This document shows positions 1 through 64,000 of a DNA stretch of 64,000 nt, piece after piece (the first letter of the stretch is position 1; each line of letters starts with the position of its first letter). The DNA is from Nostoc edaphicum CCNP1411 (GTDB taxonomy: Bacteria > Cyanobacteriota > Cyanobacteriia > Cyanobacteriales > Nostocaceae). Position numbers and translations under genes: made by a program. The DNA lies in NCBI RefSeq assembly GCF_014023275.1, contig NZ_CP054698.1:2294001-2358000 (forward strand), read 5' to 3'. The notes beneath the pieces are model-generated. The model was not told where the DNA came from. It was given only the letters and a program-made list of their open reading frames with translations, and made no database searches.

Positions 1-1230
1 CAGAATTCCGCCGCTGGAAGTGCCAGAAATTAAATCGAACAAACTAAAAATCGGCTTTTGTGTCCGCTTTTCAATTTCTGCTAGTACCAGGGCTGGGATA
101 ATGCCCCGAATACCGCCGCCATCAATAGCAAGTATTTTGTATTTGGGATTAGCTTTCGTATTCATAGTTTTTGGCGATCGCTCCTGAGTTAATGTTTGCT
201 GTTGAATATCGACTGGAACTGTTTCGGCTTTCTCCTCTTTTGGCTGGGGAGTTTGAATGTTTGCAGATTTTTCGCTCTGTCTTTTTGTCCCTTTTTTTGC
301 CTTTGGGTGACGCTCCTCTGGCGCTAACACAGTTGTTGTCTGGGTTGGGATGCCAGTTTCTAGAATTGGAGGAACCTCAACGGACTCTTGCTGCAACTCG
401 GTTTCACTGACAGCAACTACTTCAACGGAGATAACTTCTGCAACAGATTGGCTTTCTGGCTCCGCAAGGTTTCTCTCCTCGGAACTACTCGCTGTCTGTT
501 CTTGTGGCTCACTCTCGTTCGATGATTGTGTAATTCCAAATGGAAGTTGTGCGACATCCCAACTAGGATTGCCACGCAAGTTTCCATCAAGACCATTTTC
601 AGTTTGGTCTTTTACAGTTTTTCCTTGTCCTTCGTTTAATCTCCAGTAAGCGACTAATCCTTGTTCATTCCCAACTAAAGGCTGATCGCGATGCCTTTGA
701 ATTTCCGCTGGGGGACAGGGATAATTCCAGACGCTAATATTCGCTAATTGACCTGTGAAATATATGTTGTTGTGTAAAGTCGCGCCCAGTGTCACAGAAC
801 TAGTTGCTTTATTTAAAGAGTCACCTGTAAAGTACCCAAAATACTCATTCTCATCAAGATATATGCTCAGTTGACCTTTATTAAAAACAATGGCAAAGAA
901 GTGCCATTGTCCGATAGTTAATTCTCCATTGCCAAAAGTTTTAATTTTCTTCTCAAGAGTCTCATCAATGAATACATCTAGGTTCCCTGATTCACTGATG
1001 CCGAACTCAAAATTATCACTATATCGATCTGAAGAACGAGCAAAAAAAACATTGCGCGTGCCGTATGTAGTGGCTTTATCTGTTAGCTGATGAGGATTCA
1101 CCCATCCAGAAATCGTAAAGGCCGAACTTCCTTGAGCAAAAACACCAGAAAAATCATTTTTGCCAAAGTCTATGTAATCATCTTGTCCATCAAATGTCAG
1201 AACTGATTGGCTATATACCTGCTTTGTCAC
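1..1230 (-). CDS. LamG-patatin-like phospholipase fusion protein (partial)
   Basis: An uninterrupted minus-strand frame of 410 codons runs off the left edge. It starts at GTG (1228-1230); a TAA lies three codons upstream in frame, so no earlier start exists, and a GGAG stands about 12 nt before it. Residues 5-200 look like a LamG/concanavalin-A-like beta-sandwich ([50 protein letters not shown], split here only by reading). Residues 215-355 are a Pro/Glu/Gln-rich linker. From residue 363 a patatin domain begins: the oxyanion motif DGGGIRG at 370-376 and the nucleophile elbow GTSSGG at the window edge. Patatins are Ser-Asp lipid acyl hydrolases; the catalytic Asp would lie outside the window. 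An internal ATG at 163-165 could start the patatin part alone, but the long open upstream frame with a recognisable fold argues for the fusion. Role inferred: a sugar- or surface-binding phospholipase. Confidence 0.8.
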
Positions 1231-1464
1231 AAGAGTTTAATCTCCAAATAGGATAATTCGTAATTCGTAATTCTAATTAATCAATGCAATAGATGAATAA
1301 ACTATGTTTGTTAGTAAATCTCTTGAACTACCTGTGTTAAAAGTATTTTTGCCTTAATTAGGCAATTTATCGGAAATTAGTAATTTTTTATAGCCAAAGA
1401 TTAATTTTTTTATTAAATCGACTAACTTTTTTAAAAACAACGTGCTTCAATACTTGTCGGTTAA

Positions 1465-1859
1465 GAGGTTGTTTGAAAAGTATTTCACTGTGACTTTAGG
1501 CACTTTTTGATCCCCCCTAACCCCCCTTTTTAAGGCTACGGTGTACACACAAGTCCTAAAAACCTAACTTGCTTGATAAGCATTTCCTCGTTCCCAGTCT
1601 CCGACTGGGAATGCATTCATTGAGTCTCTGACTCAATATCTGACTAGAGGCAGAGCCTCTAATCAGGCATTCCTATGCAGAGCATAGGAACGAGATAAAC
1701 GAGAGAACAATGATGAGAAATTGATCTTTTTTCGACTTGTGTGTACACTGTAACCTTAAAAAGGGGGGAACCGGAATCAAAGTCCTCCAATTTATTGGGG
1801 GATTTAGGGGGATCTAAAATTTTTGATGCCGACGACAAGAGAACTTTTCAAACATCCTC
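1465..1859. mobile_element. MITE-like element B (395 bp) inside element A
   Basis: Terminal inverted repeats GAGGTTGTTTGAAAAGT (1465-1481) and ACTTTTCAAACATCCTC (1843-1859) differ at one position and are flanked by the direct repeat TAA (1462-1464 and 1860-1862). No transposase is encoded. The interior is itself a near palindrome (CCCCCCTTTTTAAGG ... CCTTAAAAAGGGGGG) and holds element C. A solo end of the same family lies at about 38430-38453. Confidence 0.65.
1531..1757. mobile_element. Element C copy nested in element B
   Basis: Terminal inverted repeats of about 25 bp, TAAGGCTACGGTGTACACAC... at 1531-1555 and its near reverse complement at 1734-1757. The interior carries the palindromic core CTCGTTCCCAGTC/GACTGGGAA seen again at 33480-33590 and 35352-35458. 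Non-coding. Confidence 0.6.
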
Positions 1860-1980
1860 TAAGGGGAAAAGGTAAAAAAAATCTTTAACTTTTACCATCT
1901 AAGCTTGAGAATGAAATCAATTCCAAGTTAAAAATACACAAAGCTAGTAGTATGGCAAAGCGCTTAATCTCTACTCTCAA

Positions 1981-2140
1981 ATAATCTCAGCTTTATCAAG
2001 AAAATGCAATAGCAGTTAAGACAGTAAAAGTAGACAGTTAAGACAGTAAAAGTGGACAGTTAAGACAGTAAAAGTGGACAGTTAAGACATTTAAGACAGT
2101 TAAGTAGACAGTTAAGACAGTTAAGACAGTTAAGTAGATA
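1981..2140. repeat. Left copy of the cassette-flanking direct repeat plus tandem GACAGTTAA tract
   Basis: Positions 1981-2025 match 32506-32550 in the same orientation with about four mismatches (ATAATCTCAG, TTTATCAA, AAAATGCAATAGCA). Both copies run into irregular tandem repeats of ACAGTTAAG/ACAGTAAAAG. The two copies bracket the whole NRPS cassette. Confidence 0.65.
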
Positions 2141-2251
2141 AAATATCCTTTACAAAACTTAATTACAAATTACGAATTACGAATTACGAATTATTTTAAT
2201 ATTCCCCCTACTTATGCAACAACGCCAAAAAGAGGGGGAAACTAATTATTG

Positions 2252-2363
2252 TAATACTTCTCGGTTAAGAGGGAAATAGGAAATAAAAAACCTTTAACCC
2301 TTACCCTTTGCCCTTTTCCCAAAACCCGATTCCGAATTAAAAATGCTTAACCGAGAAGTATTG
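2252..2363. mobile_element. MITE of family A, intact copy with 9-bp target duplication
   Basis: Terminal inverted repeats TAATACTTCTCGGTTAAG (2252-2269) and CTTAACCGAGAAGTATTG (2346-2363). The flanking direct repeat TAATTATTG occurs at 2243-2251 and 2365-2373. The right copy of this duplication overlaps the stop codon of the neighbouring minus-strand gene, so the element landed exactly at the end of that gene and may act as its terminator. Confidence 0.7.
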
Positions 2364-2367
2364 CTAA

Positions 2368-3537
2368 TTATTGTAACTCTGCCCAAATTCCTTGACAGCG
2401 TTCCATAACTAGCCCTTGAAAAATTGATTGAGTTGATGGATGAATGTCTATTTTGTACAGATAGAAAATACCTGTAGGACTTTTAAGGTTTAACTCTCTT
2501 CGGGTAAGAGATAATGCTTGTGTCCGATGGAGTTCAACGGCTTGGAGTAAACCTGGATAACTCAAATTACGTAAAGCTAATTGACCTTTTTTAGTGATAT
2601 ATATAGCATCACTTTGAAAAAGATGTTCTAAGCTTATAAGGCTAGCATATACATCCGTATCTTTTTCTATGCCTCCTAAACGGTGAGCATCTAAGCCAAA
2701 GCGAATGCAAAAATTGACAGCTACCAACTTCCCAGCTTCTTGAGCAGGTAAAATGCAAGCTGCAAACTCAAACCCTAAACTATCAGATCGCCATTCTTCT
2801 ACACCAGCATAGGCATAGTTTTGGAAGAGATTATGCTTTACTTTGAAGTCAAATCCTAAACCACTAGCATGTCCTGCTTCATGAACTTGAGTATCTATAT
2901 GGCGATAGCGTTCACTATTGATTTCGTCTTCTAAGGGGCCTAATAGTAAATTTGCTGTTTCATGTTCAAATACTTTTTGAATGCATTGGCGACTAGAACC
3001 TAAAAAACGTCGTCGCTGCTCGCTTGCATTGTTTAATGCTGGGCCACAAACACTGTTAGGAAATGACCATCCATTTGGGACGATGAAGGCTTCACTAATT
3101 TCACCACTGACATTACCGCAACTAGCAATTTCGGTAAAAGAAAGATTCCTTGGAATTGGTTGGCTTAGGGTTCCAAATTTTTCGCGACTCAGATTTTCTA
3201 ATTGTTCAATAGATGGCTGAGAGTTATCGTGCATTTTGCCGTAAATTGCACTTAAAGTTACCTGGCTTTGGCATTGTCGATTTATTTGGTAAGGTGCGAT
3301 TATCAAGAAATAACCATTTTTACCAATAAAATCCATATTAATAAAGCCTTCAGACAAGATACTCCAATCGTTATTTTCTAAAGCATCTGCTGTATTGAGT
3401 AGCCAAGTTGGAGGAAGTTCACAAGAGTTTTTCGCCTGTTGACGCAGTTTTTTGACAGCAATGGCAATTTCATCTTGCTTAATATATTGAACTATTTGTT
3501 TGGCTAATTCTTGTTTATCTGCAAATATTATTGTCAT
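2368..3537 (-). CDS. HEAGH-motif metallopeptidase-like protein of the NRPS operon
   Basis: 389 aa, last gene of the minus-strand NRPS cassette, 107 nt after the exporter gene. Around residue 215-255 it has H-E-A-G-H, a classical HExxH zinc motif, followed about 25 residues later by E-E-W-R-S-D. That is a gluzincin-like arrangement recalling HELLGH...EECRAE of M49 dipeptidyl peptidase III, though the overall protein is much shorter and I do not recognise the family. No signal peptide or membrane segment is obvious. Its place in the operon suggests peptide tailoring, leader or N-cap removal, or self-protection; these are inferences. The stop codon lies within the target duplication of a MITE. 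A non-catalytic role is also possible. Confidence 0.75.
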   Translation of the reverse strand: MTIIFADKQELAKQIVQYIKQDEIAIAVKKLRQQAKNSCELPPTWLLNTADALENNDWSILSEGFINMDFIGKNGYFLIIAPYQINRQCQSQVTLSAIYGKMHDNSQPSIEQLENLSREKFGTLSQPIPRNLSFTEIASCGNVSGEISEAFIVPNGWSFPNSVCGPALNNASEQRRRFLGSSRQCIQKVFEHETANLLLGPLEDEINSERYRHIDTQVHEAGHASGLGFDFKVKHNLFQNYAYAGVEEWRSDSLGFEFAACILPAQEAGKLVAVNFCIRFGLDAHRLGGIEKDTDVYASLISLEHLFQSDAIYITKKGQLALRNLSYPGLLQAVELHRTQALSLTRRELNLKSPTGIFYLYKIDIHPSTQSIFQGLVMERCQGIWAELQ

Positions 3538-3644
3538 TTTTTACACCTAATATTGAAATTAGCTGGAGTCCGAAATTATGTTATCTTTTGCTCTATTTAT
3601 GCTTCAAAAGTTTGCTCGTTTTTCGGTAAAAGCATTAGTAAACG

Positions 3645-5672
3645 CTAAATTTTTACCCATTTCAACACCTTGGAGTCTTTGTTGTAGCGGTAGGTAAAGC
3701 CATCTTTGCCAGTAGTGGACTTACCAAGGCTTGCTCTACTTCTAATACTGGCAAGGGAATAGTCTGTTAATTCCTGCATTTCTTTATGAGAAAGCCCTGC
3801 AATTGTGCCTGTTATTGTCCCTAGTTCGGGTGGATTTTGGGATTGATTATTGGGTAAAACATCTATGATGATTTCAGTATTTTCAGGAGGATTAGTGGCT
3901 ATTTCTGTCGCTTTTTGACGCCGATAATCCTCCACGGTAACAAGTTGCCAACTAGAATCTTGTGATAGTTCTAAAACCCATTGATGATAATTAAACAAAC
4001 TTTCTCGATGTCCAACACTGATAAATGTTGTTTTTGTCTCTCGTAACTTTTGATATAAGCTCTCCTCGTTATCCAAATCCAAAGCACTTGTTGCTTCATC
4101 TAATATAGTGAAGCTAGGATGAGTAATTAATAATCGGGCGAATGCAAGGCGTTGTTGTTCTCCCAAGGAGAGTATATTTTCCCAAGGAACCTCTGTATCG
4201 AAACCATCGACTCGACTAAGCAAGTTTTGTAGATTAACTTGTTGTAAAACTTCTTTGAGTTCTCGATCGCTCATGGGACGATTTGTATGAGGATAGAGTA
4301 ACTGTTCGCGCAGAGTTCCCAAAATTATATAAGGACGTTGGGGCAAAAATAAGACTTGTTCTAAAGGCGGTCGCACCAGACGACCAGTTCCCGCATTCCA
4401 TAAGCCAGCGATCGCTCTTAACAGAGAACTTTTACCTCGACCACTAGGCCCAACAATTAATAAACTTTCTCCCGATTCAACAGAAAGTGATAAGTTTTCG
4501 ACAATCACCTGCTCATAGTTGGGCGTTTGTAAGGTGACATGCTCAAAAGCAAGATGGTTTTCTTCTATTGTTTTAATAGTACTGACATTTTCGGGTTGCT
4601 TAGTTACTTCTTCTAAAGAATTTGAAAACTCAGCTAAACGATCAACGTAACTAGAAAAGCGTCCTGAAGTACCAAATTCATTTATTAATTGTCCCAGAGC
4701 AACAGCAAACATATTACAAGCTAAAGCGGCTTGTCCTAGTTGTCCAAAATCAATTTCGTCTCTAATATATAAAGGCGCGAGTACTAAAAAGGGAAAGATT
4801 TGGATAACAGATTGATATCCTCTGCTAAAAATTTCTGTACCTCTTTCCCAACTTATCTTGCGTTCCGTGTTGTTAATCAGATTACTAAATCGGCGTCCAA
4901 TTATATTTAATTCTTGTTTTTCTCCCTGAAAAAAAGCTATCGATTCAGCGTGATTCCGAACATGAGTCAAGGAATAATTGTATTCAGCTTTAAATTCAAG
5001 TTCTTCTTGATTAATTTTACTCAATGTTTGATTTAAGTAAACAGCAATAAAATTACCTATGATCGTATAAGCAAGTAGAACAACAGCGATTTGTTGGGAA
5101 ATAGACCAGACAATTATTAAAAAAGTTGTCATTTCCAGTACTTTTTCTAAAAAAGTAGCTGAAAAACTCAAAGCACTATTGGTAACAGGTTCAATTTCTT
5201 GAGATAAGCGTTGATCTGGGTTATCAAGATCGGCTTTAAAGTTAATTTTATAATAAGCACGATTGCTCAAATATTTATCTAAAATATGATTGTTTAGCCA
5301 TTTGTACCAATCCAGAGCAATTTTTTTTCTGACGAATTTAGAAAATCCTACTAACAGGGTTACTAAGACTAGCCCAACAATATTAACTGCTAAGGTATTA
5401 AGGAACTTATCATAATCTCTGTCTTGAATAAGACTATCGACCAAATAGCGACCAACAAAACTATTAAAAGCAGTTACGCCCACAAGCCCGATTATTAGTA
5501 ATATCAGAAGAATAAGCATTCCCCAGGCGCGAAGAACGTCTGGAAATGTTCTATCACCGGGCTTTGTTGGATACCAGTAAGGGCCTGCGATCGCTTTTAC
5601 ATCTTCCCAAAATTGAGTAAAACTTGAAAAAGCATTTGTTATGGGTTGAGCTTGAACAGCTTGGGTTGGCAT
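3645..5672 (-). CDS. ABC transporter, fused permease/ATPase of the SbmA/YddA (ABC_membrane_2) type
   Basis: 675 aa. Residues 1-340 hold about six membrane helices of the ABC_membrane_2 type (for example the run around 50-70). Residues 390-600 form the nucleotide-binding domain: Walker A GPSGRGKSS, Q-loop LPQRPYI, signature LSLGEQQRLAFAR, Walker B FTILDEATSALD and the switch GHR. A tail of about 100 residues follows, including a conserved-looking LSHKEMQELTDYSLASIRSR segment beyond the usual end of the fold. Transporters of this type stand next to cyanobacterial NRPS clusters such as microcystin and cyanopeptolin clusters. It is expected to export the peptide through the cytoplasmic or thylakoid membrane, probably as a homodimer. 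It follows the terminating NRPS gene after a 207-nt spacer with two hairpins. Confidence 0.9.
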   Translation of the reverse strand: MPTQAVQAQPITNAFSSFTQFWEDVKAIAGPYWYPTKPGDRTFPDVLRAWGMLILLILLIIGLVGVTAFNSFVGRYLVDSLIQDRDYDKFLNTLAVNIVGLVLVTLLVGFSKFVRKKIALDWYKWLNNHILDKYLSNRAYYKINFKADLDNPDQRLSQEIEPVTNSALSFSATFLEKVLEMTTFLIIVWSISQQIAVVLLAYTIIGNFIAVYLNQTLSKINQEELEFKAEYNYSLTHVRNHAESIAFFQGEKQELNIIGRRFSNLINNTERKISWERGTEIFSRGYQSVIQIFPFLVLAPLYIRDEIDFGQLGQAALACNMFAVALGQLINEFGTSGRFSSYVDRLAEFSNSLEEVTKQPENVSTIKTIEENHLAFEHVTLQTPNYEQVIVENLSLSVESGESLLIVGPSGRGKSSLLRAIAGLWNAGTGRLVRPPLEQVLFLPQRPYIILGTLREQLLYPHTNRPMSDRELKEVLQQVNLQNLLSRVDGFDTEVPWENILSLGEQQRLAFARLLITHPSFTILDEATSALDLDNEESLYQKLRETKTTFISVGHRESLFNYHQWVLELSQDSSWQLVTVEDYRRQKATEIATNPPENTEIIIDVLPNNQSQNPPELGTITGTIAGLSHKEMQELTDYSLASIRSRASLGKSTTGKDGFTYRYNKDSKVLKWVKI

Positions 5673-5804
5673 ATTTTAGAAATAAATTGAAATCTTTTAT
5701 AATCAGATTTAGCACTTTTTAGTACTGAATAATCAGTGATAAGGATCTTTGTACTTATAGCGGTTCTCGATAAGCGTGAAGTACAATTTTGACCTCTCTC
5801 CAAA

Positions 5805-5865
5805 CCTCTCTCCTTGTAGGAGAGAGGCTTTGAATTGTTCCCCCTTCCCGCCTTCGGGAAGGGGG
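5805..5865. repeat. Two hairpins in the NRPS/ABC spacer
   Basis: A perfect 9-bp stem (CCTCTCTCC 5805-5813, GGAGAGAGG 5819-5827) and a perfect 11-bp stem (CCCCCTTCCCG 5840-5850, CGGGAAGGGGG 5855-5865, loop CCTT). Both look like dispersed repeats and could attenuate or stabilise the polycistronic message. No T-tract follows on the transcribed strand. Confidence 0.6.
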
Positions 5866-5879
5866 TTAGGGGGTTAGGT

Positions 5880-8800
5880 CTATTTACACACATGTACCTC
5901 ATCGAATTGAAAATGGCTATAGTTTGCTGATGCTTGCTGGATGCAAGCTTTCAAGCGTTCGGCTAAAACCTGGACATGGGGTTCAGCCATAATCGTGATA
6001 TGGTTACCTAGCACAAAATCGATATCCACTGGTTCGGTACAAAACTCGCTCCAGCCCAAGGATAAATCCTGTGAAACCTCAGCATTTAACTCACTATTAG
6101 GGTCTTCTGGCATATCCTCGTTAGCTCGTAGAATCGTAAGTTTACCCGGATAAATCTGTTTTGGTAGATAATCAACTAGACATAAACAGCTAGTTTTATA
6201 AGCTTGGACGATATTTTTCAGCTGCGTAATTTCAGCATTAGGAGCCAACATATTAGCCATTTTAAAATAGTGTAAAACGTATTTTAGTTGCTCCTCCATA
6301 GTCAAGGTTTGGAGAGTATCGTAGGAAATATCTACGCTTTTTTCTAAATAAAGTTCTATTCCTTTGCTCACCTCCGCTAGCCACATTGCATCATCCCAAT
6401 TAATATAATCAATCAGCATTTGCTTATCCTTATAAGTCGGTGCTGAAGAATCAATTATCGCCAGCAATGCAACTTCATGTCCCTGAGCAACTAGCTGTTG
6501 GGCCATTTCAAAAGCGACGTTACCACCATAGGAATGTCCTCCCAAAAAGTATGGGCCTTGGGGCTGCACAGCTTGCATTGCTTGAATGTAAATACTAGCC
6601 ATATCCTCAATACGAGTAACTGACTCTAAGTCACTATATAAATCATTTTGAAAACTGTATAACGGTTGATCTGCTCCTAAATAACGTCCTAAGTGATAGA
6701 AGTAAAAAGGCCTGCCACCTGCTCCGGGAACGCAGAAGAAAGGCAAGTTTGAACCGTTTGGTTGAATTGCTACCAAACAAGACGAATCAGGGTCATCTGC
6801 GCCTTTTTGTACAATTGTCGCCAACTGTTCAATAGTTGGATTTTGAAAAATGTTGGTTAAGGTGACATCTTTACCAAGCTGCTGTTTAATTTGAGTCATT
6901 AAGTAGGGAGCTAAAAGGGAATGACCACCAAGGTCAAAAAAGTTATCTTGTACTCCCACTTTGTCAACTTTCAGAATCTTTGACCAGATTTGTACTAGTT
7001 GCAGTTCTAATTGGTTACGAGGTTGAACAAATTTGTCTAAGTTGCTGGTGTTAGAAGGTGCTTTCAAGGCGCGGCGGTCTACTTTTCCATTGGGAGTTAG
7101 TGGTAAGGACTCCAACATCACAAAAGCATTTGGCACCATATATGCAGGTAGTTTCTTAGCAAGGAACTGACGCAGAACGCTTACTGTGGGTGTCACCTGT
7201 GGGTGCGGCACGATGTAAGCGACTAACCGCTTTTCACCTGGGGTATCTTCGTGGGCAATGACGCAAGATACCTGCACATTTTGATGTTGGCTCAGTACGG
7301 CTTCAATTTCTCCCAACTCAATGCGGAAACCACGAATTTTTACTTGGTTATCGATGCGTCCCAAGTATTCGATATTGCCGTCACTCAAATAGCGTGCTAA
7401 ATCCCCAGTTTTATAAAGTCGGGGACTGGGGACTGGGGATTGGGAACTGGGGATTAGGGGCAATGGGGATTGAGAATTAGGAAGAATTTCTGCCCCTCTG
7501 CTTCCACCGAATGGATTGGGGATGAATTTCTCTTGTGTTAACTTTGGTCGGTTGAGATAGCCGCGTGCCAATCCTGCACCACCAATATGCAATTCTCCTG
7601 GCATACCCACGGGCACTGGTTGTAGATATTCGTCTAAGATGTGGATTTGGGTGTTAGCGATCGCTCGGCCAATGGGAATTGACTCTATGGTTGCGTCAAT
7701 CTGTCTAGGGATAGGGTGACAACAAGTAAAAGTCGTGCTTTCTGTCGGCCCATACCCATTAATGATTTGCGTAAATGGCAGAGCCGCCAAAGCTCTCTGA
7801 ACGTGAGCAACTGAAAGGGCTTCCCCACCAATTAGTAACTGTTCAATTCCTGACAGAGCTTTTTCATCATCATCAATTATGGAGTTAAATAAAGCAGCCG
7901 TCAGCCATAAAATCGTAATGCCGTGTTTGTGAATTTCATCCCTGAGACTTTTAGCGGTAGGAATACTTCCTGGGAAAAGAACGCATCTAGCACCATGTAA
8001 TAAAGCTCCCCAAATCTCAAAGGTGGAAGCATCAAAAGAAATTGGGGCTAACTGAAGAAATCTTTGGGTGGTATCGAGATGAACATAATTGACGCCAAAC
8101 AACAGACGGTTAACGCCACGGTGAATCACTTCAACTCCTTTCGGCTGACCTGTAGATCCTGATGTATAAATCACATAAGCCAAATTAGTTGCTTGCACAT
8201 CCGCGATACCTACGGTAAACTGCGCGATCGCATTATCCTGATTACATTGGTCAATCAAGGGCCAGTCAGTGTCTAAACAAACAAGCTGTGCTTGATGTTG
8301 TGGCAGTCTATTAACAAGTTGCTGCTGAGTTAGCAATACTGAAACTTGAGCATCTTGAAGCATGAATTGTAAGCGTTCTTGGGGATACTCTGGGTCAAGT
8401 GGCAGATATGCTCCACCCGCCTTGAGAATTCCTAGTAGTCCCACAATCATTTCTAGCGATCGCTCTACACACAACCCGACCAGTACATCTACTCCCACGC
8501 CCAAGGAGCGCAAATAGTGCGCCAACTGGTTAGCACGACTATTCAACTCACCATAAGTCAGTTGTTGATTTTCATACACCACCGCCACTGCATCGGGTGT
8601 CCTCTCAACTTGCTTCTCAAATAACTGATGGATACACAAATCCTGGAGATAATCGACTTGAGTATCGTTCCACTCCACCAACAATTGATGTCTTTCTGCT
8701 GAACTCAATAGTGGTAATTCAGAAATTCGCATTCTGGGATTTGCGACAATTGCTTTGAGTAAAGTTTGAAAATGTTGGCCGATGCGAGTAATTGTGGTGG

Positions 8801-10244
8801 CATCAAATAAATCAGTGTTATAGCACCAAACACCCTCCAGACCTCCTGGATTTTCCCAGTAGTTCACTTCCAAATCAAATCTGACTTTGACATCAAGTGG
8901 TAACGGCACATTCTGGATAGTTAAACCTGGCAAATTAGCAGAAGATTGTGGCGCATTCTGGAGGGAAAACATTACTTGTACCAGGGGATTACGACTCAAA
9001 TCTCGGTCTGGCTGTAACTTTTCCACCAACATTTCAAAAGGCAAGTCTTGGTGGGAGTATGCTGACAACGTGGTTTGCCGCACTTGCGCTAAGAACTCAG
9101 CAAAGCTGGGGTTTCCAGACAGATTGCCCCTTAATGGTAGGGTATTAGCAAAAAACCCCATTAGCTGTTCGATCGCTGGACTGTTACGGTTAGCGATCGG
9201 AGAACCAACAACAATATCTGACTGACCACTGTAACGAGAGAGCAAGACCAAAAAAGCTGCCAGTAGGGTCATAAATAAGGTTGTGTCTGACTCCTGGCTC
9301 AATTGCTTGAGGCATTGTGTGAGGTCGCGATCCAGTTGAAAACACTCAACTCCACCTTGAAAGGTCTGAACTGGGGGACGTTTTCGATCAGCAGGGAGTT
9401 CTAGTACTAGAGGCGCACCTGCTAATTGTTTTTGCCAGTAATTGAGTTGGCGCTCAAGAACTTCGCCTGTGAGCCACTGGCGTTGCCAAACTGCAAAGTC
9501 GGCGTATTGGATAGGTAATTGGGCTAGTGGGTTGGGTAATCCTTGAGTGAAAGCTGCATATAACTGAGATAACTCACGGAAAAAGATGCTCAAAGACCAG
9601 CCATCGTAGATAATGTGGTGCATCTTCAACAGCAGTACATACTCCTGGGAATTCAGTTGGAGTAAGGTGAATTGTACTAATGGTTCAGCAGCCAGATCGA
9701 AAAGCTCGGATGCAATGGACTTGGCTATTTGTCGAATTTGCTCAGTTTGCTCCTCGGTGGACAACCCCTGCAAGTCATGGATTGGCAAAGTTAAGGCAGT
9801 GGGAGGGGCAATTAGCTGGATCGGGTTTCCGTCTACTGTGGGAAAAGTGGTTCTTAATATCTCGTGGCGGCGAATCAGTTCGCTGAGGCTCTGCTCCAGT
9901 GCCCCAATATTGGGCGAACCGTCTAGTCGCAGAGCTTCCAGCATATTGTAAGCAGTACTGTCGGGTGATATCTGGTGGATAAACCAGAGCCGCTGTTGGG
10001 CAAAAGACAGTGGTAGCTTACCATCCCGTAGTACGGGTTGAATGGACAACTGCTCGGAGACTTTAAGCTGCTTTGCCTCTTGTAATAATAAAATCAGGTC
10101 TGTTTTGCGCTGGGCGATTTCTTGGCGCAGGGTTGGAGTTAACGCTCCTTCAGGCGCATGACAGCGCAAGCGATCGCCATCGGTTTCTAGATTAATACTT
10201 AAATTTCTGAGTTGACAAAGAAAATCAAATGTGCTGTTAGTCAT
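5880..10244 (-). CDS. NRPS terminating module: docking-C-A(Val/Ile)-PCP-TE
   Basis: About 1454 aa. I prefer ATG at 10242-10244, two nt after the stop of the upstream synthetase (TGA-GA-ATG, a coupled start with GGAG 9 nt before); a TTG at 10248-10250 would add two residues. Residues 1-55 resemble a TubC-type N-terminal docking domain. Then a condensation domain (HHIIYDG, ~211), an adenylation domain (YTSGSTGQPKG, ~698), a carrier (DNFFDLGGHSLLA) and a type I thioesterase (GHSYGG nucleophile elbow). Pocket residues read by eye are DAFWLGGTFK, close to the known Val code DAFWIGGTFK, so Val or Ile. The thioesterase is expected to close the ring on the Thr hydroxyl, as in cyanopeptolins. A heptamer-type repeat is inserted in frame between NPF and RLYKTGDL. 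Confidence 0.92.
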   Translation of the reverse strand: MTNSTFDFLCQLRNLSINLETDGDRLRCHAPEGALTPTLRQEIAQRKTDLILLLQEAKQLKVSEQLSIQPVLRDGKLPLSFAQQRLWFIHQISPDSTAYNMLEALRLDGSPNIGALEQSLSELIRRHEILRTTFPTVDGNPIQLIAPPTALTLPIHDLQGLSTEEQTEQIRQIAKSIASELFDLAAEPLVQFTLLQLNSQEYVLLLKMHHIIYDGWSLSIFFRELSQLYAAFTQGLPNPLAQLPIQYADFAVWQRQWLTGEVLERQLNYWQKQLAGAPLVLELPADRKRPPVQTFQGGVECFQLDRDLTQCLKQLSQESDTTLFMTLLAAFLVLLSRYSGQSDIVVGSPIANRNSPAIEQLMGFFANTLPLRGNLSGNPSFAEFLAQVRQTTLSAYSHQDLPFEMLVEKLQPDRDLSRNPLVQVMFSLQNAPQSSANLPGLTIQNVPLPLDVKVRFDLEVNYWENPGGLEGVWCYNTDLFDATTITRIGQHFQTLLKAIVANPRMRISELPLLSSAERHQLLVEWNDTQVDYLQDLCIHQLFEKQVERTPDAVAVVYENQQLTYGELNSRANQLAHYLRSLGVGVDVLVGLCVERSLEMIVGLLGILKAGGAYLPLDPEYPQERLQFMLQDAQVSVLLTQQQLVNRLPQHQAQLVCLDTDWPLIDQCNQDNAIAQFTVGIADVQATNLAYVIYTSGSTGQPKGVEVIHRGVNRLLFGVNYVHLDTTQRFLQLAPISFDASTFEIWGALLHGARCVLFPGSIPTAKSLRDEIHKHGITILWLTAALFNSIIDDDEKALSGIEQLLIGGEALSVAHVQRALAALPFTQIINGYGPTESTTFTCCHPIPRQIDATIESIPIGRAIANTQIHILDEYLQPVPVGMPGELHIGGAGLARGYLNRPKLTQEKFIPNPFGGSRGAEILPNSQSPLPLIPSSQSPVPSPRLYKTGDLARYLSDGNIEYLGRIDNQVKIRGFRIELGEIEAVLSQHQNVQVSCVIAHEDTPGEKRLVAYIVPHPQVTPTVSVLRQFLAKKLPAYMVPNAFVMLESLPLTPNGKVDRRALKAPSNTSNLDKFVQPRNQLELQLVQIWSKILKVDKVGVQDNFFDLGGHSLLAPYLMTQIKQQLGKDVTLTNIFQNPTIEQLATIVQKGADDPDSSCLVAIQPNGSNLPFFCVPGAGGRPFYFYHLGRYLGADQPLYSFQNDLYSDLESVTRIEDMASIYIQAMQAVQPQGPYFLGGHSYGGNVAFEMAQQLVAQGHEVALLAIIDSSAPTYKDKQMLIDYINWDDAMWLAEVSKGIELYLEKSVDISYDTLQTLTMEEQLKYVLHYFKMANMLAPNAEITQLKNIVQAYKTSCLCLVDYLPKQIYPGKLTILRANEDMPEDPNSELNAEVSQDLSLGWSEFCTEPVDIDFVLGNHITIMAEPHVQVLAERLKACIQQASANYSHFQFDEVHVCK
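7421..7481. repeat. In-frame heptamer-type repeat insert in the A domain of the terminating module
   Basis: Irregular repeats of GGGGACT/GGGGATT lie between the codons for NPF and RLYKTGDL. They encode a Pro/Ser-rich stretch (SPLPLIPSSQSPVPSP) without breaking the frame. The same motif recurs at 19612-19651 at the identical place in module 4. Confidence 0.75.
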
Positions 10245-10246
10245 TC

Positions 10247-13200
10247 TCAAAACTCCACTATTTCGCCAGTGATATCAGGTTCCGCTAAATCTTCAGCTGC
10301 CCAATCCATTACTTCCATGTAGGATGCGATCGCAGCAACAGTGGGAAACTCAAACATCTTCTGTACAGAGAGATCAAGTCCAAAAGCTGAATTGCTGCGT
10401 GAAATAACCTGAGTAGCCAGCAACGAATGTCCCCCTAATTCAAAGAAGTTATCCTTAACACCAATCCGTTCCAGTCCCAGAACTTCACCCCAGATTTGAA
10501 CTAGTTGAGCTTCAATTGGAGTTCGAGGAGAAACAAAGCCAGTTGAGAGATTTCTGGAAGCCGTATCAGGTGTTGGGAGCGCCCGACGATCCACTTTGCC
10601 ATTAGGTGTCAGGGGCAAAGCATTGAGCAGGACAAAAGCTTTCGGAACCATGTAATTGGGTAGCTTTTGTTGGATAAATTCCCGCACCTGGGGCACCAAC
10701 TTCTGGACTAACTTACCGTGTAGAGGATTGTTAGTGTAGTCAGTCCAGGATTTAGTAGTAACCGTTGAACTATCCCAAAAAGCGATCGCTTGGTGTCCTA
10801 GGGTTGAACTATTGCGGCAAAATACCACATCGAATGAACCATCCTGACTACTGCCCCACCAACTTAAGTGAACAGCGTAGCCGAGATCCTGCCCCAGTTC
10901 CCAAAACTGCTCTGGATTGATCCCAACTTTTGGCTGTTGTGCCAGTATTTCCCGCAATTGCCCGACTGTTTCGACACCAGGAGGATTGGACAACCATTCC
11001 CAAATTTGTAATGCTTGCTGCACCCGTTGATTTGGTACGCGTCTGATTCCCAACTGTTCCGGCTGCTCGGAAAGCAGTTGATTTTTAATTTGGGTAAAGG
11101 AAAGTTGGTCTAATTGCCAGTCTAACCAAGGAACTACTGGTGTTTGGACATCAGTACCCAGATGCAGAGTGACATCATAGCGGAATTGAGTTAACTCATT
11201 TTGAGAATGACCGCGTTTGGGCTGAATCTCTACCCAAGAAATCTGGGGAAAACGTTGTTTGAGAGCGATGAAAAAGCTGGGTTCGATGAGCAATTCTTCC
11301 TCAGCGGCTACACTCTGGTGTACCTGCTGCTGCCATTGCTCAATACTTCTTTCATCAATTGCTTGGGATAACTGTACGGCTGCGTGATATGGCTCCAGTA
11401 GCGGCAAGCTGCGGACATCGCCCACAAAAATTGTCCCCTCTTGGCCAATTGTGGCGATCGCTCCTTCTAGAACTTGTAACAGATATTCAACACTGGGGAA
11501 ATACTGGACTACCGAGTTCACAATTACAGTGTCGAATTCTCCTTGGGGGATACTTGCAAAGTTATCTGCCATTTGGTGCAGCAGCCGCACATGTTCTAGA
11601 CCCTCAACCGTGCTGCAAACCTGCTCAACGTACTTAATGGCGGCAATGGAATAATCGGCTCCCCAATATTGCTGACAACCCTTGGCAATGCGCGATAGCA
11701 GTAACCCCGTTCCGCAACCAATTTCTAATACCCGTTTCGGTTCAACCGCCAGAATTCGGCTCACCGTATTTTCAACCCACTCCCGCATCTCCTGATCTGG
11801 GATGGCTTGTCTGGTGTAACTACTGTTCCAACCACTGATATTGAATGTGGGGTCATCTGTGGATACTTCAACTTGCCCATAAGCTTGTTCATAAAGTCTT
11901 TGCCAGTCACTCACGTACTCACTCTGCCATTGAGCAAGCTGCTGGGGTAATACTTGACTTTTGAAACCGGGCACTAAGTAAGCCACCAGACTTTTATCCC
12001 CAGAGGAATCAACTCTGGTGACGACGACACTCTCCTGTACCAAGGAGTGTTGGCTCAAAACTGCTTCAATTTCGCCTAACTCGATACGGAAGCCGCGAAT
12101 CTTAACTTGATTGTCGATGCGTCCTAAGTATTCGATATTACCGTCAGGTAAATAGCGGGCTAAATCCCCAGTTTTATATAATCTACTTTCTCCTGCCCCC
12201 TGCCTCCTGCCTCCTGCCTTCTCAAACGGATTAGAGATGAATTTCTCTTGGGTTAACTCTGGTCGATTGAGATAGCCTCTGGCTAATCCGATACCACCAA
12301 TATGCAGTTCTCCTGGAACACCAATCGGCACTGGCTGTAAGTGCGAGTCTAGAATGTGGACTTGAGTGTTGGCAATGGGGCGACCAATTGAAATTTTCTG
12401 ATCGTCAGGAGTGCATTTTGTCACTGTGGCACAGACACTACCTTCGGTTGGCCCATAGGCATTTAAGAAGTTTCTACCAGCAGACCATTTTCTGATGAGT
12501 TCAGCAGAACAAGCTTCTCCGGCGACAATTATTGTTTGCAGTGTCGGGAGTTTTTCAACAGGCAGAACTGCCAGTGCCGAGGGTGGTAGGATGACATGGG
12601 TAATGCCATAATCGCGTAATCGCTCAATTAACGGCATACCCGGCATTAAAGAGTCTTTTGTTCCCAGGTAAAGTGTTGCTCCTGATGCCCAAGTCATTAA
12701 GATTTCCGAGATACAAGCATCAAAACTGAAGGAAGCAAACTGGAGAACTCGACTACCAGAATCTAAGCTAAAAGCCTGAATCTGTGCTTGAGCTAGGTTA
12801 CACAATCCTTTATGCTCAACCATTACCCCTTTAGGTTTACCAGTAGAGCCGGAAGTGTAAATCACATTCGCTAGATCAAAAGCCGTTACAACCCCAGTCA
12901 GGTTATTCTGGCTATTTTGGGCAATTTCTGACCAGATTTCATCTAAAAATACTTGGTTTGCTTGATTTGGTGGTAGTTTATCAACTAAGTGCTGTTGAGT
13001 CAGAAGTAACCAAACTTGAGCATCTTCAAGCATAAAGCTCAGACGGTCTTGGGGATAATCGGGGTCAAGGGGCACGTAAGCACCACCCGCTTTCAGAATC
13101 CCCAACAATGCAACGACTGTTAAAAGCGATCGCTCTACACACAATCCCACCAGTACATCGGTTCCCACACCCAAAGACCGCAAGTATTGCGCCAACTGGT

Positions 13201-16200
13201 TAGCGCGACAATTTAACTGGTGATAGGTGAGTTGTTCGTTTTCAAATACCACCGCCACTGCATTAGGTGTCTGCTCTACCTGTGCTTCAAATAACTGATG
13301 AATACACTTGTGCTGCGGATAGTCTGCTTGAGTATCATTCCACTCTATTAATAGTTGATGGTGTTCTTGCTCGGTGAGCAATGGAAGTAATGCCACTGGC
13401 TGCTGGGGATTTGCAACAATTGCTCCCAGAATTGTCACAAAATGTTGCATCATGCGGGCGATGGTTGCGGCATCAAATAAATCGGCGTTGTAAGAGCAAA
13501 AGCCCCCAAGACCTTGGGGCATATCCCACAGGTAAACTTCTAGATCAAGCCGAACTGAGTCAAGTCCTGAAGGCATCCCTTCAACCTTTAAACCAGGTAG
13601 ATCCCAATCGGAGGAGGGAGCATTCTGGAGGGCAAACACTACCTGCACCAATGGGTTGCGATCCAGGTTCCGCTCAAGTTGCAATTCTTCGACTAACATC
13701 TCGAAGGGTAAATCCTGATGGTCGTAGGCGGTTTGGGTAACTTTTCGCACCTGCGCTAGTAAAGCTTCAAAGGTCGGTTCTGGGGATAAATCGAATCTCA
13801 GTGCCAGAGTATTGACAAAAAAGCCAATTAACCCTTCGATTTCTGTGCGGTTGCGATTTGCGATCGGTGAACCAATCACCAAATCTGTTTGTCCACTGTA
13901 GCGAGACATTAATACTACAAAACCCGCCAGCAGTGTCATAAACAGTGTGCTTCCAGACTCTTGACTGAGCTTTTTCAATTGCTGCGTTAGCAAGACATCT
14001 AGTTGCAGTGGCTCTGTACCGCCTCGAAAAGTTTGTACGGCTGGGCGGGTGCGATCTGTGGGTAGTTCTAATAGAGGTGGCGCTCCTGTTAACTGTTGCT
14101 TCCAGTAGCTTAACTGACGCTCTAGTACCTGATTTGTTAGCCACTGACGTTGCCACACGGCGAAGTCGGCATACTGTATGGGTAACTCTGGTAACTCAAC
14201 AGAACTACCTGTTACAGAGCTTCGATAATAGGCTGACAGTTCACCGATGAAAACGCCCATCGACCAACCATCAGCAGCAATATGGTGAATTGCGAATAGC
14301 AATACGTACTCGTCTTGAGTAATTTGCCACAACTTGACTCGCAGCACAGGGCCATTCGCTAGATCGAATGGTTTGCAGGTTTCTGCTGTTGCCAGTTGCT
14401 CAACTTGTTTCCAAGGGTCTGGCACATTCTGTAAATCCACCACTGGTAAGGTGACGCTTAGATGGGGAGCAATTACTTGTACTGGCTTGTTATTCTTGAT
14501 TTCAAAACGAGTCCGCAGAACCTCATGGCGCTGCACTATCTCCCCAAAGGCTTGTTCTAAAGCTTTGATGTTGAGATTTCCCACCAAACGTAAGGTGAAA
14601 TCTATTGTGTAGGCACCACTTTCGCCTGACAACTGATTTACAAACCATAGGCGTTCTTGCGCCCAAGAGAGGGGTATATCTGTGTTTCTTAAAGCGGGTG
14701 CGATCGCAGGCAATGCCAGACCTGAACCAGTTTCAAGTTGAGCTAAAATAGCTTCACTTAACTGGGCAACTGTAGGTGATTCAAAGATATAGCGTAAGGG
14801 CAAGGAAGTCCCAAAGGCTGACTGTAAGCGAGAAATTACCTGAGTAGCTAATAGGGAATGTCCTCCTAGTTCAAAGAAGTTATCGTAAAGACCCACCTTT
14901 TCTACTTGTAGTGTTTTTTGCCAAATACCAGCAATGATTTTTTCTGCTTCTGTATTTGGCATGACATAATCGGCTTCATTTAGAAGAGTTAGTTCATGTG
15001 TTGGTAGGGCGCGGCGGTCTATCTTGCCGTTTGGTGTTAAGGGCAGGTTCTCTAGCACCACAAACCTAGAGGGGATCATGTAGTCGGGCAAGAGTTTCTT
15101 GAGATTTGCTCTTAAAGATTGAGTTAAATTATCGGAGTGATTATTTTTTACATTGCCATAATCAGCAAATAATCGTTGATAGAAAGGTGTTTTCTGGAAA
15201 TTATTTTTATAGTGATAGGAGACGTATTCAAAGTTAATATTTTCTCCATTCTTTTTCCGCAGACTACCTTTAATTGCATAATCTGGGTTGAGATTATTTT
15301 CGCAAAGTGTCCGGGAACAAACTGCTTGAATTACATCACCAGACTCAACCTCAATTCCTGGTTCAAATACGGGGAAATAAACAGGCAGCCAGCAATACTC
15401 ATGTTTGAGAATATCTATTTCTTCTCCGGCAATAGTATGCAAATTCAGCCAGACTAAAAAGCCATCCATTCGCCCATTCTTTTGAATTTCAAATTTAACT
15501 TCATGGGAGAATTCGGGGCTAATCGATTCATTGAAGTTCAAGTCTTCTAAAACATCCACAGTAGATAGTACATTCGCTTGGGGAAATTTCCTCATACATA
15601 CCCTTAAGTCAAATGGATATCCGACTTGCTTAAAGATTTCTTTGGTGTAATGTGTGGGAATTTCAGCAAATTTGGGATTGTGTAATATTTCGTCTGGGAG
15701 AATGACAGCTGCCATCTTAGTGACGCTTCTTTCAGGAATCATCAAACCATCAGGCTTGAGAAATCTTCTAGCGTTATTAATAATTACTGCTGCTCCTTCA
15801 GAGCCGCCAATTGCTCCTACAATTTCTGAGACGCAGATATCAGCGAGTTCTGGGAGATCAACTTTTGTTGCATCTCCATGAATGACTGTGATTTTGTCTG
15901 CTAAACCTAACTTTTCAATACAAGCTCTTGCTTTGCGGCAGGTTTCCTCATTTCTTTCAATTGCATAAATTTTCTTGGCACCGCCTTGGACACAAAATCT
16001 GGATAAAATTGCATCTTTACCCGTGCCGATTTCAACGACTATTTTATCTTTGACCAATTGATTAATCGCGACTTTATAACTATTGTTGCGTCGATGGTCA
16101 TTGGTCATCGCGTAATACAGTAAGTCGTCATAGACATAATATTCAGCTACAGATGGCCATAGCTCTACTTTTTCTGTTGATAAATTGTCTGGTTTCTTTG

Positions 16201-19200
16201 ATGATTCGAGATTTTTCTGTTGCGGTACAACATAAGCTATTAGGCGTTTGTTATTCGGTTGGTCTTCCCGTGAGACAACTATTGCTTCTCGTACTTCAGG
16301 TAACTGGGACAGTGCAGCTTCAATTTCTCCCAACTCAATGCGGAAGCCACGAATTTTTACCTGATTGTCGATGCGCCCCAGGTATTCTATGTTTCCATCT
16401 GGTAAATAACGGGCTAAATCCCCGGTTTTATATAATCTACTCGCTCCCGCTGCGCTATCCTCAAACGGATTGGGGATGAATTTTTCTTGTGTTAACTCAG
16501 GTCGGTTGAGATAACCTCGTGCTAATCCTGCACCACCAATGTGTAATTCTCCTGGTACACCAACGGGAACTGGTTGTAAGTGCGAGTCTAAGATGTAGAT
16601 TTGCGCGTTGGCTATTGGGCGCCCGATGGAGATTTTGCGATCGCGATCGGTGCATTTAGCGATCGTGGCACAAACGCTAGCTTCTGTTGGCCCATAAGCG
16701 TTGAAGAAGTTTCTACCAACAGACCATTGTCTGATCAGTTCAGCAGAACAAGCTTCTCCAGCCACAATTATTGTTTGCAACGCCGGGAGTTCCTCAGCAG
16801 GCAGGACTGCTAGTGCCGAGGGTGGTAAGGTAACATGGGTAACACAATAATCCCTTAATAGCTGAATTAAGGGTGTACCAGGTAGTAAAGAGTCTTTTGT
16901 TCCTAAGTAGAGTCTTGCTCCTGATCCCAAAGCCATGATGATTTCCCAGATAGAAGCATCAAAACTAAGGGAAGCAAACTGGAGGACGCGACTATCAGAA
17001 TACAAGCCAAAAGTTTGAATCTGAGCTTGAGCTAAGTTAACAAGTCCGGTATGCTCAACCATCACACCTTTGGGCTTGCCTGTGGAGCCGGAAGTATAAA
17101 TTAGATTAGCTAGGTGAGCAGATGTAACTCCACTGGTGAGATTATCTTGATTATTTTGGACAATTTGTGGCCAAATCTCATCCAAACAGACAAGCTGTGT
17201 CTCATGTTCAGGTAGTCTATCCAGAACTCGCTGTTGGGTTAGTAGTACCGAAACTTGAGCATCTTCGAGAATATATTGTAAGCGTTCTTGGGGATACTCA
17301 GGGTCAAGGGGCACATAAGCACCACCCGCCTTGAGAATGGCAAGTAGTCCTACGATCATTTCTAAAGAACGCTCGACACAAATACCCACCAGCACATCGG
17401 CTCCCACACCCAATGAGCGTAAGTAATGCGCCAACTGATTAGCGCGACAATTCAACTGCTGGTAAGTTAATTGTTGATTGTCTACAAACACCACCGCCAC
17501 TGCATCTGGAGTCTGCTCAACCTGTTCTTCAAATAACTGATGAATACATTTATCTTGGGGATAGTCTATCTGAGTATCATTCCAATCAATTAATAACTGC
17601 TGCTGCTCAACTGCTGTCAACATTGGCAACTGGGAAATTTGCTGCTGTGGATTCGCCACAATTGCAGAGAGCAAAGTTATAAAATGACCCGATAGCCGCT
17701 CAATAGTGTTTGCATCAAACAAATCAGTATTGTACTCCCACAATCCCAACAGTCCAGTAGCAGTGTTTTCCATTGCCAAGGTAAGATCAAACTTGGCAGT
17801 TACATTTTCTATTGGCAAATCACTGATAGTTAACCCAGTCAGTTCTACTTGAGATATGGGCGCATTCTGAATCACAAACGCTACTTGGAATAGTGGCGTA
17901 TGGCTAAGGTTTCGTTCAGGTTGCAATACTTCCACCAGCATTTCAAAGGGCAAATCTTGATGAGCGTATGCTCCCAAAGCCACTTCCCGAACACGAGTGA
18001 GTAACTCTTGGAAACTAGGATTTTCAGATAAATCAGTCCGCATCACCAAAGTGTTGACAAAAAAGCCAATCAGCCCTTCTATTTCACTGCGATTACGGTT
18101 AGCAATTGGTGTCCCCACCAAAATATCTGATTGTCCTGTGTAGCGGTAAAGTAATGTATCAAATGCCGCCAATAGCGTCATGAATAAAGTTACCCCTTGT
18201 TGCTGACTCAGTTGTGTCAGTCTTTGAGTTAACTCAACAGAGAGTGCAAACTCTTGATGTGCGCCAGCAAAGGTTTGCACAGCAGGTCTAGGTCGATCTG
18301 TGGGAAGCGACAATAAAGCTGGTGCGTTTGCCAATTGTTTTTGCCAGTAAGACAGTTGGCTTTGCAGTATCTCCCCTTGTAACCACTGTCTTTGCCAGAT
18401 TGCGAAATCTGCGTACTGGATCGGTGGTGGCGCTAAAGTGGAAGGCTGACCTTGGGAATAAGCACTATACAACGCTGTGAATTCTTGGACAAACACACCC
18501 ATTGACCAGCCATCACTAACAATGTGATGCATACACACTAGTAAAATGTGTTCTGTCTCAGACAGCACTACTAATGTTGCTCTCACTAATGCTTGTCTTG
18601 CTAAATCAAAGGGTTGAATAGCTTGTGTAATTGCTAATTGCTTTGAAGCTATTTCTTGCTCGTTTGTGGATAAATCCTTGAAGTCAACAATTGATATAGT
18701 TCCCTGTTCCCTTCTCGTTTGAACGATTTGAGAAGGTTGTCCATCAACTGTGATGAAGTTGGTGCGTAACGCTTCATGCCGCTGAATGATTCCTTGCAAG
18801 CTTTGTTCTAAGGCTGCAACATTGAGAGTTCCGACTAGACGCAAAGCCAGGGGGATGTTATATAAAGCACTATTCGGCTGTAACTGGTCTAAAAACCACA
18901 AACGCTGTTGAGCATAAGACAGTGATAATTCTGCATTATGAACTCTTGGTAAGATAGGTGGTGCTGTGAGTTCTAAATTTTGTTGTTGCAACTGCCCAAT
19001 AAGATGTGCTAATTGAGCAACTGTCGCTGCGGCAAACAGGCTCCGCAATGGTAGTTCTACTTTGAAACTGTTGCGAATGCGTGAAACCAGTTGCGTTGCT
19101 AGTAGTGAGTGTCCCCCAATTTCAAAGAAGTTATCATGAATGCCCACTTGCTCTACTTTCAAGACTTGTGCCCAAATTTGTGCCAGCATTTCTTCGCTGG

Positions 19201-22200
19201 AGGTACGTGGAGCAACATATTTGTCTGCTAGTTCGCTATATAAATCTGGTGCTGGTAAAGCACGACGGTCTACTTTCCGGTTTGTTGTCAGCGGTAGCGA
19301 CTCCAGAATCACGAAAGCCTGGGGCACCATGTAAAGAGGCAGATTATTAGAGAGGAACTGACGCAATTCGCTAATCGTAGGTATTTTTTGCTCGTGCGGT
19401 ACTACGTAGGCAACTAAGCGCTTCTCCCCGATCGCATCTTCGCGGATGATCACACAGGATGTCTGCACATGAATCTGTTGGTTCAGTACCGCCTCAATTT
19501 CTCCCAACTCAATGCGGAATCCCCGGATTTTTACTTGATTGTCGATGCGTCCAAAGCACTCAATGTTACCGTCAGGTAGATAACGAGCTAAATCCCCTGT
19601 TTTATAAAGTCGGGGACTGGGGATTAGGGGCAATGGGGACTGGGAATTAGGAAGAATTTCTGCTCCCTTACTTCTTTGAAACGGATTGGGAATGAATTTT
19701 TCCTCTGTCAATTCTGGGCGATTGAGATAGCCTCGTGCTAAACGAACTCCACATATATGCAGTTCGCCTCTGACTCCAATTGGTACTGGTTGGAGGTGAC
19801 GGTCAAGGATGTAAACTTGTGTATTGGCAATGGGACGACCAATTAGCACAGAATTGGTTTTTTCTGATTTGGGATGAAGCAAATCGTGGACGATCGCTGT
19901 CACCGATGCTTCGGTGGGGCCGTAGACGTTAAGACAATTGACGCGATCGCCTACCAATTGCTGCCATATTGTTACTGTTTCCGGTAGAACTGCATCCCCA
20001 CCGACGGCGACTAAGCGGAGACTTTGCGGTACTGTTGCATCCTTTTGAGATACTGCGATCGCCCATTCATGCCAATAGGCTGGGGTGATATTTAAGACAC
20101 TCAGCTTTTGTTGTTCAATAAATTGGGCAAAGCTGGCAAAGTCTGGGAACATTTGCGCGGGTCTTAATACTACAGTTGCACCTTTCGACCAAGTGGGGAA
20201 GATTTCTTCGGCAGCAACATCAAAGCCGAAGGAAGCAAACTGCAAAACGCGATCGCTACTCGTTAAACCAAATACTTCACTAATTGCACTGCTATGGTTA
20301 ACTAAAGCTGCGTGAGTCAGCATTACGCCTTTGGGTTTGCCGGTAGACCCAGAGGTGTACAGTATACAAGTCAAGTTTTCTGGTTTTACCTCACTCACCG
20401 GATTTTCTTGACTTTGATTTGTCAGCACCGTAGATTCTGTGTCTAAGATGATGACTTTTACCCCTTGAATTGGTAAGGAATTGAGTAATTTCTGCTGGGT
20501 GATCAGCACGGAAATTTGTGAATCCTGGGATATGTCAGCTAATCGCTGCTGGGGATAATCAGGGTCTAGGGGGACGTAAGCACCACCGGCTTTGAGGACG
20601 GCTAACAATCCGACGATGATCGATAGCGATCGCTCTAAATAAATCCCTACTAAAACTTCTGGCCCCACACCAACAGATTGTAGGTGGTGTGCTAATTGAT
20701 TAGCTTGGGTGTTTAACTCATCATAAGTTAACTGTTGATTTTCAAATATTACTGCGATCGCATCTGGGGTCAGTTCTACCTGTGACTCAAACAACTGATG
20801 AATACATTTATCCCCAGGGTAATCCGCCTGAGTATCGTTCCATTCTCCAAATAATTGTTGTTGCTCAACTTCTGTTAGCATTGGCAACTGGGAAATTCGC
20901 TCTTGGGGATTGGCTACAATTGCTTCTAGCAGTGTCACAAAATGACCTGTCATGCGTGCGATCGTGCTGCTATCAAATAAGTCTGTGTTGTACTCCCACG
21001 AACCCAACAGTCCACTACCAGTGTTCTCCATTGATAAGGTAAGGTCAAATTTTGCCGTCGCATTTTCTATTGGCAATGGACTAATTTCTAACCCAGTTAA
21101 CTCCAATTGAGATGTGGGCGCACTCTCAAGTACAAACATCACCTGGAACAGTGGCGTATGACTGAGATCCCGTTCTGGCTGCAATGCCTCTACTAGCATT
21201 TCAAAGGGCAAATCCTGATGAGAGTATGCAGACAAAGCCATTTCCCGAATGCGAGTGAGTAATTCGTTAAAGCTGGGATTGCCTGAGATATCAGTACGCA
21301 AAACTAAAGTATTGATAAAAAAGCCAATTAACCCTTCTATTTCACTGCGATTCCGGTTAGCAATTGGTGTACCCACCAAAATGTCTTCTTGTTCTGTATA
21401 GCGGTAAAGTAAAGTATCAAATGCTGCCAACAGTGTCATGAACAACGTCACCCCTTGTTCCTGGCTCAGTTGTGTCAGTCTTTGAGTTAATTCAACAGAG
21501 AGGGCAAATTTTTGACGTGCCCCAGCGAAAGTCTGCACAGCAGGTCTTGGTCGGTCTGTGGGTAGGACTAATAAAGCTGGTGCATCTGCCAATTGTTGTT
21601 GCCAGTAATTCAATTGGCTTTGCAGTACATCCCCTTGCAACCATTGTCGCTGCCAGATTGCGAAATCTGCGTACTGAATTGGCAGTGGAGTTAAGGGTGA
21701 GTGCTGATCTTGAGAATAAGCATTGTACAGCGCCGCTAGTTCTTGGACAAATACACCCATTGACCAGCCATCGGAGACAACGTGATGCATACACACTAGT
21801 AAAATGTATTCTGTCTCAGACAGCACGACTAATGTCGCTCTAACTAATGCTTGTTTTACTAGATCAAAGGGTTGAATAGCTTGTTGTTGCACCACTTGTT
21901 GTGAAGCAATTTCTTGTTCGGTTACTTCGTCTTCGCTCAGAACAAGTGTGGATAAATGCTTCAAGTCAACAACTGATACAGTCCAATTCGTTTCTAAGTT
22001 AATGATTTGAGAAGGTTTTCCATCAACTGTGATGAAATTGGTGCGTAAAGCTTCGTGGCGATGAATGATTTCTTCTAAGCTTTTTTCTAAGGCAACTTGA
22101 TTGAGAGTTCCTACTAAATGCAAAGCTAAAGGTATGTTGTAGAAGGAACTGTTCGGCTCGAACTGATCTAAAAACCACAGCCGTGTTTGGGCATAAGATA

Positions 22201-25200
22201 GTGGTAATTCTGCATTATGAACCCTTGGTAAGATGGGTAGTGAAGTAAGTTGTAACTCTTGTTGCTGTAACTGCCCAAGCGATCGCGCCAATTCGATTAC
22301 TGTTGGTGCAGCAAACAACTCACGCAATGGTAATTCCAGTTTAAAAATGTTGCGGATGCGTGAAACCAGTTGCGTTGCTAGGAGTGAGTGTCCTCCAAGT
22401 TCAAAGAAGTTATCGTAAATGCCCACTCGCTCTACTTTTAGGACTTGTGCCCAAATTTGTGCCAGCATTTCTTCGCTGGGGGTGCGTGGGGCTACATATT
22501 TGTCTTTGAATTCGCTGTGTAAATCTGGTGTGGGTAAAGCGCGGTGATCTACTTTGCCATTAAGAGTTAGTGGCATTGACTCCAACATCACGAAAGCATT
22601 GGGAACCATATATTCTGGTAGCTTGGCTTTCAGGAATTGCCGCAGAACGCTTACTGTGGGTGTCACCTCTTTTTCTGGCACGATGTAAGCAACTAGGCGT
22701 TTATCGCCGATTGTATCTTCGCGGGCGATGACTACAACTGTATTGACTTCGCTGTGTTGCCTCAGTACTGTTTCTATCTCGCCCAACTCAATGCGGAAAC
22801 CCCGAATTTTTACCTGATTGCCGATACGTCCCAAGTATTCGATATTACCGTCACTCAAGTAGCGTGCTAAATCCCCAGTTTTATATAATCTACTCCCTCC
22901 TGCCCCCTGCTCCCTGCCCCCTGCCGACGCTCTCTGCGAGACGCTACGCGAACGCGGACTCGCTACTGCTGCGCTATCCTGCCCCCTTCCTCCTGCCTCC
23001 TGCCTCCTGCCTCCTGCCTCCTCAAACGGATTGGGGATGAATTTTTCTTGTGTTAATTCTGGTTGGTTGAGGTAGCCTCTCGCTAAAGGGACACCCCCAA
23101 TATGCAATTCTCCAGCAACGCCAATGGGAACTGGTTGCAGATCAGGATCGAGGATGTAAATCTGGGTATTGGCAATGGGACGACCAATGGGAATTACTTG
23201 ATAACTAGACTGTGGTATACACTGCCAGGAAGTGGCATCAATTGCTGTTTCCGTTGGGCCGTAAAGATTATGTAATTCACAGTCGAACTGCTCAAAAAAT
23301 CGTTGAGTCAGTTCATAAGATAGTGCTTCTCCACCACAAAACTCTCGCTTTAAACAACGGCATTTTTCTAAGTTTGGTTCTTGCAGAAAAGCTTGCAGCA
23401 ATGAGGGAACAAAAAATATTTGAGTAATTTGTTGCTGGGCAATCAAATTGCTTAAGTAAGCAGTGTCTTTATGACCTTCGGGTTTAGCTACTACTAAAGT
23501 TGTTCCAGAGGTTAAAGGCCAGAAGATTTCCAAGACTGAAGCATCAAAACTAAAAGGAGCTATTTGCAGGATGCGATCGCTTGCTGTGAGTGGGTAATCA
23601 TTAATTGTCCGCAATAAATTGTTGCAAATGCTCTGATGAATATTCATCACGCCTTTTGGCTTGCCCGTAGAGCCAGAGGTATAAATAACATAAGCCAAAT
23701 TTTCCGATTTTACTTGGCTAACGGGATTCTGCTGGCTGTAGTTAGCAATTACTTGCCAATCACTATCTAAAGACAGTACCTCGGCTTGATTTTCTGGTAA
23801 AAATTCTACCAAGGATTGCTGGGTGAGCAATATTGACACCCCTGTATCCGAGAGCATATAAGCCAATCGCTCTGCTGGATAGTTAGGATCTAAAGGCACA
23901 TAAGCTCCCCCTGCCTTTAAAATTCCTAACAGTCCTACTATCATCTCAATAGAACGCTCAACAAAAATTCCTACCAATACTTCTGGGTCTACACCTTTTT
24001 CTTGCAAATAGTGAGCCAACTGATTTGCACGCTCGTTTAACTGTTGATAAGTTAATTGTTGATTTTCAAATATTACTGCGATCGCATCCGGTCTACTCTC
24101 CACTTGCTGCTCGAACAATTGATGGATACACAAATCTTGAGGATAATCTACTTGTGTATCATTCCACTCAACTAACAGTTGATGTTGCTCAACTTCTGTC
24201 AGCAGGGGCAATTGGGAAATGGGCTGCTGTGGATTCGCCAAAATTCCCGCAAGTAAAGTCACAAAATGACCCGCCATCCGCTCAATAGTGCTGCTATCAA
24301 ACAAATCAGTATTGTACTCCCATACCCCCACTAGTCCATTAGCAGTGTTCTGCATTGACAAGGTAAGATCAAACTTGGCAGTTGTACTTTCTAGCTCTAG
24401 TGGACTGACAGTTAACCCAGTTAACTCCATTGGAGACATGGGATTATTTTGCAGAACAAACATTACCTGAAACAGTGGTGTATGGCTTAAGTTCCGTTGT
24501 GGCTGCAATACTTCCACCAACATTTCAAACGGTAAGTCTTGATGAGCGTATGCATCCATTGCAATTTCACGAACACGAGTGAGTAATTCGCTAAAGCTAG
24601 GATTGCCTGATAAGTCTGTACGCAGAACTAAGGTGTTGACAAAAAAGCCAATTAACCCTTCTATCTCACTACGATTACGATTAGCAATTGGTGTCCCCAC
24701 CAAAATATCTGATTGTCCTGTGTATCGGTACAGTAATGTATCAAACGCTGCCAACAGCGTCATGAACAAAGTCACCCCTTGTTGCTGACACAACTGAGTC
24801 AGCTTGTGAGTTAACTCAACAGAGAGTGCAAACTTGTAATGTGCCCCAGCGAAAGTCTGCACAGCAGGTCTAGATCGGTCAGTGGGTAGCACTAATAAAG
24901 CTGGTGCGTCTTTTAGTTGTTGTTGCCAGTAACTCAATTGGCTTTGCAGTACATCCCCTTGTAACCACTGTCTTTGCCAAATTGCAAAATCTGCATACTG
25001 AATTGGTAGTGGCGCTAAGGGTGAAAGCAGACCTTGAGAATAAGCATTGTACAGGGCTGCTAGTTCTTGGACAAATACACCCATTGACCAGCCATCAGAG
25101 ACAACATGATGCATGTACACTAAAAATACGTGTTCTGTCTCAGACAACACTACTAATGTTGCCCTCACTAATCTTTGTGTTGCTAGGTCAAAGGGTTGAA

Positions 25201-28200
25201 TAGCTTGTTGTTGCGCTAATTGCTTTATTGCTATTTCTTGCTCGGTTGTAGATAAATGCTTAAAGTCAACAATTGATCCAGTCCCCTGTTCCCTTCTCGT
25301 TTGAATAATTTGAGTGGCTTGTCCATCAACTGTGATGAAGTTGGTGCGTAACGCTTCGTGGCGGTGAATTATTTCTTCTAAGCTTTGTTCTAAGGCTGTC
25401 ACTCTCAGAGTTCCGACTAGATGCAAAGCGATGGATATGTTGTAGAAAGAACTGTTCGGCTCGAACTGATCTAAAAACCACAGCCGTGTTTGAGCATAAG
25501 ACAGTGGTAATTCTGTATTATGAACCCTTGGTAATATGGGTGGGGAAGTAAGTTCTAAGTTTTGCTGCTGTAACAGCCCAATCTCTTGTGCCAATTCGGC
25601 TACTGTCGCTGCGACAAACAGGCTACGCAACGGTAGTTCTACCTTGAAAATGTTGCGAATGCGCGATAACAGTTGCGTTGCTAGTAGGGAATGTCCCCCA
25701 AGTTCAAAGAAGTTATCGTAAATCCCTACTTGCTCTAATTTCAAGACTTGTGCCCAAATTAGTGCCAGCATTTCCTCGATTGGAGTGCGGGGTGCGATAA
25801 ATTTGTCTGTTAGTTCACTGTGTAACTCTGGAGCAGGTAGAGCGCGGCGGTCTACTTTGCCGTTGGAAGTAAGTGGTATGGCTTCTAGAATAACTATTGC
25901 ATTTGGCAACATGTACTCTGGTAGCTTTTCCTTCAGAAAGCGACGTAGTTCGATCGCTTGAAGAGATTGTTCCACCTTCGGTATCACGTAAGCCACTAAA
26001 CGTTTGTCGCTCGGTTCATCCTCCCGAACCACCACCACACTCTCTCGAACGTCTGGGTGTTGCGCCAGTAATGCCTCAATTTCTCCCAACTCAATGCGGA
26101 AGCCACGAATCTTTACTTGCTGGTCAATTCGCCCTAAATACTCCAACTCGCCATTGGGCAGATAACGAGCTAAGTCTCCTGTTTTGTAGAGGCTGGGATT
26201 GGGGATTGCTGCTTTGATTCTTTGGAAGGGATTAGAGATAAACCGTTGTGCTGTCAGTTCAGGACGATTGAGATAGCCACGAGTTACCCCGGCTCCACCG
26301 ATGTGCATCTCACCTGGAACTCCAATTGGCATTGGCTGTAAATGCTGATCTAGCAGATACACCTGTAAGTCTGGAATCGGACGACCAATTACACTTGCTG
26401 TACCATTCAAATCGCCTTTGCTCAATGGACGATAAGTTACATGTACAGTGGTTTCCGTAATCCCGTACATATTCACTAACTGGGGTTGCTGGTCGCCGTG
26501 ACGGTCAAACCAAGGTTGTAAACTCGATAGTTCTAAGGCTTCTCCACCGAAGATAACTAGGCGTAAGTTCAAATCGCCAACAGATGCTATTGACTGTTCG
26601 GCTTGAATTAACTGGCGGAAGGCTGAAGGTGTCTGATTGAGAACTGTGACTTTCTCTTGACACAGCAACTTGTAGAAAGATTCGGGCGATCGCGTCACTA
26701 AATATGGTACTACTACCAGTCGTCCACCATAAAGCAAAGCACCCCACATTTCCCAAACAGAGAAATCGAATGCATAAGAGTGGAATAGTGTCCATACATC
26801 TTGTTCATCAAAGTGATACCAAGGCTCTGTTGCTTCAAATAGACGCGCAACATTATAGTGATTGACTAAAACGCCTTTGGGTTTACCTGTGGAACCAGAT
26901 GTGTAGATTACATAAGCTAGGTTATTGGGTGTAGCTTCGTTTTCCGGGTTTGACTCACTGTTTTGAGCAATTTTTTCCCAATCGCTGTCTAAGTAAACAA
27001 CACGTGCCTGATGTTTAGGAACAGATTCTACTAATTGCTGTTGGGTTAACAGCACCGAAACTTGAGCATCTTCTAATATAAAGCTCAAACGCTCTTGGGG
27101 ATACTCAGGGTCAAGGGGCACATAAGCACCACCTGCCTTGAGAATACCAAGTAATCCTACCAGCATTTCGAGCGATCGCTCTACACAAATACCCACCAGC
27201 ACATCGGCTCCCACACCCAAAGACTTGAGATGGTGCGCCAATTGGTTAGCACGATCATTTAGCTGACTATAGGTAAGTTGTTGATTTACTCTTCCAGGCG
27301 TGTCTACAAACACCACTGCGATCGCATCGGGTGTACGCTCAACCTGCGCCTCAAATAACTGATGAATACACAAATCTTGAGGATAATCTACTTGTGTATT
27401 GTTCCATTCAAATAATAACTGTCGTTGCTCAACTTCTGTCAGCAGGGGCAATTGGGAAATTCGCTCTTGGGGATTAGCCACAATTGCTTCCAGCATTGTC
27501 ACAAAATGACCCGTCATCCGTGCGATCGTGCTGCCATCAAACAAGTCGGTATTGTACTCCCACACACCCACCAGTCCAGTAGCAGTGTTCTCCATTGCTA
27601 AGGTGAGATCAAATTTTGCCGTTGCATTTTCTATTGGCAATGAACTAACAGTTAACCCAGTCAGTTCCACTTGAGATATGGGGGCATTCTGGAGCACAAA
27701 CACTACCTGAAACAGCGGTGTATGGCTGATATCTCTTTGGGGCTGCAATGCCTCTACTAGCATTTCAAAAGGCAAATCCTGATGAGAGTATGCGGACAAA
27801 GCCATTTCCCGAATACGAACAAGTAATTCGTTAAAGCTAGGATCGCCTGATAAATCAGTCCGCATCACTAAAGTGTTGATAAAAAAGCCAATCAACCCTT
27901 CTATTTCACTGCGATTCCGGTTAGCAATTGGTGTCCCCACCAAAATATCTGATTGTTCTGTGTAGCGATAAAGTAAGGTATCAAACGCTGCTAACAGCGT
28001 CATAAACAAAGTTACCCCTTGTTGCTGACACAGCTGAGTCAGTCTTTGAGTTAACTCAACAGAGAGTGCAAACTCTTGATGTGCCCCAGCGAAAGTTTGC
28101 ACAGCCGGTCTGGGTCGGTCAGTGGGTAGTACTAATAAAGCTGGTGCGTCTTTTAGTTGTTTTTGCCAATAACTCAGTTGGCTTTGCAGTACATCTCCTT

Positions 28201-31200
28201 GCAACCACTGTCTCTGCCAGATTGCGAAATCTGCGTACTGAATCGGCAGTGGGGTTAAGGGTGTAAGCAAGCTACGAACTTGAGAATAAGCATTGTACAG
28301 CGCCGCTAGTTCTTGGACAAACACACTCCTTGACCAGCCATCAGAGACAATATGATGCATACACACTAACAACACGTTTTCTGTCTCAGACAGCACTATT
28401 AATGTCGCTCTAATTAATGCAAGTCTTGCCAAATCAAAGGGTTGAATAGCGTGTTGTCGCGCTAATTGCTGTGAAGCTATTTCTTGTTCAGTTGTAGATA
28501 AATGCTTTAAGTCAACAACTGATACTGTCCAATTCGTTTCTGTTTGAACGATTTGAGAAGGTTTTCCATCAACTGTGATGAAGTTGGTGCGTAACGCTTC
28601 GTGGCGATGAATAATTTCTTCTAAGCTTTGTTCTAAGGCAACTTGATTGAGAGTTCCAACTAGATGCAAAGCTATGGGTATGTTATATAAGGCACTGTTC
28701 GGCTCGAACTGGTCTAAAAACCACAGCCGTGTTTGGGCATAAGATAGTGGTAATTCTGCATTACGAACCCTTGGTAAAATAGGTGGGGAGGTCAGTTCTA
28801 AGTTTTGTTGCTGTAACTGCTGAATTGATTGCGCCAATTCGGCTACTGCGGGTGCAGTAAATAGACTACGCAATGGTAATTCCACTTTGAAAATGTTGCG
28901 GATGCGTGAAACCAGTTGCGTTGCTAGTAGTGAGTGTCCCCCAAGTTCAAAGAAATTGTCATGAATGCCCACTTGCTCTACTTTTAGGACTTGTGCCCAA
29001 ATTTGTGCCAGCATTTCCTCAACGGGAGTGCGTGGGGCAACATATTTGTCTAATAGTTCGCTCTGTAAATCTGGTGTGGGTAAAGCGCGGTGGTCTACTT
29101 TTCCATTGGGAGTTAGTGGTAGGGATTCCAACGTCACGAAAGCATTGGGCACCATATATTCTGGTAGCTTGGCTTTCAGGAATTGCCGCAGAATGGTTAC
29201 TGTGGGTGTCGCCTCTTTTTGTGGCACGATGTAGGCGACTAACCGCTTCTCACCTGGGACATCTTCGCGGGCAATGACGCAAGATACCTGTATATCTTCA
29301 TGTTGGCTCAGTACGGCTTCAATTTCTCCCAACTCAATGCGGAAACCACGAATTTTTACTTGGTTATCAATGCGTCCCAAGTATTCGATATTACCGTCAC
29401 TCAAGTAGCGTGCTAAATCCCCAGTTTTATATAATCTACTTTCTCCTGCCCCCTGCCTCCTGCCTCCTGCCTTCTCAAACGGATTGGGGATGAATTTCTC
29501 TTGTGTTAACTCTGAACGGTTAAGATAGCCTCGCGCTAAACCAGCACCACTAATGTACAATTCTCCTGGTACACCAATGGGAACAGGTTGCAAATTGCGA
29601 TCGAGTAGATAAATTTGTGTGTTCGATAGGGGACGACCTAAAGGAACAGTTTGTGTAGAAGAGGTTGTATTAGATATTGTTTCAGGTTCTACCTTAAAAG
29701 TCAGTACACCAACAGTCGTTTCAGTTGGGCCGTAATGGTTGAAAATTTGGCACTGCGGAGCATGAATTAAGAGTTTCTCGACTAAATTCCAACTGGTAGC
29801 TTCACCACCCAAGATTAATTGCTGCCAGGGTAATCTAGTTTCAAATTGTATAGACGATAACAAAGCCGCTAGGTGCGAAGGAACTATTTTGAGATAATCA
29901 AAAGGATTTTGTTGGCAATATTCTAAGAAGGCATTTGAGTCAGATATTCTTTCTTGGGATAAGATGTGCAGACATCCACCACTAGATAAACAAGGAAATA
30001 TGACTGTATTCCCTAAATCAGCGGCAAATGTCGAGGCCAAGGCAAATCTACCACCTGGTTCCTGGAATAATCTTTCCTGAATTCCATCTACATAATTAAG
30101 TAATTGTCTGTGTTCAATTGCCACACCCTTAGTTCTACCAGTTGATCCAGAAGTGAAGATCACGTAGATTAAATTCTTGGGAGTCGTTGTATTTTCGAGA
30201 TTCTTTTCATCTAATTGGGCAATTTTCTCCCAGTCAGAGTCTAAATAAATTACGGGTATCTCATGCTTTCCTAGTTTCTCAGCTAGTGATTGTTGGGTTA
30301 ACAACACTTTCGCCTGAGTGTCTGCGAGCATGAAACTCAGGCGTTCTTGGGGATACTCCGGGTCGAGGGGTACATAAGCACCACCCGCTTTCAGAATACC
30401 AAGTAGACCAACCAGCATCTCCAGAGAACGCTCTACACAAATACCAACCAGCACATCTGCACCTACACCCAAAGACTGCAAATAGTGCGCTAACTGGTTA
30501 GCCCGACAATTCAGTTCACCATAAGTCAGTTGTTGATTTTCAAATACAACCGCCACTGTATCAGGGTTGCGCTCTACTTGCTGCTCGAACAACTGATGGA
30601 TACACAAATTTTGGGGATAATCTACCTGTGTATTATTCCACTCAACTAATAGTTGATGTTGCTCAACTTCTGTAGTTAGGGGCAATTGGGAAATGGGTTG
30701 CTGTGGATTCGCCACAATTCCCGCAAGTAAAGTCTGGAAATGATTTGCGATTTGCGTGATTGTAGTAGCGTCAAACAAGTCAGTATTATATTGCCAGCAT
30801 AATTGCAAAACTCCCTCAGCTTCCATCACCATTAAGTTCAGATCCAAGTGTGCACCACGCTGATGTCCAATCAAGTAAGGCTCCATCTGAAGCACTTGTT
30901 CTTGACTGTGTAGTGAATTCTCTGTTAGTTCATACCAACGTTGTGCTTGCCAAGCGAAACCAACTTGACACAAAGGAGAACGACTTGGATCTCGTTGTTG
31001 CTGAAGTTTTTCTGCTAAGAGTGAAAAAGGGTAATGTTGATGCTTTTGGGCCTCTTTTACCGTTTTACCAACTTGAGTGAGGAATTCTTGGAATGTGGCA
31101 TTTTCCCATATAGAAGTTCGTAAAACGATGAGGTTAACGAAGTAGCCAATAATTTCTTGAAACTCTCCACCCCACCGACCTCTCATTGGGCTTCCTATGA

Positions 31201-32038
31201 GGATATCTTTTTGATCTGTATAGCGATAAATTAATATGTAAAATGCTGCTAGTAGAAGCTTATAAAGACTTGTTCCAGAGACTATAGCTAGATGATTAAC
31301 TTTTTGAACTAACTGTTCATCTAGCTTGAGAATATATGTTTCCCCTTGATAAGTCTGTACAGTTGGGCGGGGTTTGTCTGTGAGCAAATTCAAAATTGGC
31401 AATTCACCAGCTAATTGTTCTTGCCAGTATTGCCAAAGTTTTTCTCCCCTCGAACTGGATAGCATTTCTGACTGCCAGCGGACAAACTCTACATAAGATT
31501 TATTCTTGGTGGAAGAATCTTTAGTTGCCTCTGTCTGCTCTTGACTAGCTTGCTCGATTTCAGCAGTATACAAAGTTTGAAATTCACTGATCAGTAAATC
31601 AACAGACCGCAAATCACCTGCAATGTGGTGCATTGTTAGCAAAAGAATGTGTTCTTTTACTGACTGACTAAATAAAGTAACCCTCAAAACAGAATCTTTT
31701 TCTAGGTTAAAAGGGCGGTCAGTTTCGGCAAATATCTTCTCTTTTAGGTAATCTTCACTCCAATGGTTGGCATCTGTTAAGTCAACACTAAATTTTTGTT
31801 GTTCATTAATTTGCTGGATCGGTTTACCTTCGTGGGTGGTATATGTAGTTCGGAGAATAGGATGGCGTTCAACAATCTTGTTCCATACACTGATAAAAGT
31901 ATAAATATTTAAATATGAATTAATTTTTACCGTGATAAATATATTATAAGCAACGCTCTCTGGAGCCATTTGGTAGATAAACCACATTGCTTGTTGACCA
32001 GAGGAGAGCGGATAGCTTTCTTTTACTTTTCTGTTCAT
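10247..32038 (-). CDS. Six-module NRPS (Asp-Thr-X-Ahp-type-Phe[MT]-aromatic[N-MT]), predicted cyanopeptolin synthetase
   Basis: 7263 aa, ATG at 32036-32038 preceded by AGGAAC at a 6-nt gap. Domains: C1 (HHIAGD ~138), A1 (~631), T1 (~1033); C2 A2 T2 (to ~2116); C3 A3 T3 (~3216); C4 A4 T4 (~4309); C5 A5 with embedded methyltransferase (~5283-5639) T5 (~5726); C6 A6 with embedded N-methyltransferase (~6693-7116) T6 (~7206). It begins with a C domain, so N-acylation by a starter C is likely. Codes read by eye: A1 DLTKIGHVGK (Asp-like), A2 DFWNIGMVHK (Thr), A3 DALFFGLIDK (unassigned), A4 DVENAGVVTK (as I recall, the code of Ahp-position modules in cyanopeptolin synthetases), A5 DAWTIAAVCK (Phe), A6 DASIIAAVCK (aromatic). 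There is no epimerase domain. The order equals side-chain Asp, Thr1, X2, Ahp3, Y4, N-Me-aromatic5, with Z6 in the next gene. C2-C5 are near-duplicates. Confidence 0.93.
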   Translation of the reverse strand: MNRKVKESYPLSSGQQAMWFIYQMAPESVAYNIFITVKINSYLNIYTFISVWNKIVERHPILRTTYTTHEGKPIQQINEQQKFSVDLTDANHWSEDYLKEKIFAETDRPFNLEKDSVLRVTLFSQSVKEHILLLTMHHIAGDLRSVDLLISEFQTLYTAEIEQASQEQTEATKDSSTKNKSYVEFVRWQSEMLSSSRGEKLWQYWQEQLAGELPILNLLTDKPRPTVQTYQGETYILKLDEQLVQKVNHLAIVSGTSLYKLLLAAFYILIYRYTDQKDILIGSPMRGRWGGEFQEIIGYFVNLIVLRTSIWENATFQEFLTQVGKTVKEAQKHQHYPFSLLAEKLQQQRDPSRSPLCQVGFAWQAQRWYELTENSLHSQEQVLQMEPYLIGHQRGAHLDLNLMVMEAEGVLQLCWQYNTDLFDATTITQIANHFQTLLAGIVANPQQPISQLPLTTEVEQHQLLVEWNNTQVDYPQNLCIHQLFEQQVERNPDTVAVVFENQQLTYGELNCRANQLAHYLQSLGVGADVLVGICVERSLEMLVGLLGILKAGGAYVPLDPEYPQERLSFMLADTQAKVLLTQQSLAEKLGKHEIPVIYLDSDWEKIAQLDEKNLENTTTPKNLIYVIFTSGSTGRTKGVAIEHRQLLNYVDGIQERLFQEPGGRFALASTFAADLGNTVIFPCLSSGGCLHILSQERISDSNAFLEYCQQNPFDYLKIVPSHLAALLSSIQFETRLPWQQLILGGEATSWNLVEKLLIHAPQCQIFNHYGPTETTVGVLTFKVEPETISNTTSSTQTVPLGRPLSNTQIYLLDRNLQPVPIGVPGELYISGAGLARGYLNRSELTQEKFIPNPFEKAGGRRQGAGESRLYKTGDLARYLSDGNIEYLGRIDNQVKIRGFRIELGEIEAVLSQHEDIQVSCVIAREDVPGEKRLVAYIVPQKEATPTVTILRQFLKAKLPEYMVPNAFVTLESLPLTPNGKVDHRALPTPDLQSELLDKYVAPRTPVEEMLAQIWAQVLKVEQVGIHDNFFELGGHSLLATQLVSRIRNIFKVELPLRSLFTAPAVAELAQSIQQLQQQNLELTSPPILPRVRNAELPLSYAQTRLWFLDQFEPNSALYNIPIALHLVGTLNQVALEQSLEEIIHRHEALRTNFITVDGKPSQIVQTETNWTVSVVDLKHLSTTEQEIASQQLARQHAIQPFDLARLALIRATLIVLSETENVLLVCMHHIVSDGWSRSVFVQELAALYNAYSQVRSLLTPLTPLPIQYADFAIWQRQWLQGDVLQSQLSYWQKQLKDAPALLVLPTDRPRPAVQTFAGAHQEFALSVELTQRLTQLCQQQGVTLFMTLLAAFDTLLYRYTEQSDILVGTPIANRNRSEIEGLIGFFINTLVMRTDLSGDPSFNELLVRIREMALSAYSHQDLPFEMLVEALQPQRDISHTPLFQVVFVLQNAPISQVELTGLTVSSLPIENATAKFDLTLAMENTATGLVGVWEYNTDLFDGSTIARMTGHFVTMLEAIVANPQERISQLPLLTEVEQRQLLFEWNNTQVDYPQDLCIHQLFEAQVERTPDAIAVVFVDTPGRVNQQLTYSQLNDRANQLAHHLKSLGVGADVLVGICVERSLEMLVGLLGILKAGGAYVPLDPEYPQERLSFILEDAQVSVLLTQQQLVESVPKHQARVVYLDSDWEKIAQNSESNPENEATPNNLAYVIYTSGSTGKPKGVLVNHYNVARLFEATEPWYHFDEQDVWTLFHSYAFDFSVWEMWGALLYGGRLVVVPYLVTRSPESFYKLLCQEKVTVLNQTPSAFRQLIQAEQSIASVGDLNLRLVIFGGEALELSSLQPWFDRHGDQQPQLVNMYGITETTVHVTYRPLSKGDLNGTASVIGRPIPDLQVYLLDQHLQPMPIGVPGEMHIGGAGVTRGYLNRPELTAQRFISNPFQRIKAAIPNPSLYKTGDLARYLPNGELEYLGRIDQQVKIRGFRIELGEIEALLAQHPDVRESVVVVREDEPSDKRLVAYVIPKVEQSLQAIELRRFLKEKLPEYMLPNAIVILEAIPLTSNGKVDRRALPAPELHSELTDKFIAPRTPIEEMLALIWAQVLKLEQVGIYDNFFELGGHSLLATQLLSRIRNIFKVELPLRSLFVAATVAELAQEIGLLQQQNLELTSPPILPRVHNTELPLSYAQTRLWFLDQFEPNSSFYNISIALHLVGTLRVTALEQSLEEIIHRHEALRTNFITVDGQATQIIQTRREQGTGSIVDFKHLSTTEQEIAIKQLAQQQAIQPFDLATQRLVRATLVVLSETEHVFLVYMHHVVSDGWSMGVFVQELAALYNAYSQGLLSPLAPLPIQYADFAIWQRQWLQGDVLQSQLSYWQQQLKDAPALLVLPTDRSRPAVQTFAGAHYKFALSVELTHKLTQLCQQQGVTLFMTLLAAFDTLLYRYTGQSDILVGTPIANRNRSEIEGLIGFFVNTLVLRTDLSGNPSFSELLTRVREIAMDAYAHQDLPFEMLVEVLQPQRNLSHTPLFQVMFVLQNNPMSPMELTGLTVSPLELESTTAKFDLTLSMQNTANGLVGVWEYNTDLFDSSTIERMAGHFVTLLAGILANPQQPISQLPLLTEVEQHQLLVEWNDTQVDYPQDLCIHQLFEQQVESRPDAIAVIFENQQLTYQQLNERANQLAHYLQEKGVDPEVLVGIFVERSIEMIVGLLGILKAGGAYVPLDPNYPAERLAYMLSDTGVSILLTQQSLVEFLPENQAEVLSLDSDWQVIANYSQQNPVSQVKSENLAYVIYTSGSTGKPKGVMNIHQSICNNLLRTINDYPLTASDRILQIAPFSFDASVLEIFWPLTSGTTLVVAKPEGHKDTAYLSNLIAQQQITQIFFVPSLLQAFLQEPNLEKCRCLKREFCGGEALSYELTQRFFEQFDCELHNLYGPTETAIDATSWQCIPQSSYQVIPIGRPIANTQIYILDPDLQPVPIGVAGELHIGGVPLARGYLNQPELTQEKFIPNPFEEAGGRRQEAGGRGQDSAAVASPRSRSVSQRASAGGREQGAGGSRLYKTGDLARYLSDGNIEYLGRIGNQVKIRGFRIELGEIETVLRQHSEVNTVVVIAREDTIGDKRLVAYIVPEKEVTPTVSVLRQFLKAKLPEYMVPNAFVMLESMPLTLNGKVDHRALPTPDLHSEFKDKYVAPRTPSEEMLAQIWAQVLKVERVGIYDNFFELGGHSLLATQLVSRIRNIFKLELPLRELFAAPTVIELARSLGQLQQQELQLTSLPILPRVHNAELPLSYAQTRLWFLDQFEPNSSFYNIPLALHLVGTLNQVALEKSLEEIIHRHEALRTNFITVDGKPSQIINLETNWTVSVVDLKHLSTLVLSEDEVTEQEIASQQVVQQQAIQPFDLVKQALVRATLVVLSETEYILLVCMHHVVSDGWSMGVFVQELAALYNAYSQDQHSPLTPLPIQYADFAIWQRQWLQGDVLQSQLNYWQQQLADAPALLVLPTDRPRPAVQTFAGARQKFALSVELTQRLTQLSQEQGVTLFMTLLAAFDTLLYRYTEQEDILVGTPIANRNRSEIEGLIGFFINTLVLRTDISGNPSFNELLTRIREMALSAYSHQDLPFEMLVEALQPERDLSHTPLFQVMFVLESAPTSQLELTGLEISPLPIENATAKFDLTLSMENTGSGLLGSWEYNTDLFDSSTIARMTGHFVTLLEAIVANPQERISQLPMLTEVEQQQLFGEWNDTQADYPGDKCIHQLFESQVELTPDAIAVIFENQQLTYDELNTQANQLAHHLQSVGVGPEVLVGIYLERSLSIIVGLLAVLKAGGAYVPLDPDYPQQRLADISQDSQISVLITQQKLLNSLPIQGVKVIILDTESTVLTNQSQENPVSEVKPENLTCILYTSGSTGKPKGVMLTHAALVNHSSAISEVFGLTSSDRVLQFASFGFDVAAEEIFPTWSKGATVVLRPAQMFPDFASFAQFIEQQKLSVLNITPAYWHEWAIAVSQKDATVPQSLRLVAVGGDAVLPETVTIWQQLVGDRVNCLNVYGPTEASVTAIVHDLLHPKSEKTNSVLIGRPIANTQVYILDRHLQPVPIGVRGELHICGVRLARGYLNRPELTEEKFIPNPFQRSKGAEILPNSQSPLPLIPSPRLYKTGDLARYLPDGNIECFGRIDNQVKIRGFRIELGEIEAVLNQQIHVQTSCVIIREDAIGEKRLVAYVVPHEQKIPTISELRQFLSNNLPLYMVPQAFVILESLPLTTNRKVDRRALPAPDLYSELADKYVAPRTSSEEMLAQIWAQVLKVEQVGIHDNFFEIGGHSLLATQLVSRIRNSFKVELPLRSLFAAATVAQLAHLIGQLQQQNLELTAPPILPRVHNAELSLSYAQQRLWFLDQLQPNSALYNIPLALRLVGTLNVAALEQSLQGIIQRHEALRTNFITVDGQPSQIVQTRREQGTISIVDFKDLSTNEQEIASKQLAITQAIQPFDLARQALVRATLVVLSETEHILLVCMHHIVSDGWSMGVFVQEFTALYSAYSQGQPSTLAPPPIQYADFAIWQRQWLQGEILQSQLSYWQKQLANAPALLSLPTDRPRPAVQTFAGAHQEFALSVELTQRLTQLSQQQGVTLFMTLLAAFDTLLYRYTGQSDILVGTPIANRNRSEIEGLIGFFVNTLVMRTDLSENPSFQELLTRVREVALGAYAHQDLPFEMLVEVLQPERNLSHTPLFQVAFVIQNAPISQVELTGLTISDLPIENVTAKFDLTLAMENTATGLLGLWEYNTDLFDANTIERLSGHFITLLSAIVANPQQQISQLPMLTAVEQQQLLIDWNDTQIDYPQDKCIHQLFEEQVEQTPDAVAVVFVDNQQLTYQQLNCRANQLAHYLRSLGVGADVLVGICVERSLEMIVGLLAILKAGGAYVPLDPEYPQERLQYILEDAQVSVLLTQQRVLDRLPEHETQLVCLDEIWPQIVQNNQDNLTSGVTSAHLANLIYTSGSTGKPKGVMVEHTGLVNLAQAQIQTFGLYSDSRVLQFASLSFDASIWEIIMALGSGARLYLGTKDSLLPGTPLIQLLRDYCVTHVTLPPSALAVLPAEELPALQTIIVAGEACSAELIRQWSVGRNFFNAYGPTEASVCATIAKCTDRDRKISIGRPIANAQIYILDSHLQPVPVGVPGELHIGGAGLARGYLNRPELTQEKFIPNPFEDSAAGASRLYKTGDLARYLPDGNIEYLGRIDNQVKIRGFRIELGEIEAALSQLPEVREAIVVSREDQPNNKRLIAYVVPQQKNLESSKKPDNLSTEKVELWPSVAEYYVYDDLLYYAMTNDHRRNNSYKVAINQLVKDKIVVEIGTGKDAILSRFCVQGGAKKIYAIERNEETCRKARACIEKLGLADKITVIHGDATKVDLPELADICVSEIVGAIGGSEGAAVIINNARRFLKPDGLMIPERSVTKMAAVILPDEILHNPKFAEIPTHYTKEIFKQVGYPFDLRVCMRKFPQANVLSTVDVLEDLNFNESISPEFSHEVKFEIQKNGRMDGFLVWLNLHTIAGEEIDILKHEYCWLPVYFPVFEPGIEVESGDVIQAVCSRTLCENNLNPDYAIKGSLRKKNGENINFEYVSYHYKNNFQKTPFYQRLFADYGNVKNNHSDNLTQSLRANLKKLLPDYMIPSRFVVLENLPLTPNGKIDRRALPTHELTLLNEADYVMPNTEAEKIIAGIWQKTLQVEKVGLYDNFFELGGHSLLATQVISRLQSAFGTSLPLRYIFESPTVAQLSEAILAQLETGSGLALPAIAPALRNTDIPLSWAQERLWFVNQLSGESGAYTIDFTLRLVGNLNIKALEQAFGEIVQRHEVLRTRFEIKNNKPVQVIAPHLSVTLPVVDLQNVPDPWKQVEQLATAETCKPFDLANGPVLRVKLWQITQDEYVLLFAIHHIAADGWSMGVFIGELSAYYRSSVTGSSVELPELPIQYADFAVWQRQWLTNQVLERQLSYWKQQLTGAPPLLELPTDRTRPAVQTFRGGTEPLQLDVLLTQQLKKLSQESGSTLFMTLLAGFVVLMSRYSGQTDLVIGSPIANRNRTEIEGLIGFFVNTLALRFDLSPEPTFEALLAQVRKVTQTAYDHQDLPFEMLVEELQLERNLDRNPLVQVVFALQNAPSSDWDLPGLKVEGMPSGLDSVRLDLEVYLWDMPQGLGGFCSYNADLFDAATIARMMQHFVTILGAIVANPQQPVALLPLLTEQEHHQLLIEWNDTQADYPQHKCIHQLFEAQVEQTPNAVAVVFENEQLTYHQLNCRANQLAQYLRSLGVGTDVLVGLCVERSLLTVVALLGILKAGGAYVPLDPDYPQDRLSFMLEDAQVWLLLTQQHLVDKLPPNQANQVFLDEIWSEIAQNSQNNLTGVVTAFDLANVIYTSGSTGKPKGVMVEHKGLCNLAQAQIQAFSLDSGSRVLQFASFSFDACISEILMTWASGATLYLGTKDSLMPGMPLIERLRDYGITHVILPPSALAVLPVEKLPTLQTIIVAGEACSAELIRKWSAGRNFLNAYGPTEGSVCATVTKCTPDDQKISIGRPIANTQVHILDSHLQPVPIGVPGELHIGGIGLARGYLNRPELTQEKFISNPFEKAGGRRQGAGESRLYKTGDLARYLPDGNIEYLGRIDNQVKIRGFRIELGEIEAVLSQHSLVQESVVVTRVDSSGDKSLVAYLVPGFKSQVLPQQLAQWQSEYVSDWQRLYEQAYGQVEVSTDDPTFNISGWNSSYTRQAIPDQEMREWVENTVSRILAVEPKRVLEIGCGTGLLLSRIAKGCQQYWGADYSIAAIKYVEQVCSTVEGLEHVRLLHQMADNFASIPQGEFDTVIVNSVVQYFPSVEYLLQVLEGAIATIGQEGTIFVGDVRSLPLLEPYHAAVQLSQAIDERSIEQWQQQVHQSVAAEEELLIEPSFFIALKQRFPQISWVEIQPKRGHSQNELTQFRYDVTLHLGTDVQTPVVPWLDWQLDQLSFTQIKNQLLSEQPEQLGIRRVPNQRVQQALQIWEWLSNPPGVETVGQLREILAQQPKVGINPEQFWELGQDLGYAVHLSWWGSSQDGSFDVVFCRNSSTLGHQAIAFWDSSTVTTKSWTDYTNNPLHGKLVQKLVPQVREFIQQKLPNYMVPKAFVLLNALPLTPNGKVDRRALPTPDTASRNLSTGFVSPRTPIEAQLVQIWGEVLGLERIGVKDNFFELGGHSLLATQVISRSNSAFGLDLSVQKMFEFPTVAAIASYMEVMDWAAEDLAEPDITGEIVEF
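12186..12223. repeat. In-frame CCTCCTG heptamer insert, module 6 A domain
   Basis: Repeats of CCCCCTG/CCTCCTG between the codons for NPF and RLYKTGDL, encoding EKAGGRRQGAGES. The same peptide insert occurs in module 1 (29440-29476), which suggests copying between modules. Confidence 0.7.
19612..19651. repeat. In-frame GGGGAYT heptamer insert, module 4 A domain
   Basis: Same site (between NPF and RLYKTGDL) and same repeat type as 7421-7481. Encodes part of SKGAEILPNSQSPLPLIPSP. Confidence 0.7.
22893..23022. repeat. Long in-frame repeat insert, module 3 A domain
   Basis: CCTCCTG/CCCCCTG heptamers flank a dispersed repeat of the GACGCTCTCTGCGAGACGC type (about 22925-22960). The whole block is read through in frame as a Gly/Arg/Ser/Ala-rich stretch between NPF and RLYKTGDL. 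It is the largest of the inserts at this shared position. Confidence 0.75.
29440..29476. repeat. In-frame CCTCCTG heptamer insert, module 1 A domain
   Basis: Identical in type and translation (EKAGGRRQGAGES) to the insert at 12186-12223, at the same place in the adenylation domain. Confidence 0.7.
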
Positions 32039-32505
32039 TAGAGTTCCTGAAAAATCTTACAATTTTGACGACAACAAGCTGAATATTCTGCGGATAGAGT
32101 CTTGATAGAAGCAATAAATATATTGAAAAACTATATTAATTAGCTAACCAGAGCATTAGCTTATATATCCTTCCTAAACACCGCTTTTTGTTGAAAATCA
32201 GGATTGCTTTTTAACTATTTTGTTCATTCTAATTACCTAAAATATTTTCGTTTTGGCTCAAACATTTCTCAGGGTACAATAATTTACCCTTATTTTATAA
32301 TTTAGTCTTTATTGTTTAAAGTATAAAAATACAGGCTTTTATTTTTTCAGGTTATTAGCAATTTTCTTCCTAAAAAATCATATTTAGTCTGATAAAAAAC
32401 TACAACACTCATCGATTTCTTGATTGGTAGATTATAAAATTAATTTTTGATTAAATAAACTTGCTTTTTTGAAATCAACTTACTTAGAATTTCACCTAAC
32501 AACAG
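32039..32505. promoter_or_regulatory. AT-rich upstream region of the NRPS operon
   Basis: 467 nt without a coding frame, strongly AT-rich. It must hold the promoter of the minus-strand cassette because no other gene precedes 32038 on that strand for about 1.8 kb. I could not assign -35/-10 boxes or an operator with confidence. Confidence 0.45.
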
Positions 32506-32680
32506 ATAATCTCAGTTTTATCAATAAAATGCAATAGCACTTAAGACTGTTAACTAGACGATTAAGACTGCCAATTGGACAGTTAAGACATTTAAGAAGA
32601 CAGTTAAGACAGTTAAGGGGACAGTTAAGACATTTAAGACAGTTAAGGGGACAGTTAAAATATTTAAAATAGTTAATAAA
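32506..32680. repeat. Right copy of the cassette-flanking direct repeat plus ACAGTTAAG tract
   Basis: 32506-32550 matches 1981-2025 in direct orientation. From 32551 irregular tandem units of ACAGTTAAGACATTTAAG and ACAGTTAAGGGG follow, like those at 2022-2140. Confidence 0.65.
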
Positions 32681-32837
32681 GAATAATTACCAGCTGTAAC
32701 TTCTTTGTAGGAACTCAGATGCAGAGCGACGGCAAGGGTATCTAAATTTTGACAAAGTGGTAAGTAGAGGTGTAATCAAAGTAGTACAGATAAACTACAT
32801 GACTAGTTAAGTGAGCGATCGCTAGTTGGTGGTATTC

Positions 32838-32978
32838 CAATACTTGTCGGGTTTTGGGGAAAAGGGGAAGGTGGGGCCCCCTCTGGGGATAAGGGGCGGG
32901 GGAAAGGGGAAAGAAAAAACCTTTAACCTTTTCCCCAAACCCAATTCCGAGTTAAAAATCCTTAACCGAGCAGTATTG
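32838..32978. mobile_element. MITE of family A with 10-bp target duplication
   Basis: Ends CAATACTTGTCGG (from 32838) and CTTAACCGAGCAGTATTG (32961-32978), flanked by the perfect direct repeat GGTGGTATTC (32828-32837 and 32979-32988). The interior is purine-rich on one strand and ends in CCCAATTCCGAGTTAAAAAT, like the copy at 2252-2363. Confidence 0.7.
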
Positions 32979-33155
32979 GGTGGTATTCTCATTCTCAAAG
33001 TAAAATGAAGCCTGAGCCTGTGAAACTCAGTTTTCTTTTGCATGAAGTACAAAGCTACAGGTTTTGAGGCAGAGACTCTTTATATCTGATGCGTGAGTTC
33101 TGCATTTTGTACCTCAGTTACTTTCAAACTACTGTATATTAACTCTCACCAGGCT

Positions 33156-33179
33156 AAAGCCAACGAATGTGGCTTTTTT
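33156..33179 (+). terminator. Rho-independent terminator without an upstream gene
   Basis: Stem AAAGCCA (33156-33162) and TGGCTTT (33170-33176), loop ACGAATG, followed by TTT. It faces the plus strand. No plus-strand gene lies upstream for kilobases, so it may end a small RNA starting near 33000. Confidence 0.5.
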
Positions 33180-33345
33180 CCCAGATAAAAAAATATCTCC
33201 CAGTGAGGTTGTTTTACTGGCGAGAAGTAGACTTATATTTTCTTCGTTGCTGGACAAATTATATCGTGTCCGCTTGATTACTTATTAAACCCGAAGAACC
33301 CCACCCGGTCAAAGCTACGCTTTGTCTCGCCTCTCCGTTTGCAGG

Positions 33346-33714
33346 CTACAGTGTATACACAAGTCGAATTACCCCCCTAATCCCCCCGGAAAATCTTGTT
33401 CCCTCCTCTTTGCAACTACGGTGTACACACAAGTCGAAAAAAGCTTGATTTTCCATTCTTCTCTTGTTTATCTCGTTTTTATCTCGTTCCCATGTTCTAC
33501 ATGGGAATGCTCTCGTGGAGGCTCTGCCTCCACGAGAGCATTGAGTCAAAGACTCAATGAATGCATTCCCAGTCGGAGACTGGGAACGAGGAAAGTCTTA
33601 TCAAGCTAGGTTTTTAGGATTTGTGTGTACACCGTAGCCTCTTTGCAAGGGGAGGGTTAGGGTGGGGTAAAATTCGGATTCATCAGCTATTTCAGACTTG
33701 TGTGTACACCGTAG
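33346..33714. mobile_element. Element C, outer copy, interrupted by a second copy
   Basis: Ends CTACAGTGTATACACAAGTC (33346-33365) and GACTTGTGTGTACACCGTAG (33695-33714). Flanking direct repeat GTTTGCAGG (33337-33345) and GTTTGCGGG (33715-33723), one mismatch. The second copy sits inside at 33416-33637. Confidence 0.65.
33416..33637. mobile_element. Element C, inner copy (222 bp) with 11-bp direct repeat
   Basis: Ends CTACGGTGTACACACAAGTC and its near reverse complement ending at 33637. It is flanked by the perfect direct repeat CCTCTTTGCAA (33405-33415 and 33638-33648). The interior holds nested palindromes (TCGTTCCCATGT; CTCTCGTGGAGG/CCTCCACGAGAG). Short frames here are not genes. Confidence 0.7.
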
Positions 33715-33893
33715 GTTTGCGGGGAGGGGATTAATGGGGTGCAATGACTGTGGGAATCACAACTAAATTATACGGACATGATATTAATATGGTTAACTTC
33801 GAGGTTTTCGGTATATTTTTTTATAATAAATTTCTGTTAAAGGAAGAGTTAAGGATGCAAAAAAACAATAATTTACACCCTAACTCCTAAGTT

Positions 33894-34223
33894 TTATGCT
33901 TCCTCTGAATTTTCACTTTTATGTCCTGGGGATGCTTCGTAAAGAGCATCAAGATGTTGACGCGCATCTTCAACGTTAATCGAACGCATTACCAAAAGTG
34001 GCTCTTTAATTAAGTTGCCTGCGCTATCTAATAACTCTGGATGGGGTGCAAACTGTTTTTTTGATGAATAATAACCATAGCTGCCTTGATTATTCATTGG
34101 CGAGGAATTCGTCGGGTAAGTTCGCTCCCGATCAAAACTGAACATGATCAGGTTACGAATTAAGTTGCCAACAGCTATAAATGCAAGGATTGTAAAAGCA
34201 AGAATGTAAAGCAGATGTAACAT
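33894..34223 (-). CDS. DUF2973 family membrane-anchored protein
   Basis: 109 aa with one N-terminal membrane helix (about residues 4-28) followed by a short polar domain containing PHPELLDSAGNLIKEPLLVMRS, here split by reading only. This core is what I recognise as the cyanobacterial DUF2973 family. Its function is unknown. It lies 320 nt downstream of the DUF2605 gene on the same strand; the two families are usually neighbours in cyanobacterial genomes. ATG start with GGAAAATCC just upstream. Confidence 0.8.
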   Translation of the reverse strand: MLHLLYILAFTILAFIAVGNLIRNLIMFSFDRERTYPTNSSPMNNQGSYGYYSSKKQFAPHPELLDSAGNLIKEPLLVMRSINVEDARQHLDALYEASPGHKSENSEEA

Positions 34224-34543
34224 TGGATTTTCCTCCAGAGCAGCAATTTTTAAAAGTTTATTTTGTAACGCTTTGTTCGCCGATACTGTGACTCACAGTT
34301 AAGACGAGTATTTGACACACTCTTCGTGCGCTTACATTTATATGGAGCTATTTGTCAACCGTTATTCCACTTACGGTAGCATAGGATACATTATTTTGTT
34401 AATCCAAATAATGTTAAGAAATTGTTAAGATTTTTTTACTATCTCTTTGATGACTGATTTACTATCTTGCATAGACGCTTCCTCTGCTTTTGGTTAGACA
34501 TTACTAAGTTGTCTGTCAAAATTTAGCAGATGCTCCCACTTGC
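34224..34543. other. Spacer between the DUF2605 and DUF2973 genes
   Basis: 320 nt, AT-rich, no coding frame or clear hairpin seen. Probably carries the DUF2973 promoter. Confidence 0.4.
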
Positions 34544-34861
34544 TTAGACTTCACGCCCTTGACGAAAGCGCATTGCGACATTCCAGCATTCTGTGACTAA
34601 TTCATGCCAAGGCATTAACGTTGCCATATCAATCCCGACTTGTTTATCAGTTGCATTAAACAGCATCTTCGCCGTATTTAGTTCATCCTGCGCTTGCTTA
34701 ACTCGCAAGAGCAAGTCAGATTGCTCTTGGTGACTCATAAATGATAGTTGCTCAGTTTCGAGTAAATGGCGCGATCGCGTAAACCAATGCTGAAAATCTT
34801 CCAGCAGGGGTTCTAAAACTGTTTTTAGCAACTCAGTCCCTGGTAAGTTTGAGTCTGGCAT
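34544..34861 (-). CDS. DUF2605 family protein
   Basis: 105 aa, soluble, helical, with acidic and hydrophobic heptads (LLKTVLEPLLEDFQHWFTR; MPWHELVTECW). It matches what I know of cyanobacterial DUF2605, a small family of unknown function normally beside DUF2973. ATG start at 34859-34861. Nothing in the sequence indicates a catalytic role. Confidence 0.8.
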   Translation of the reverse strand: MPDSNLPGTELLKTVLEPLLEDFQHWFTRSRHLLETEQLSFMSHQEQSDLLLRVKQAQDELNTAKMLFNATDKQVGIDMATLMPWHELVTECWNVAMRFRQGREV

Positions 34862-35351
34862 AAATTAGAGGCATATTTTAAACTTGCTTACTAATATTAA
34901 CGTTATTTACGTTTCTTAACACTTTTCCGATTTCTCTCATAACTTGAGGATAAAAAAATATGTAACAAAGAACACAGAATTTATTATATAGTCTTGATGT
35001 CGGGATTGTACAGTGCCTTTAGGTAGGCATCTATAGGTATATATGACACCGAGCTACAATTCATCAGAGAATTTAGCGATCGCGGGGAATCCTGAATTTG
35101 ATACTCATGTAACAAATCAAAAATTTATCTTTATCTGTGATTGAAGAAGAAGTCAGGAGCCAGAAGTCATAATCAATATAATGGGGAATTCAAACCCGCC
35201 TCTTAAAATCACCACTAAGAGAAAGCCTATTTAGCGAGGAGTATTAAACCCCTTAATTCAGACGTTCGCGGGACTCTCTCTAAGAGTTGCTATGCCGTCG
35301 GTGTTTGCGGTAGCCCATTGGTGTCAACTTAAGCTTAAAACTCCTTTCAAA
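34862..35351. other. Divergent spacer upstream of thrS
   Basis: Between the DUF2605 gene and thrS. No coding frame. It contains a GCGATCGC-like site near 35080 and a dispersed short repeat at about 35265-35320 (GTTCGCGGGACTCTCTC). The thrS promoter should lie here or just after the palindromic repeat at 35352-35458. No T-box features (specifier loop, TGGN bulge) were seen. Confidence 0.45.
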
Positions 35352-35458
35352 CCTCGTTTCCAGCCTCTGCCTGGAAATGCTACTCATGGCGGCTCTGCCG
35401 CCAGTAAGGAAGGCGGAGCCTTTAGGATGGCATTCCCAGTCTGAGACTGGGAACGAGG
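35352..35458. repeat. Palindromic dispersed repeat (CTCGTTCCCAG family)
   Basis: CCTCGTTTCCAG at 35352-35363 pairs with CTGGGAACGAGG at 35447-35458. The interior has further inverted segments (GGCGGCTCTGCCGCC). It is the same core found inside element C copies at 1590-1690 and 33480-33590. Confidence 0.65.
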
Positions 35459-35646
35459 TCAGATATGATCTTTAAAAGCTTCTTCTAGACTGGCTTTTAC
35501 CTTAAGTTGATACCAATGGCGGTAGCGTCTCCCTTTATGAGAAATCCGGGTTTACACTGCCCTATCCGCCAGTCGGACTCCAATTAATTCTGAATTTAGA
35601 ATTCTTTTTTGATAAGCTGAACTGGCGAAAATCAAAGTCGTTATAG

Positions 35647-37599
35647 TTGAATAAGCCTACAGATTCAGATAAATCTTTTGTAATCACTTCGCCAACAGTT
35701 CAGCAGCCAATGTCGCTAAAATCATCTAATCAGTCAGAACACTCAGAACAAGTTGAAAAAATTTATTTACCGCGTACCAGCGAATCGGAGAACTTAAAAA
35801 AGATTCGCCACACTGCTTCCCATGTTATGGCAATGGCAGTACAAAAGCTGTTTCCCAAGGCACAAGTTACAATCGGCCCTTGGATTGAAAATGGTTTTTA
35901 CTATGACTTCGACAGTCCAGAACCATTTAGCGAAAACGATCTCAAAGCCATCAAGAAAGAGATGGTAAAGATTATCAATCGCAAACTGGCGGTTATTCGG
36001 GAAGAAGTCAGCCGAGAAGAAGCCGAACGCCGGATTCAGGGAATTAACGAACCTTACAAGCTAGAAATTCTGGCAGATATCAAAGAGGAACCAATCACGA
36101 TTTACCACCTGGGGAATGAATGGTGGGATTTGTGTGCAGGGCCTCATGTGGAAAATACCAGTGAATTAAACCCGAAAGCAATTGAACTAGAAAGCGTTGC
36201 TGGCGCTTATTGGCGTGGGGATGAAACCAAAGCCCAACTACAACGCATCTACGCCACAGCTTGGGAAAGCCCTGAACAACTCGCTGAGTATAAGCGACGC
36301 AAAGAAGAAGCGCTGCGACGAGATCACCGGAAACTTGGTAAGGAACTGGGATTATTTATATTTTCCGATCTGGTAGGGCCGGGTTTACCTTTGTGGACAC
36401 CCAAAGGCACTCTGTTGCGGAGTACTTTAGAAGACTTCCTCAAGCAAGAACAGTTAAAACGGGGTTATTTATCTGTAGTAACGCCTCATATTGCCAGAGT
36501 AGATTTATTTAAAACCTCTGGACATTGGCAAAAATATAAAGAAGATATGTTCCCCTTAATGGCAGATAATGAGGAAGCTGCCGCACAGGAACAGGGCTTC
36601 GTTATGAAGCCGATGAACTGCCCTTTTCACATCCAAATATATAAGAGTGAGTTACGCTCTTATCGAGAACTGCCGATGCGCTTGGCAGAATTTGGTACTG
36701 TTTACCGTTACGAACAATCAGGGGAATTGGGCGGTTTAACGCGGGTGCGAGGTTTTACAGTGGATGATTCTCACTTGTTCGTTACCCCAGAACAGCTAGA
36801 TAGTGAATTCCTCAATGTGGTGGATTTGATTTTGTCGGTGTTCAATAGTCTGCAACTGAAGAACTTTAAAGCTAGACTCAGTTTCCGCGATCCAGCTAGT
36901 GATAAGTACATCGGTTCTGATGAAATTTGGGACAAAGCCGAAGGTGCAATTCGCCGTGCAGTTGAAACTTTGGGGATGGAACACTTTGAAGGGATTGGAG
37001 AAGCGGCTTTTTATGGGCCCAAACTTGACTTTATCTTTAGTGATGCCCTAGATCGGGAGTGGCAATTAGGAACTGTGCAGGTAGATTACAATTTGCCAGA
37101 ACGCTTTGAGTTAGAGTACGTTGCCGAAGATGGTGTTCGCAAACGCCCAGTGATGATTCACCGTGCGCCTTTTGGCTCACTGGAAAGGTTGATTGGGATC
37201 TTAATTGAAGAATATGCGGGCGATTTTCCTTTGTGGTTAGCGCCAGTGCAAGCGAGATTACTACCTGTGGGTGATACACAGCTAGACTTTGCTAAAGATG
37301 TGGTGACGAAGATGAGAGCGTTAGGCATCCGTGCAGAAGTTGATACCAGTGGCGATCGCTTGGGTAAACAGATTCGCAATGCAGAGAAAGAAAAAATACC
37401 CGTAATGGCAGTGGTGGGAGCTAAGGAAGTGGAAACCAACACCTTGAGTATCCGTACCCGCGCCTCTGGAGACTTAGGTAGTATTTCTGTCAATCAAGTT
37501 GTGGATAAACTACAACAAGCGATCGCTAATTTCGATAACCTTCAGATCGATGTCACAAGCGGAGAGTCTGAAGCTAGTAGTCTGTCAATAAATAATTGA
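35647..37599 (+). CDS. thrS: Threonyl-tRNA synthetase
   Basis: 650 aa from a TTG at 35647; an ATG at 35710 (Met22) is an alternative start. Class II aminoacyl-tRNA synthetase charging tRNA-Thr. It lacks the N-terminal TGS domain of the E. coli enzyme, as usual in cyanobacteria. Editing domain: HTASH (residues 55-59) and the C-A-G-P-H motif. Catalytic core: zinc ligands in NCPFH and DDSH and the late MIHRAP, motif 2 around YRYEQSGELGGLTRVRGF, and motif 3 GSLERLIGIL. An anticodon-binding domain ends the protein. The last codons (SSLSINN) and the stop are provided by a MITE at 37572-37675, so the natural C-terminus was replaced. Confidence 0.96.
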   Translation: MNKPTDSDKSFVITSPTVQQPMSLKSSNQSEHSEQVEKIYLPRTSESENLKKIRHTASHVMAMAVQKLFPKAQVTIGPWIENGFYYDFDSPEPFSENDLKAIKKEMVKIINRKLAVIREEVSREEAERRIQGINEPYKLEILADIKEEPITIYHLGNEWWDLCAGPHVENTSELNPKAIELESVAGAYWRGDETKAQLQRIYATAWESPEQLAEYKRRKEEALRRDHRKLGKELGLFIFSDLVGPGLPLWTPKGTLLRSTLEDFLKQEQLKRGYLSVVTPHIARVDLFKTSGHWQKYKEDMFPLMADNEEAAAQEQGFVMKPMNCPFHIQIYKSELRSYRELPMRLAEFGTVYRYEQSGELGGLTRVRGFTVDDSHLFVTPEQLDSEFLNVVDLILSVFNSLQLKNFKARLSFRDPASDKYIGSDEIWDKAEGAIRRAVETLGMEHFEGIGEAAFYGPKLDFIFSDALDREWQLGTVQVDYNLPERFELEYVAEDGVRKRPVMIHRAPFGSLERLIGILIEEYAGDFPLWLAPVQARLLPVGDTQLDFAKDVVTKMRALGIRAEVDTSGDRLGKQIRNAEKEKIPVMAVVGAKEVETNTLSIRTRASGDLGSISVNQVVDKLQQAIANFDNLQIDVTSGESEASSLSINN

Positions 37600-37675
37600 T
37601 GGATAAATTCCTTGTAGAGACGGCGATTTATAGCGTCTCTCTAACCGTCAAAATGAATTTGACAGACTACTAGCT
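37572..37675. mobile_element. MITE (104 bp) overlapping the 3' end of thrS
   Basis: Perfect 17-bp terminal inverted repeats AGCTAGTAGTCTGTCAA (37572-37588) and TTGACAGACTACTAGCT (37659-37675). The interior holds the frequent hairpin core TGTAGAGACGGCGATTTAT. It provides the stop of thrS and could serve as a bidirectional terminator. A partial copy is at 54384-54453. Confidence 0.75.
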
Positions 37676-37737
37676 TGGAAGATATCACATCATTTTTGGA
37701 GATGTCTAGTAGGCTGGGTAATGCCCAGCCTCAAAAA

Positions 37738-38283
37738 TTAAGAACAGCCCTCAACATATTCAACTTCCGGCAATTTACCCGCTCTTAACTGAGTGACAAG
37801 CTTACCATCAGTCTCAAAAACTACACGATAGTTGCGATCGGTGCGATCTTTCGGGATGAAAGTTAGGTAATGTCCCTCTTGGACGTATTTATGAGGTGTG
37901 ACTTCAATTTGTCCTGGGTAAAGAGACTTGATTTGTGCTTCAGTGTCGCCAATTTTTGCACCTTTGAGGGTAGTAATCTGAGTATTTTGCCGGATATCTA
38001 CTCTAGAAATGCGACCTTGTGTCACCATGAACGAAAGATTTTTGGGTTCATTTTGTGGCTTAACATAGTAGCAATTGTTATTTGGTGGATCGCCCACTAG
38101 CTTAGTACCAGCAGCCTTTGCTGCTTGGGTAACAGTCATGCCAACTTTTACTGTGCCGATGCCATTGATAAAAAGTTTTGACTGGTTGGTTAGTTTTGCC
38201 TTTGCTACAACTGTGCTGACAGTCAAAGAAGAAACTGCCAGTATTACTGTGATAAAAGTCAATAATTTAGTTTTGCTATTCAT
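37738..38283 (-). CDS. Exported protein of unknown function
   Basis: 181 aa with a typical signal peptide (MNSKTKLLTFITVILAVSS, cleavage probably after VVAKA around 27-29). The mature part starts with INGIGTVKVGMTVTQAAKAAG, a pattern seen in small lipoprotein/BLIP-like folds (the VGMT turn). Two cysteines (NNNCYYV, EGCS) may form a disulfide. I do not recognise a named family. It converges with thrS and is separated from it by a MITE. Confidence 0.75.
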   Translation of the reverse strand: MNSKTKLLTFITVILAVSSLTVSTVVAKAKLTNQSKLFINGIGTVKVGMTVTQAAKAAGTKLVGDPPNNNCYYVKPQNEPKNLSFMVTQGRISRVDIRQNTQITTLKGAKIGDTEAQIKSLYPGQIEVTPHKYVQEGHYLTFIPKDRTDRNYRVVFETDGKLVTQLRAGKLPEVEYVEGCS

Positions 38284-38617
38284 AAATTGTAGATTTTCCT
38301 CAGTTAAATCGATAATTTCGTTCTATTATGCATTTCGTAATTCTTAATTAAGAAAGTCATACTTATAACCCGCGTAGGCGGGTTTTGTATGTGTAGCAGC
38401 GACTTATAGTCGCAGAGGCAAGTAATAATTTAGACTTTTCAAACAACCTCTTAGCAAGTCTTCCTATTTCGGTTACATTGAAATTTACTGAAGAAGGGAA
38501 CAGAGTAGAGTACAGCGAGATACAAAGTCTCCACAACCTAAGTTTCACATTTTTAAACGTGTGTTAATTCTGCCTCCTGCCTCCTAAAATCTAACTCCTA
38601 ACTTCTCGCTATAAAAA
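38284..38617. other. Spacer with a solo element B end and heptamers
   Basis: Divergent promoters for the exported protein and the DUF58 gene are expected. It contains a solo copy of the element B terminal repeat (about 38430-38453, ACTTTTCAAACAACCTCTTA) and CCTCCTG heptamers at about 38571-38586. Confidence 0.5.
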
Positions 38618-39964
38618 ATGGTTCCTTCCAGACGAGTTTATTTATTGTTGGTTTTGGGTATAGTGATATCTACGACGGGCTACGCCTACGCCCCGATCTT
38701 ATCCTTATTTCCCACTATCAGAGCAACCATCGTCATCACTGTGCTATTTGATGCCATCGTTCTAGGATTGATGATTGTAGATGGTTTACGGGTGCGGCGT
38801 TCTCGTGTGCAAATTGCCCGCGAATTACCGTCACGATTATCCATTGGGCGGGATAATCCTGTGGTGCTAAAAGTGACTTCACAAAACACTAACGCCCAAA
38901 TTGAAATCCGCGACTATTATCCAACAGGTTTTGGCGTGTCTGCACCTGCACTGAGTGCAATTGTTCCTAGTAACAGCACTAAGGAATTAACGTATACTAT
39001 CCACCCGACGCAACGGGGAGAGTTTCCTTGGGGAAATATTCAAGTCCGACAGTTGGGACTTTGGGGATTAGCTTGGGATGATTGGCAAATTTCCCAAAGT
39101 TTACCAGTGAAAGTTTATCCTGATTTAGTGGGATTGCGATCGCTCACAATTCGTCTGACAGTGCAATCATCGGGATCAATCCGCCAATCTCGCAAAACTG
39201 GTATTGGTACAGAGTTTGCCGAACTGCGAAACTATCGTACTGGTGACGATTTACGGTTTATTGATTGGAAAGCTACCGCCCGTCGGGTTGGCGCTTATGG
39301 TAATGCAACGCCACTGGTGAGGGTTCTAGAACCAGAACAGGAACAAACGTTACTGATTTTACTCGATCGCGGACGGTTGATGACGGCGAAAGTGCAGAGT
39401 TTGCAGCGCTTTGACTGGGGTTTGAATGCAACTTTATCCTTAGCTTTGGCAGGTTTACATCGAGGCGATCGCGTGGGTGTTGGTGTATTTGACCGCCAGA
39501 TGCATACGTGGATTCCCCCAGAACGCGGTCAAAATCATTTGAACCAGCTAATTGATCGGCTAACTCCAATTCAACCAGTGTTGTTTGAATCTGATTATTT
39601 GGGGGCGGTGACAAATGTTTTGCAGCGACAAACTCGGAGGGCGCTTGTAGTAGTTATTACCGATTTAGTTGATGTCACTGCCTCTACAGAACTCCTAGCC
39701 GCACTCTCGAAACTAGCACCCCGCTATCTGCCATTTTGCGTAACTCTGCGAGATCCGCAAGTTGATCGTTTAGCACACACTTTCACAGATGATGTTGCAG
39801 GTGCTTATGGACGTGCAGTGGCATTAGATTTATTAATGCAACGACAAGTAGCCTTTGCCCAACTGAAACAAAAAGGTGTATTGGTACTAGATGCACCAGC
39901 AAATCAAATTGCCGATCAGTTGGTTGAGCGATATCTGCAACTCAAAGCGCGAAATCAACTTTAG
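38618..39964 (+). CDS. DUF58 domain-containing protein
   Basis: 448 aa. Two N-terminal membrane helices (about 7-20 and 38-58), then a beta-rich region and the DUF58 core with GTEFAELRNYRTGDDLRFID (about 197-216), W-K-A-T-A-R, and a von Willebrand A-like part (LLILLDRGR, RRALVVVITDLVD). Such proteins usually work with MoxR AAA ATPases, none of which is in the window. The codons for STTGYAYAP in the loop between the two helices are a dispersed DNA repeat (TCTACGACGGGCTACGCCTA) also found non-coding at 48220-48242. Confidence 0.9.
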   Translation: MVPSRRVYLLLVLGIVISTTGYAYAPILSLFPTIRATIVITVLFDAIVLGLMIVDGLRVRRSRVQIARELPSRLSIGRDNPVVLKVTSQNTNAQIEIRDYYPTGFGVSAPALSAIVPSNSTKELTYTIHPTQRGEFPWGNIQVRQLGLWGLAWDDWQISQSLPVKVYPDLVGLRSLTIRLTVQSSGSIRQSRKTGIGTEFAELRNYRTGDDLRFIDWKATARRVGAYGNATPLVRVLEPEQEQTLLILLDRGRLMTAKVQSLQRFDWGLNATLSLALAGLHRGDRVGVGVFDRQMHTWIPPERGQNHLNQLIDRLTPIQPVLFESDYLGAVTNVLQRQTRRALVVVITDLVDVTASTELLAALSKLAPRYLPFCVTLRDPQVDRLAHTFTDDVAGAYGRAVALDLLMQRQVAFAQLKQKGVLVLDAPANQIADQLVERYLQLKARNQL

Positions 39965-40164
39965 ACTATGACTAAAATGAGCTACTAGGTGGAGTGAGTG
40001 ATTTTATACTTTATACTTCACCTTGACTTTTTTAGTAGATTTCTATACGCTGATTACTAAATTTACTGAACCATGAAAAATTAATAAACCTAACTTTAAA
40101 GCTAGTGTTTCTAACTACTCCCAATCATTTGACAAACTTATAAATTAGTCATTGATTGATAAGC

Positions 40165-40221
40165 ATCTGAGGGGGTCAGGCAACGGCTGAAACCCTTATT
40201 CTTTCGTTGACCCCCTCAGAT
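40165..40221. promoter_or_regulatory. Inverted repeat in the CRISPR leader region
   Basis: ATCTGAGGGGGTCA (40165-40178) and TGACCCCCTCAGAT (40208-40221) are perfect reverse complements; CAACG/CGTT extends the stem with a small bulge. A third copy of the arm (GACCCCCTCAGAT) lies at 40300-40312. It sits upstream of repeat 1 of the CRISPR array. It could be a leader element recognised during adaptation or a structure in the array transcript. Confidence 0.55.
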
Positions 40222-40358
40222 AGCTTGCTGAGTAAGCCTTTGAGGTGTGTCAGAATCAGTTTTATTGAAAGAATTTATCAACTATTCCCCTGGAAAAACG
40301 ACCCCCTCAGATTGACCCCTCACGAGCTTAATTGTGATAAGACTTCTAGAAGAGTAGC

Positions 40359-40744
40359 CTTTTTCATCAACTTCCCCTCACGGGGATGGAAACTCCGTAG
40401 TCACATTCCTTCAAGAATTCACTACCACTTTTTCATCAACTTCCCCTCACGGGGATGGAAACAGTCTTCTTTTCTGTCCCGGTTGGTGCCTTCACAACTT
40501 TTTCATCAACTTCCCCTCACGGGGATGGAAACCTTCTTCTTATTCTTGGGTCTTTTGAAAAGAAACAACACTTTTTCATCAACTTCCCCTCACGGGGATG
40601 GAAACAAATGTTGAAAAACCTTTCTGTTTTAACCATTCCAAGCCTTTTTCATCAACTTCCCCTCACGGGGATGGAAACCATTGGACTAAGATAACTTCAA
40701 AGCCTGCTTTTGACTTTTTCATCAACTTCCCCTCACGGGGATGG
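40359..40744 (+). CRISPR. Orphan CRISPR array, six 35-nt repeats and five spacers
   Basis: Repeats start at 40359, 40428, 40498, 40571, 40644 and 40714; spacers are 34, 35, 38, 38 and 35 nt. The first five repeats are identical (CTTTTTCATCAACTTCCCCT then CACGGGGATGGAAAC). The end ATGGAAAC resembles the 8-nt crRNA handle, so the array reads on the plus strand with the leader to the left. The internal CCCC/GGGG pair can form a small hairpin. Repeat 6 stops after 31 nt (...GGATGG) at 40744, where a group II intron begins. No cas gene is in the window, so any processing would depend on enzymes encoded elsewhere. Confidence 0.93.
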
Positions 40745-41340
40745 GTGCGACTATCGGTTGCACGTAGAGAGTGAGTTCTGATGAAAAACTCGTGGCAAGT
40801 GTCAAAAGCCAGTACCCGCCCGAAGGGGCATTGCGGGTAACTGCGATGTTTCAGAGCTAGAGGGTAAAATGCGCGACATCAGCAAGCCGCACAGTTAGGT
40901 GAAGCGCTAGGGTAAAACTAGACAGGGTTAACAGATGTGAATCCTCGTTGAGGCATCGTGAAGAGGAGTTACCGAAAACGGCTGAGACGGTAAAAGGGGT
41001 AAAGTGATTCTGCCCAATCCTCAGAATCAGTAGACACCTTGAACCCCCGGTGTATAGAGGGAACCCAAGCTAGTTGCATCTCTCGCGTGTGATACGAAGT
41101 AACCCCAATGGGGTCTTTGAACTAGGTCGATGTCAAAAGTAGAGATTGGAGTAATCCAGCTTTAATCCCCCAGTGGGTGTAAGATGCCACAAGAAGCGAA
41201 TGCTGCTATGTCGAAAGGCAACAGGAAATCATAACTGGGCAGATAGGTCAAATGACCAACTTGAAAGAGTGCTGACGTGTGGCGAGTGAATCCCTTGAAG
41301 TCTAATGCAATGGAAACCGAACTTCTTCGGGAAAAGTTAG

Positions 41341-42612
41341 GTGCAATTAAAAATTGTGAACGTAACCGGAAGAACTACTGACTGGAATAGCGTCAACTGG
41401 AGAAACGCGTTCCGAGTAGTTAGGCGACTAAGACAGAGAATTTTCAAGGCAACCATTGGCGGTAACTTGAAAAAGGTTGGCAGCCTTCAAAAGCTACTTA
41501 TGCGTAGCTACTCTAATATAGTACTTTCCGTTAGAAGAGTTACGCAACTAAACCAAGGCAGTAAAACAGCAGGGGTAGATAGATTACTGGTAAAAACCCC
41601 GGCAGCTAGAGGGTGGTTGGTGGATATCCTCACCAAATTTATTCCTTGGAAGCCGTTACCAGTTAAGCGGGTGTATATCCGTAAATCTAATGGAAAACAA
41701 AGACCACTCGGAATACCTTGTATTGTCGATAGATGTCTCCAAGCCATCGTCAAAAATGCTTTGGAACCCTATTGGGAAGTGCACTTTGAGCGCACTTCCT
41801 ACGGCTTTAGACCGGGAAGGTCATGCCATGATGCGATTGAAAGGATACATTCAATGTCAAAAGCCAACTCCACTAAAAAGTGGGTGGTAGACGCGGACAT
41901 CGAAGGTTGCTTTGATAACATCTCTCATGTACCGCTAATTAATGCCATTGGTAATTTTCCAGCCAGAAAATTAATTCAACAATGGCTGAATGCGGGATAT
42001 GTGGATAAAGGTGTTTTCCATAATACCAATGCTGGAGTACCTCAAGGTGGAATTATTTCACCTCTACTTGCGAATATAGCTTTGCATGGTATGGAATCTG
42101 CCCTCGGTATCAAGTACGATAAAAACGGTCATACGATTGGCGACCGTGGTATTGTGCGCTATGCCGATGATTTGGTGGTGTTCTGCAAAAGTCGGGAAGA
42201 TGCTGTCAAAGCACATGACACCCTCCAAGAGTTTATGAATACTCGCGGTCTAACTCTATCGGAGTCAAAAACCCACATAGTACGGCTGTTGGATGGATTC
42301 AACTTCTTAGGCTTTCATATCAGACAATACCCTGATTCCACTACCAAAACAGGTAGGAAAGTATTAATCAAACCAAGCATTGAATCTTTGCAAAATATCC
42401 GGGATAAAATCAAACAAGTATGGCTTGATAATAAAAGTTGTAGTGTTGATTTTGTCATAGGCAAGCTAAACCCAATTATTCGGGGAATAGCTAACTATTA
42501 TCGGACTGTAGTTTCCTCACAAATATTCAGTTCTTTAGATAGATGGATGTTTGTTAGGGAGAGAAGGTATGCCAAAAGAATGCACGCCAAGAAAAAATCA
42601 ATCTTGGTGTAA
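41341..42612 (+). CDS. Group II intron reverse transcriptase/maturase (frameshifted, 5' part)
   Basis: 423 aa from GTG at 41341. RT blocks 0-7 are present, with RPLGIPCIVDRCLQ, YGFRPGRSCHDAI, the DADIEGCFDNI metal-binding block, GVPQGGIISPLLANI and the active site YADD (about residues 273-276). The maturase X region follows (SIESLQNIRDKIKQVW, NPIIRGIANYYR). The frame ends with KKKSILV-stop. The sequence of related proteins continues in the next frame (KNQSWCNRRYWG) at 42596 onward. The switch lies at an A6 run (42592-42597), which suggests a one-base insertion. The RT itself may still work in splicing; the endonuclease is cut off. Confidence 0.85.
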   Translation: MQLKIVNVTGRTTDWNSVNWRNAFRVVRRLRQRIFKATIGGNLKKVGSLQKLLMRSYSNIVLSVRRVTQLNQGSKTAGVDRLLVKTPAARGWLVDILTKFIPWKPLPVKRVYIRKSNGKQRPLGIPCIVDRCLQAIVKNALEPYWEVHFERTSYGFRPGRSCHDAIERIHSMSKANSTKKWVVDADIEGCFDNISHVPLINAIGNFPARKLIQQWLNAGYVDKGVFHNTNAGVPQGGIISPLLANIALHGMESALGIKYDKNGHTIGDRGIVRYADDLVVFCKSREDAVKAHDTLQEFMNTRGLTLSESKTHIVRLLDGFNFLGFHIRQYPDSTTKTGRKVLIKPSIESLQNIRDKIKQVWLDNKSCSVDFVIGKLNPIIRGIANYYRTVVSSQIFSSLDRWMFVRERRYAKRMHAKKKSILV

Positions 42613-43042
42613 CCGTCGTTATTGGGGAAGGCTAAATCTTGATAGAAGCGATTACTGGGTGTTTGGTGATAAGCGCACGGGAAAACATCTGCTCAAGTTT
42701 AGCTGGTTCAATATTAGGAGGCATCCAATGGTTAAGGGTGCTTATTCTACCGATGACCCAGAGCTAAAATCTTATTGGGAAAACCGTCAGAATATTAAAT
42801 CTAAAAGTTTAATTCCTAGTTACCAGAAGCTTGCCCAAAAACAAGGATTTAAATGTCCTGTATGCGGGGAGTCATTACTCAATGATGAACCCATACAAAA
42901 GCACCATATAATTCCTTGTCATCAAGGTGGTAACGATACTTACGCTAATTTGGAACTAGTGCATTATTACTGTCATCAACAAATACATTATATTGTACAG
43001 AAACTCAATTCTGAACTCGATGATGAACTGAGTCTTTGGTAG
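42551..43042 (+). pseudogene. HNH endonuclease part of the intron-encoded protein, out of frame
   Basis: 163-aa frame; only the part after about 42596 continues the upstream protein. It has the DNA-binding and HNH region: CPVCGESLLND, then H-H-I-I-P, NDTYANLELVHYYCHQQIH, i.e. a Cys-pair zinc knuckle with HNH catalytic residues. There is no own ribosome binding site evident. Expression would need +1 frameshifting or transcriptional slippage on the A6 run. A sequencing error is possible. Confidence 0.75.
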
Positions 43043-43207
43043 CTCTAGGATTTGCTAAAGCCGGATGCTTGGTTAACTTGCTTGTCCGGTTTGTCGGGGG
43101 GAAAGGGATAGAAATATCCCTGCCCTACCCATTAAAATTTATAAGTATGCTGCGATCGCATTTAGCAATGGTGACCAAGTATTTTGCTAAGTTACAAAAA
43201 TAACCTC

Positions 43208-45247
43208 ATGTCAAAACAAGTAAAAAAACCAAATAATCGGTTTATGTGCCGAGATTTAAGTGCTAGCCAGTTGAGTTGGCTAATTACATCTAGCATTTTT
43301 TTATTTGTAGGAACTACTGTTGGTGTGGCGCAAGTTAAAACAGCACATAAGTCAGGGTTCACACTGCAACTTTTACATACTTCTGACCAAGAAGCAGGTG
43401 TCCCAGCGCTGAAGGATGTGCCAAACTTTTCGGCGGTGTTGAATGCACTCAAAAATCAAGATGCTAATCGTGACGGCAAACCTGATTATCCCAATACTTT
43501 AATCCTTTCATCTGGAGATGCTTATATTCCCAGTCCCTTCTTATTTGCCAGTGACACAGTGTTTGGTGGACAAGGACGAGGAGATATTTTAATTTTAAAT
43601 GCTCTTGGGTTTGGTGCGATCGCCTTTGGTAATCACGAATTTGACTTAGGTACGGGTGTTGTTGCCGATTTAATTCGCCCTCAAGAAGATTACCCAGGTA
43701 CAAAATTTCCCTATCTCAGCACGAATATAGACTTCAGCACTGATAAAGACCTGGCAAAATTAGTTACTGCTGATGGTCAAGAGGCAAGTAAAATCCCTAA
43801 TAAAATTGCCCGTAGCACGATCATTACCGTCAATGGTGAAAAAATTGGTGTAGTTGGGGCGACAACTCCCACACTGCGGTCTATTTCTTCTCCCGGTGGT
43901 GTGACTGTCTTACCTAAAGAATTTAATGACCGTGATGCCGCAGACATCGCCGCCTTAGCTGCTGAAATTCAAACTTCTGTTGATACACTGCTGACAAAAA
44001 ACCCAGAGATTAATAAAGTCATTCTGTTGGCACACATGCAACAAATTGCTGTTGAGCAAAAGTTAGCAGAATTACTCAAAGGAGTAGATATTATTGTTGC
44101 TGGTGGTTCCAATACCTTACTAGCCGACAAAACAGACCGTCTTCGAGTGGGTGATAAATCTGCTGGAACTTATCCAATCCTCAAAAAAGCAGCAGATGGT
44201 AATCCCATAGCCGTAGTTAATACCGATGGAAACTATCGCTATGTTGGTCGTTTAGTAGTTAACTTTGATGCCAATGGAGTGATTATTCCTAAAAATATTG
44301 ACTCCAAAATCAGTGGTGTTTATGCGACTGATTCCCCAGGTGTAGCAGCTGTAGGTGGGAAACCCGATGCCAAAATTGTCGCCATTACAGAAGCACTCAA
44401 AAAAGTGATTATTGCCCAAGATAGTCTGATTTTTGGGAAAACCAACGTTTTCCTGAACGGCTGGCGGGGTGATGTTCGCACCCAAGAAACCAATTTCGGG
44501 AATTTGACAGCCGAAGCTAATTTAGCGATCGCCAAACGATATGATCCTAAAACTGTCATTTCCATCAAAAATGGCGGTGGTATCCGTGACAATATCGGTA
44601 TATATACCTTTCCCCCAGGTTCGACTCGCTCACAGGATGTTATCAAACTGCCACCCCAAGCAAATCCTGTAGCAGGTAAGAAAGAAAAAGAAATTTCCCA
44701 ACTTGATATCATCAATGCTTTACGGTTCAACAATGGTTTGACTTTAGTTACTCTGAATGCAACAGAACTACTAGCGGTGATTGAACACAGTGTAGCGGCC
44801 ATAGCACCCGGTGCTACTCCTGGCAGTTTTCCCCAAGTAGCGGGATTAGCCTTTAGCTTTGACCCAAACTTGCCAGCCGGGAAGCGTGTCAAATCCCTGG
44901 CAATCAAAGATAGAAAAGGCAAAATTATTGATGTAGTAGTTAAAAATGCCGAGTTAGTGGGTGACTCTAATCGGATCTTCCGCACTGTTACCCTCAACTT
45001 CCTAGCAGGTGGTGGTGATGGCTATCCTTTTCCCAAAAGAGAACGGGTTGATTTGACATCAAAAGATGCTGATAATAGCAAACGCACAGGTTTAGCTACC
45101 TTTGCTGCTGATGGTTCTGAGCAAGATGCATTAGCAGAATATCTGGCTGCTAACTTTAAGCAGATTCCATTTACTCAGAGGGATGTGCCACCCGCCGAAG
45201 ATACTCGCATTCAAAATCTCAAATTGCGTAAAGATGTGGTGTTTTGA
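43208..45247 (+). CDS. Secreted bifunctional metallophosphatase/5'-nucleotidase
   Basis: About 679 aa from ATG 43208 (a TTG at 43184 would add eight residues). The N-terminal hydrophobic segment LSWLITSSIFLFVGTTVGVA targets it for export. The calcineurin-like phosphoesterase domain follows: LLHTSDQEAG, SSGDAYIPSP, FGNHEFDLG, and LLAHMQQ for metal ligands. The C-terminal 5'-nucleotidase domain has NFGNLTAEANLAIAKR, IKNGGGIRDN and LTLVTLNATELLAVIEHS. It is expected to dephosphorylate nucleotides in the periplasm for phosphate or nucleoside scavenging. It begins 75 nt after the group II intron. Confidence 0.93.
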   Translation: MSKQVKKPNNRFMCRDLSASQLSWLITSSIFLFVGTTVGVAQVKTAHKSGFTLQLLHTSDQEAGVPALKDVPNFSAVLNALKNQDANRDGKPDYPNTLILSSGDAYIPSPFLFASDTVFGGQGRGDILILNALGFGAIAFGNHEFDLGTGVVADLIRPQEDYPGTKFPYLSTNIDFSTDKDLAKLVTADGQEASKIPNKIARSTIITVNGEKIGVVGATTPTLRSISSPGGVTVLPKEFNDRDAADIAALAAEIQTSVDTLLTKNPEINKVILLAHMQQIAVEQKLAELLKGVDIIVAGGSNTLLADKTDRLRVGDKSAGTYPILKKAADGNPIAVVNTDGNYRYVGRLVVNFDANGVIIPKNIDSKISGVYATDSPGVAAVGGKPDAKIVAITEALKKVIIAQDSLIFGKTNVFLNGWRGDVRTQETNFGNLTAEANLAIAKRYDPKTVISIKNGGGIRDNIGIYTFPPGSTRSQDVIKLPPQANPVAGKKEKEISQLDIINALRFNNGLTLVTLNATELLAVIEHSVAAIAPGATPGSFPQVAGLAFSFDPNLPAGKRVKSLAIKDRKGKIIDVVVKNAELVGDSNRIFRTVTLNFLAGGGDGYPFPKRERVDLTSKDADNSKRTGLATFAADGSEQDALAEYLAANFKQIPFTQRDVPPAEDTRIQNLKLRKDVVF

Positions 45248-45645
45248 AAGCCGCCGTGGATGATTGAAGTTGACAAAATATACTTTTACGAGCGGAATAT
45301 GTATTTTTTATCCCTCTCAAGAAATTTGCCGTTTGGAAATTGATGTTATACATTGGTTCTCAGGTTTTAATCAGAAATTTATTTACCAATGGAAACCCCA
45401 CAGTTCAGTTCAACAACAAAAGAAAATAGACCCACCAAGACGAAAAAACAGTCTTTTCCTAGCATGAATATTGGTACTCCTAAAATACCATTTCGCAAAT
45501 GTAAGAAAACAGCACAACAGCATGAGTTACTCAGTGATTGGGAAGATGCGAGTTAATTTAGTGACACCCCTAACACACTGTACTGTAATGTACAAAGACG
45601 CGATAAATCGCCGTCTCTACAATAATCAGTCTTTTGTAGAGACGG
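45248..45645. other. Convergent spacer with dispersed repeats
   Basis: No gene supported. Short frames here have no recognisable content. From about 45590 the dispersed hairpin core AGACGCGATAAATCGCCGTC appears, leading into the tandem repeat at 45646. Confidence 0.5.
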
Positions 45646-45714
45646 CGATTCATCGCGTCTCTTGTCTACGATTCATCGCGTCTCTTGTCTGCAATTCATC
45701 GCGTCTCTTGTCTA
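45646..45714. repeat. 23-bp tandem repeat, three copies
   Basis: Units start at 45646, 45669 and 45692 (core ATTCATCGCGTCTCTTGTCT). They derive from the dispersed AGAGACGCGAT hairpin family and end five nt before the stop of the DUF1345 gene. Confidence 0.75.
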
Positions 45715-45718
45715 TTAT

Positions 45719-46441
45719 TTAAATCAGCGATGCAATGATATTAATACTCATAGCTAAAATAGTGGTATTGAAAAAGAAGGATAATACGCCATGTAACAGA
45801 GTCAAGCGCCTCATATCGCGTGATGTCGTCTGCACATCGGAAACTTGGCTAGTCATGCCAATTACAAAAGAATAATATAAAAATTCCCAATAGTCTGGAT
45901 AGTCGTTATGAGGAAAATCTAAACCTCCGGTGATTTCTTTACTATTATTACGATTAATATATTTGTAATAGCTATGTGCATATTGTACTGCAAACATCGT
46001 ATGCACTAATAGCCAAGAACCGACAATGGTCATAATTGAAAGTATGACATGTAGGGTAAGTAGAATAGTTGATAACTCTTTTTTATCAGTTAGTAAAAAC
46101 CCAATGGCTAAAACACTAGCACAAGCCGCAGCAATCACCAGCATGAATATAGCCAAATGTCCTTCATATTCACTCTCAGCATAACGGCGAATTTTTTCTG
46201 GGTTAGCTTTGATCATTTTCCACCAAGTCACGGCTAAGAAAAAGTCAATGCCGGAGTTCCAAGCACAGAGAATGCGAATGGGTAAGTGCAGCCAAGCCGG
46301 AAGGATTACTGAAACTAATACAGCGAGTCCAACAGCAATTATCAGCCGGGGTCGAGAGTCAAAGTTTTTGAATAAATTCAGTTTCACAAATATTGCGATC
46401 GCAGAGTTTAAGTGAGATACTCCTACACTGATGTAAAGCAT
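45719..46441 (-). CDS. DUF1345 family membrane protein
   Basis: 240 aa with about six membrane helices. The C-terminal signature YYSFVIGMTSQVSDVQTTS and LLHGVLSFFFNTTILAMSI is typical of DUF1345, an uncharacterised integral membrane family. Its function is unknown. ATG start at 46439-46441; no operon partner on the same strand. Confidence 0.88.
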   Translation of the reverse strand: MLYISVGVSHLNSAIAIFVKLNLFKNFDSRPRLIIAVGLAVLVSVILPAWLHLPIRILCAWNSGIDFFLAVTWWKMIKANPEKIRRYAESEYEGHLAIFMLVIAAACASVLAIGFLLTDKKELSTILLTLHVILSIMTIVGSWLLVHTMFAVQYAHSYYKYINRNNSKEITGGLDFPHNDYPDYWEFLYYSFVIGMTSQVSDVQTTSRDMRRLTLLHGVLSFFFNTTILAMSINIIASLI

Positions 46442-46636
46442 ACAGTGTAGGTTTCCAAGACAATCAGGCTACTGCTGTGCGTAGGCTCTGTTTTTTATAT
46501 TTATAGCTGCATTTTAAACGACACAATACAATTAAAGGCAACATTACCCGGTGGTACTATTTATCACCATAGTAATTTCGAGTAATTAAGTTAGTGTATA
46601 GTGTCCGATTCCACAGAGATAATTTGGTAAATTTGG

Positions 46637-47203
46637 ATGGAGAAATTAACTAAATCAGTGCGATTTTGGCTTTGTGCAACTATCATAATTTTGGGTTTGG
46701 TAGGCTGCGATCGCTTTATCGGTACTTCTGGAGAACCAGTTGATCGAGTCAGTGATGGTGATACTTTAGTGGTGAAAGATACTAATGGTAAAAATTTTAC
46801 CGTGCGCTTTGCTTGTGTAGATGCGCCAGAGATAGCTCATACCAACAAAGAAAAGCAGAGTAAACGTATTAGCGATCGCAATCAATTTACTTGGGGTGTG
46901 AAAGCCCAAGAACGGGTTCAACAACTAGTGCAACAAGGAGGCGATCGCGTGACTCTGAATATCACCGATAGCGATCGCTATGGACGCAAAGTTGCAGAAG
47001 TTCGTTTACAAAATGGCACTTTTGTGCAACAGGTATTGTTGCAAGAAGGATTGGCAAAAGTGTATCGCCCCTATTTAAACAAATGTCCTAGCAAAGACTT
47101 AGTTCAACAAGCTGAAGCTAAAGCAAAGGAACAACGGCTTGGCGTTTGGAGTGATGCTAAATTTGTGAATCCTTGGGAATATCGCAGCCTATATAAAAAG
47201 TAA
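46637..47203 (+). CDS. Thermonuclease (SNase-like) family lipoprotein
   Basis: 188 aa. The N-terminus has a hydrophobic signal with lipobox LGLVGC (about residues 19-24), so it is probably a lipoprotein anchored outside the cytoplasmic membrane. The staphylococcal-nuclease OB-fold follows: VSDGDTLVV, VRFACVDAPEIAH (active-site Arg, Asp and Glu), TDSDRYGRKVAEV (catalytic Arg), and AKAKEQRLGVW. It is expected to cleave DNA/RNA to small products with calcium. Two GCGATCGC sites lie within the gene. Confidence 0.9.
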   Translation: MEKLTKSVRFWLCATIIILGLVGCDRFIGTSGEPVDRVSDGDTLVVKDTNGKNFTVRFACVDAPEIAHTNKEKQSKRISDRNQFTWGVKAQERVQQLVQQGGDRVTLNITDSDRYGRKVAEVRLQNGTFVQQVLLQEGLAKVYRPYLNKCPSKDLVQQAEAKAKEQRLGVWSDAKFVNPWEYRSLYKK

Positions 47204-47259
47204 AACAGGAGTCAGAATTCAGAATTCAGAATTAGTGAATACTCTACCCATAAAGTCCC

Positions 47260-48141
47260 CTACTCCTCTCCCCAAGTTTGCAGTTGCAAATAAACTAGTA
47301 CCAGCGTCCCTGCTAGTAACACCGTCGCGGCGGCGGCGGCATAACCAAAATCAAATTGACCAAAAGCCTCTTGGTAAATGTAGTAAACCAGCAAATTAGT
47401 TGAATTCAGTGGGCCACCGCCAGTCATCACATAAACTTGCTCAAAACTCCGCAATGTAAAAATCGCGGTAGTAATGATTGCAAATATCAAAGTAGGGCGC
47501 AATCCAGGCAGAGTAATATACCAAAATTGTTGCCAAGCATTTGCTCCATCCAAATCTGCTGCTTCATAACGACTGGGAGGAATTGCTTGCAATCCGGCTA
47601 AAAAAACCACCATATTGAAACCGAGTTGTTTCCAAATGCTCATTAAAATAAGTACCGGCATTGCCCAAAATGTGTCTCCTAGCCAGGGTATGGCTGGAAT
47701 GCCAAAAAACTCTAAAAGTCCGTTAACTGGCCCTGATGTTTGAAACAGCCAGCGAAATCCCAAACCAGCTGCCACAAGTGAAATAATTGAAGGCAGAAAA
47801 TAGGCACTCCGTAAAATTCCCCGCAAGGGAATGGAGCGGTTTAATAGCACAGCCAATCCCAAGGAGATAACTAAAGTGGGAATGATGGTGGCAACAGTAA
47901 AATAAAAGGTGTTACCCAGAACTTGCCAGAAGTCGGGGTTGAGTAGCAAGCGCCAATAGTTTTTTAAGCCTATCCAATAAGTACCTTTTAAGGTGAAACT
48001 ACCAGCGGTAAAACTGAGGTAGAACAAATAGGCGATCGGCCAAATGATAAAAACACCCAGTAAAATTAGTGCTGGTGTAAGAAAAATCCAGGCGGCAGCT
48101 GTATCATTATCCAACCACGATTTAGTATATTTTTTTGGCAT
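47260..48141 (-). CDS. Sugar ABC transporter permease (MalF-like)
   Basis: 293 aa with six predicted helices and the EAA loop EAADLDGANAWQQFWYITLP (about 190-209) that contacts the ATPase. It belongs to the binding-protein-dependent carbohydrate permeases. The usual partners (solute-binding protein, second permease, ATPase) are absent here, so it must work with products from elsewhere. Its first about 20 codons and upstream region are duplicated at 54528-54600 next to purN, evidence that purN was once its direct divergent neighbour. Confidence 0.9.
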   Translation of the reverse strand: MPKKYTKSWLDNDTAAAWIFLTPALILLGVFIIWPIAYLFYLSFTAGSFTLKGTYWIGLKNYWRLLLNPDFWQVLGNTFYFTVATIIPTLVISLGLAVLLNRSIPLRGILRSAYFLPSIISLVAAGLGFRWLFQTSGPVNGLLEFFGIPAIPWLGDTFWAMPVLILMSIWKQLGFNMVVFLAGLQAIPPSRYEAADLDGANAWQQFWYITLPGLRPTLIFAIITTAIFTLRSFEQVYVMTGGGPLNSTNLLVYYIYQEAFGQFDFGYAAAAATVLLAGTLVLVYLQLQTWGEE

Positions 48142-48221
48142 CTATAATTTTCCCTCTTAGCTGTTATGACCCTCCGCCCTGATCTTACCCTGAGCTTGAT
48201 TTCTTACAGGATTAGCGATGT
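48082..48221. repeat. 140-bp direct repeat, left copy (permease start plus purN start)
   Basis: About 90 percent identical to 54528-54667. It contains the real first codons of the permease (minus strand) and a relic of the first codons of purN (plus strand, ATGACCCTCCGCCCTGAT). After the repeat the sequence diverges at a dispersed repeat (GTCTACGACGGGCTACGCC). Confidence 0.85.
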
Positions 48222-48285
48222 CTACGACGGGCTACGCCTACGCTTGGGGTTTGCTCTTGGTTCATAGATGAGCTAGTTGTCAGAC

Positions 48286-48771
48286 TCAATCTTCAGAAAA
48301 GATTTGATCAAATAAAGACCGTTTAACCCTAAACTCAATTTCAATAATCTTTTGGTAAAGAGTATCTAGGCTGTCAATGCTAATTTTGCCATCTTTGTTT
48401 ATCTTTTTGATAACGGCTAACGTTCCTTTGATACTCAAACCAAGTCTTTTAGCTTCTCTTCTAGCTGTCGAGTCGTCTAACAAAACATAATCTGCATTCA
48501 ACTCAATCCCTAAAGCGATCGCTTCCGATTCTCCTTTACCCAATCGTTGATTTAAGCTGTTGAGGAGGGTTATAAGGCTGGATGTGCGAACTTGAAGTTT
48601 ACCAGCTTTGATTAGCGTTTGAATGGTTTGGCTAGCTGGATCTGATTTAGCACTAATTTCCTCAGCAACAGATTGAGGAATATAGAAATCATCAGGATAT
48701 TCGATAAATTGATTCAGGTAGCTCAGTTTAGCTAGAAAAATCACTGGTGATGAATTAAGAATAATTTGCAT
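48286..48771 (-). CDS. DUF3368 PIN-like toxin
   Basis: 161 aa. The PIN-like acidic pattern is visible: LNSSPVIFLAKL at the start, GKGESEAIALGIELNADYVL and LLDDSTARREAKRLGL, then IKGTLAVIKK. DUF3368 proteins are predicted RNases encoded with small antitoxins. It follows the antitoxin gene (48776-49012) after 4 nt on the same strand. Confidence 0.85.
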   Translation of the reverse strand: MQIILNSSPVIFLAKLSYLNQFIEYPDDFYIPQSVAEEISAKSDPASQTIQTLIKAGKLQVRTSSLITLLNSLNQRLGKGESEAIALGIELNADYVLLDDSTARREAKRLGLSIKGTLAVIKKINKDGKISIDSLDTLYQKIIEIEFRVKRSLFDQIFSED

Positions 48772-48775
48772 TCAT

Positions 48776-49012
48776 TTACCAGTTTTTTTCTAAAGCAACA
48801 TCTTCTTCAGAAAGGTAAGAAAATTCAATACCCATCAGGTCTAGAATTTTGAGGAATTCTGCTGGCTCTAGTTGCATAACTTCTGCGGCTTTTTGAAGGC
48901 TGATTACTTTAGCAAGTAAAGCACCAAGTAAAAAGAGAAAATTTTCTTTCTGTTCGATGCTGTGGAATAACTGAACTTCTAAGGCGATCGCTTGGGTAAG
49001 CTTTTGGTTCAT
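48776..49012 (-). CDS. Antitoxin of the UPF0175 type, partner of the DUF3368 protein
   Basis: 78 aa with the pattern LLGALLAKVISLQKAAEVMQ and FLKILDLMGIEFSYLSEED typical of UPF0175/DUF3368-linked antitoxins, a small helix-turn-helix-like DNA-binding protein. It precedes the toxin gene. Relic copies of its first codons occur at 48247-48267 and 50280-50332. Confidence 0.8.
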   Translation of the reverse strand: MNQKLTQAIALEVQLFHSIEQKENFLFLLGALLAKVISLQKAAEVMQLEPAEFLKILDLMGIEFSYLSEEDVALEKNW

Positions 49013-49063
49013 AATTACCTCTAGTTGGAGTCTTTACTTAAACATCGCTATTTTTTTGCAAAC

Positions 49064-49402
49064 TTAAACCAATCCCAAATGCAATTTTAACGCCGCATCA
49101 ATTAGTACCATCATTTCTTCATTTAAACTACCTAATACTTCACCAGTAATTCGTTGCTTAGAAATTGTTCGCACTTGCTGCGCCTGTACTTTAGAAGGCT
49201 TCGTTAGACCACTAATCTCTGGATTAAGCAGAACTTCAAAGGGATAAACACGGTTCACATTAGAAGTAAGCGGTAAAATTGTCACAGTGGTAGCAGCACT
49301 ATTACTTATATCATTACTGACAATTAGTATTGGACGACGTTTACCCATTTCTGAACCCATCACCGGACTAAGATTTGCGTAATAAATATCACCACGTTTC
49401 AT
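49064..49402 (-). CDS. MazF/PemK family endoribonuclease toxin
   Basis: 112 aa with the family start MKRGDIYYANLSPVMGSEMG, then R-R-P-I-L-I-V-S-N and the conserved TKPSKVQAQQVRTISKQRI. MazF toxins cut mRNA at short sequences. It overlaps the preceding antitoxin frame by 14 nt, a typical coupled arrangement. Confidence 0.92.
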   Translation of the reverse strand: MKRGDIYYANLSPVMGSEMGKRRPILIVSNDISNSAATTVTILPLTSNVNRVYPFEVLLNPEISGLTKPSKVQAQQVRTISKQRITGEVLGSLNEEMMVLIDAALKLHLGLV

Positions 49403-49613
49403 CTGTTAAACCATCTGCAATTGTCACATCCCAATCGTTATCAACTTCAGCAGACGCTTCTCGGTAAGCTGCCTCTAATTCTCGGTTTCGCAGCAATTCT
49501 AATGCTTCTTCAATTACTTGAGAACGAGATTTACAACCTTTATTGCGCTTGTAGTTTTCGACAAACTCCACTAAAGACGGTGGCAAGGAAATAGAGAGTT
49601 TTTCTACATTCAT
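49389..49613 (-). CDS. Ribbon-helix-helix antitoxin of the MazF toxin
   Basis: About 74 aa from ATG 49611-49613; an upstream in-frame start at 49634 would add seven residues. N-terminal ribbon-helix-helix (EKLSISLPPSLVEFVENYKR, SRSQVIEEALELL) and an acidic C-terminal tail (DNDWDVTIADGL) that would bind the toxin. It overlaps the toxin gene. Confidence 0.88.
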   Translation of the reverse strand: MNVEKLSISLPPSLVEFVENYKRNKGCKSRSQVIEEALELLRNRELEAAYREASAEVDNDWDVTIADGLTDETW

Positions 49614-49749
49614 CTTCCTACCAATTAGTAACAAAAATAATTCCTACTAATATTCTAGCTTAATCTCGTAGCCCAGCAGGTGCGATTGGCTAAGTTGCTG
49701 TAATTACAAATTGTAGTTACAATTAGGTAAGCGTAGCTGTGTTTTGGTG

Positions 49750-50026
49750 ATGCAGTTTGAATGGGATGAAACAAAACGTCTTAGCAATCTTCGCAAGCAC
49801 GGAATCGATTTTATCGATATCCCAGAAGTATTTTATGGAGATACGGTGACGGTTGAAGACGATCGCTACAGCTACGCAGAGCAGCGTTTCGTCACGTTTG
49901 GCTTGTTGCAAGGGCGAGTCGTTGCTGTTGTCCATACAAGATCGTGATGATTTAACGCGGATTATTTCTGCAAGAAAGGCAACCAAATATGAGCAACGAA
50001 TCTATTTCGAGCAATTCTCAGACTGA
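49750..50026 (+). pseudogene. BrnT toxin, frameshifted near its end
   Basis: ATG 49750 opens MQFEWDETKRLSNLRKHGIDF, the BrnT start, but the frame stops at 49947 after VVHTRS. The rest (RDDLTRIISARKATKYEQ) is readable in another frame to TGA 50024-50026, overlapping the antitoxin start at 49989. One extra base around 49938-49942 explains this. The lost part holds conserved Arg residues of the BrnT RNase fold, so the toxin is probably inactive. Confidence 0.8.
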
Positions 50027-50264
50027 TTGGCAACGGCTTGATGCTATGAGCGATGAAGACATTGATTTATCAGATTGCCCGGAAATTACACCAGAACTGT
50101 TTGCCAAGGCTACAGTTAGACGGGGTTTACCTGCGGCAAAAAAGAAAGCACAGGTGACGTTACGCATTGACAGTGATGTATTAGAGTGGTTTAAATCGCA
50201 AGGACAGGGTTATCAAACGCACATCAATACCTTACTGCGAGCATATATGGAAGCTCATCGATAG
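49989..50264 (+). CDS. BrnA family antitoxin
   Basis: 91 aa. It contains AMSDEDIDLSDCPEITPELF and the ribbon-helix-helix core KAQVTLRIDSDVLEWFKSQG, then YQTHINTLLRAYMEA, as in BrnA antitoxins. The intact BrnT frame would overlap its start. The antitoxin frame is open although the toxin is broken. Confidence 0.9.
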   Translation: MSNESISSNSQTDWQRLDAMSDEDIDLSDCPEITPELFAKATVRRGLPAAKKKAQVTLRIDSDVLEWFKSQGQGYQTHINTLLRAYMEAHR

Positions 50265-50279
50265 TCAGTAAATCGATAC

Positions 50280-50332
50280 TGTGGAATAGCTGAACTTCTG
50301 AGGCGATCGCTTGGGGTTTGCTCTTGGTTCAT
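50280..50332 (-). pseudogene. Relic of a UPF0175-type antitoxin start
   Basis: Reverse strand from ATG 50330-50332 matches the first about 50 nt of the antitoxin gene at 48960-49012, including the upstream ATAATTA and GCGATCGC, but one base is shifted and the frame soon ends. Confidence 0.6.
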
Positions 50333-50520
50333 AATTATCTCCACTTGGCTTAATTATGACCGTAAGTACAGCATCTCCGGCTTTGCTTCTGAATTCTTCT
50401 TCTATAGGACTCCTATTTGATTTTTGAACAAGATTCAGTACACATCTATACCTTTCTTTTCTGTTCCCTGTTCCCTACCTACGCAGATAATTTCAGGAAT
50501 CAAATCGGATTACTATAGTT

Positions 50521-50730
50521 TCATTCTATGTTTTGATAGGCTTGGATTTTTTCATACAAACTATCAACGTTATCTTGAGAAAATAGTTTTTCTTTTAGTT
50601 GTAAATAATCACCTTCGCCTAATTTACAAGCTGCCCAAAATTTCATTACCTTGGATGGCTCTAAATGTGTAAAGAGTACCTGCATTACTTCTTGTAAATT
50701 TTGCTGTTCGTTAATAACTTTAATTGTCAT
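50521..50730 (-). CDS. Small protein coupled to a broken PIN toxin gene
   Basis: 69 aa (MTIKVINEQQ..., then VMQVLFTHLEPSKVMKFWAAC). Family not recognised. In the intact state its ATG would overlap the last 11 nt of the PIN frame (stop 50720-50722). The arrangement suggests a toxin-antitoxin operon with this as the partner, though the order is toxin first. Confidence 0.6.
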   Translation of the reverse strand: MTIKVINEQQNLQEVMQVLFTHLEPSKVMKFWAACKLGEGDYLQLKEKLFSQDNVDSLYEKIQAYQNIE

Positions 50731-51163
50731 CTTCCATCTCCAAAATAAAATCAGTGGGGTTGATTGCTTTGAGTGTTAAACTTTGACAGCGATTGATTAA
50801 TCTCTTATCACAAGTGATAAGAGATTAATCACTTTGAGAAGCTTCGGCACAAGCAACATGGAGAGCATCAATGGCTTTAATCCCTTGTTGTTCCAGTTGT
50901 TTTGCTCTCACTCTAATGTTTTCATCTAGTAATACTCTCAATGTAGCTATTTGTAGGTATTGCTCCATTGACTGTTGGTTTACAGGAAAAGGGTTGCGAC
51001 TATTTTCATATTCTAGAACTGAAGAACTAACTAATTCTATTAATTTTGCTTCGACAATTTGTAAAATTAAGATGACAGCTTGTGTTTCTAAAAATATTTT
51101 TGGCTGTGTTTGGTCATCAAAAGGGCGGTTATAAATACTTGTGTCTAAATAAACTCTGGTCAT
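50720..51163 (-). pseudogene. PIN-domain toxin with a premature stop in a perfect palindrome
   Basis: The open part (50825-51163, 112 aa) starts TRVYLDTSIYNRPFDD and has KAIDALHVACAEA, classical PIN motifs with the first acidic residues. After SD a TAA interrupts the frame. Translation resumes in the same frame as SLITCDKRLINRCQS...ILEMEDDN with the final PIN Asp (TCD), to TAA 50720-50722. The usual residue at the stop would be Tyr (D-Y-x-L-T-C-D). So one codon is nonsense and the C-terminal catalytic part is lost. Confidence 0.8.
50795..50830. repeat. Perfect 17-bp palindrome with 2-nt spacer inside the PIN gene
   Basis: GATTAATCTCTTATCAC (50795-50811), AA, GTGATAAGAGATTAATC (50814-50830). 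It covers the premature stop codon. It could form a cruciform or act as a transcription hairpin. Confidence 0.85.
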
Positions 51164-51292
51164 GTCACTTTTTGACTTCTGAATTCAACAACTCTGTTTT
51201 TTCAAAAAAATTAGATCGTTCCGTTCCGCTACACTCAAAAAGGGTAAAGGAAATAAGGACGGAGGGCTAAAGAGCTAGAGTATAAAGGGCTA

Positions 51293-54286
51293 CTAAAGAA
51301 TCCTCCCGGCAGCGCACACAATACGAAAACCAATATCGTAGTTGTGGAAGTCGCGCGACGTGTCGTAGTAGCGACACGCGGAACGGCAGTAGTCAGGATC
51401 GTAGAGCCAGGAACCGCCCCGCAGCAATGGAGATTTATTATCATTATCTATCCATGCACTTCCATCAATAGGCGCTTCTTTATAGTTGTCATGCCAACTA
51501 TCTTGACACCACTCCCAGACATTCCCGTGCATGTCGTATAATCCAAAGGCATTGGGTGGAAAACTTCCTACTTCTGTTGTTTCTTGGCGAAATTTGCCCT
51601 TTGGTGCAGAAGCATAAGTGTAATCCCCATTGTAGTTAGCTAACTCAGTTGTAATCGTCTCGCCAAAGTGAAATGGTGTCGTTGTTCCTGCACGACAAGC
51701 GTATTCCCACTCTGCTTCACTAGGTAGACGATATTTACGCCCAGTCTTTTGACTCAGCTTTTCGCAAAATTCCACTGCATCATTCCAGGATACTTTCTCT
51801 ACAGGACGTTTTGCCCCCTTGAAGGAGGAGGGATTGCTGCCCATTATTTGCTGGTACTGTTCCTGAGTCACTTGAAAATTGCCTATAAAAAAAGCAGGCA
51901 CATTCACAGTGTGCTGTGGGTCTTCAGCTTTGGTTCGACCATTTTCACTGGGTGGCGAACCCATCTTAAATGAACCAGCAACAATCTGAACCATATCTAA
52001 AGTTATGCCATTGCCTAAGTCCTCCTTAAAGAACTTAGCTTGCTTGGTAGGATCTCGTTTAATTATCTGTCCCTTTTTATCTACCGTTACCGTTTCATCA
52101 CCCTTAAAAATTTCACGGACTACTACTGCTGTCACCAAACCTACACCTCCCAAGCCAGCCCACTTCAAAAACTTTTGTCGAGTTATTCGCTCTTGAGTCG
52201 CTGGAGTTAATTGAGTACGGCTTGGCTGCTGAATATACTGCTGTAATTTTTGTTGTTTTTCTGCGTCGTCTTGTTGCCGTTGTTTCTCTACCTCTTGGTG
52301 CTTCAATCGTACAGATTCTTGTTGCTGTCTGATTCTCTCTTGCTCTTTTTGGTCTTCTGCTTCTGAAGATGATTGAATAATAATTGCTTCAAGTTCAGCT
52401 ATTTCCACATCATTTAGTTCTAAAATTTGTTGGAAGCGCTTAAGTTCTTCACGAGTAGCATCACTAAGAGGATATTCAAACTGAATTGACTCTCTAAACA
52501 CCTCTTCATACTGCTGAAGCTTTTGCTGATGTTCCTCTATAGCCGCAATAATTGGATTTTCAATTGCAGTCACATCCTCAGCAGTCAGATTCAACGCTTG
52601 ATGACGTTGCGTTAGTTGAGAGCGTTTGAAAGCACTGAGCGGATATTCTTGCTGAACACCTTCTGTAAACTCCTGCTCATATTGCCGCAAATTTGCTTGA
52701 TACGTTTCAATCTCCGCATTAATCCGCCTCTCGATCACACCCACATCTCTATCACTCAACCCCAACGTCTGCCAGGTTTCCTGCAACTGCTTTTGCATCA
52801 CATCATCAGGATAATGCTGGCGCTGCGTCGCCTTCACAAATGCCTGTTCGTACTGCTGAAGTTTTTGATGATAGCTTTCAATCTGTGTTGTGATTTGCGC
52901 TTCAATTGGTGCAACATCTACATCTGTCAATCCCAAGTGCTGCTGCTGTTGACGTAAATTAGTCCGGGTTGCCTCGCTGAGAGGATATTCCCGCTGCGTG
53001 GCAGTAAAAAACAGCCGTTGGTAGTCTTGGAGTTTTTGGTGATATGCCTCTACCTCAGCCGTAATCTGAGATTCAATTGCCGCAATATCTCTATCCGCAA
53101 GTTCTAATTGCTGCTGGGTTTGCCGTAAGCGATCGCGGCTTGCCGTACTCAGGGGAAACTCCTGTCGCAGTGCCGTTGTAAACGTCTGCTGATATGTTTG
53201 CAGGTTTTGCTGATGCGTCTTAAATCGTGCAGTCACTAGTGCCTCAATCGGCATCGTGTCCTCATTCCGCAGCCCCAAAATTTGTTGGAGATTTTGCAGA
53301 TCGTGGCGATCGCTATCGGTAATTCTCTCATCTCGCTCCAGTAGTTCAGTGAACACCTGCTGATACTGCTGGAGTTTTTCGCGGAACTCGTTGCGGTACG
53401 GTTCCAACACCTCATCTTCGATCGCCTTCGCCTCAGTTGTCTCCAATCCCAAGCGAGTCCTCTGATAATCTAATGTCCGACGACCAACAAGAGAAATTTC
53501 GCCTCGATGAATAAATCGCGCTACCTCTTTACGATATCGCTGTCTAGGATCACCCGGAGCCACCTTTGACAGTTGAATCTTAAAGCCTTCTCGAATTGCA
53601 TAGATTTCCGGCTTCATCGCAGGTTGAAGTTCTCGCACCTTCTGACTGGCGTATTCATGGAGTTCATCGATGGAAATAAACTCATCGCGATCGCGATCGG
53701 CTTCTCCTGACTTGATACCTTCAATCAAAAAACGAGTGTAAATCGATAAATCTTGCCCCTCTTGCTCAAAGGAATATTGAGTCGAAGTAGAAGAAGTCAA
53801 TACTGCTCGTCCTTCACCGCCCAACTGCTCCCGGATGTCAATCATACCGTCATCTTTGGCGGACATCCCTTCGGCAAACGCGCCACTAAAGCAGCTATCT
53901 AGGATCACCACCTGCCGCTGGGAGCGGCTTTCGCTCATGTGAACGTGAATAAAATTGGCAGACACCGACGTTGAGCGAATCAATTTTTTACTAGTGTTGC
54001 TAGTCGCCAGATACAGCCTGCCGCGATCGTCTTTGATGCCGTGTCCCGAAAAATACAGCAACAGCAAATCATCTTTGTGTCGTCCAGAGAATAGCGTTTC
54101 GATCGCAATTTCTACAACTTGTCGCTCAGGATTTTTTAGCCGGGTAATATCTGACACAGCAAATCCGCCCATCTCTGGATGCAGCAGTACTTCGTACACT
54201 GCATCCACATCTCTAACTGCACTGGGCAAAGGGTTCAGCCCTGGTTCATACTCACTGACCCCAATCAGCAATGCTACCTTCGCCAT
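51293..54286 (-). CDS. Caspase-FGE membrane protein with a DGR-type variable C-terminus
   Basis: 997 aa. Residues 1-240: caspase-like (peptidase C14) domain with YFSGHG (His82) and LDSCFSG (Cys132). Residues 197-208 look like an EF-hand loop (D-x-D-x-D ... E). Residues about 295-640: six helical repeats of about 57 aa (core YHQKLQQYEQAF, then YPLS). A charged coiled coil and one membrane helix (about 702-727) follow. Residues 750-997: FGE-sulfatase/C-type-lectin fold (RLPSEAEWEYACRAG, GLYDMHGNVWEWCQD, RGGSW, CRSA, IGFRIVC). Only one cysteine of the FGE pair is evident, so a binding rather than an oxidase role is likely. Codons 961-984 have the pattern of a diversified DGR region. Inferred role: a membrane sensor whose variable domain binds a ligand and triggers the protease. 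It is read divergently from purN. Confidence 0.93.
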   Translation of the reverse strand: MAKVALLIGVSEYEPGLNPLPSAVRDVDAVYEVLLHPEMGGFAVSDITRLKNPERQVVEIAIETLFSGRHKDDLLLLYFSGHGIKDDRGRLYLATSNTSKKLIRSTSVSANFIHVHMSESRSQRQVVILDSCFSGAFAEGMSAKDDGMIDIREQLGGEGRAVLTSSTSTQYSFEQEGQDLSIYTRFLIEGIKSGEADRDRDEFISIDELHEYASQKVRELQPAMKPEIYAIREGFKIQLSKVAPGDPRQRYRKEVARFIHRGEISLVGRRTLDYQRTRLGLETTEAKAIEDEVLEPYRNEFREKLQQYQQVFTELLERDERITDSDRHDLQNLQQILGLRNEDTMPIEALVTARFKTHQQNLQTYQQTFTTALRQEFPLSTASRDRLRQTQQQLELADRDIAAIESQITAEVEAYHQKLQDYQRLFFTATQREYPLSEATRTNLRQQQQHLGLTDVDVAPIEAQITTQIESYHQKLQQYEQAFVKATQRQHYPDDVMQKQLQETWQTLGLSDRDVGVIERRINAEIETYQANLRQYEQEFTEGVQQEYPLSAFKRSQLTQRHQALNLTAEDVTAIENPIIAAIEEHQQKLQQYEEVFRESIQFEYPLSDATREELKRFQQILELNDVEIAELEAIIIQSSSEAEDQKEQERIRQQQESVRLKHQEVEKQRQQDDAEKQQKLQQYIQQPSRTQLTPATQERITRQKFLKWAGLGGVGLVTAVVVREIFKGDETVTVDKKGQIIKRDPTKQAKFFKEDLGNGITLDMVQIVAGSFKMGSPPSENGRTKAEDPQHTVNVPAFFIGNFQVTQEQYQQIMGSNPSSFKGAKRPVEKVSWNDAVEFCEKLSQKTGRKYRLPSEAEWEYACRAGTTTPFHFGETITTELANYNGDYTYASAPKGKFRQETTEVGSFPPNAFGLYDMHGNVWEWCQDSWHDNYKEAPIDGSAWIDNDNKSPLLRGGSWLYDPDYCRSACRYYDTSRDFHNYDIGFRIVCAAGRIL
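51335..51406 (-). other. Candidate DGR variable region in the caspase-FGE gene
   Basis: Codons 961-984 between RGGSW and IGFRIVC. Putative variable codons are CTC TAC GAT, GAC TAC, TGT, TAC TAC GAC, TTC CAC AAC TAC GAT, all NNY. The constant codons between them are CCT, TGC, CGT TCC GCG, CGC and CGC GAC. This is what adenine-specific mutagenesis of an AAY-rich template produces. The GC-rich 3' part (TGTGCGCTGCCGGGAGG) could be the initiation-of-homology segment. No template repeat, RT or avd gene was found in the window. Confidence 0.7.
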
Positions 54287-54527
54287 TTAACTCACCTGTG
54301 CTGCGATCAAATCCTCTGCGGCTTTAATCTCTGTGTTGTTTCCTTTATACCAAGCTTTAGAATATCATCTCTATCAACCGGAATAGTAGTCTGTCAAGAA
54401 CTAATTTACGGGTAAATTCCCTGTAGAGACGGCGATTTATCGCGTCTCTCTAACTTCATCAAGCGTAGGCGTAGCCAGTCCTAGACATCGCTAATTCAAA
54501 GGATCAAATTCTACCTATTTATGTCAT
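54287..54527. other. Right border of the inserted island
   Basis: Contains a partial copy (54384-54453) of the MITE seen at 37572-37675 (TAGTAGTCTGTCAA, GTAGAGACGGCGATTTAT). At about 54458-54495 lies an inverted copy of the dispersed repeat that follows the left 140-bp repeat (GCGTAGGCGTAGCC ... AGACATCGCTAAT). No gene. Confidence 0.6.
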
Positions 54528-54667
54528 AAAAATCCAGGCTGCTACTGTATCATTATCCAACCACGATTTAGTATATTTTTTTGGCATCTATAATTTTCCT
54601 TCTTAGCTGTTATGACCCTCCGCCCTGATTCTGCCCTTAGCTTGGTTTCTCCCAGCATTAGCGATGT
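54528..54667. repeat. 140-bp direct repeat, right copy (permease relic plus purN start)
   Basis: Matches 48082-48221. Here the purN start is the functional half, and the minus strand carries a relic of the permease start (MPKKYTKSWLDNDT) that ends in a stop after about 22 codons. Confidence 0.85.
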
Positions 54668-55274
54668 ATGCCAACAAGTCGCCCCTTTAAAACTGGGAAT
54701 TATGGCTTCTGGGAATGGCAGCAATTTTGATGTAGTTGCTCAAGCTATCCAAGATGGACAGCTAAATGCCCAAATTCAAGTTTTAATTTACAATAACCCC
54801 TCGGCGAAAGCAGCCGTAAGAGCAGCTAATAGAGGTGTAGAAGCTGTTTTATTAAATCACCGCAACTATCAAAGCCGAGAAGAATTTGATGATCAAATTG
54901 TGCAGACATTACTTCACTACAATGTGGAATGGGTGATTTTGGCAGGTTGGATGCGATTATTAACGTCAGTTTTCATGGATGCCTTTCCTGACAAAATTAT
55001 TAATATCCATCCTAGTTTGTTACCTAGTTTCAAGGGAATCCATGCTGTAGAACAAGCCTTGGCATCTGGGGTAAAAATCACTGGTTGTACAGCGCACATA
55101 GCTTGTCTAGAAATGGATAGTGGCCCAATCTTGATGCAAGCCGCAGTACCAGTTTTGCCGGATGATACAGCAGAAACACTCCACGCTAGGATTCAAGTTC
55201 AGGAACATCGAATTTTACCATTAGCGATCGCTCTGGCAGCTTCTTCGTCAAAAATGACACTAAGTTTAACGTGA
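54612..55274 (+). CDS. purN: Phosphoribosylglycinamide formyltransferase (PurN)
   Basis: 220 aa. It transfers a formyl group from 10-formyl-THF to glycinamide ribonucleotide in purine synthesis. Visible motifs: LGIMASGNGSNFDVV (phosphate binding), the catalytic NIHPSLLPSFKG with Asn and His, and EMDSGPIL with the conserved Asp. ATG 54612 lies within the 140-bp repeat, whose other copy at 48082 carries the same first codons. The N-terminus is about 25 residues longer than in E. coli PurN. Confidence 0.94.
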   Translation: MTLRPDSALSLVSPSISDVCQQVAPLKLGIMASGNGSNFDVVAQAIQDGQLNAQIQVLIYNNPSAKAAVRAANRGVEAVLLNHRNYQSREEFDDQIVQTLLHYNVEWVILAGWMRLLTSVFMDAFPDKIINIHPSLLPSFKGIHAVEQALASGVKITGCTAHIACLEMDSGPILMQAAVPVLPDDTAETLHARIQVQEHRILPLAIALAASSSKMTLSLT

Positions 55275-55315
55275 AAATATATAGTCTATTGTTCCTTGCT
55301 CATTCGTGATAGAAA

Positions 55316-55347
55316 GATCCCCAACTCCGTAAAAGTTGTCGGGGATC
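55316..55347. terminator. Hairpin between convergent purN and GAF-protein genes
   Basis: GATCCCC (55316-55322) pairs with GGGGATC (55341-55347), extended by AACT/AGTT. It stands 41 nt after purN and 15 nt after the end of the minus-strand gene, so it may serve both. No long T-tract. Confidence 0.5.
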
Positions 55348-55362
55348 TGCGGGTTGCAATAG

Positions 55363-57942
55363 CTATTCACCATTAGCTTCAGCAGCTTGATACGCTTGTA
55401 GGAGCCTAGCATGATCGAGAGTAAATCCTACTTGCATCGCTATCTGGGCAAATAAATCAATCTCAGGCTGTTGCCAATCACGGGGTTCAGAACACTGATG
55501 TGCAATTAACAAGCCAAATAGCTGCTCATCTTTGATAATGGGTGCGACTAAATTTGCTTTGACAGCAAAGGATTCGAGTAAGCTAATGTGACAATCAGCC
55601 AAATCAGACTCATAAATGTTGTTGATTGCGACCACGCGACCAGACTGGTACTTTTCTACATACCCTTGAGTAAAACAGGGATCGTGGATTTTAGATCGCA
55701 AAACTTTGGGATAGCCTGAAACCACTGATTCGGCAATTATAATTCCGAACCAATTAGCGTAAAAACTATAAACCAGCACTCTGTCAGTACTCAGTGCTTT
55801 GCGAACCTCTTCCACAGTGGTTTTGATGATATCCTCTTCGTTAAGCGATTGGCGAATCTTGCGGATAATATCCACTAGCAACTGACTTCGCATCCTTTCG
55901 GCTTCGCTTCTTTGCAGGAGTCTGGCATGATCCAGAGCAAATCCCACTTGCATGGCTATTTGGCCAAATAAATCAATCTCAGATTGTTGCCAATCACGAG
56001 GTCTGGAGCATTGATGTGCAATTAACAAGCCAAATAGCTGCTCATCTTTAAGAATGGGGGCTACTAAATTTGCTTTGACAGCAAAGGATTCGAGTAAGCT
56101 AATGTGACAATCAGCTAAACCGGCTTCATAAATGTTGTTGATTGCGAGAACCCGACCAGACTGATACTCTTCTACATAACCTTGACCAAAACATGGGTCT
56201 TGGATTTCAGCTCGTAAAACTTTTGGGTAGGTGAGAACAACTGATTCGGCAATCACAGTTCCAGACCAATTAGCATTAAAGCTATAAACCATCACTCGGT
56301 CAGTACTCAGTACCTTACGAACCTCGTCTACGGTAATTTTGAGGACATCCTCTTCATTGAGCGATTGGCGAATGCTGCCGATAGTATCCACCAACAACCG
56401 GCTTTGCACACCTTCAGCCTCGATTCGTTGCAACAACCTGGCGTGGTCAAGAGCAAATCCTACTTGCATTGCTAGCTGGGCAAATAAATCAATCTCAGGC
56501 TGTTGCCAATCACGGGGTCTAGAACACTGATGTGCAATTAACAAGCCAAATAGCTGTTCATCTTTGAGAATGGGGGCAACCAAATTTGCTTTGACAGCAA
56601 AGGATTCGAGCAGGTTAATGTGACAATCAGCCAAACCGGACTCATAAATATTGTTTGTGGCTACAACGCGACCAGACTGATATTTTTCTACATAACCTTG
56701 ACCGAAACAGATGTCTTGGATTTCAGACCGCAAAACTTTGGGATAACCTGGAACCACTGATTCGGCAATGATGATTCCAGACCAATCAGTGTTAAGGCTA
56801 TAAACCAGCACTCGATCAGTACTCAGTACTTTACGAACCTCTTCCACAGTGGTTTTGAGGACATCCTCTTCGTTGAGGGATTGGCGAATGCTGCGGGTAA
56901 TTTCTATGAATAACTGAGCTTTATCTGCTTTGGTATCTACCTGTTCTAGAAGCTTGGTGTAGTCAAGGGCAAATCCTACTTGCATGGCTATCTGAGCGAA
57001 CAAATCAATTTCAGACTGCTGCCAAAAGCGAAGTCTAGAACACTGATGTGCAATCAATAAACCAAATAGCTGTTTGCCTTTGAGAATGGGTGCTACTAAA
57101 TGAGATTTAACCGCAAATTGTTCCAGCAAGTCAATATCACTATCACTGAGATCGGCTTTATGGATGTCATCAATAGCATGGATGCTACCACTCTGGTATT
57201 TTCCTACATACCCTGCCTCGAACCCAGGATCTGAGACTGTAACCCCTAAGATTTTCGGTAAACCAGGTGCTACTGATTCGCTGATAAAGGTTCCATTACA
57301 GTTGGAGTTGAAACAAAAGATGGTTACGCGATCAATGCTTAAAGCTCTGCGAATTTCTTCTGAGGTAGTTTTGAGAACATCTTCTTCATTAAATGATTCT
57401 CGAATCCAGCGGGTAATTTTTATCAATAGCTGGGAGTAATCAGCTTCGGCTTCTTTCTCTTGTACCAAAACCGAAAGCAGGTCTGTGAATAAGGTGATGT
57501 TTCTTTCTAACATCACTAATTCATCTTGGTTAGCGATGAAAACTTCAGTAAACTCACTATTTGGACGTAGCTTTGTTTTGATGGTATTAGAAATTGCAGC
57601 TGCCTTGCTGACTCGACTCATAACTCGATTAGTCACAAAAACAGCGATCGCACCTGCCAAAATTGCTGTTACTCCTGTACCAGTTAACAGGAGTAATAAT
57701 TGTCTCTGTAGAGCAAGTTCTGTTTCTGTTGAACTTTTTGCACTCTCAAGTCTTACTTGCGGAATTTGTTTGGTAATTAAATTAATACCATAGTAGTAAG
57801 TAGCTGTTCCAATTGCAACCACAGGAAGGACACTGATACTTAGTGCCCAAACAATCGCTTTAGTCTTTAAACTCCATTTTTGCTGCCACAGTCTTTGTTT
57901 ACGATTTCGTCTTGCTTGGTTTTGAGAAAAAGACTGACTCAT
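55363..57942 (-). CDS. Membrane protein with four GAF domains, three of DXCF cyanobacteriochrome type
   Basis: 859 aa. Two membrane helices (about 31-53 and 82-107) flank a short external loop; a HAMP-like linker follows. Four GAF domains have a period of about 172 residues (about 175, 342, 514, 687). GAF2, GAF3 and GAF4 each have a D-x-C-F motif (about 410, 582, 754) and a Cys-His pair in ADCHINLL/ADCHISLL (about 441, 612, 784), the two cysteines of DXCF cyanobacteriochromes. GAF1 lacks both (DPGF, SDSD). The protein ends right after GAF4; no kinase, GGDEF or MCP domain follows. PixJ-type phototaxis receptors have similar N-termini plus an MCP output. GAF2-4 are near-duplicates. The light-sensing role is inferred. 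Confidence 0.85.
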   Translation of the reverse strand: MSQSFSQNQARRNRKQRLWQQKWSLKTKAIVWALSISVLPVVAIGTATYYYGINLITKQIPQVRLESAKSSTETELALQRQLLLLLTGTGVTAILAGAIAVFVTNRVMSRVSKAAAISNTIKTKLRPNSEFTEVFIANQDELVMLERNITLFTDLLSVLVQEKEAEADYSQLLIKITRWIRESFNEEDVLKTTSEEIRRALSIDRVTIFCFNSNCNGTFISESVAPGLPKILGVTVSDPGFEAGYVGKYQSGSIHAIDDIHKADLSDSDIDLLEQFAVKSHLVAPILKGKQLFGLLIAHQCSRLRFWQQSEIDLFAQIAMQVGFALDYTKLLEQVDTKADKAQLFIEITRSIRQSLNEEDVLKTTVEEVRKVLSTDRVLVYSLNTDWSGIIIAESVVPGYPKVLRSEIQDICFGQGYVEKYQSGRVVATNNIYESGLADCHINLLESFAVKANLVAPILKDEQLFGLLIAHQCSRPRDWQQPEIDLFAQLAMQVGFALDHARLLQRIEAEGVQSRLLVDTIGSIRQSLNEEDVLKITVDEVRKVLSTDRVMVYSFNANWSGTVIAESVVLTYPKVLRAEIQDPCFGQGYVEEYQSGRVLAINNIYEAGLADCHISLLESFAVKANLVAPILKDEQLFGLLIAHQCSRPRDWQQSEIDLFGQIAMQVGFALDHARLLQRSEAERMRSQLLVDIIRKIRQSLNEEDIIKTTVEEVRKALSTDRVLVYSFYANWFGIIIAESVVSGYPKVLRSKIHDPCFTQGYVEKYQSGRVVAINNIYESDLADCHISLLESFAVKANLVAPIIKDEQLFGLLIAHQCSEPRDWQQPEIDLFAQIAMQVGFTLDHARLLQAYQAAEANGE

Positions 57943-58522
57943 AAATGAAACCTGGGTTGCTGCAATTGAAAATCAGGTAAATAACCTCACCAACAAATTC
58001 TACACAAAACTTATTTAATAAAGGCTGGCTGTCAAGAGTATTTTAAAGCACTAACCTTTTACTTTGTGCCCAATAAGGCTTTTTTCTCTTTGACCTCAAA
58101 AAATCAGGTCTGATTAATGGGCTTGGTAACAATCAAATAGCGATCGCTTTGTTATAGTGTCTTATTCTCTCATCAGGTGTTACGGTTTTTTGGCAAGACA
58201 GTCAAACAATTTTTCTTTTTTAACAACAGTTCTACAGATTTCTCGTAACTAGCTTCTCCTGTAAGAAATAGAGAGAAGCAACGCAAAAACATACTTTTAA
58301 TTTTTGCCTGCACAAAAGCTTATTTTTTTTCTTCCCTCGTAAGGAAGAGATTAGGTGTTATATATTCATTGACTAAAATCCAAAATTGAATGATTCCTGG
58401 ATTCTGCTGTAAGTGCAAGACGCGATGAATCGCGTCTCTACAAATGGTCGTCGCATTCTGTTATCAAATTGTTATGCGATTAATGGATAATTGAATTTCT
58501 CCTTAATCTACATAATGTTCAG
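57943..58522. other. Spacer with a dispersed hairpin
   Basis: 580 nt, AT-rich, no gene seen. It contains a GCGATCGC site at about 58140 and the palindrome AGACGCGATGAATCGCGTCT at 58418-58437, which belongs to the dispersed hairpin family seen near 45600 and 54430. It should hold the promoter of the GAF protein gene. Confidence 0.5.
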
Positions 58523-59176
58523 CTATTCTGGTTGATTAGGACGATTTTCGTGATGAGAGGCTCCGCGATCGCCAGGAGGATGAGGTGGAACGCCTAATGC
58601 ATCGATTAACTGTTGTTCAGTGACACCAAGTTTTGCGGCTGCGGCTGCAAAATCGGGTTTGGGTGGGCGTTGATTGCGATCGCCTGGATTTGGAGGATTG
58701 GCAGGAACTCCTAACGCAGCTTTTAACTGTGCTTCTGTAACTCCTAACTTGGTTGCTGCGGCTGCAAAATCAGGTCGAGGTGGGCGCTGATTGCGATCGC
58801 CTGGATTGGGAGGATTGGCAGGAAATCCTAACGCAGCTTTTAACTGTGCTTCTGTAACTCCTAACTTGGCCGCTGCGGCTGCAAAATCAGGTCGAGGTGG
58901 GCGTTGATTGCGATCGCCTGGATTTGGAGGATTGGCAGGAACTCCCAACGCAGCTTTTAACTGTGCTTCTGTAACTCCTAACTTAGTCGCAGCAGCTGCA
59001 AAATCAGGTCGAGGTGGGTGTGGTTTTTTGTCTGATGGTTGGTTAGGCGGTAGTTGCGCCTGTGCAATTTGATCGAATTGATTAGCAGCATTTGCTTGAT
59101 TGAGTGAAATAAAACCAAATGTGCCAACCAAAACAGGAATCGCTGTCACCACTAGTAATCGACGAATATTCATCAT
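58523..59176 (-). CDS. Exported protein with four 39-44-residue tandem repeats
   Basis: 217 aa with a signal peptide (MNIRRLLVVTAIPVLVGTF, cleavage near ANA-AN). The mature part is four copies of a unit whose core is DFAAAAAKLGVTEAQLKAAL followed by a Pro/Gly/Asn/Arg linker (PANPPNPGDRNQRPP). The unit is a short helical pair linked by extended spacers. The DNA repeats are about 132 bp, nearly identical, and each linker encodes a GCGATCGC site. No catalytic motif. The N-terminus is paralogous to the next gene. A GGAG stands before the double ATG. Possibly a ligand-, metal- or envelope-binding protein. Confidence 0.82.
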   Translation of the reverse strand: MMNIRRLLVVTAIPVLVGTFGFISLNQANAANQFDQIAQAQLPPNQPSDKKPHPPRPDFAAAATKLGVTEAQLKAALGVPANPPNPGDRNQRPPRPDFAAAAAKLGVTEAQLKAALGFPANPPNPGDRNQRPPRPDFAAAATKLGVTEAQLKAALGVPANPPNPGDRNQRPPKPDFAAAAAKLGVTEQQLIDALGVPPHPPGDRGASHHENRPNQPE

Positions 59177-59344
59177 TAAATCTCCAAAAGTTATATTTCT
59201 AATTAAGTCTTTTCAAAATAGTCATTAGTCCTTGGTGATTGGGACTAATGACTTCAATTTCATCACGGCAATTCAAGAAAACAAGCGATCGCAAGAGTGT
59301 GTCGGAAAGACTTGCGATGTTTTCGTAGCTGTGGGATGAGTTAA

Positions 59345-59614
59345 TTAACGATTATTCTGTCCTAACCGGTTTTGAACCGCGCCCTGATTATGGGCTTGGG
59401 GACGTTGGAGAGAACGCTTTTTCTGATTTGGACGGGGCTTGGAATGTCTAACTTTTGGTTTTTTATCAGATATTTGCGGTCTGTTGGGCTGTTGTGAAAT
59501 CTGTACGTTCCGATGAGATGGATTAGCGGCATTTGCCTGATTGGGTGTAATGAAACCGAATGTACCAATCAAAAAAGGAATTGCTGCTACGGCTAAGATT
59601 CGACGAATATTCAT
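59345..59614 (-). CDS. Small basic exported protein
   Basis: About 89 aa from ATG 59612-59614 (AAAGG upstream); a TTG at 59623 could add three residues. The signal peptide MNIRRILAVAAIPFLIGTF is nearly the same as in the 217-aa neighbour. The mature part is short, very basic and Gln/Asn/Pro-rich (KPKVRHSKPRPNQKKRSLQR). It looks like a duplicate of the neighbour that lost or never gained the repeats. It lies divergent to the response regulator gene with 144 nt between. Confidence 0.7.
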   Translation of the reverse strand: MNIRRILAVAAIPFLIGTFGFITPNQANAANPSHRNVQISQQPNRPQISDKKPKVRHSKPRPNQKKRSLQRPQAHNQGAVQNRLGQNNR

Positions 59615-59758
59615 AAAAATCAACCTTTAAAAGGTAGGGTGTTCATATTTCTAATTGAGCCACCTCAAAATTACAGCTCCCCTATTTTCTAAATTACAGT
59701 TTTGTAATTTGAACAAAAAAATAATGAATTTAGAATGGAACAATATATGAATTAATAA

Positions 59759-60448
59759 ATGCTTGTGAATATTCTATTTGTGGAAGATGAAGCGAAAATT
59801 GCTAACTTTGTCCGGGCTGGACTAAAGGAGCAGGGATTTGTCGTAGACTACTGCGATAATGGTGATGAAGGATATCTGCGGGCATTAGATAACGAATATG
59901 ATGCGATCGTACTCGACATTATGATGCCGGGAAAGGATGGACTATCAATTTTAAAACTATTGCGGCGGCAAGGTCGGAATGCTCCGGTGATTTTGTTGAC
60001 GGCTCGGAATGAACTAGATGATCGCTTGGAAGGGCTGAATTTGGGAGCTGATGACTATATCGCTAAACCGTTTTTTGTGGAAGAATTAGCGGCTCGAATT
60101 CATGCCGTTGTGCGCCGGAGTGTTAGCGAACGCCAAAATCTGCTTTGCGTTGGCCCTATCAAACTCGATCGCATCACCAGAGAAGTTACTTGCGATCGCC
60201 AGGCGATAGAACTCACCAGTCGCGAGTTTAATCTTCTAGAATATCTCATGCGCTCTCCCGGACGTGTTTTCACCCGTACCCAAATCTTGGAACATGTTTG
60301 GGGTTACGACTTTAACCCCAATACCAACGTCGTGGATGTTTGCATCCAGCGAATTCGTAAAAAGATTGACCCCATTGATGAAGCAGTCTGGATTGAAAGC
60401 ATTCGAGGGGTTGGATACAGATTTCGCAAGGCGGATTCTAGCTCATGA
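59759..60448 (+). CDS. OmpR-family response regulator
   Basis: 229 aa. Receiver domain 4-118 with the acidic pair E9/D10, phosphoacceptor Asp53 in VLDIMMPGKDG, T in LLTARN and the Lys of YIAKPF. Winged-helix DNA-binding domain from about 130 (LTSREFNLLEYLM, NVVDVCIQRIRKKID, IRGVGYRF). It overlaps the kinase gene by 4 nt. The nearest divergent gene, an exported basic protein, is a likely target. The pair resembles metal- or envelope-stress systems of the CusRS class. Confidence 0.93.
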   Translation: MLVNILFVEDEAKIANFVRAGLKEQGFVVDYCDNGDEGYLRALDNEYDAIVLDIMMPGKDGLSILKLLRRQGRNAPVILLTARNELDDRLEGLNLGADDYIAKPFFVEELAARIHAVVRRSVSERQNLLCVGPIKLDRITREVTCDRQAIELTSREFNLLEYLMRSPGRVFTRTQILEHVWGYDFNPNTNVVDVCIQRIRKKIDPIDEAVWIESIRGVGYRFRKADSSS

Positions 60449-61920
60449 AACTCCCTTCCTTTCGACTCCGTATTGCTCTGTTGTCTGCGGCTTTGGCTGG
60501 TAGCACCTTAGTCGGATTTGGCGCAGTTTCCTGGTTTCAGATTTACAATGCCAAGATTAGCCGCCTAGATGCAGAATTATTAAATCACTTGATGCGGGCA
60601 AATCGTTCACCCAATCGCGAACGATGGCAGCTTTACGCAGACTCATTACCTTATGCCTTCGGTGGCGGAACAAATATAAAAATCCCCATCGCTTTGCTGG
60701 TGCTTGATGCAAACGGCAACATCCTTTATGAATCTAACTCCCTACCCGACTTCAAGGTGAATCGTCTGCTGGTTCAACGTCTTCAGTCAACACCTTTACC
60801 ACCACCTCCTCCTAGAGAACCACCACCTTTTCCGCCCATTACAAATCCATCCTTCGAGCCGCCACGCCTGATTCGTCCACGTCCTCCTCAATTCGTCACT
60901 GAGCAGACGGAAACAACAGCTTGGCGGATTGGAGCAACTAAATTTCCCAATGTTCAGATTGCCATTGCTGTGAGTCTGCAAGCCGTCGATCAAGAAATGG
61001 CTACCATTCGCAATATCTTTTTGGTTTCAATTCCGGGAGCGCTTCTGCTGGTTGCGGTGGGAGCATGGTTGGTTTCTGGTAGTGCTTTACGTCCCATCCA
61101 TCAATTAACGGGCGTTATTCAACAGGTGACTGTCAAAGGGTTAGATCAAAGAATTCCCATTGGGACAACTGATGTTGAATTTGTTGAACTGATTCAGGTG
61201 TTTAACCAAATGCTAGAACGTTTGGAACGCAGTTTTACCCAAGCTTCTCGCTTTAGTGGTGACGCCGCTCATGAACTGAAAACCCCACTAACTATTTTGC
61301 AAGGCGAACTAGAACGAACACTGCAACAGGTTGATCCCGGTAGTGAAGTGCAACAGCGCTTAAGTAATCTGTTGGATGAGGTGCGCCGCCTGAGTGGAAT
61401 TATGCGGAAACTCTTGCTGCTATCTCTGGCAGATGCGGGAAAAATGAGCTTGTATCTGGTTGAGGTGGATATGTCTGAGTTGCTGATGGAGATGCTAGAA
61501 GATGTGGAAATGCTAGCTCCCCACTTGACTGTGCAAACTGACTTTACTGATGGTTTGCGGGTAAAAGGCGATCGCGATCTTTTAATTCAAGTTTTGCAAA
61601 ACCTGTTCAGTAATGCTATCAAATACAATCTCGCCAACGGCTGGATCAAGATTCGCGCTCATCAAACTCCCACAACTCTCCACGTTACTATTGCCAATGC
61701 ATCCCAAGATATTCCAGTGAGCAATGCCTACGGCGCACGTGAACGTGAACGCATTTTTGACCGCTTTTATCGCGGTGATCCCTCACGTAACCGCAAGATA
61801 GAAGGAATTGGACTGGGACTGAGCCTAGCCCGTGAAATTGCCCGCGCACATGGTGGCGATCTCACCCTTGATTTAACACCTTCTGGTCAAACGGCGTTCA
61901 CTCTCACCTTACCGATGTAG
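60445..61920 (+). CDS. Sensor histidine kinase
   Basis: 491 aa. Two membrane helices (about 10-32 and 191-213) enclose a periplasmic domain of about 160 residues with a Pro-rich segment (PPPPPREPPPFPP). HAMP 213-265, then the H-box AAHELKTPLTIL with the phosphorylated His near 275, N-box NLFSNAIKYN, and G-box GIGLGLSLA. Architecture matches heavy-metal-type sensor kinases, but no Cys/His/Met metal cluster is evident in the sensor domain, so the stimulus is unknown. Co-transcribed with the regulator by ATGA overlap. Confidence 0.93.
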   Translation: MKLPSFRLRIALLSAALAGSTLVGFGAVSWFQIYNAKISRLDAELLNHLMRANRSPNRERWQLYADSLPYAFGGGTNIKIPIALLVLDANGNILYESNSLPDFKVNRLLVQRLQSTPLPPPPPREPPPFPPITNPSFEPPRLIRPRPPQFVTEQTETTAWRIGATKFPNVQIAIAVSLQAVDQEMATIRNIFLVSIPGALLLVAVGAWLVSGSALRPIHQLTGVIQQVTVKGLDQRIPIGTTDVEFVELIQVFNQMLERLERSFTQASRFSGDAAHELKTPLTILQGELERTLQQVDPGSEVQQRLSNLLDEVRRLSGIMRKLLLLSLADAGKMSLYLVEVDMSELLMEMLEDVEMLAPHLTVQTDFTDGLRVKGDRDLLIQVLQNLFSNAIKYNLANGWIKIRAHQTPTTLHVTIANASQDIPVSNAYGARERERIFDRFYRGDPSRNRKIEGIGLGLSLAREIARAHGGDLTLDLTPSGQTAFTLTLPM

Positions 61921-62991
61921 TTACATAATATTAATCGGGTCTACATCAATAGTTAAGCTCACAGACGAAGGACAAAGCGATCGCACTTCTTCCCAATCTG
62001 GTAACTTTGGTAAGGCATCGGGGTCAAATTTAATCAATATCTGCCAGCGATAACGATTAGCTACCCGTAAAATACTCGCTGGTGCTGGCCCTAATATCTC
62101 GAATTCTTCTTCTGTACTCAAGGCTGTGGCAATAATTTGCGCCGTATTTTGCACTTGAATCGGGTCGAGACTACTTAACCGCAACAAAATTAACCGCCCA
62201 TAAGGGGGATAATTGAGTGCTTGGCGTTGTTCTAACTCAGCTTCAGAGAAAGATTGATAATCGTGCGATCGCACTGCTGCAATTACCTGATGTTCTGTAG
62301 TATAAGTCTGCACAATTACCCTACCGGGATCTTCGCCTCTACCAGCACGTCCAGCGACTTGAGTCAAGGTTTGAAATGCTCGTTCACTAGCGCGATAATC
62401 TGATAAATTTAGCAATCCATCGGCGGCGACAACGCCCACAAGTGTCACCTGTGGTAAATCCAAACCTTTGGTAAGCATTTGCGTACCGACTAATAAATCC
62501 GCTTCGCCGTTGGCAAACTTGGTAAGTAGAGTCCGGTGTGAGCCTTTGTTGCGGGTGGTATCGCTATCAAAACGAATCAAGCGCAACTCTGGGAACTGTC
62601 GCGCTAATTCCTGGGTGACTCGTTGAGTACCGCTACCGAAAAATTTCAGGTAAGGGGAACTACAATCAGGGCAAAATTTAGGATGCGATCGCGCATAGTT
62701 ACAATAATGACACCGCAATAATTCCGGCGCTTTTTCTTCGGTGTGGTGATACGCCAGCGACACATCACAGTGCGGACATTCCAACACATATCCACAACTG
62801 CGGCAAGAGACAAAAGTACTGTGTCCCCGGCGATGGATGAATAAAATTCCCTGCTGTTTTTTTTCTTGCAACTCTTGCAAAGCTGTTTGCAGCGATCTAC
62901 TAAATATAGAACGATTTCCCTGCTGCAATTCTTGCCGCATATCAACTATTTCCACAGGCGGTAAAGGGCGGGAGTTGACGCGCTCAGGCAA
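61921..62991 (-). pseudogene. priA: PriA C-terminal part, out of frame with the N-terminal part
   Basis: 356-residue frame covering the end of the primosomal helicase: LPERVNSRPLPPVEIVDMRQ, the zinc-binding cysteines (CRSCGYVLECPHC, CHYC, CPDC), helicase motifs V/VI (GTQMLTKGLDLPQV, QVAGRAGRG) and the C-terminal domain. In frame upstream of the first Met one reads YLSL, which shows that the gene once continued from the 62984-64000 frame. The start at 62991 is only the first Met of the fragment, without a ribosome binding site. Restoring one frame needs a shift within the heptamer array at 63004-63066. Confidence 0.88.
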
Positions 62992-64000
62992 ACTTAAGTA
63001 ATGAGTGCTGAGTGCTGAGTGCTGAGTGCTGAGTGCTGAGTGCTGAGTGAGGAGTGAGGAGTGAGGAGTTACGAATTCTCCCCCTGCCCCCTGCCCCCTG
63101 CCCCCCTGCCTCCTGCCTCCTCACGCTTACCCAACTCTCCAAGGAAGGCGTAGCGGAACCTAACACCAAGGGGCAATTTTCTAATTCGGCTCGCCATTGG
63201 GCGACGGTGCGGGCGTGGTAGGTGGGTATGGGGGAGTCTTGTTTAAAGCTGCTGTCGTGTTCTTCATCTAAAATAATTAAACCCAAGTTGGGCAAAGGGG
63301 CGAAAACGGCGCTGCGGGTACCAATCACAACTTGGGGTTCTCCAGCAAGCATTTGTCGCCAAGTGTCGTAACGTTCACCGTCGGAGAGGGCGCTGTGATA
63401 GACGCTGACTTTATTGCCAAAACGGGCGCGAAAACGATCGGTTAGCTGGGGTGTAAGTCCGATTTCTGGGACTAAAACCAGGGCGGATTTACCTTGGTTG
63501 AGGAGAGGTGCGATCGCTTGCAAATATACTTCGGTTTTTCCTGAACCTGTCACCCCATGCAATAAAACTTGAGCAAATTCATTTAATGTCTGAATTGTTT
63601 CTAAGGCGCTAGCTTGGGCAGTAGTTAAGGATTTAGCACTATCGCCTACTAAAGCTGGCCCCTGTTCTGTTCGCAATACTTCCCGTTCTTCGATGACGAT
63701 GTAGCCTTTTTCCTCCAGCCCTTTCAGGGTAGGAGTAGTTGTTTTGCAAATCTGTAGGAATTCATTTAGCCACAACTCTCCACCACGCCGCCGCAGCACT
63801 TCCAAAATCTCTCGTTGGCGAGTGGTTAAATCTCGATCAACTGTACCTGTGAGGGTAACTGCTTTTTGCAACTTTGGTCGAGTCAGTCGTGGCGGTTCTA
63901 AGTAGCTTTCCACTAAACCAAATCGCAATAACTCCCGAATTCCCCGATAAGCAGATTTTACTTTTTGTTGGAGATAGACAAAACTATAGTCCCCCGCTGC
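62984..64000 (-). pseudogene. priA: PriA N-terminal/helicase part, frameshifted by tandem repeats, partial at window edge
   Basis: The frame enters from beyond 64000 (AAGDYSFVYLQQKVKSAYRG) and includes the winged-helix region, Walker A GVTGSGKTEVY, the DEAH-type box LDEEHDSSFKQ and LVLGSATPSLESW. Then it reads through GGCAGGG-type repeats and nine heptamers (EAGGQGAGGRGR, SALSTQHSALSTQHS) and stops at 62984-62986 (LLKFA-stop). The missing part lies in the next frame. PriA restarts collapsed forks. Loss is tolerated in some bacteria but costly. The break is at a repeat that can change copy number, so it may be reversible, or an assembly error. Confidence 0.88.
63004..63066. repeat. Heptamer array in priA: six AGTGCTG plus three AGTGAGG
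   Basis: Nine perfect 7-nt units on the plus strand. All three reading frames of the opposite strand are open through them. A GGCAGGG/GGCAGGA heptamer tract follows at about 63080-63121. Since 7 is 1 modulo 3, each unit gained or lost shifts the priA frame. Confidence 0.9.

Follow-up and report, generated by a model that had tools for sequence, protein, structure and literature searches.

A caspase-FGE gene of Nostoc edaphicum as a remote DGR target that has very probably outlived its mutator

INTRODUCTION

Does a gene that ends like a DGR target tell us that a DGR is at work in the same genome? The question is raised by a window of Nostoc edaphicum CCNP1411 (the whole stretch of DNA analyzed, 64,000 nucleotides, C6:2294001-2358000), in which a caspase gene ends in a run of NNY codons. 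A first-pass annotation made from the sequence alone had read this end as a DGR variable region (VR), had placed the RT and the template repeat (TR) elsewhere in the same genome, and had described the encoded domain as hypervariable. As far as the parts of the source considered here go, remote variable proteins that combine an orthocaspase with a CLec domain have been described in cyanobacteria by Vallota-Eastman et al. 2020 (PMC7517822), and all3226 of PCC 7120 is reported there to retain remnant TR-VR homology with no proximal RT, for which removal of the diversifier after selection was suggested. In the parts of PMC10907252 considered, some targets in multicellular bacteria are best explained by writing in trans. 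The genome at issue is complete (8,316,316 bases, 6 contigs, completeness 100).

RESULTS

The gene lies on the minus strand (51293..54286) and encodes a 997-aa protein with caspase, helical-repeat and FGE parts. In profile searches, it reached 173.4 bits with NF047832 (curated cutoff of 140), the profile for caspases of the EACC1-associated type, and it matched PF03781 (E = 4e-60) and PF00656 (E = 8.3e-18). The caspase (C14) domain (residues 3 to 228; 53603..54280, minus strand) carries SGHG at residue 80 and DSC at residue 130, presumably the His/Cys dyad expected of a caspase. Several helical repeats (residues ~245 to 685; 52232..53554, minus strand) are visible only in a low-confidence AlphaFold model of the whole protein (mean pLDDT of 42.3), and five full-length orthologues align with this middle part over 510 to 589 residues. 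A hydrophobic stretch, WAGLGGVGLVTAVVV, spotted by eye and starting at residue 709 (52118..52162, minus strand), could form a membrane helix. The protein ends with an FGE-sulfatase (C-type-lectin-like) domain (PF03781; residues 764 to 990; 51317..51997, minus strand), whose PDB relatives include PvdO (5hha, E = 1.4e-41), an FGE-fold enzyme that to our knowledge is not a DGR target, and TvpA (2y3c, E = 1.1e-28). In the AlphaFold model of this domain (mean pLDDT of 57.8), most of the VR falls below 50, and the variable residues could not be placed on the structure. Eight genes of the genome encode an FGE domain and six of them have no BLAST match to the window VR at E ≤ 10; thus, having an FGE fold is not enough to be a DGR target.

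The next gene upstream is divergent and serves to mark the locus in relatives; we take it to be purN-like (54612..55274, plus strand). A second synteny anchor on the other side is presumably an ABC-transporter permease-like gene (47260..48141, minus strand).

The variable surface comprises the 24 codons between RGGSW and IGFRIVC (51335..51406, minus strand). The NNY run noticed there is real and its coordinates are exact: 21 of the 24 codons are NNY and 16 are NNC, the NNC fraction across the whole gene being 0.15, and no other 24-codon stretch of the gene exceeds either count. The list of 14 NNY codons originally given left out one GAC; the pattern itself is real, and treating this codon as constant is fair, because the template of N. 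desertorum also reads GAC. Nevertheless, 15 of the 24 residues (each of them D, Y, C, F, H, or N) are of kinds encoded solely by NNY codons. The run alone is therefore weak evidence, since the amino acids themselves dictate it, and we rejected it as a stand-alone sign of a DGR.

A more discriminating test came from the TR of another Nostoc species, taken from the intact DGR of N. desertorum CM1-VF14 (G017). The window VR aligned to this TR without internal gaps over 121 nt (51304..51424, minus strand), and differed from it at 15 of 32 template adenines and at 1 of 89 other bases (Fisher P = 1e-9). In the 107-nt core, the counts were 15/31 and 1/76. The single non-adenine change was C to G, and the 15 adenine-site changes fell at codon positions 1 (11 changes), 2 (3 changes), and 3 (1 change). 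More distant templates left more non-adenine differences (14/99 for G045 and 15/89 for G063). When 600 nt of the flanking FGE sequence was split in the same way, no excess at adenines was seen in comparisons with KVJ20, WHI, and N. desertorum (P = 0.62, 0.94, and 0.70). At the level of sequence, these counts confirm the central claim of the first-pass annotation: the FGE-fold domain, joined in one protein to a caspase domain, contains a DGR variable region at 51335-51406.

In DGR terms, an IMH at the 3' end of the VR stands opposite an IMH* at that of the TR, and differences between the two are expected there. Extending the alignment to the 3' end added three non-adenine differences, at sites where the window and most aligned VRs depart from the four close TRs. 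In an alignment of 22 VR/TR sequences, the VR-type 3' end GGATTCTTTAG and the downstream tail TAGCCCTTTATACTC (51278..51303, minus strand) form a candidate IMH, and the window reads AGGATTCTT where the four close TRs read (T/G)GTCTCTTCACC. The template end of the four close cassettes has the form GTCTCTTCACCGCGAGAG, unlike the 3' end of the window VR, which resembles that of most other aligned VRs; the own-genome L019 and G017_VR2 deviate. A search for inverted repeats downstream of the window VR gave no convincing hairpin. The last variable codon lies 13 codons ahead of the stop in this FGE-fold gene.

The same site was then followed across species. An FGE-ended orthologue near the purN-like and permease-like neighbors occurs in six relatives (Nostoc sp. 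WHI, N. mirabile, Desmonostoc muscorum, Nostoc sp. KVJ20, NMS2, and NMS7). NMS7 has a shorter orthologue of 404 aa, and the permease-like neighbor of WHI lies on the opposite side. The purN site is also present in JL34 (L178) and in N. desertorum (L194) with the gene cut or broken, the N. desertorum gene not being one open frame. The VR and flank counts took in the six orthologues; L178 and L194 were excluded because of a broken frame or a cut FGE part, and L194 contributed only its VR. Outside the VR, the window and KVJ20 differ at 227 of 2,862 bases (8%), and 126 of these differences are at third codon positions; within the VR, they differ at 16 of 29 TR-adenine sites and at 3 of 88 other sites (P = 2e-9), the adenine-site variation that had been proposed for close strains. 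The comparison with WHI gave 16/31 and 3/89, and the remaining four orthologues showed more non-adenine VR differences (9 to 17 of 89). The VR diverged more than the flank in all 21 pairwise comparisons, with P values from 0.007 down to 1e-9.

The same-site VR of N. desertorum differs from the TR resident in its own genome at 16 of 30 adenines and at 1 of 88 other bases. Because it fits this TR, the purN-site gene is read as a trans target of the cassette. In D. muscorum, the cassette is intact, yet the same-site VR fits the resident TR poorly (adenines, 15/33; other bases, 15/88). A chromosomal FGE gene of Nostoc sp. UHCC 0926, around which none of the purN-site neighbors was seen, also fits the TR of its plasmid poorly (adenines, 14/34; other bases, 7/87; 7 gap columns). 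We read both misfits as the result of writing by older templates; the presence of a cassette thus does not predict the VR. The VRs of D. muscorum and NMS2 have most residues in common but differ at 8 of 78 bases compared to 22 of 699 in the flank (P = 0.007), and four of these eight changes are at codon position 3. Hence, a VR may not evolve exactly as its flank does after freezing. In nine further relatives (L169 to L177), the caspase and repeat part stops without an FGE domain, and the purN-like neighbor is present in seven of the nine. A Pfam scan of four of these FGE-less proteins found a BON domain in one. Such an arrangement would fit a constant effector with exchangeable sensors.

For the templates, 148 genomes, the present one included, were searched with the VR and the Avd family. 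In several genomes of the genus, intact cassettes have the order FGE protein(s), Avd, and RT, with the TR just behind; the RT has 359 aa and the motifs IGNLTSQ and YVDD. VRs were assigned to templates with at least nine AAN codons, 16 of which were kept from 19 source loci, according to VR length and the non-adenine sites. The N. desertorum template was the best fit for the same-site VRs of the window (1/76 non-adenine differences), KVJ20 (2/75), WHI (2/76), and N. desertorum itself (1/75) and for a second VR of the present genome, L020 (2/74), with 3 gap columns for KVJ20, N. desertorum, and L020. A second template haplotype, six bases longer, fits the same-site VRs of N. mirabile (0/82, with 3 gap columns) and NMS7 (2/82) and other VRs in UHCC 0926 (2/82) and G072 (1/82). 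This longer template is a lone copy in Nostoc sp. JL34 (G030), and the frames listed near it include no RT. The VRs of D. muscorum and NMS2 found no good template among the 16, their best non-adenine count being 10/82 each. The VRs at the purN site thus fit at least two template haplotypes.

Among the 17 genomes reached through loci of the window gene, four carry a full-length DGR RT, and in the close lineage these are only N. desertorum and D. muscorum. On plasmid pn2 of UHCC 0926 sits a cassette with an RT of 89% identity, close to ParA/ParB, trypsin-like, and AAA ATPase genes, and a Fischerella plasmid bears a cassette with an RT that is 88% identical. In G029, the flagged TAG sits immediately ahead of an open frame of 352 aa.

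The first-pass annotation had assumed an RT and a template at another place in the genome. The searches did not support this: no TR was found by BLAST of the complete genome with the two template haplotypes at E ≤ 10, and no intact DGR RT was found in it with the RVT_1 profile and a DGR-RT query. RVT_1 gave 10 matches, nine with group II intron motifs, whole or fragmentary, and a tenth, on C2, of the RT-Cas1 type (Cas1 part recognized by eye); the profile does pick up the DGR RT of N. desertorum (79 bits). Besides the RVT_1 RTs, the DGR-RT query detected only a 64-codon C-terminal stub (C6:1277182-1277373; residues 290 to 353; 50% identity), which is truncated at the front; the TAG does not show an interruption, since it closes the match as its final codon. 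In front of this stub stands an Avd frame that is intact (NF033474, 134 bits; cutoff of 80). The search for DGR parts which had been proposed recovered an Avd but neither a template nor an intact RT.

This relic locus, L019, has the order 697-aa caspase-FGE gene, Avd, and RT stub, and the small gene preceding its caspase has no Pfam match. Its Avd is 92 to 94% identical to those of G020, G001, G025, and G007 and 66 to 67% identical to those of the four close cassettes (in a comparison of 20 of 30 RT loci on one strand), and its VR fits the G009 and G020 templates best (non-adenine differences, 3/80 and 3/79). We therefore rejected L019 as the writer of the window VR: its VR and Avd are of the G009/G020 lineage, whereas the N. 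desertorum template is the one that matches the window VR. Weaker Avd-like matches (L015 to L018) were below the cutoff and were rejected as DGR parts. We saw no remains in the genome attributable to the cassette behind the window VR. Altogether, the parts of a functional DGR are represented by an Avd of another lineage and by a mere stub of a DGR-type RT (GxxxSQ), and the TR is absent from our searches.

A search of this genome with the second template haplotype and its 3' tail located that tail directly behind the VR of a further caspase-FGE gene (C6:1471452-1471587; 74% identity, E = 7e-13). The tail is predicted to be a conserved folded RNA, with 43 pairs, 14 of them with two-sided changes, in nine sequences including this one; Rfam gave two matches on template plus tail, both far under their gathering scores. 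A VR joined to a template tail could be the remnant of a VR-TR recombination which deleted Avd and RT.

DISCUSSION

We consider it highly probable that the window site is a remote DGR target whose mutator has since decayed, leaving a surface that is now frozen. We propose the following model: (i) the 3' end of the caspase-FGE gene would have been a remote (trans) target of a DGR; (ii) a template RNA resembling the N. desertorum one would have been copied by an adenine-mutagenic RT with Avd, by the chemistry of known DGRs; (iii) the cDNA would have replaced the VR, altering the surface codons of the FGE domain, a homing step which is modeled on known DGRs and would leave the pattern observed; and (iv) the mutator would later have been lost from the genome, so that a single version of the binding surface would now be passed on as a fixed allele. 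The FGE surface would most likely act as a ligand sensor, with the caspase triggered upon binding, as suggested by the architecture of the protein and by the conflict systems of multicellular bacteria. As to the hypervariable domain of the first-pass annotation, the adenine-site pattern speaks for past writing, and hypervariability is most likely a past rather than a present state in this genome, because the complete genome holds no template that we could find and only an RT stub. The same annotation had counted the lack of template and RT as evidence against a DGR. Literally, both are lacking, yet the DGR origin is upheld by the templates of relatives; absence in the genome is the wrong refuter, since these templates fit the VR and a target can persist after its mutator is lost.

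The present allele could also have come from a different DGR-written VR by recombination or gene conversion, with no retrohoming at the gene itself. L020 would be a possible donor, as it has the same constant sites and template haplotype, and the 3' ends and tails of VRs are similar between genes. On the other hand, at 87 of 88 non-adenine sites the N. desertorum orthologue agrees with the TR resident in its genome, so that direct writing of the site is apparently possible, and we hold gene conversion to be unlikely. It is less probable still that the VR continues to be rewritten in trans by an RT and a template that our searches missed, for instance on a plasmid missing from the assembly. Remote targets are common in cyanobacterial DGRs (in the parts of PMC7517822 considered), and the close cassette of UHCC 0926 is plasmid borne; against this stand a complete genome of 6 contigs with a completeness of 100, in which neither template haplotype found a TR at E ≤ 10 and the 10 RVT_1 matches are of other kinds. 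An ordinary FGE paralogue, its surface varied by normal positive selection with no DGR involved, would accommodate an NNY run implied by the residues and the six FGE genes unmatched to the VR but is extremely improbable given VR differences nearly confined to template adenines and a flank that has no such bias.

The reading as a decayed remote target agrees with known systems. The proteins of PMC7517822, in the parts considered, share with the window gene an orthocaspase N terminus, a C-terminal CLec VR, a position remote from the cassette, and a filamentous cyanobacterial host. Unlike those cases as presented there, a whole genome was searched here without finding RT or TR, relics of other cassettes were seen, and one site was compared across species by template haplotype. 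Thus, orthocaspase-CLec variable proteins and remote targets are already described, and what is added here is an unusually clear record of mutator loss. In the literature on decay, Nostoc, and plasmids, as represented by its titles, we recognized no description of template haplotypes at one orthologous site. TvpA of Treponema denticola (2y3c), a DGR variable protein according to the part of PMC7159879 considered, is of the FGE type like the window domain and aligns through the RGGSW...GFR end; unlike the window protein, its 294-residue chain has no caspase or repeats, and it scores below PvdO 5hha. The conflict systems of NF047832 and Kaur et al. 2020 (PMC7159879, in part) combine a constant peptidase with variable C-terminal domains, as the window protein does. 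In the EACC1 two-gene system, an EACC1 gene lies immediately 5' of the caspase; no gene beside the window caspase was identified as EACC1, and the next listed one upstream is the divergent, putatively purN-like gene. The DGR-diversified putative antigen sensors of multicellular bacteria (PMC10907252, in the parts considered) have FGE-type sensors tied to peptidase effectors, as here; diversification was observed in those populations, whereas no working cassette was found in the present genome. For N. punctiforme, hypermutation specific to adenines is reported for its DGR in culture (PMC12691664, in the parts considered).

A wider and more tentative hypothesis, which we would not yet favor, is that DGR cassettes, some of them plasmid borne, cross Nostoc genomes as itinerant mutators, rewrite fixed caspase-sensor genes of the chromosome in trans, and later disappear, in some cases through VR-TR recombination, while the host keeps a frozen sensor allele marked by the template that has gone. 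If such a process exists, one orthologous site would be a readable record of past cassettes.

If the decayed-target reading holds, DGR targets can outlive their mutator, and counts of RTs would undercount DGR-made proteins. Moreover, the fate of a hypervariable immune-like receptor after mutation ceases could then be studied with the usual comparison of genomes, because the length of a VR and its non-adenine sites point to the template from which it was written. In a rough count across the genus, which scored up to 5 VR candidates and up to 13 RT candidates per genome, a DNA match to the window VR at E ≤ 1e-6 occurs in at least 28 of 53 Nostoc genomes, the present one included, and a full-length DGR RT in at least 8 of the 53, both among the matches listed. 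Among these same matches, 23 of the 28 VR-matching genomes have no full-length DGR RT, a match by itself being no proof of writing by a DGR.

Template tails and probable relics of DGR cassettes

A conserved folded RNA of about 150 nt lies 3' of the templates (e.g., L092:6960-7125), with two-sided pair changes in its fold, and its comparison with Rfam gave no match reaching the gathering score. In Nostoc sp. JL34, a solitary template repeat and its RNA tail (L274:5765-6065) are flanked by unrelated genes, and none of the frames listed between positions 2500 and 8028 of that locus encodes an RT. Variable regions from several other species fit this lone template.

In the genome of N. edaphicum itself, on the contig holding the window (C6), the variable region of a further caspase-FGE gene, a frame of 609 codons, is directly joined to a template-type 3' RNA tail (C6:1471452-1471587). 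This junction is likely the scar of a recombination between variable region and template repeat, with deletion of Avd and the RT. At C6:3806927-3806998, a sequence that weakly matches only the final third of the template tail (E 0.0074) is perhaps an additional relic.

Apparent exchange of C-terminal parts

Nine loci of relatives (L169 to L177), seven of them at the site marked by a purN-like neighbor, carry the same caspase-repeat part followed by other C-terminal parts, such as a BON domain in L169 and, by eye, hydrophobic ends in some of the nine. These differences apparently reflect sensor swapping.

Other features

Within the window, a 48-nt repeat occurs six times at a spacing of 69 to 73 nt (40355-40757), forming a CRISPR-like array that precedes a group II intron RT frame (41341-42612). 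The 99-kb contig C2 of the same genome encodes a 675-aa protein of the RT-Cas1 type (L024:7075-9102), the Cas1 part being recognized by eye. Finally, an 859-aa protein (window 55363-57942) comprises, as judged by eye, about four similar GAF-like units in tandem.
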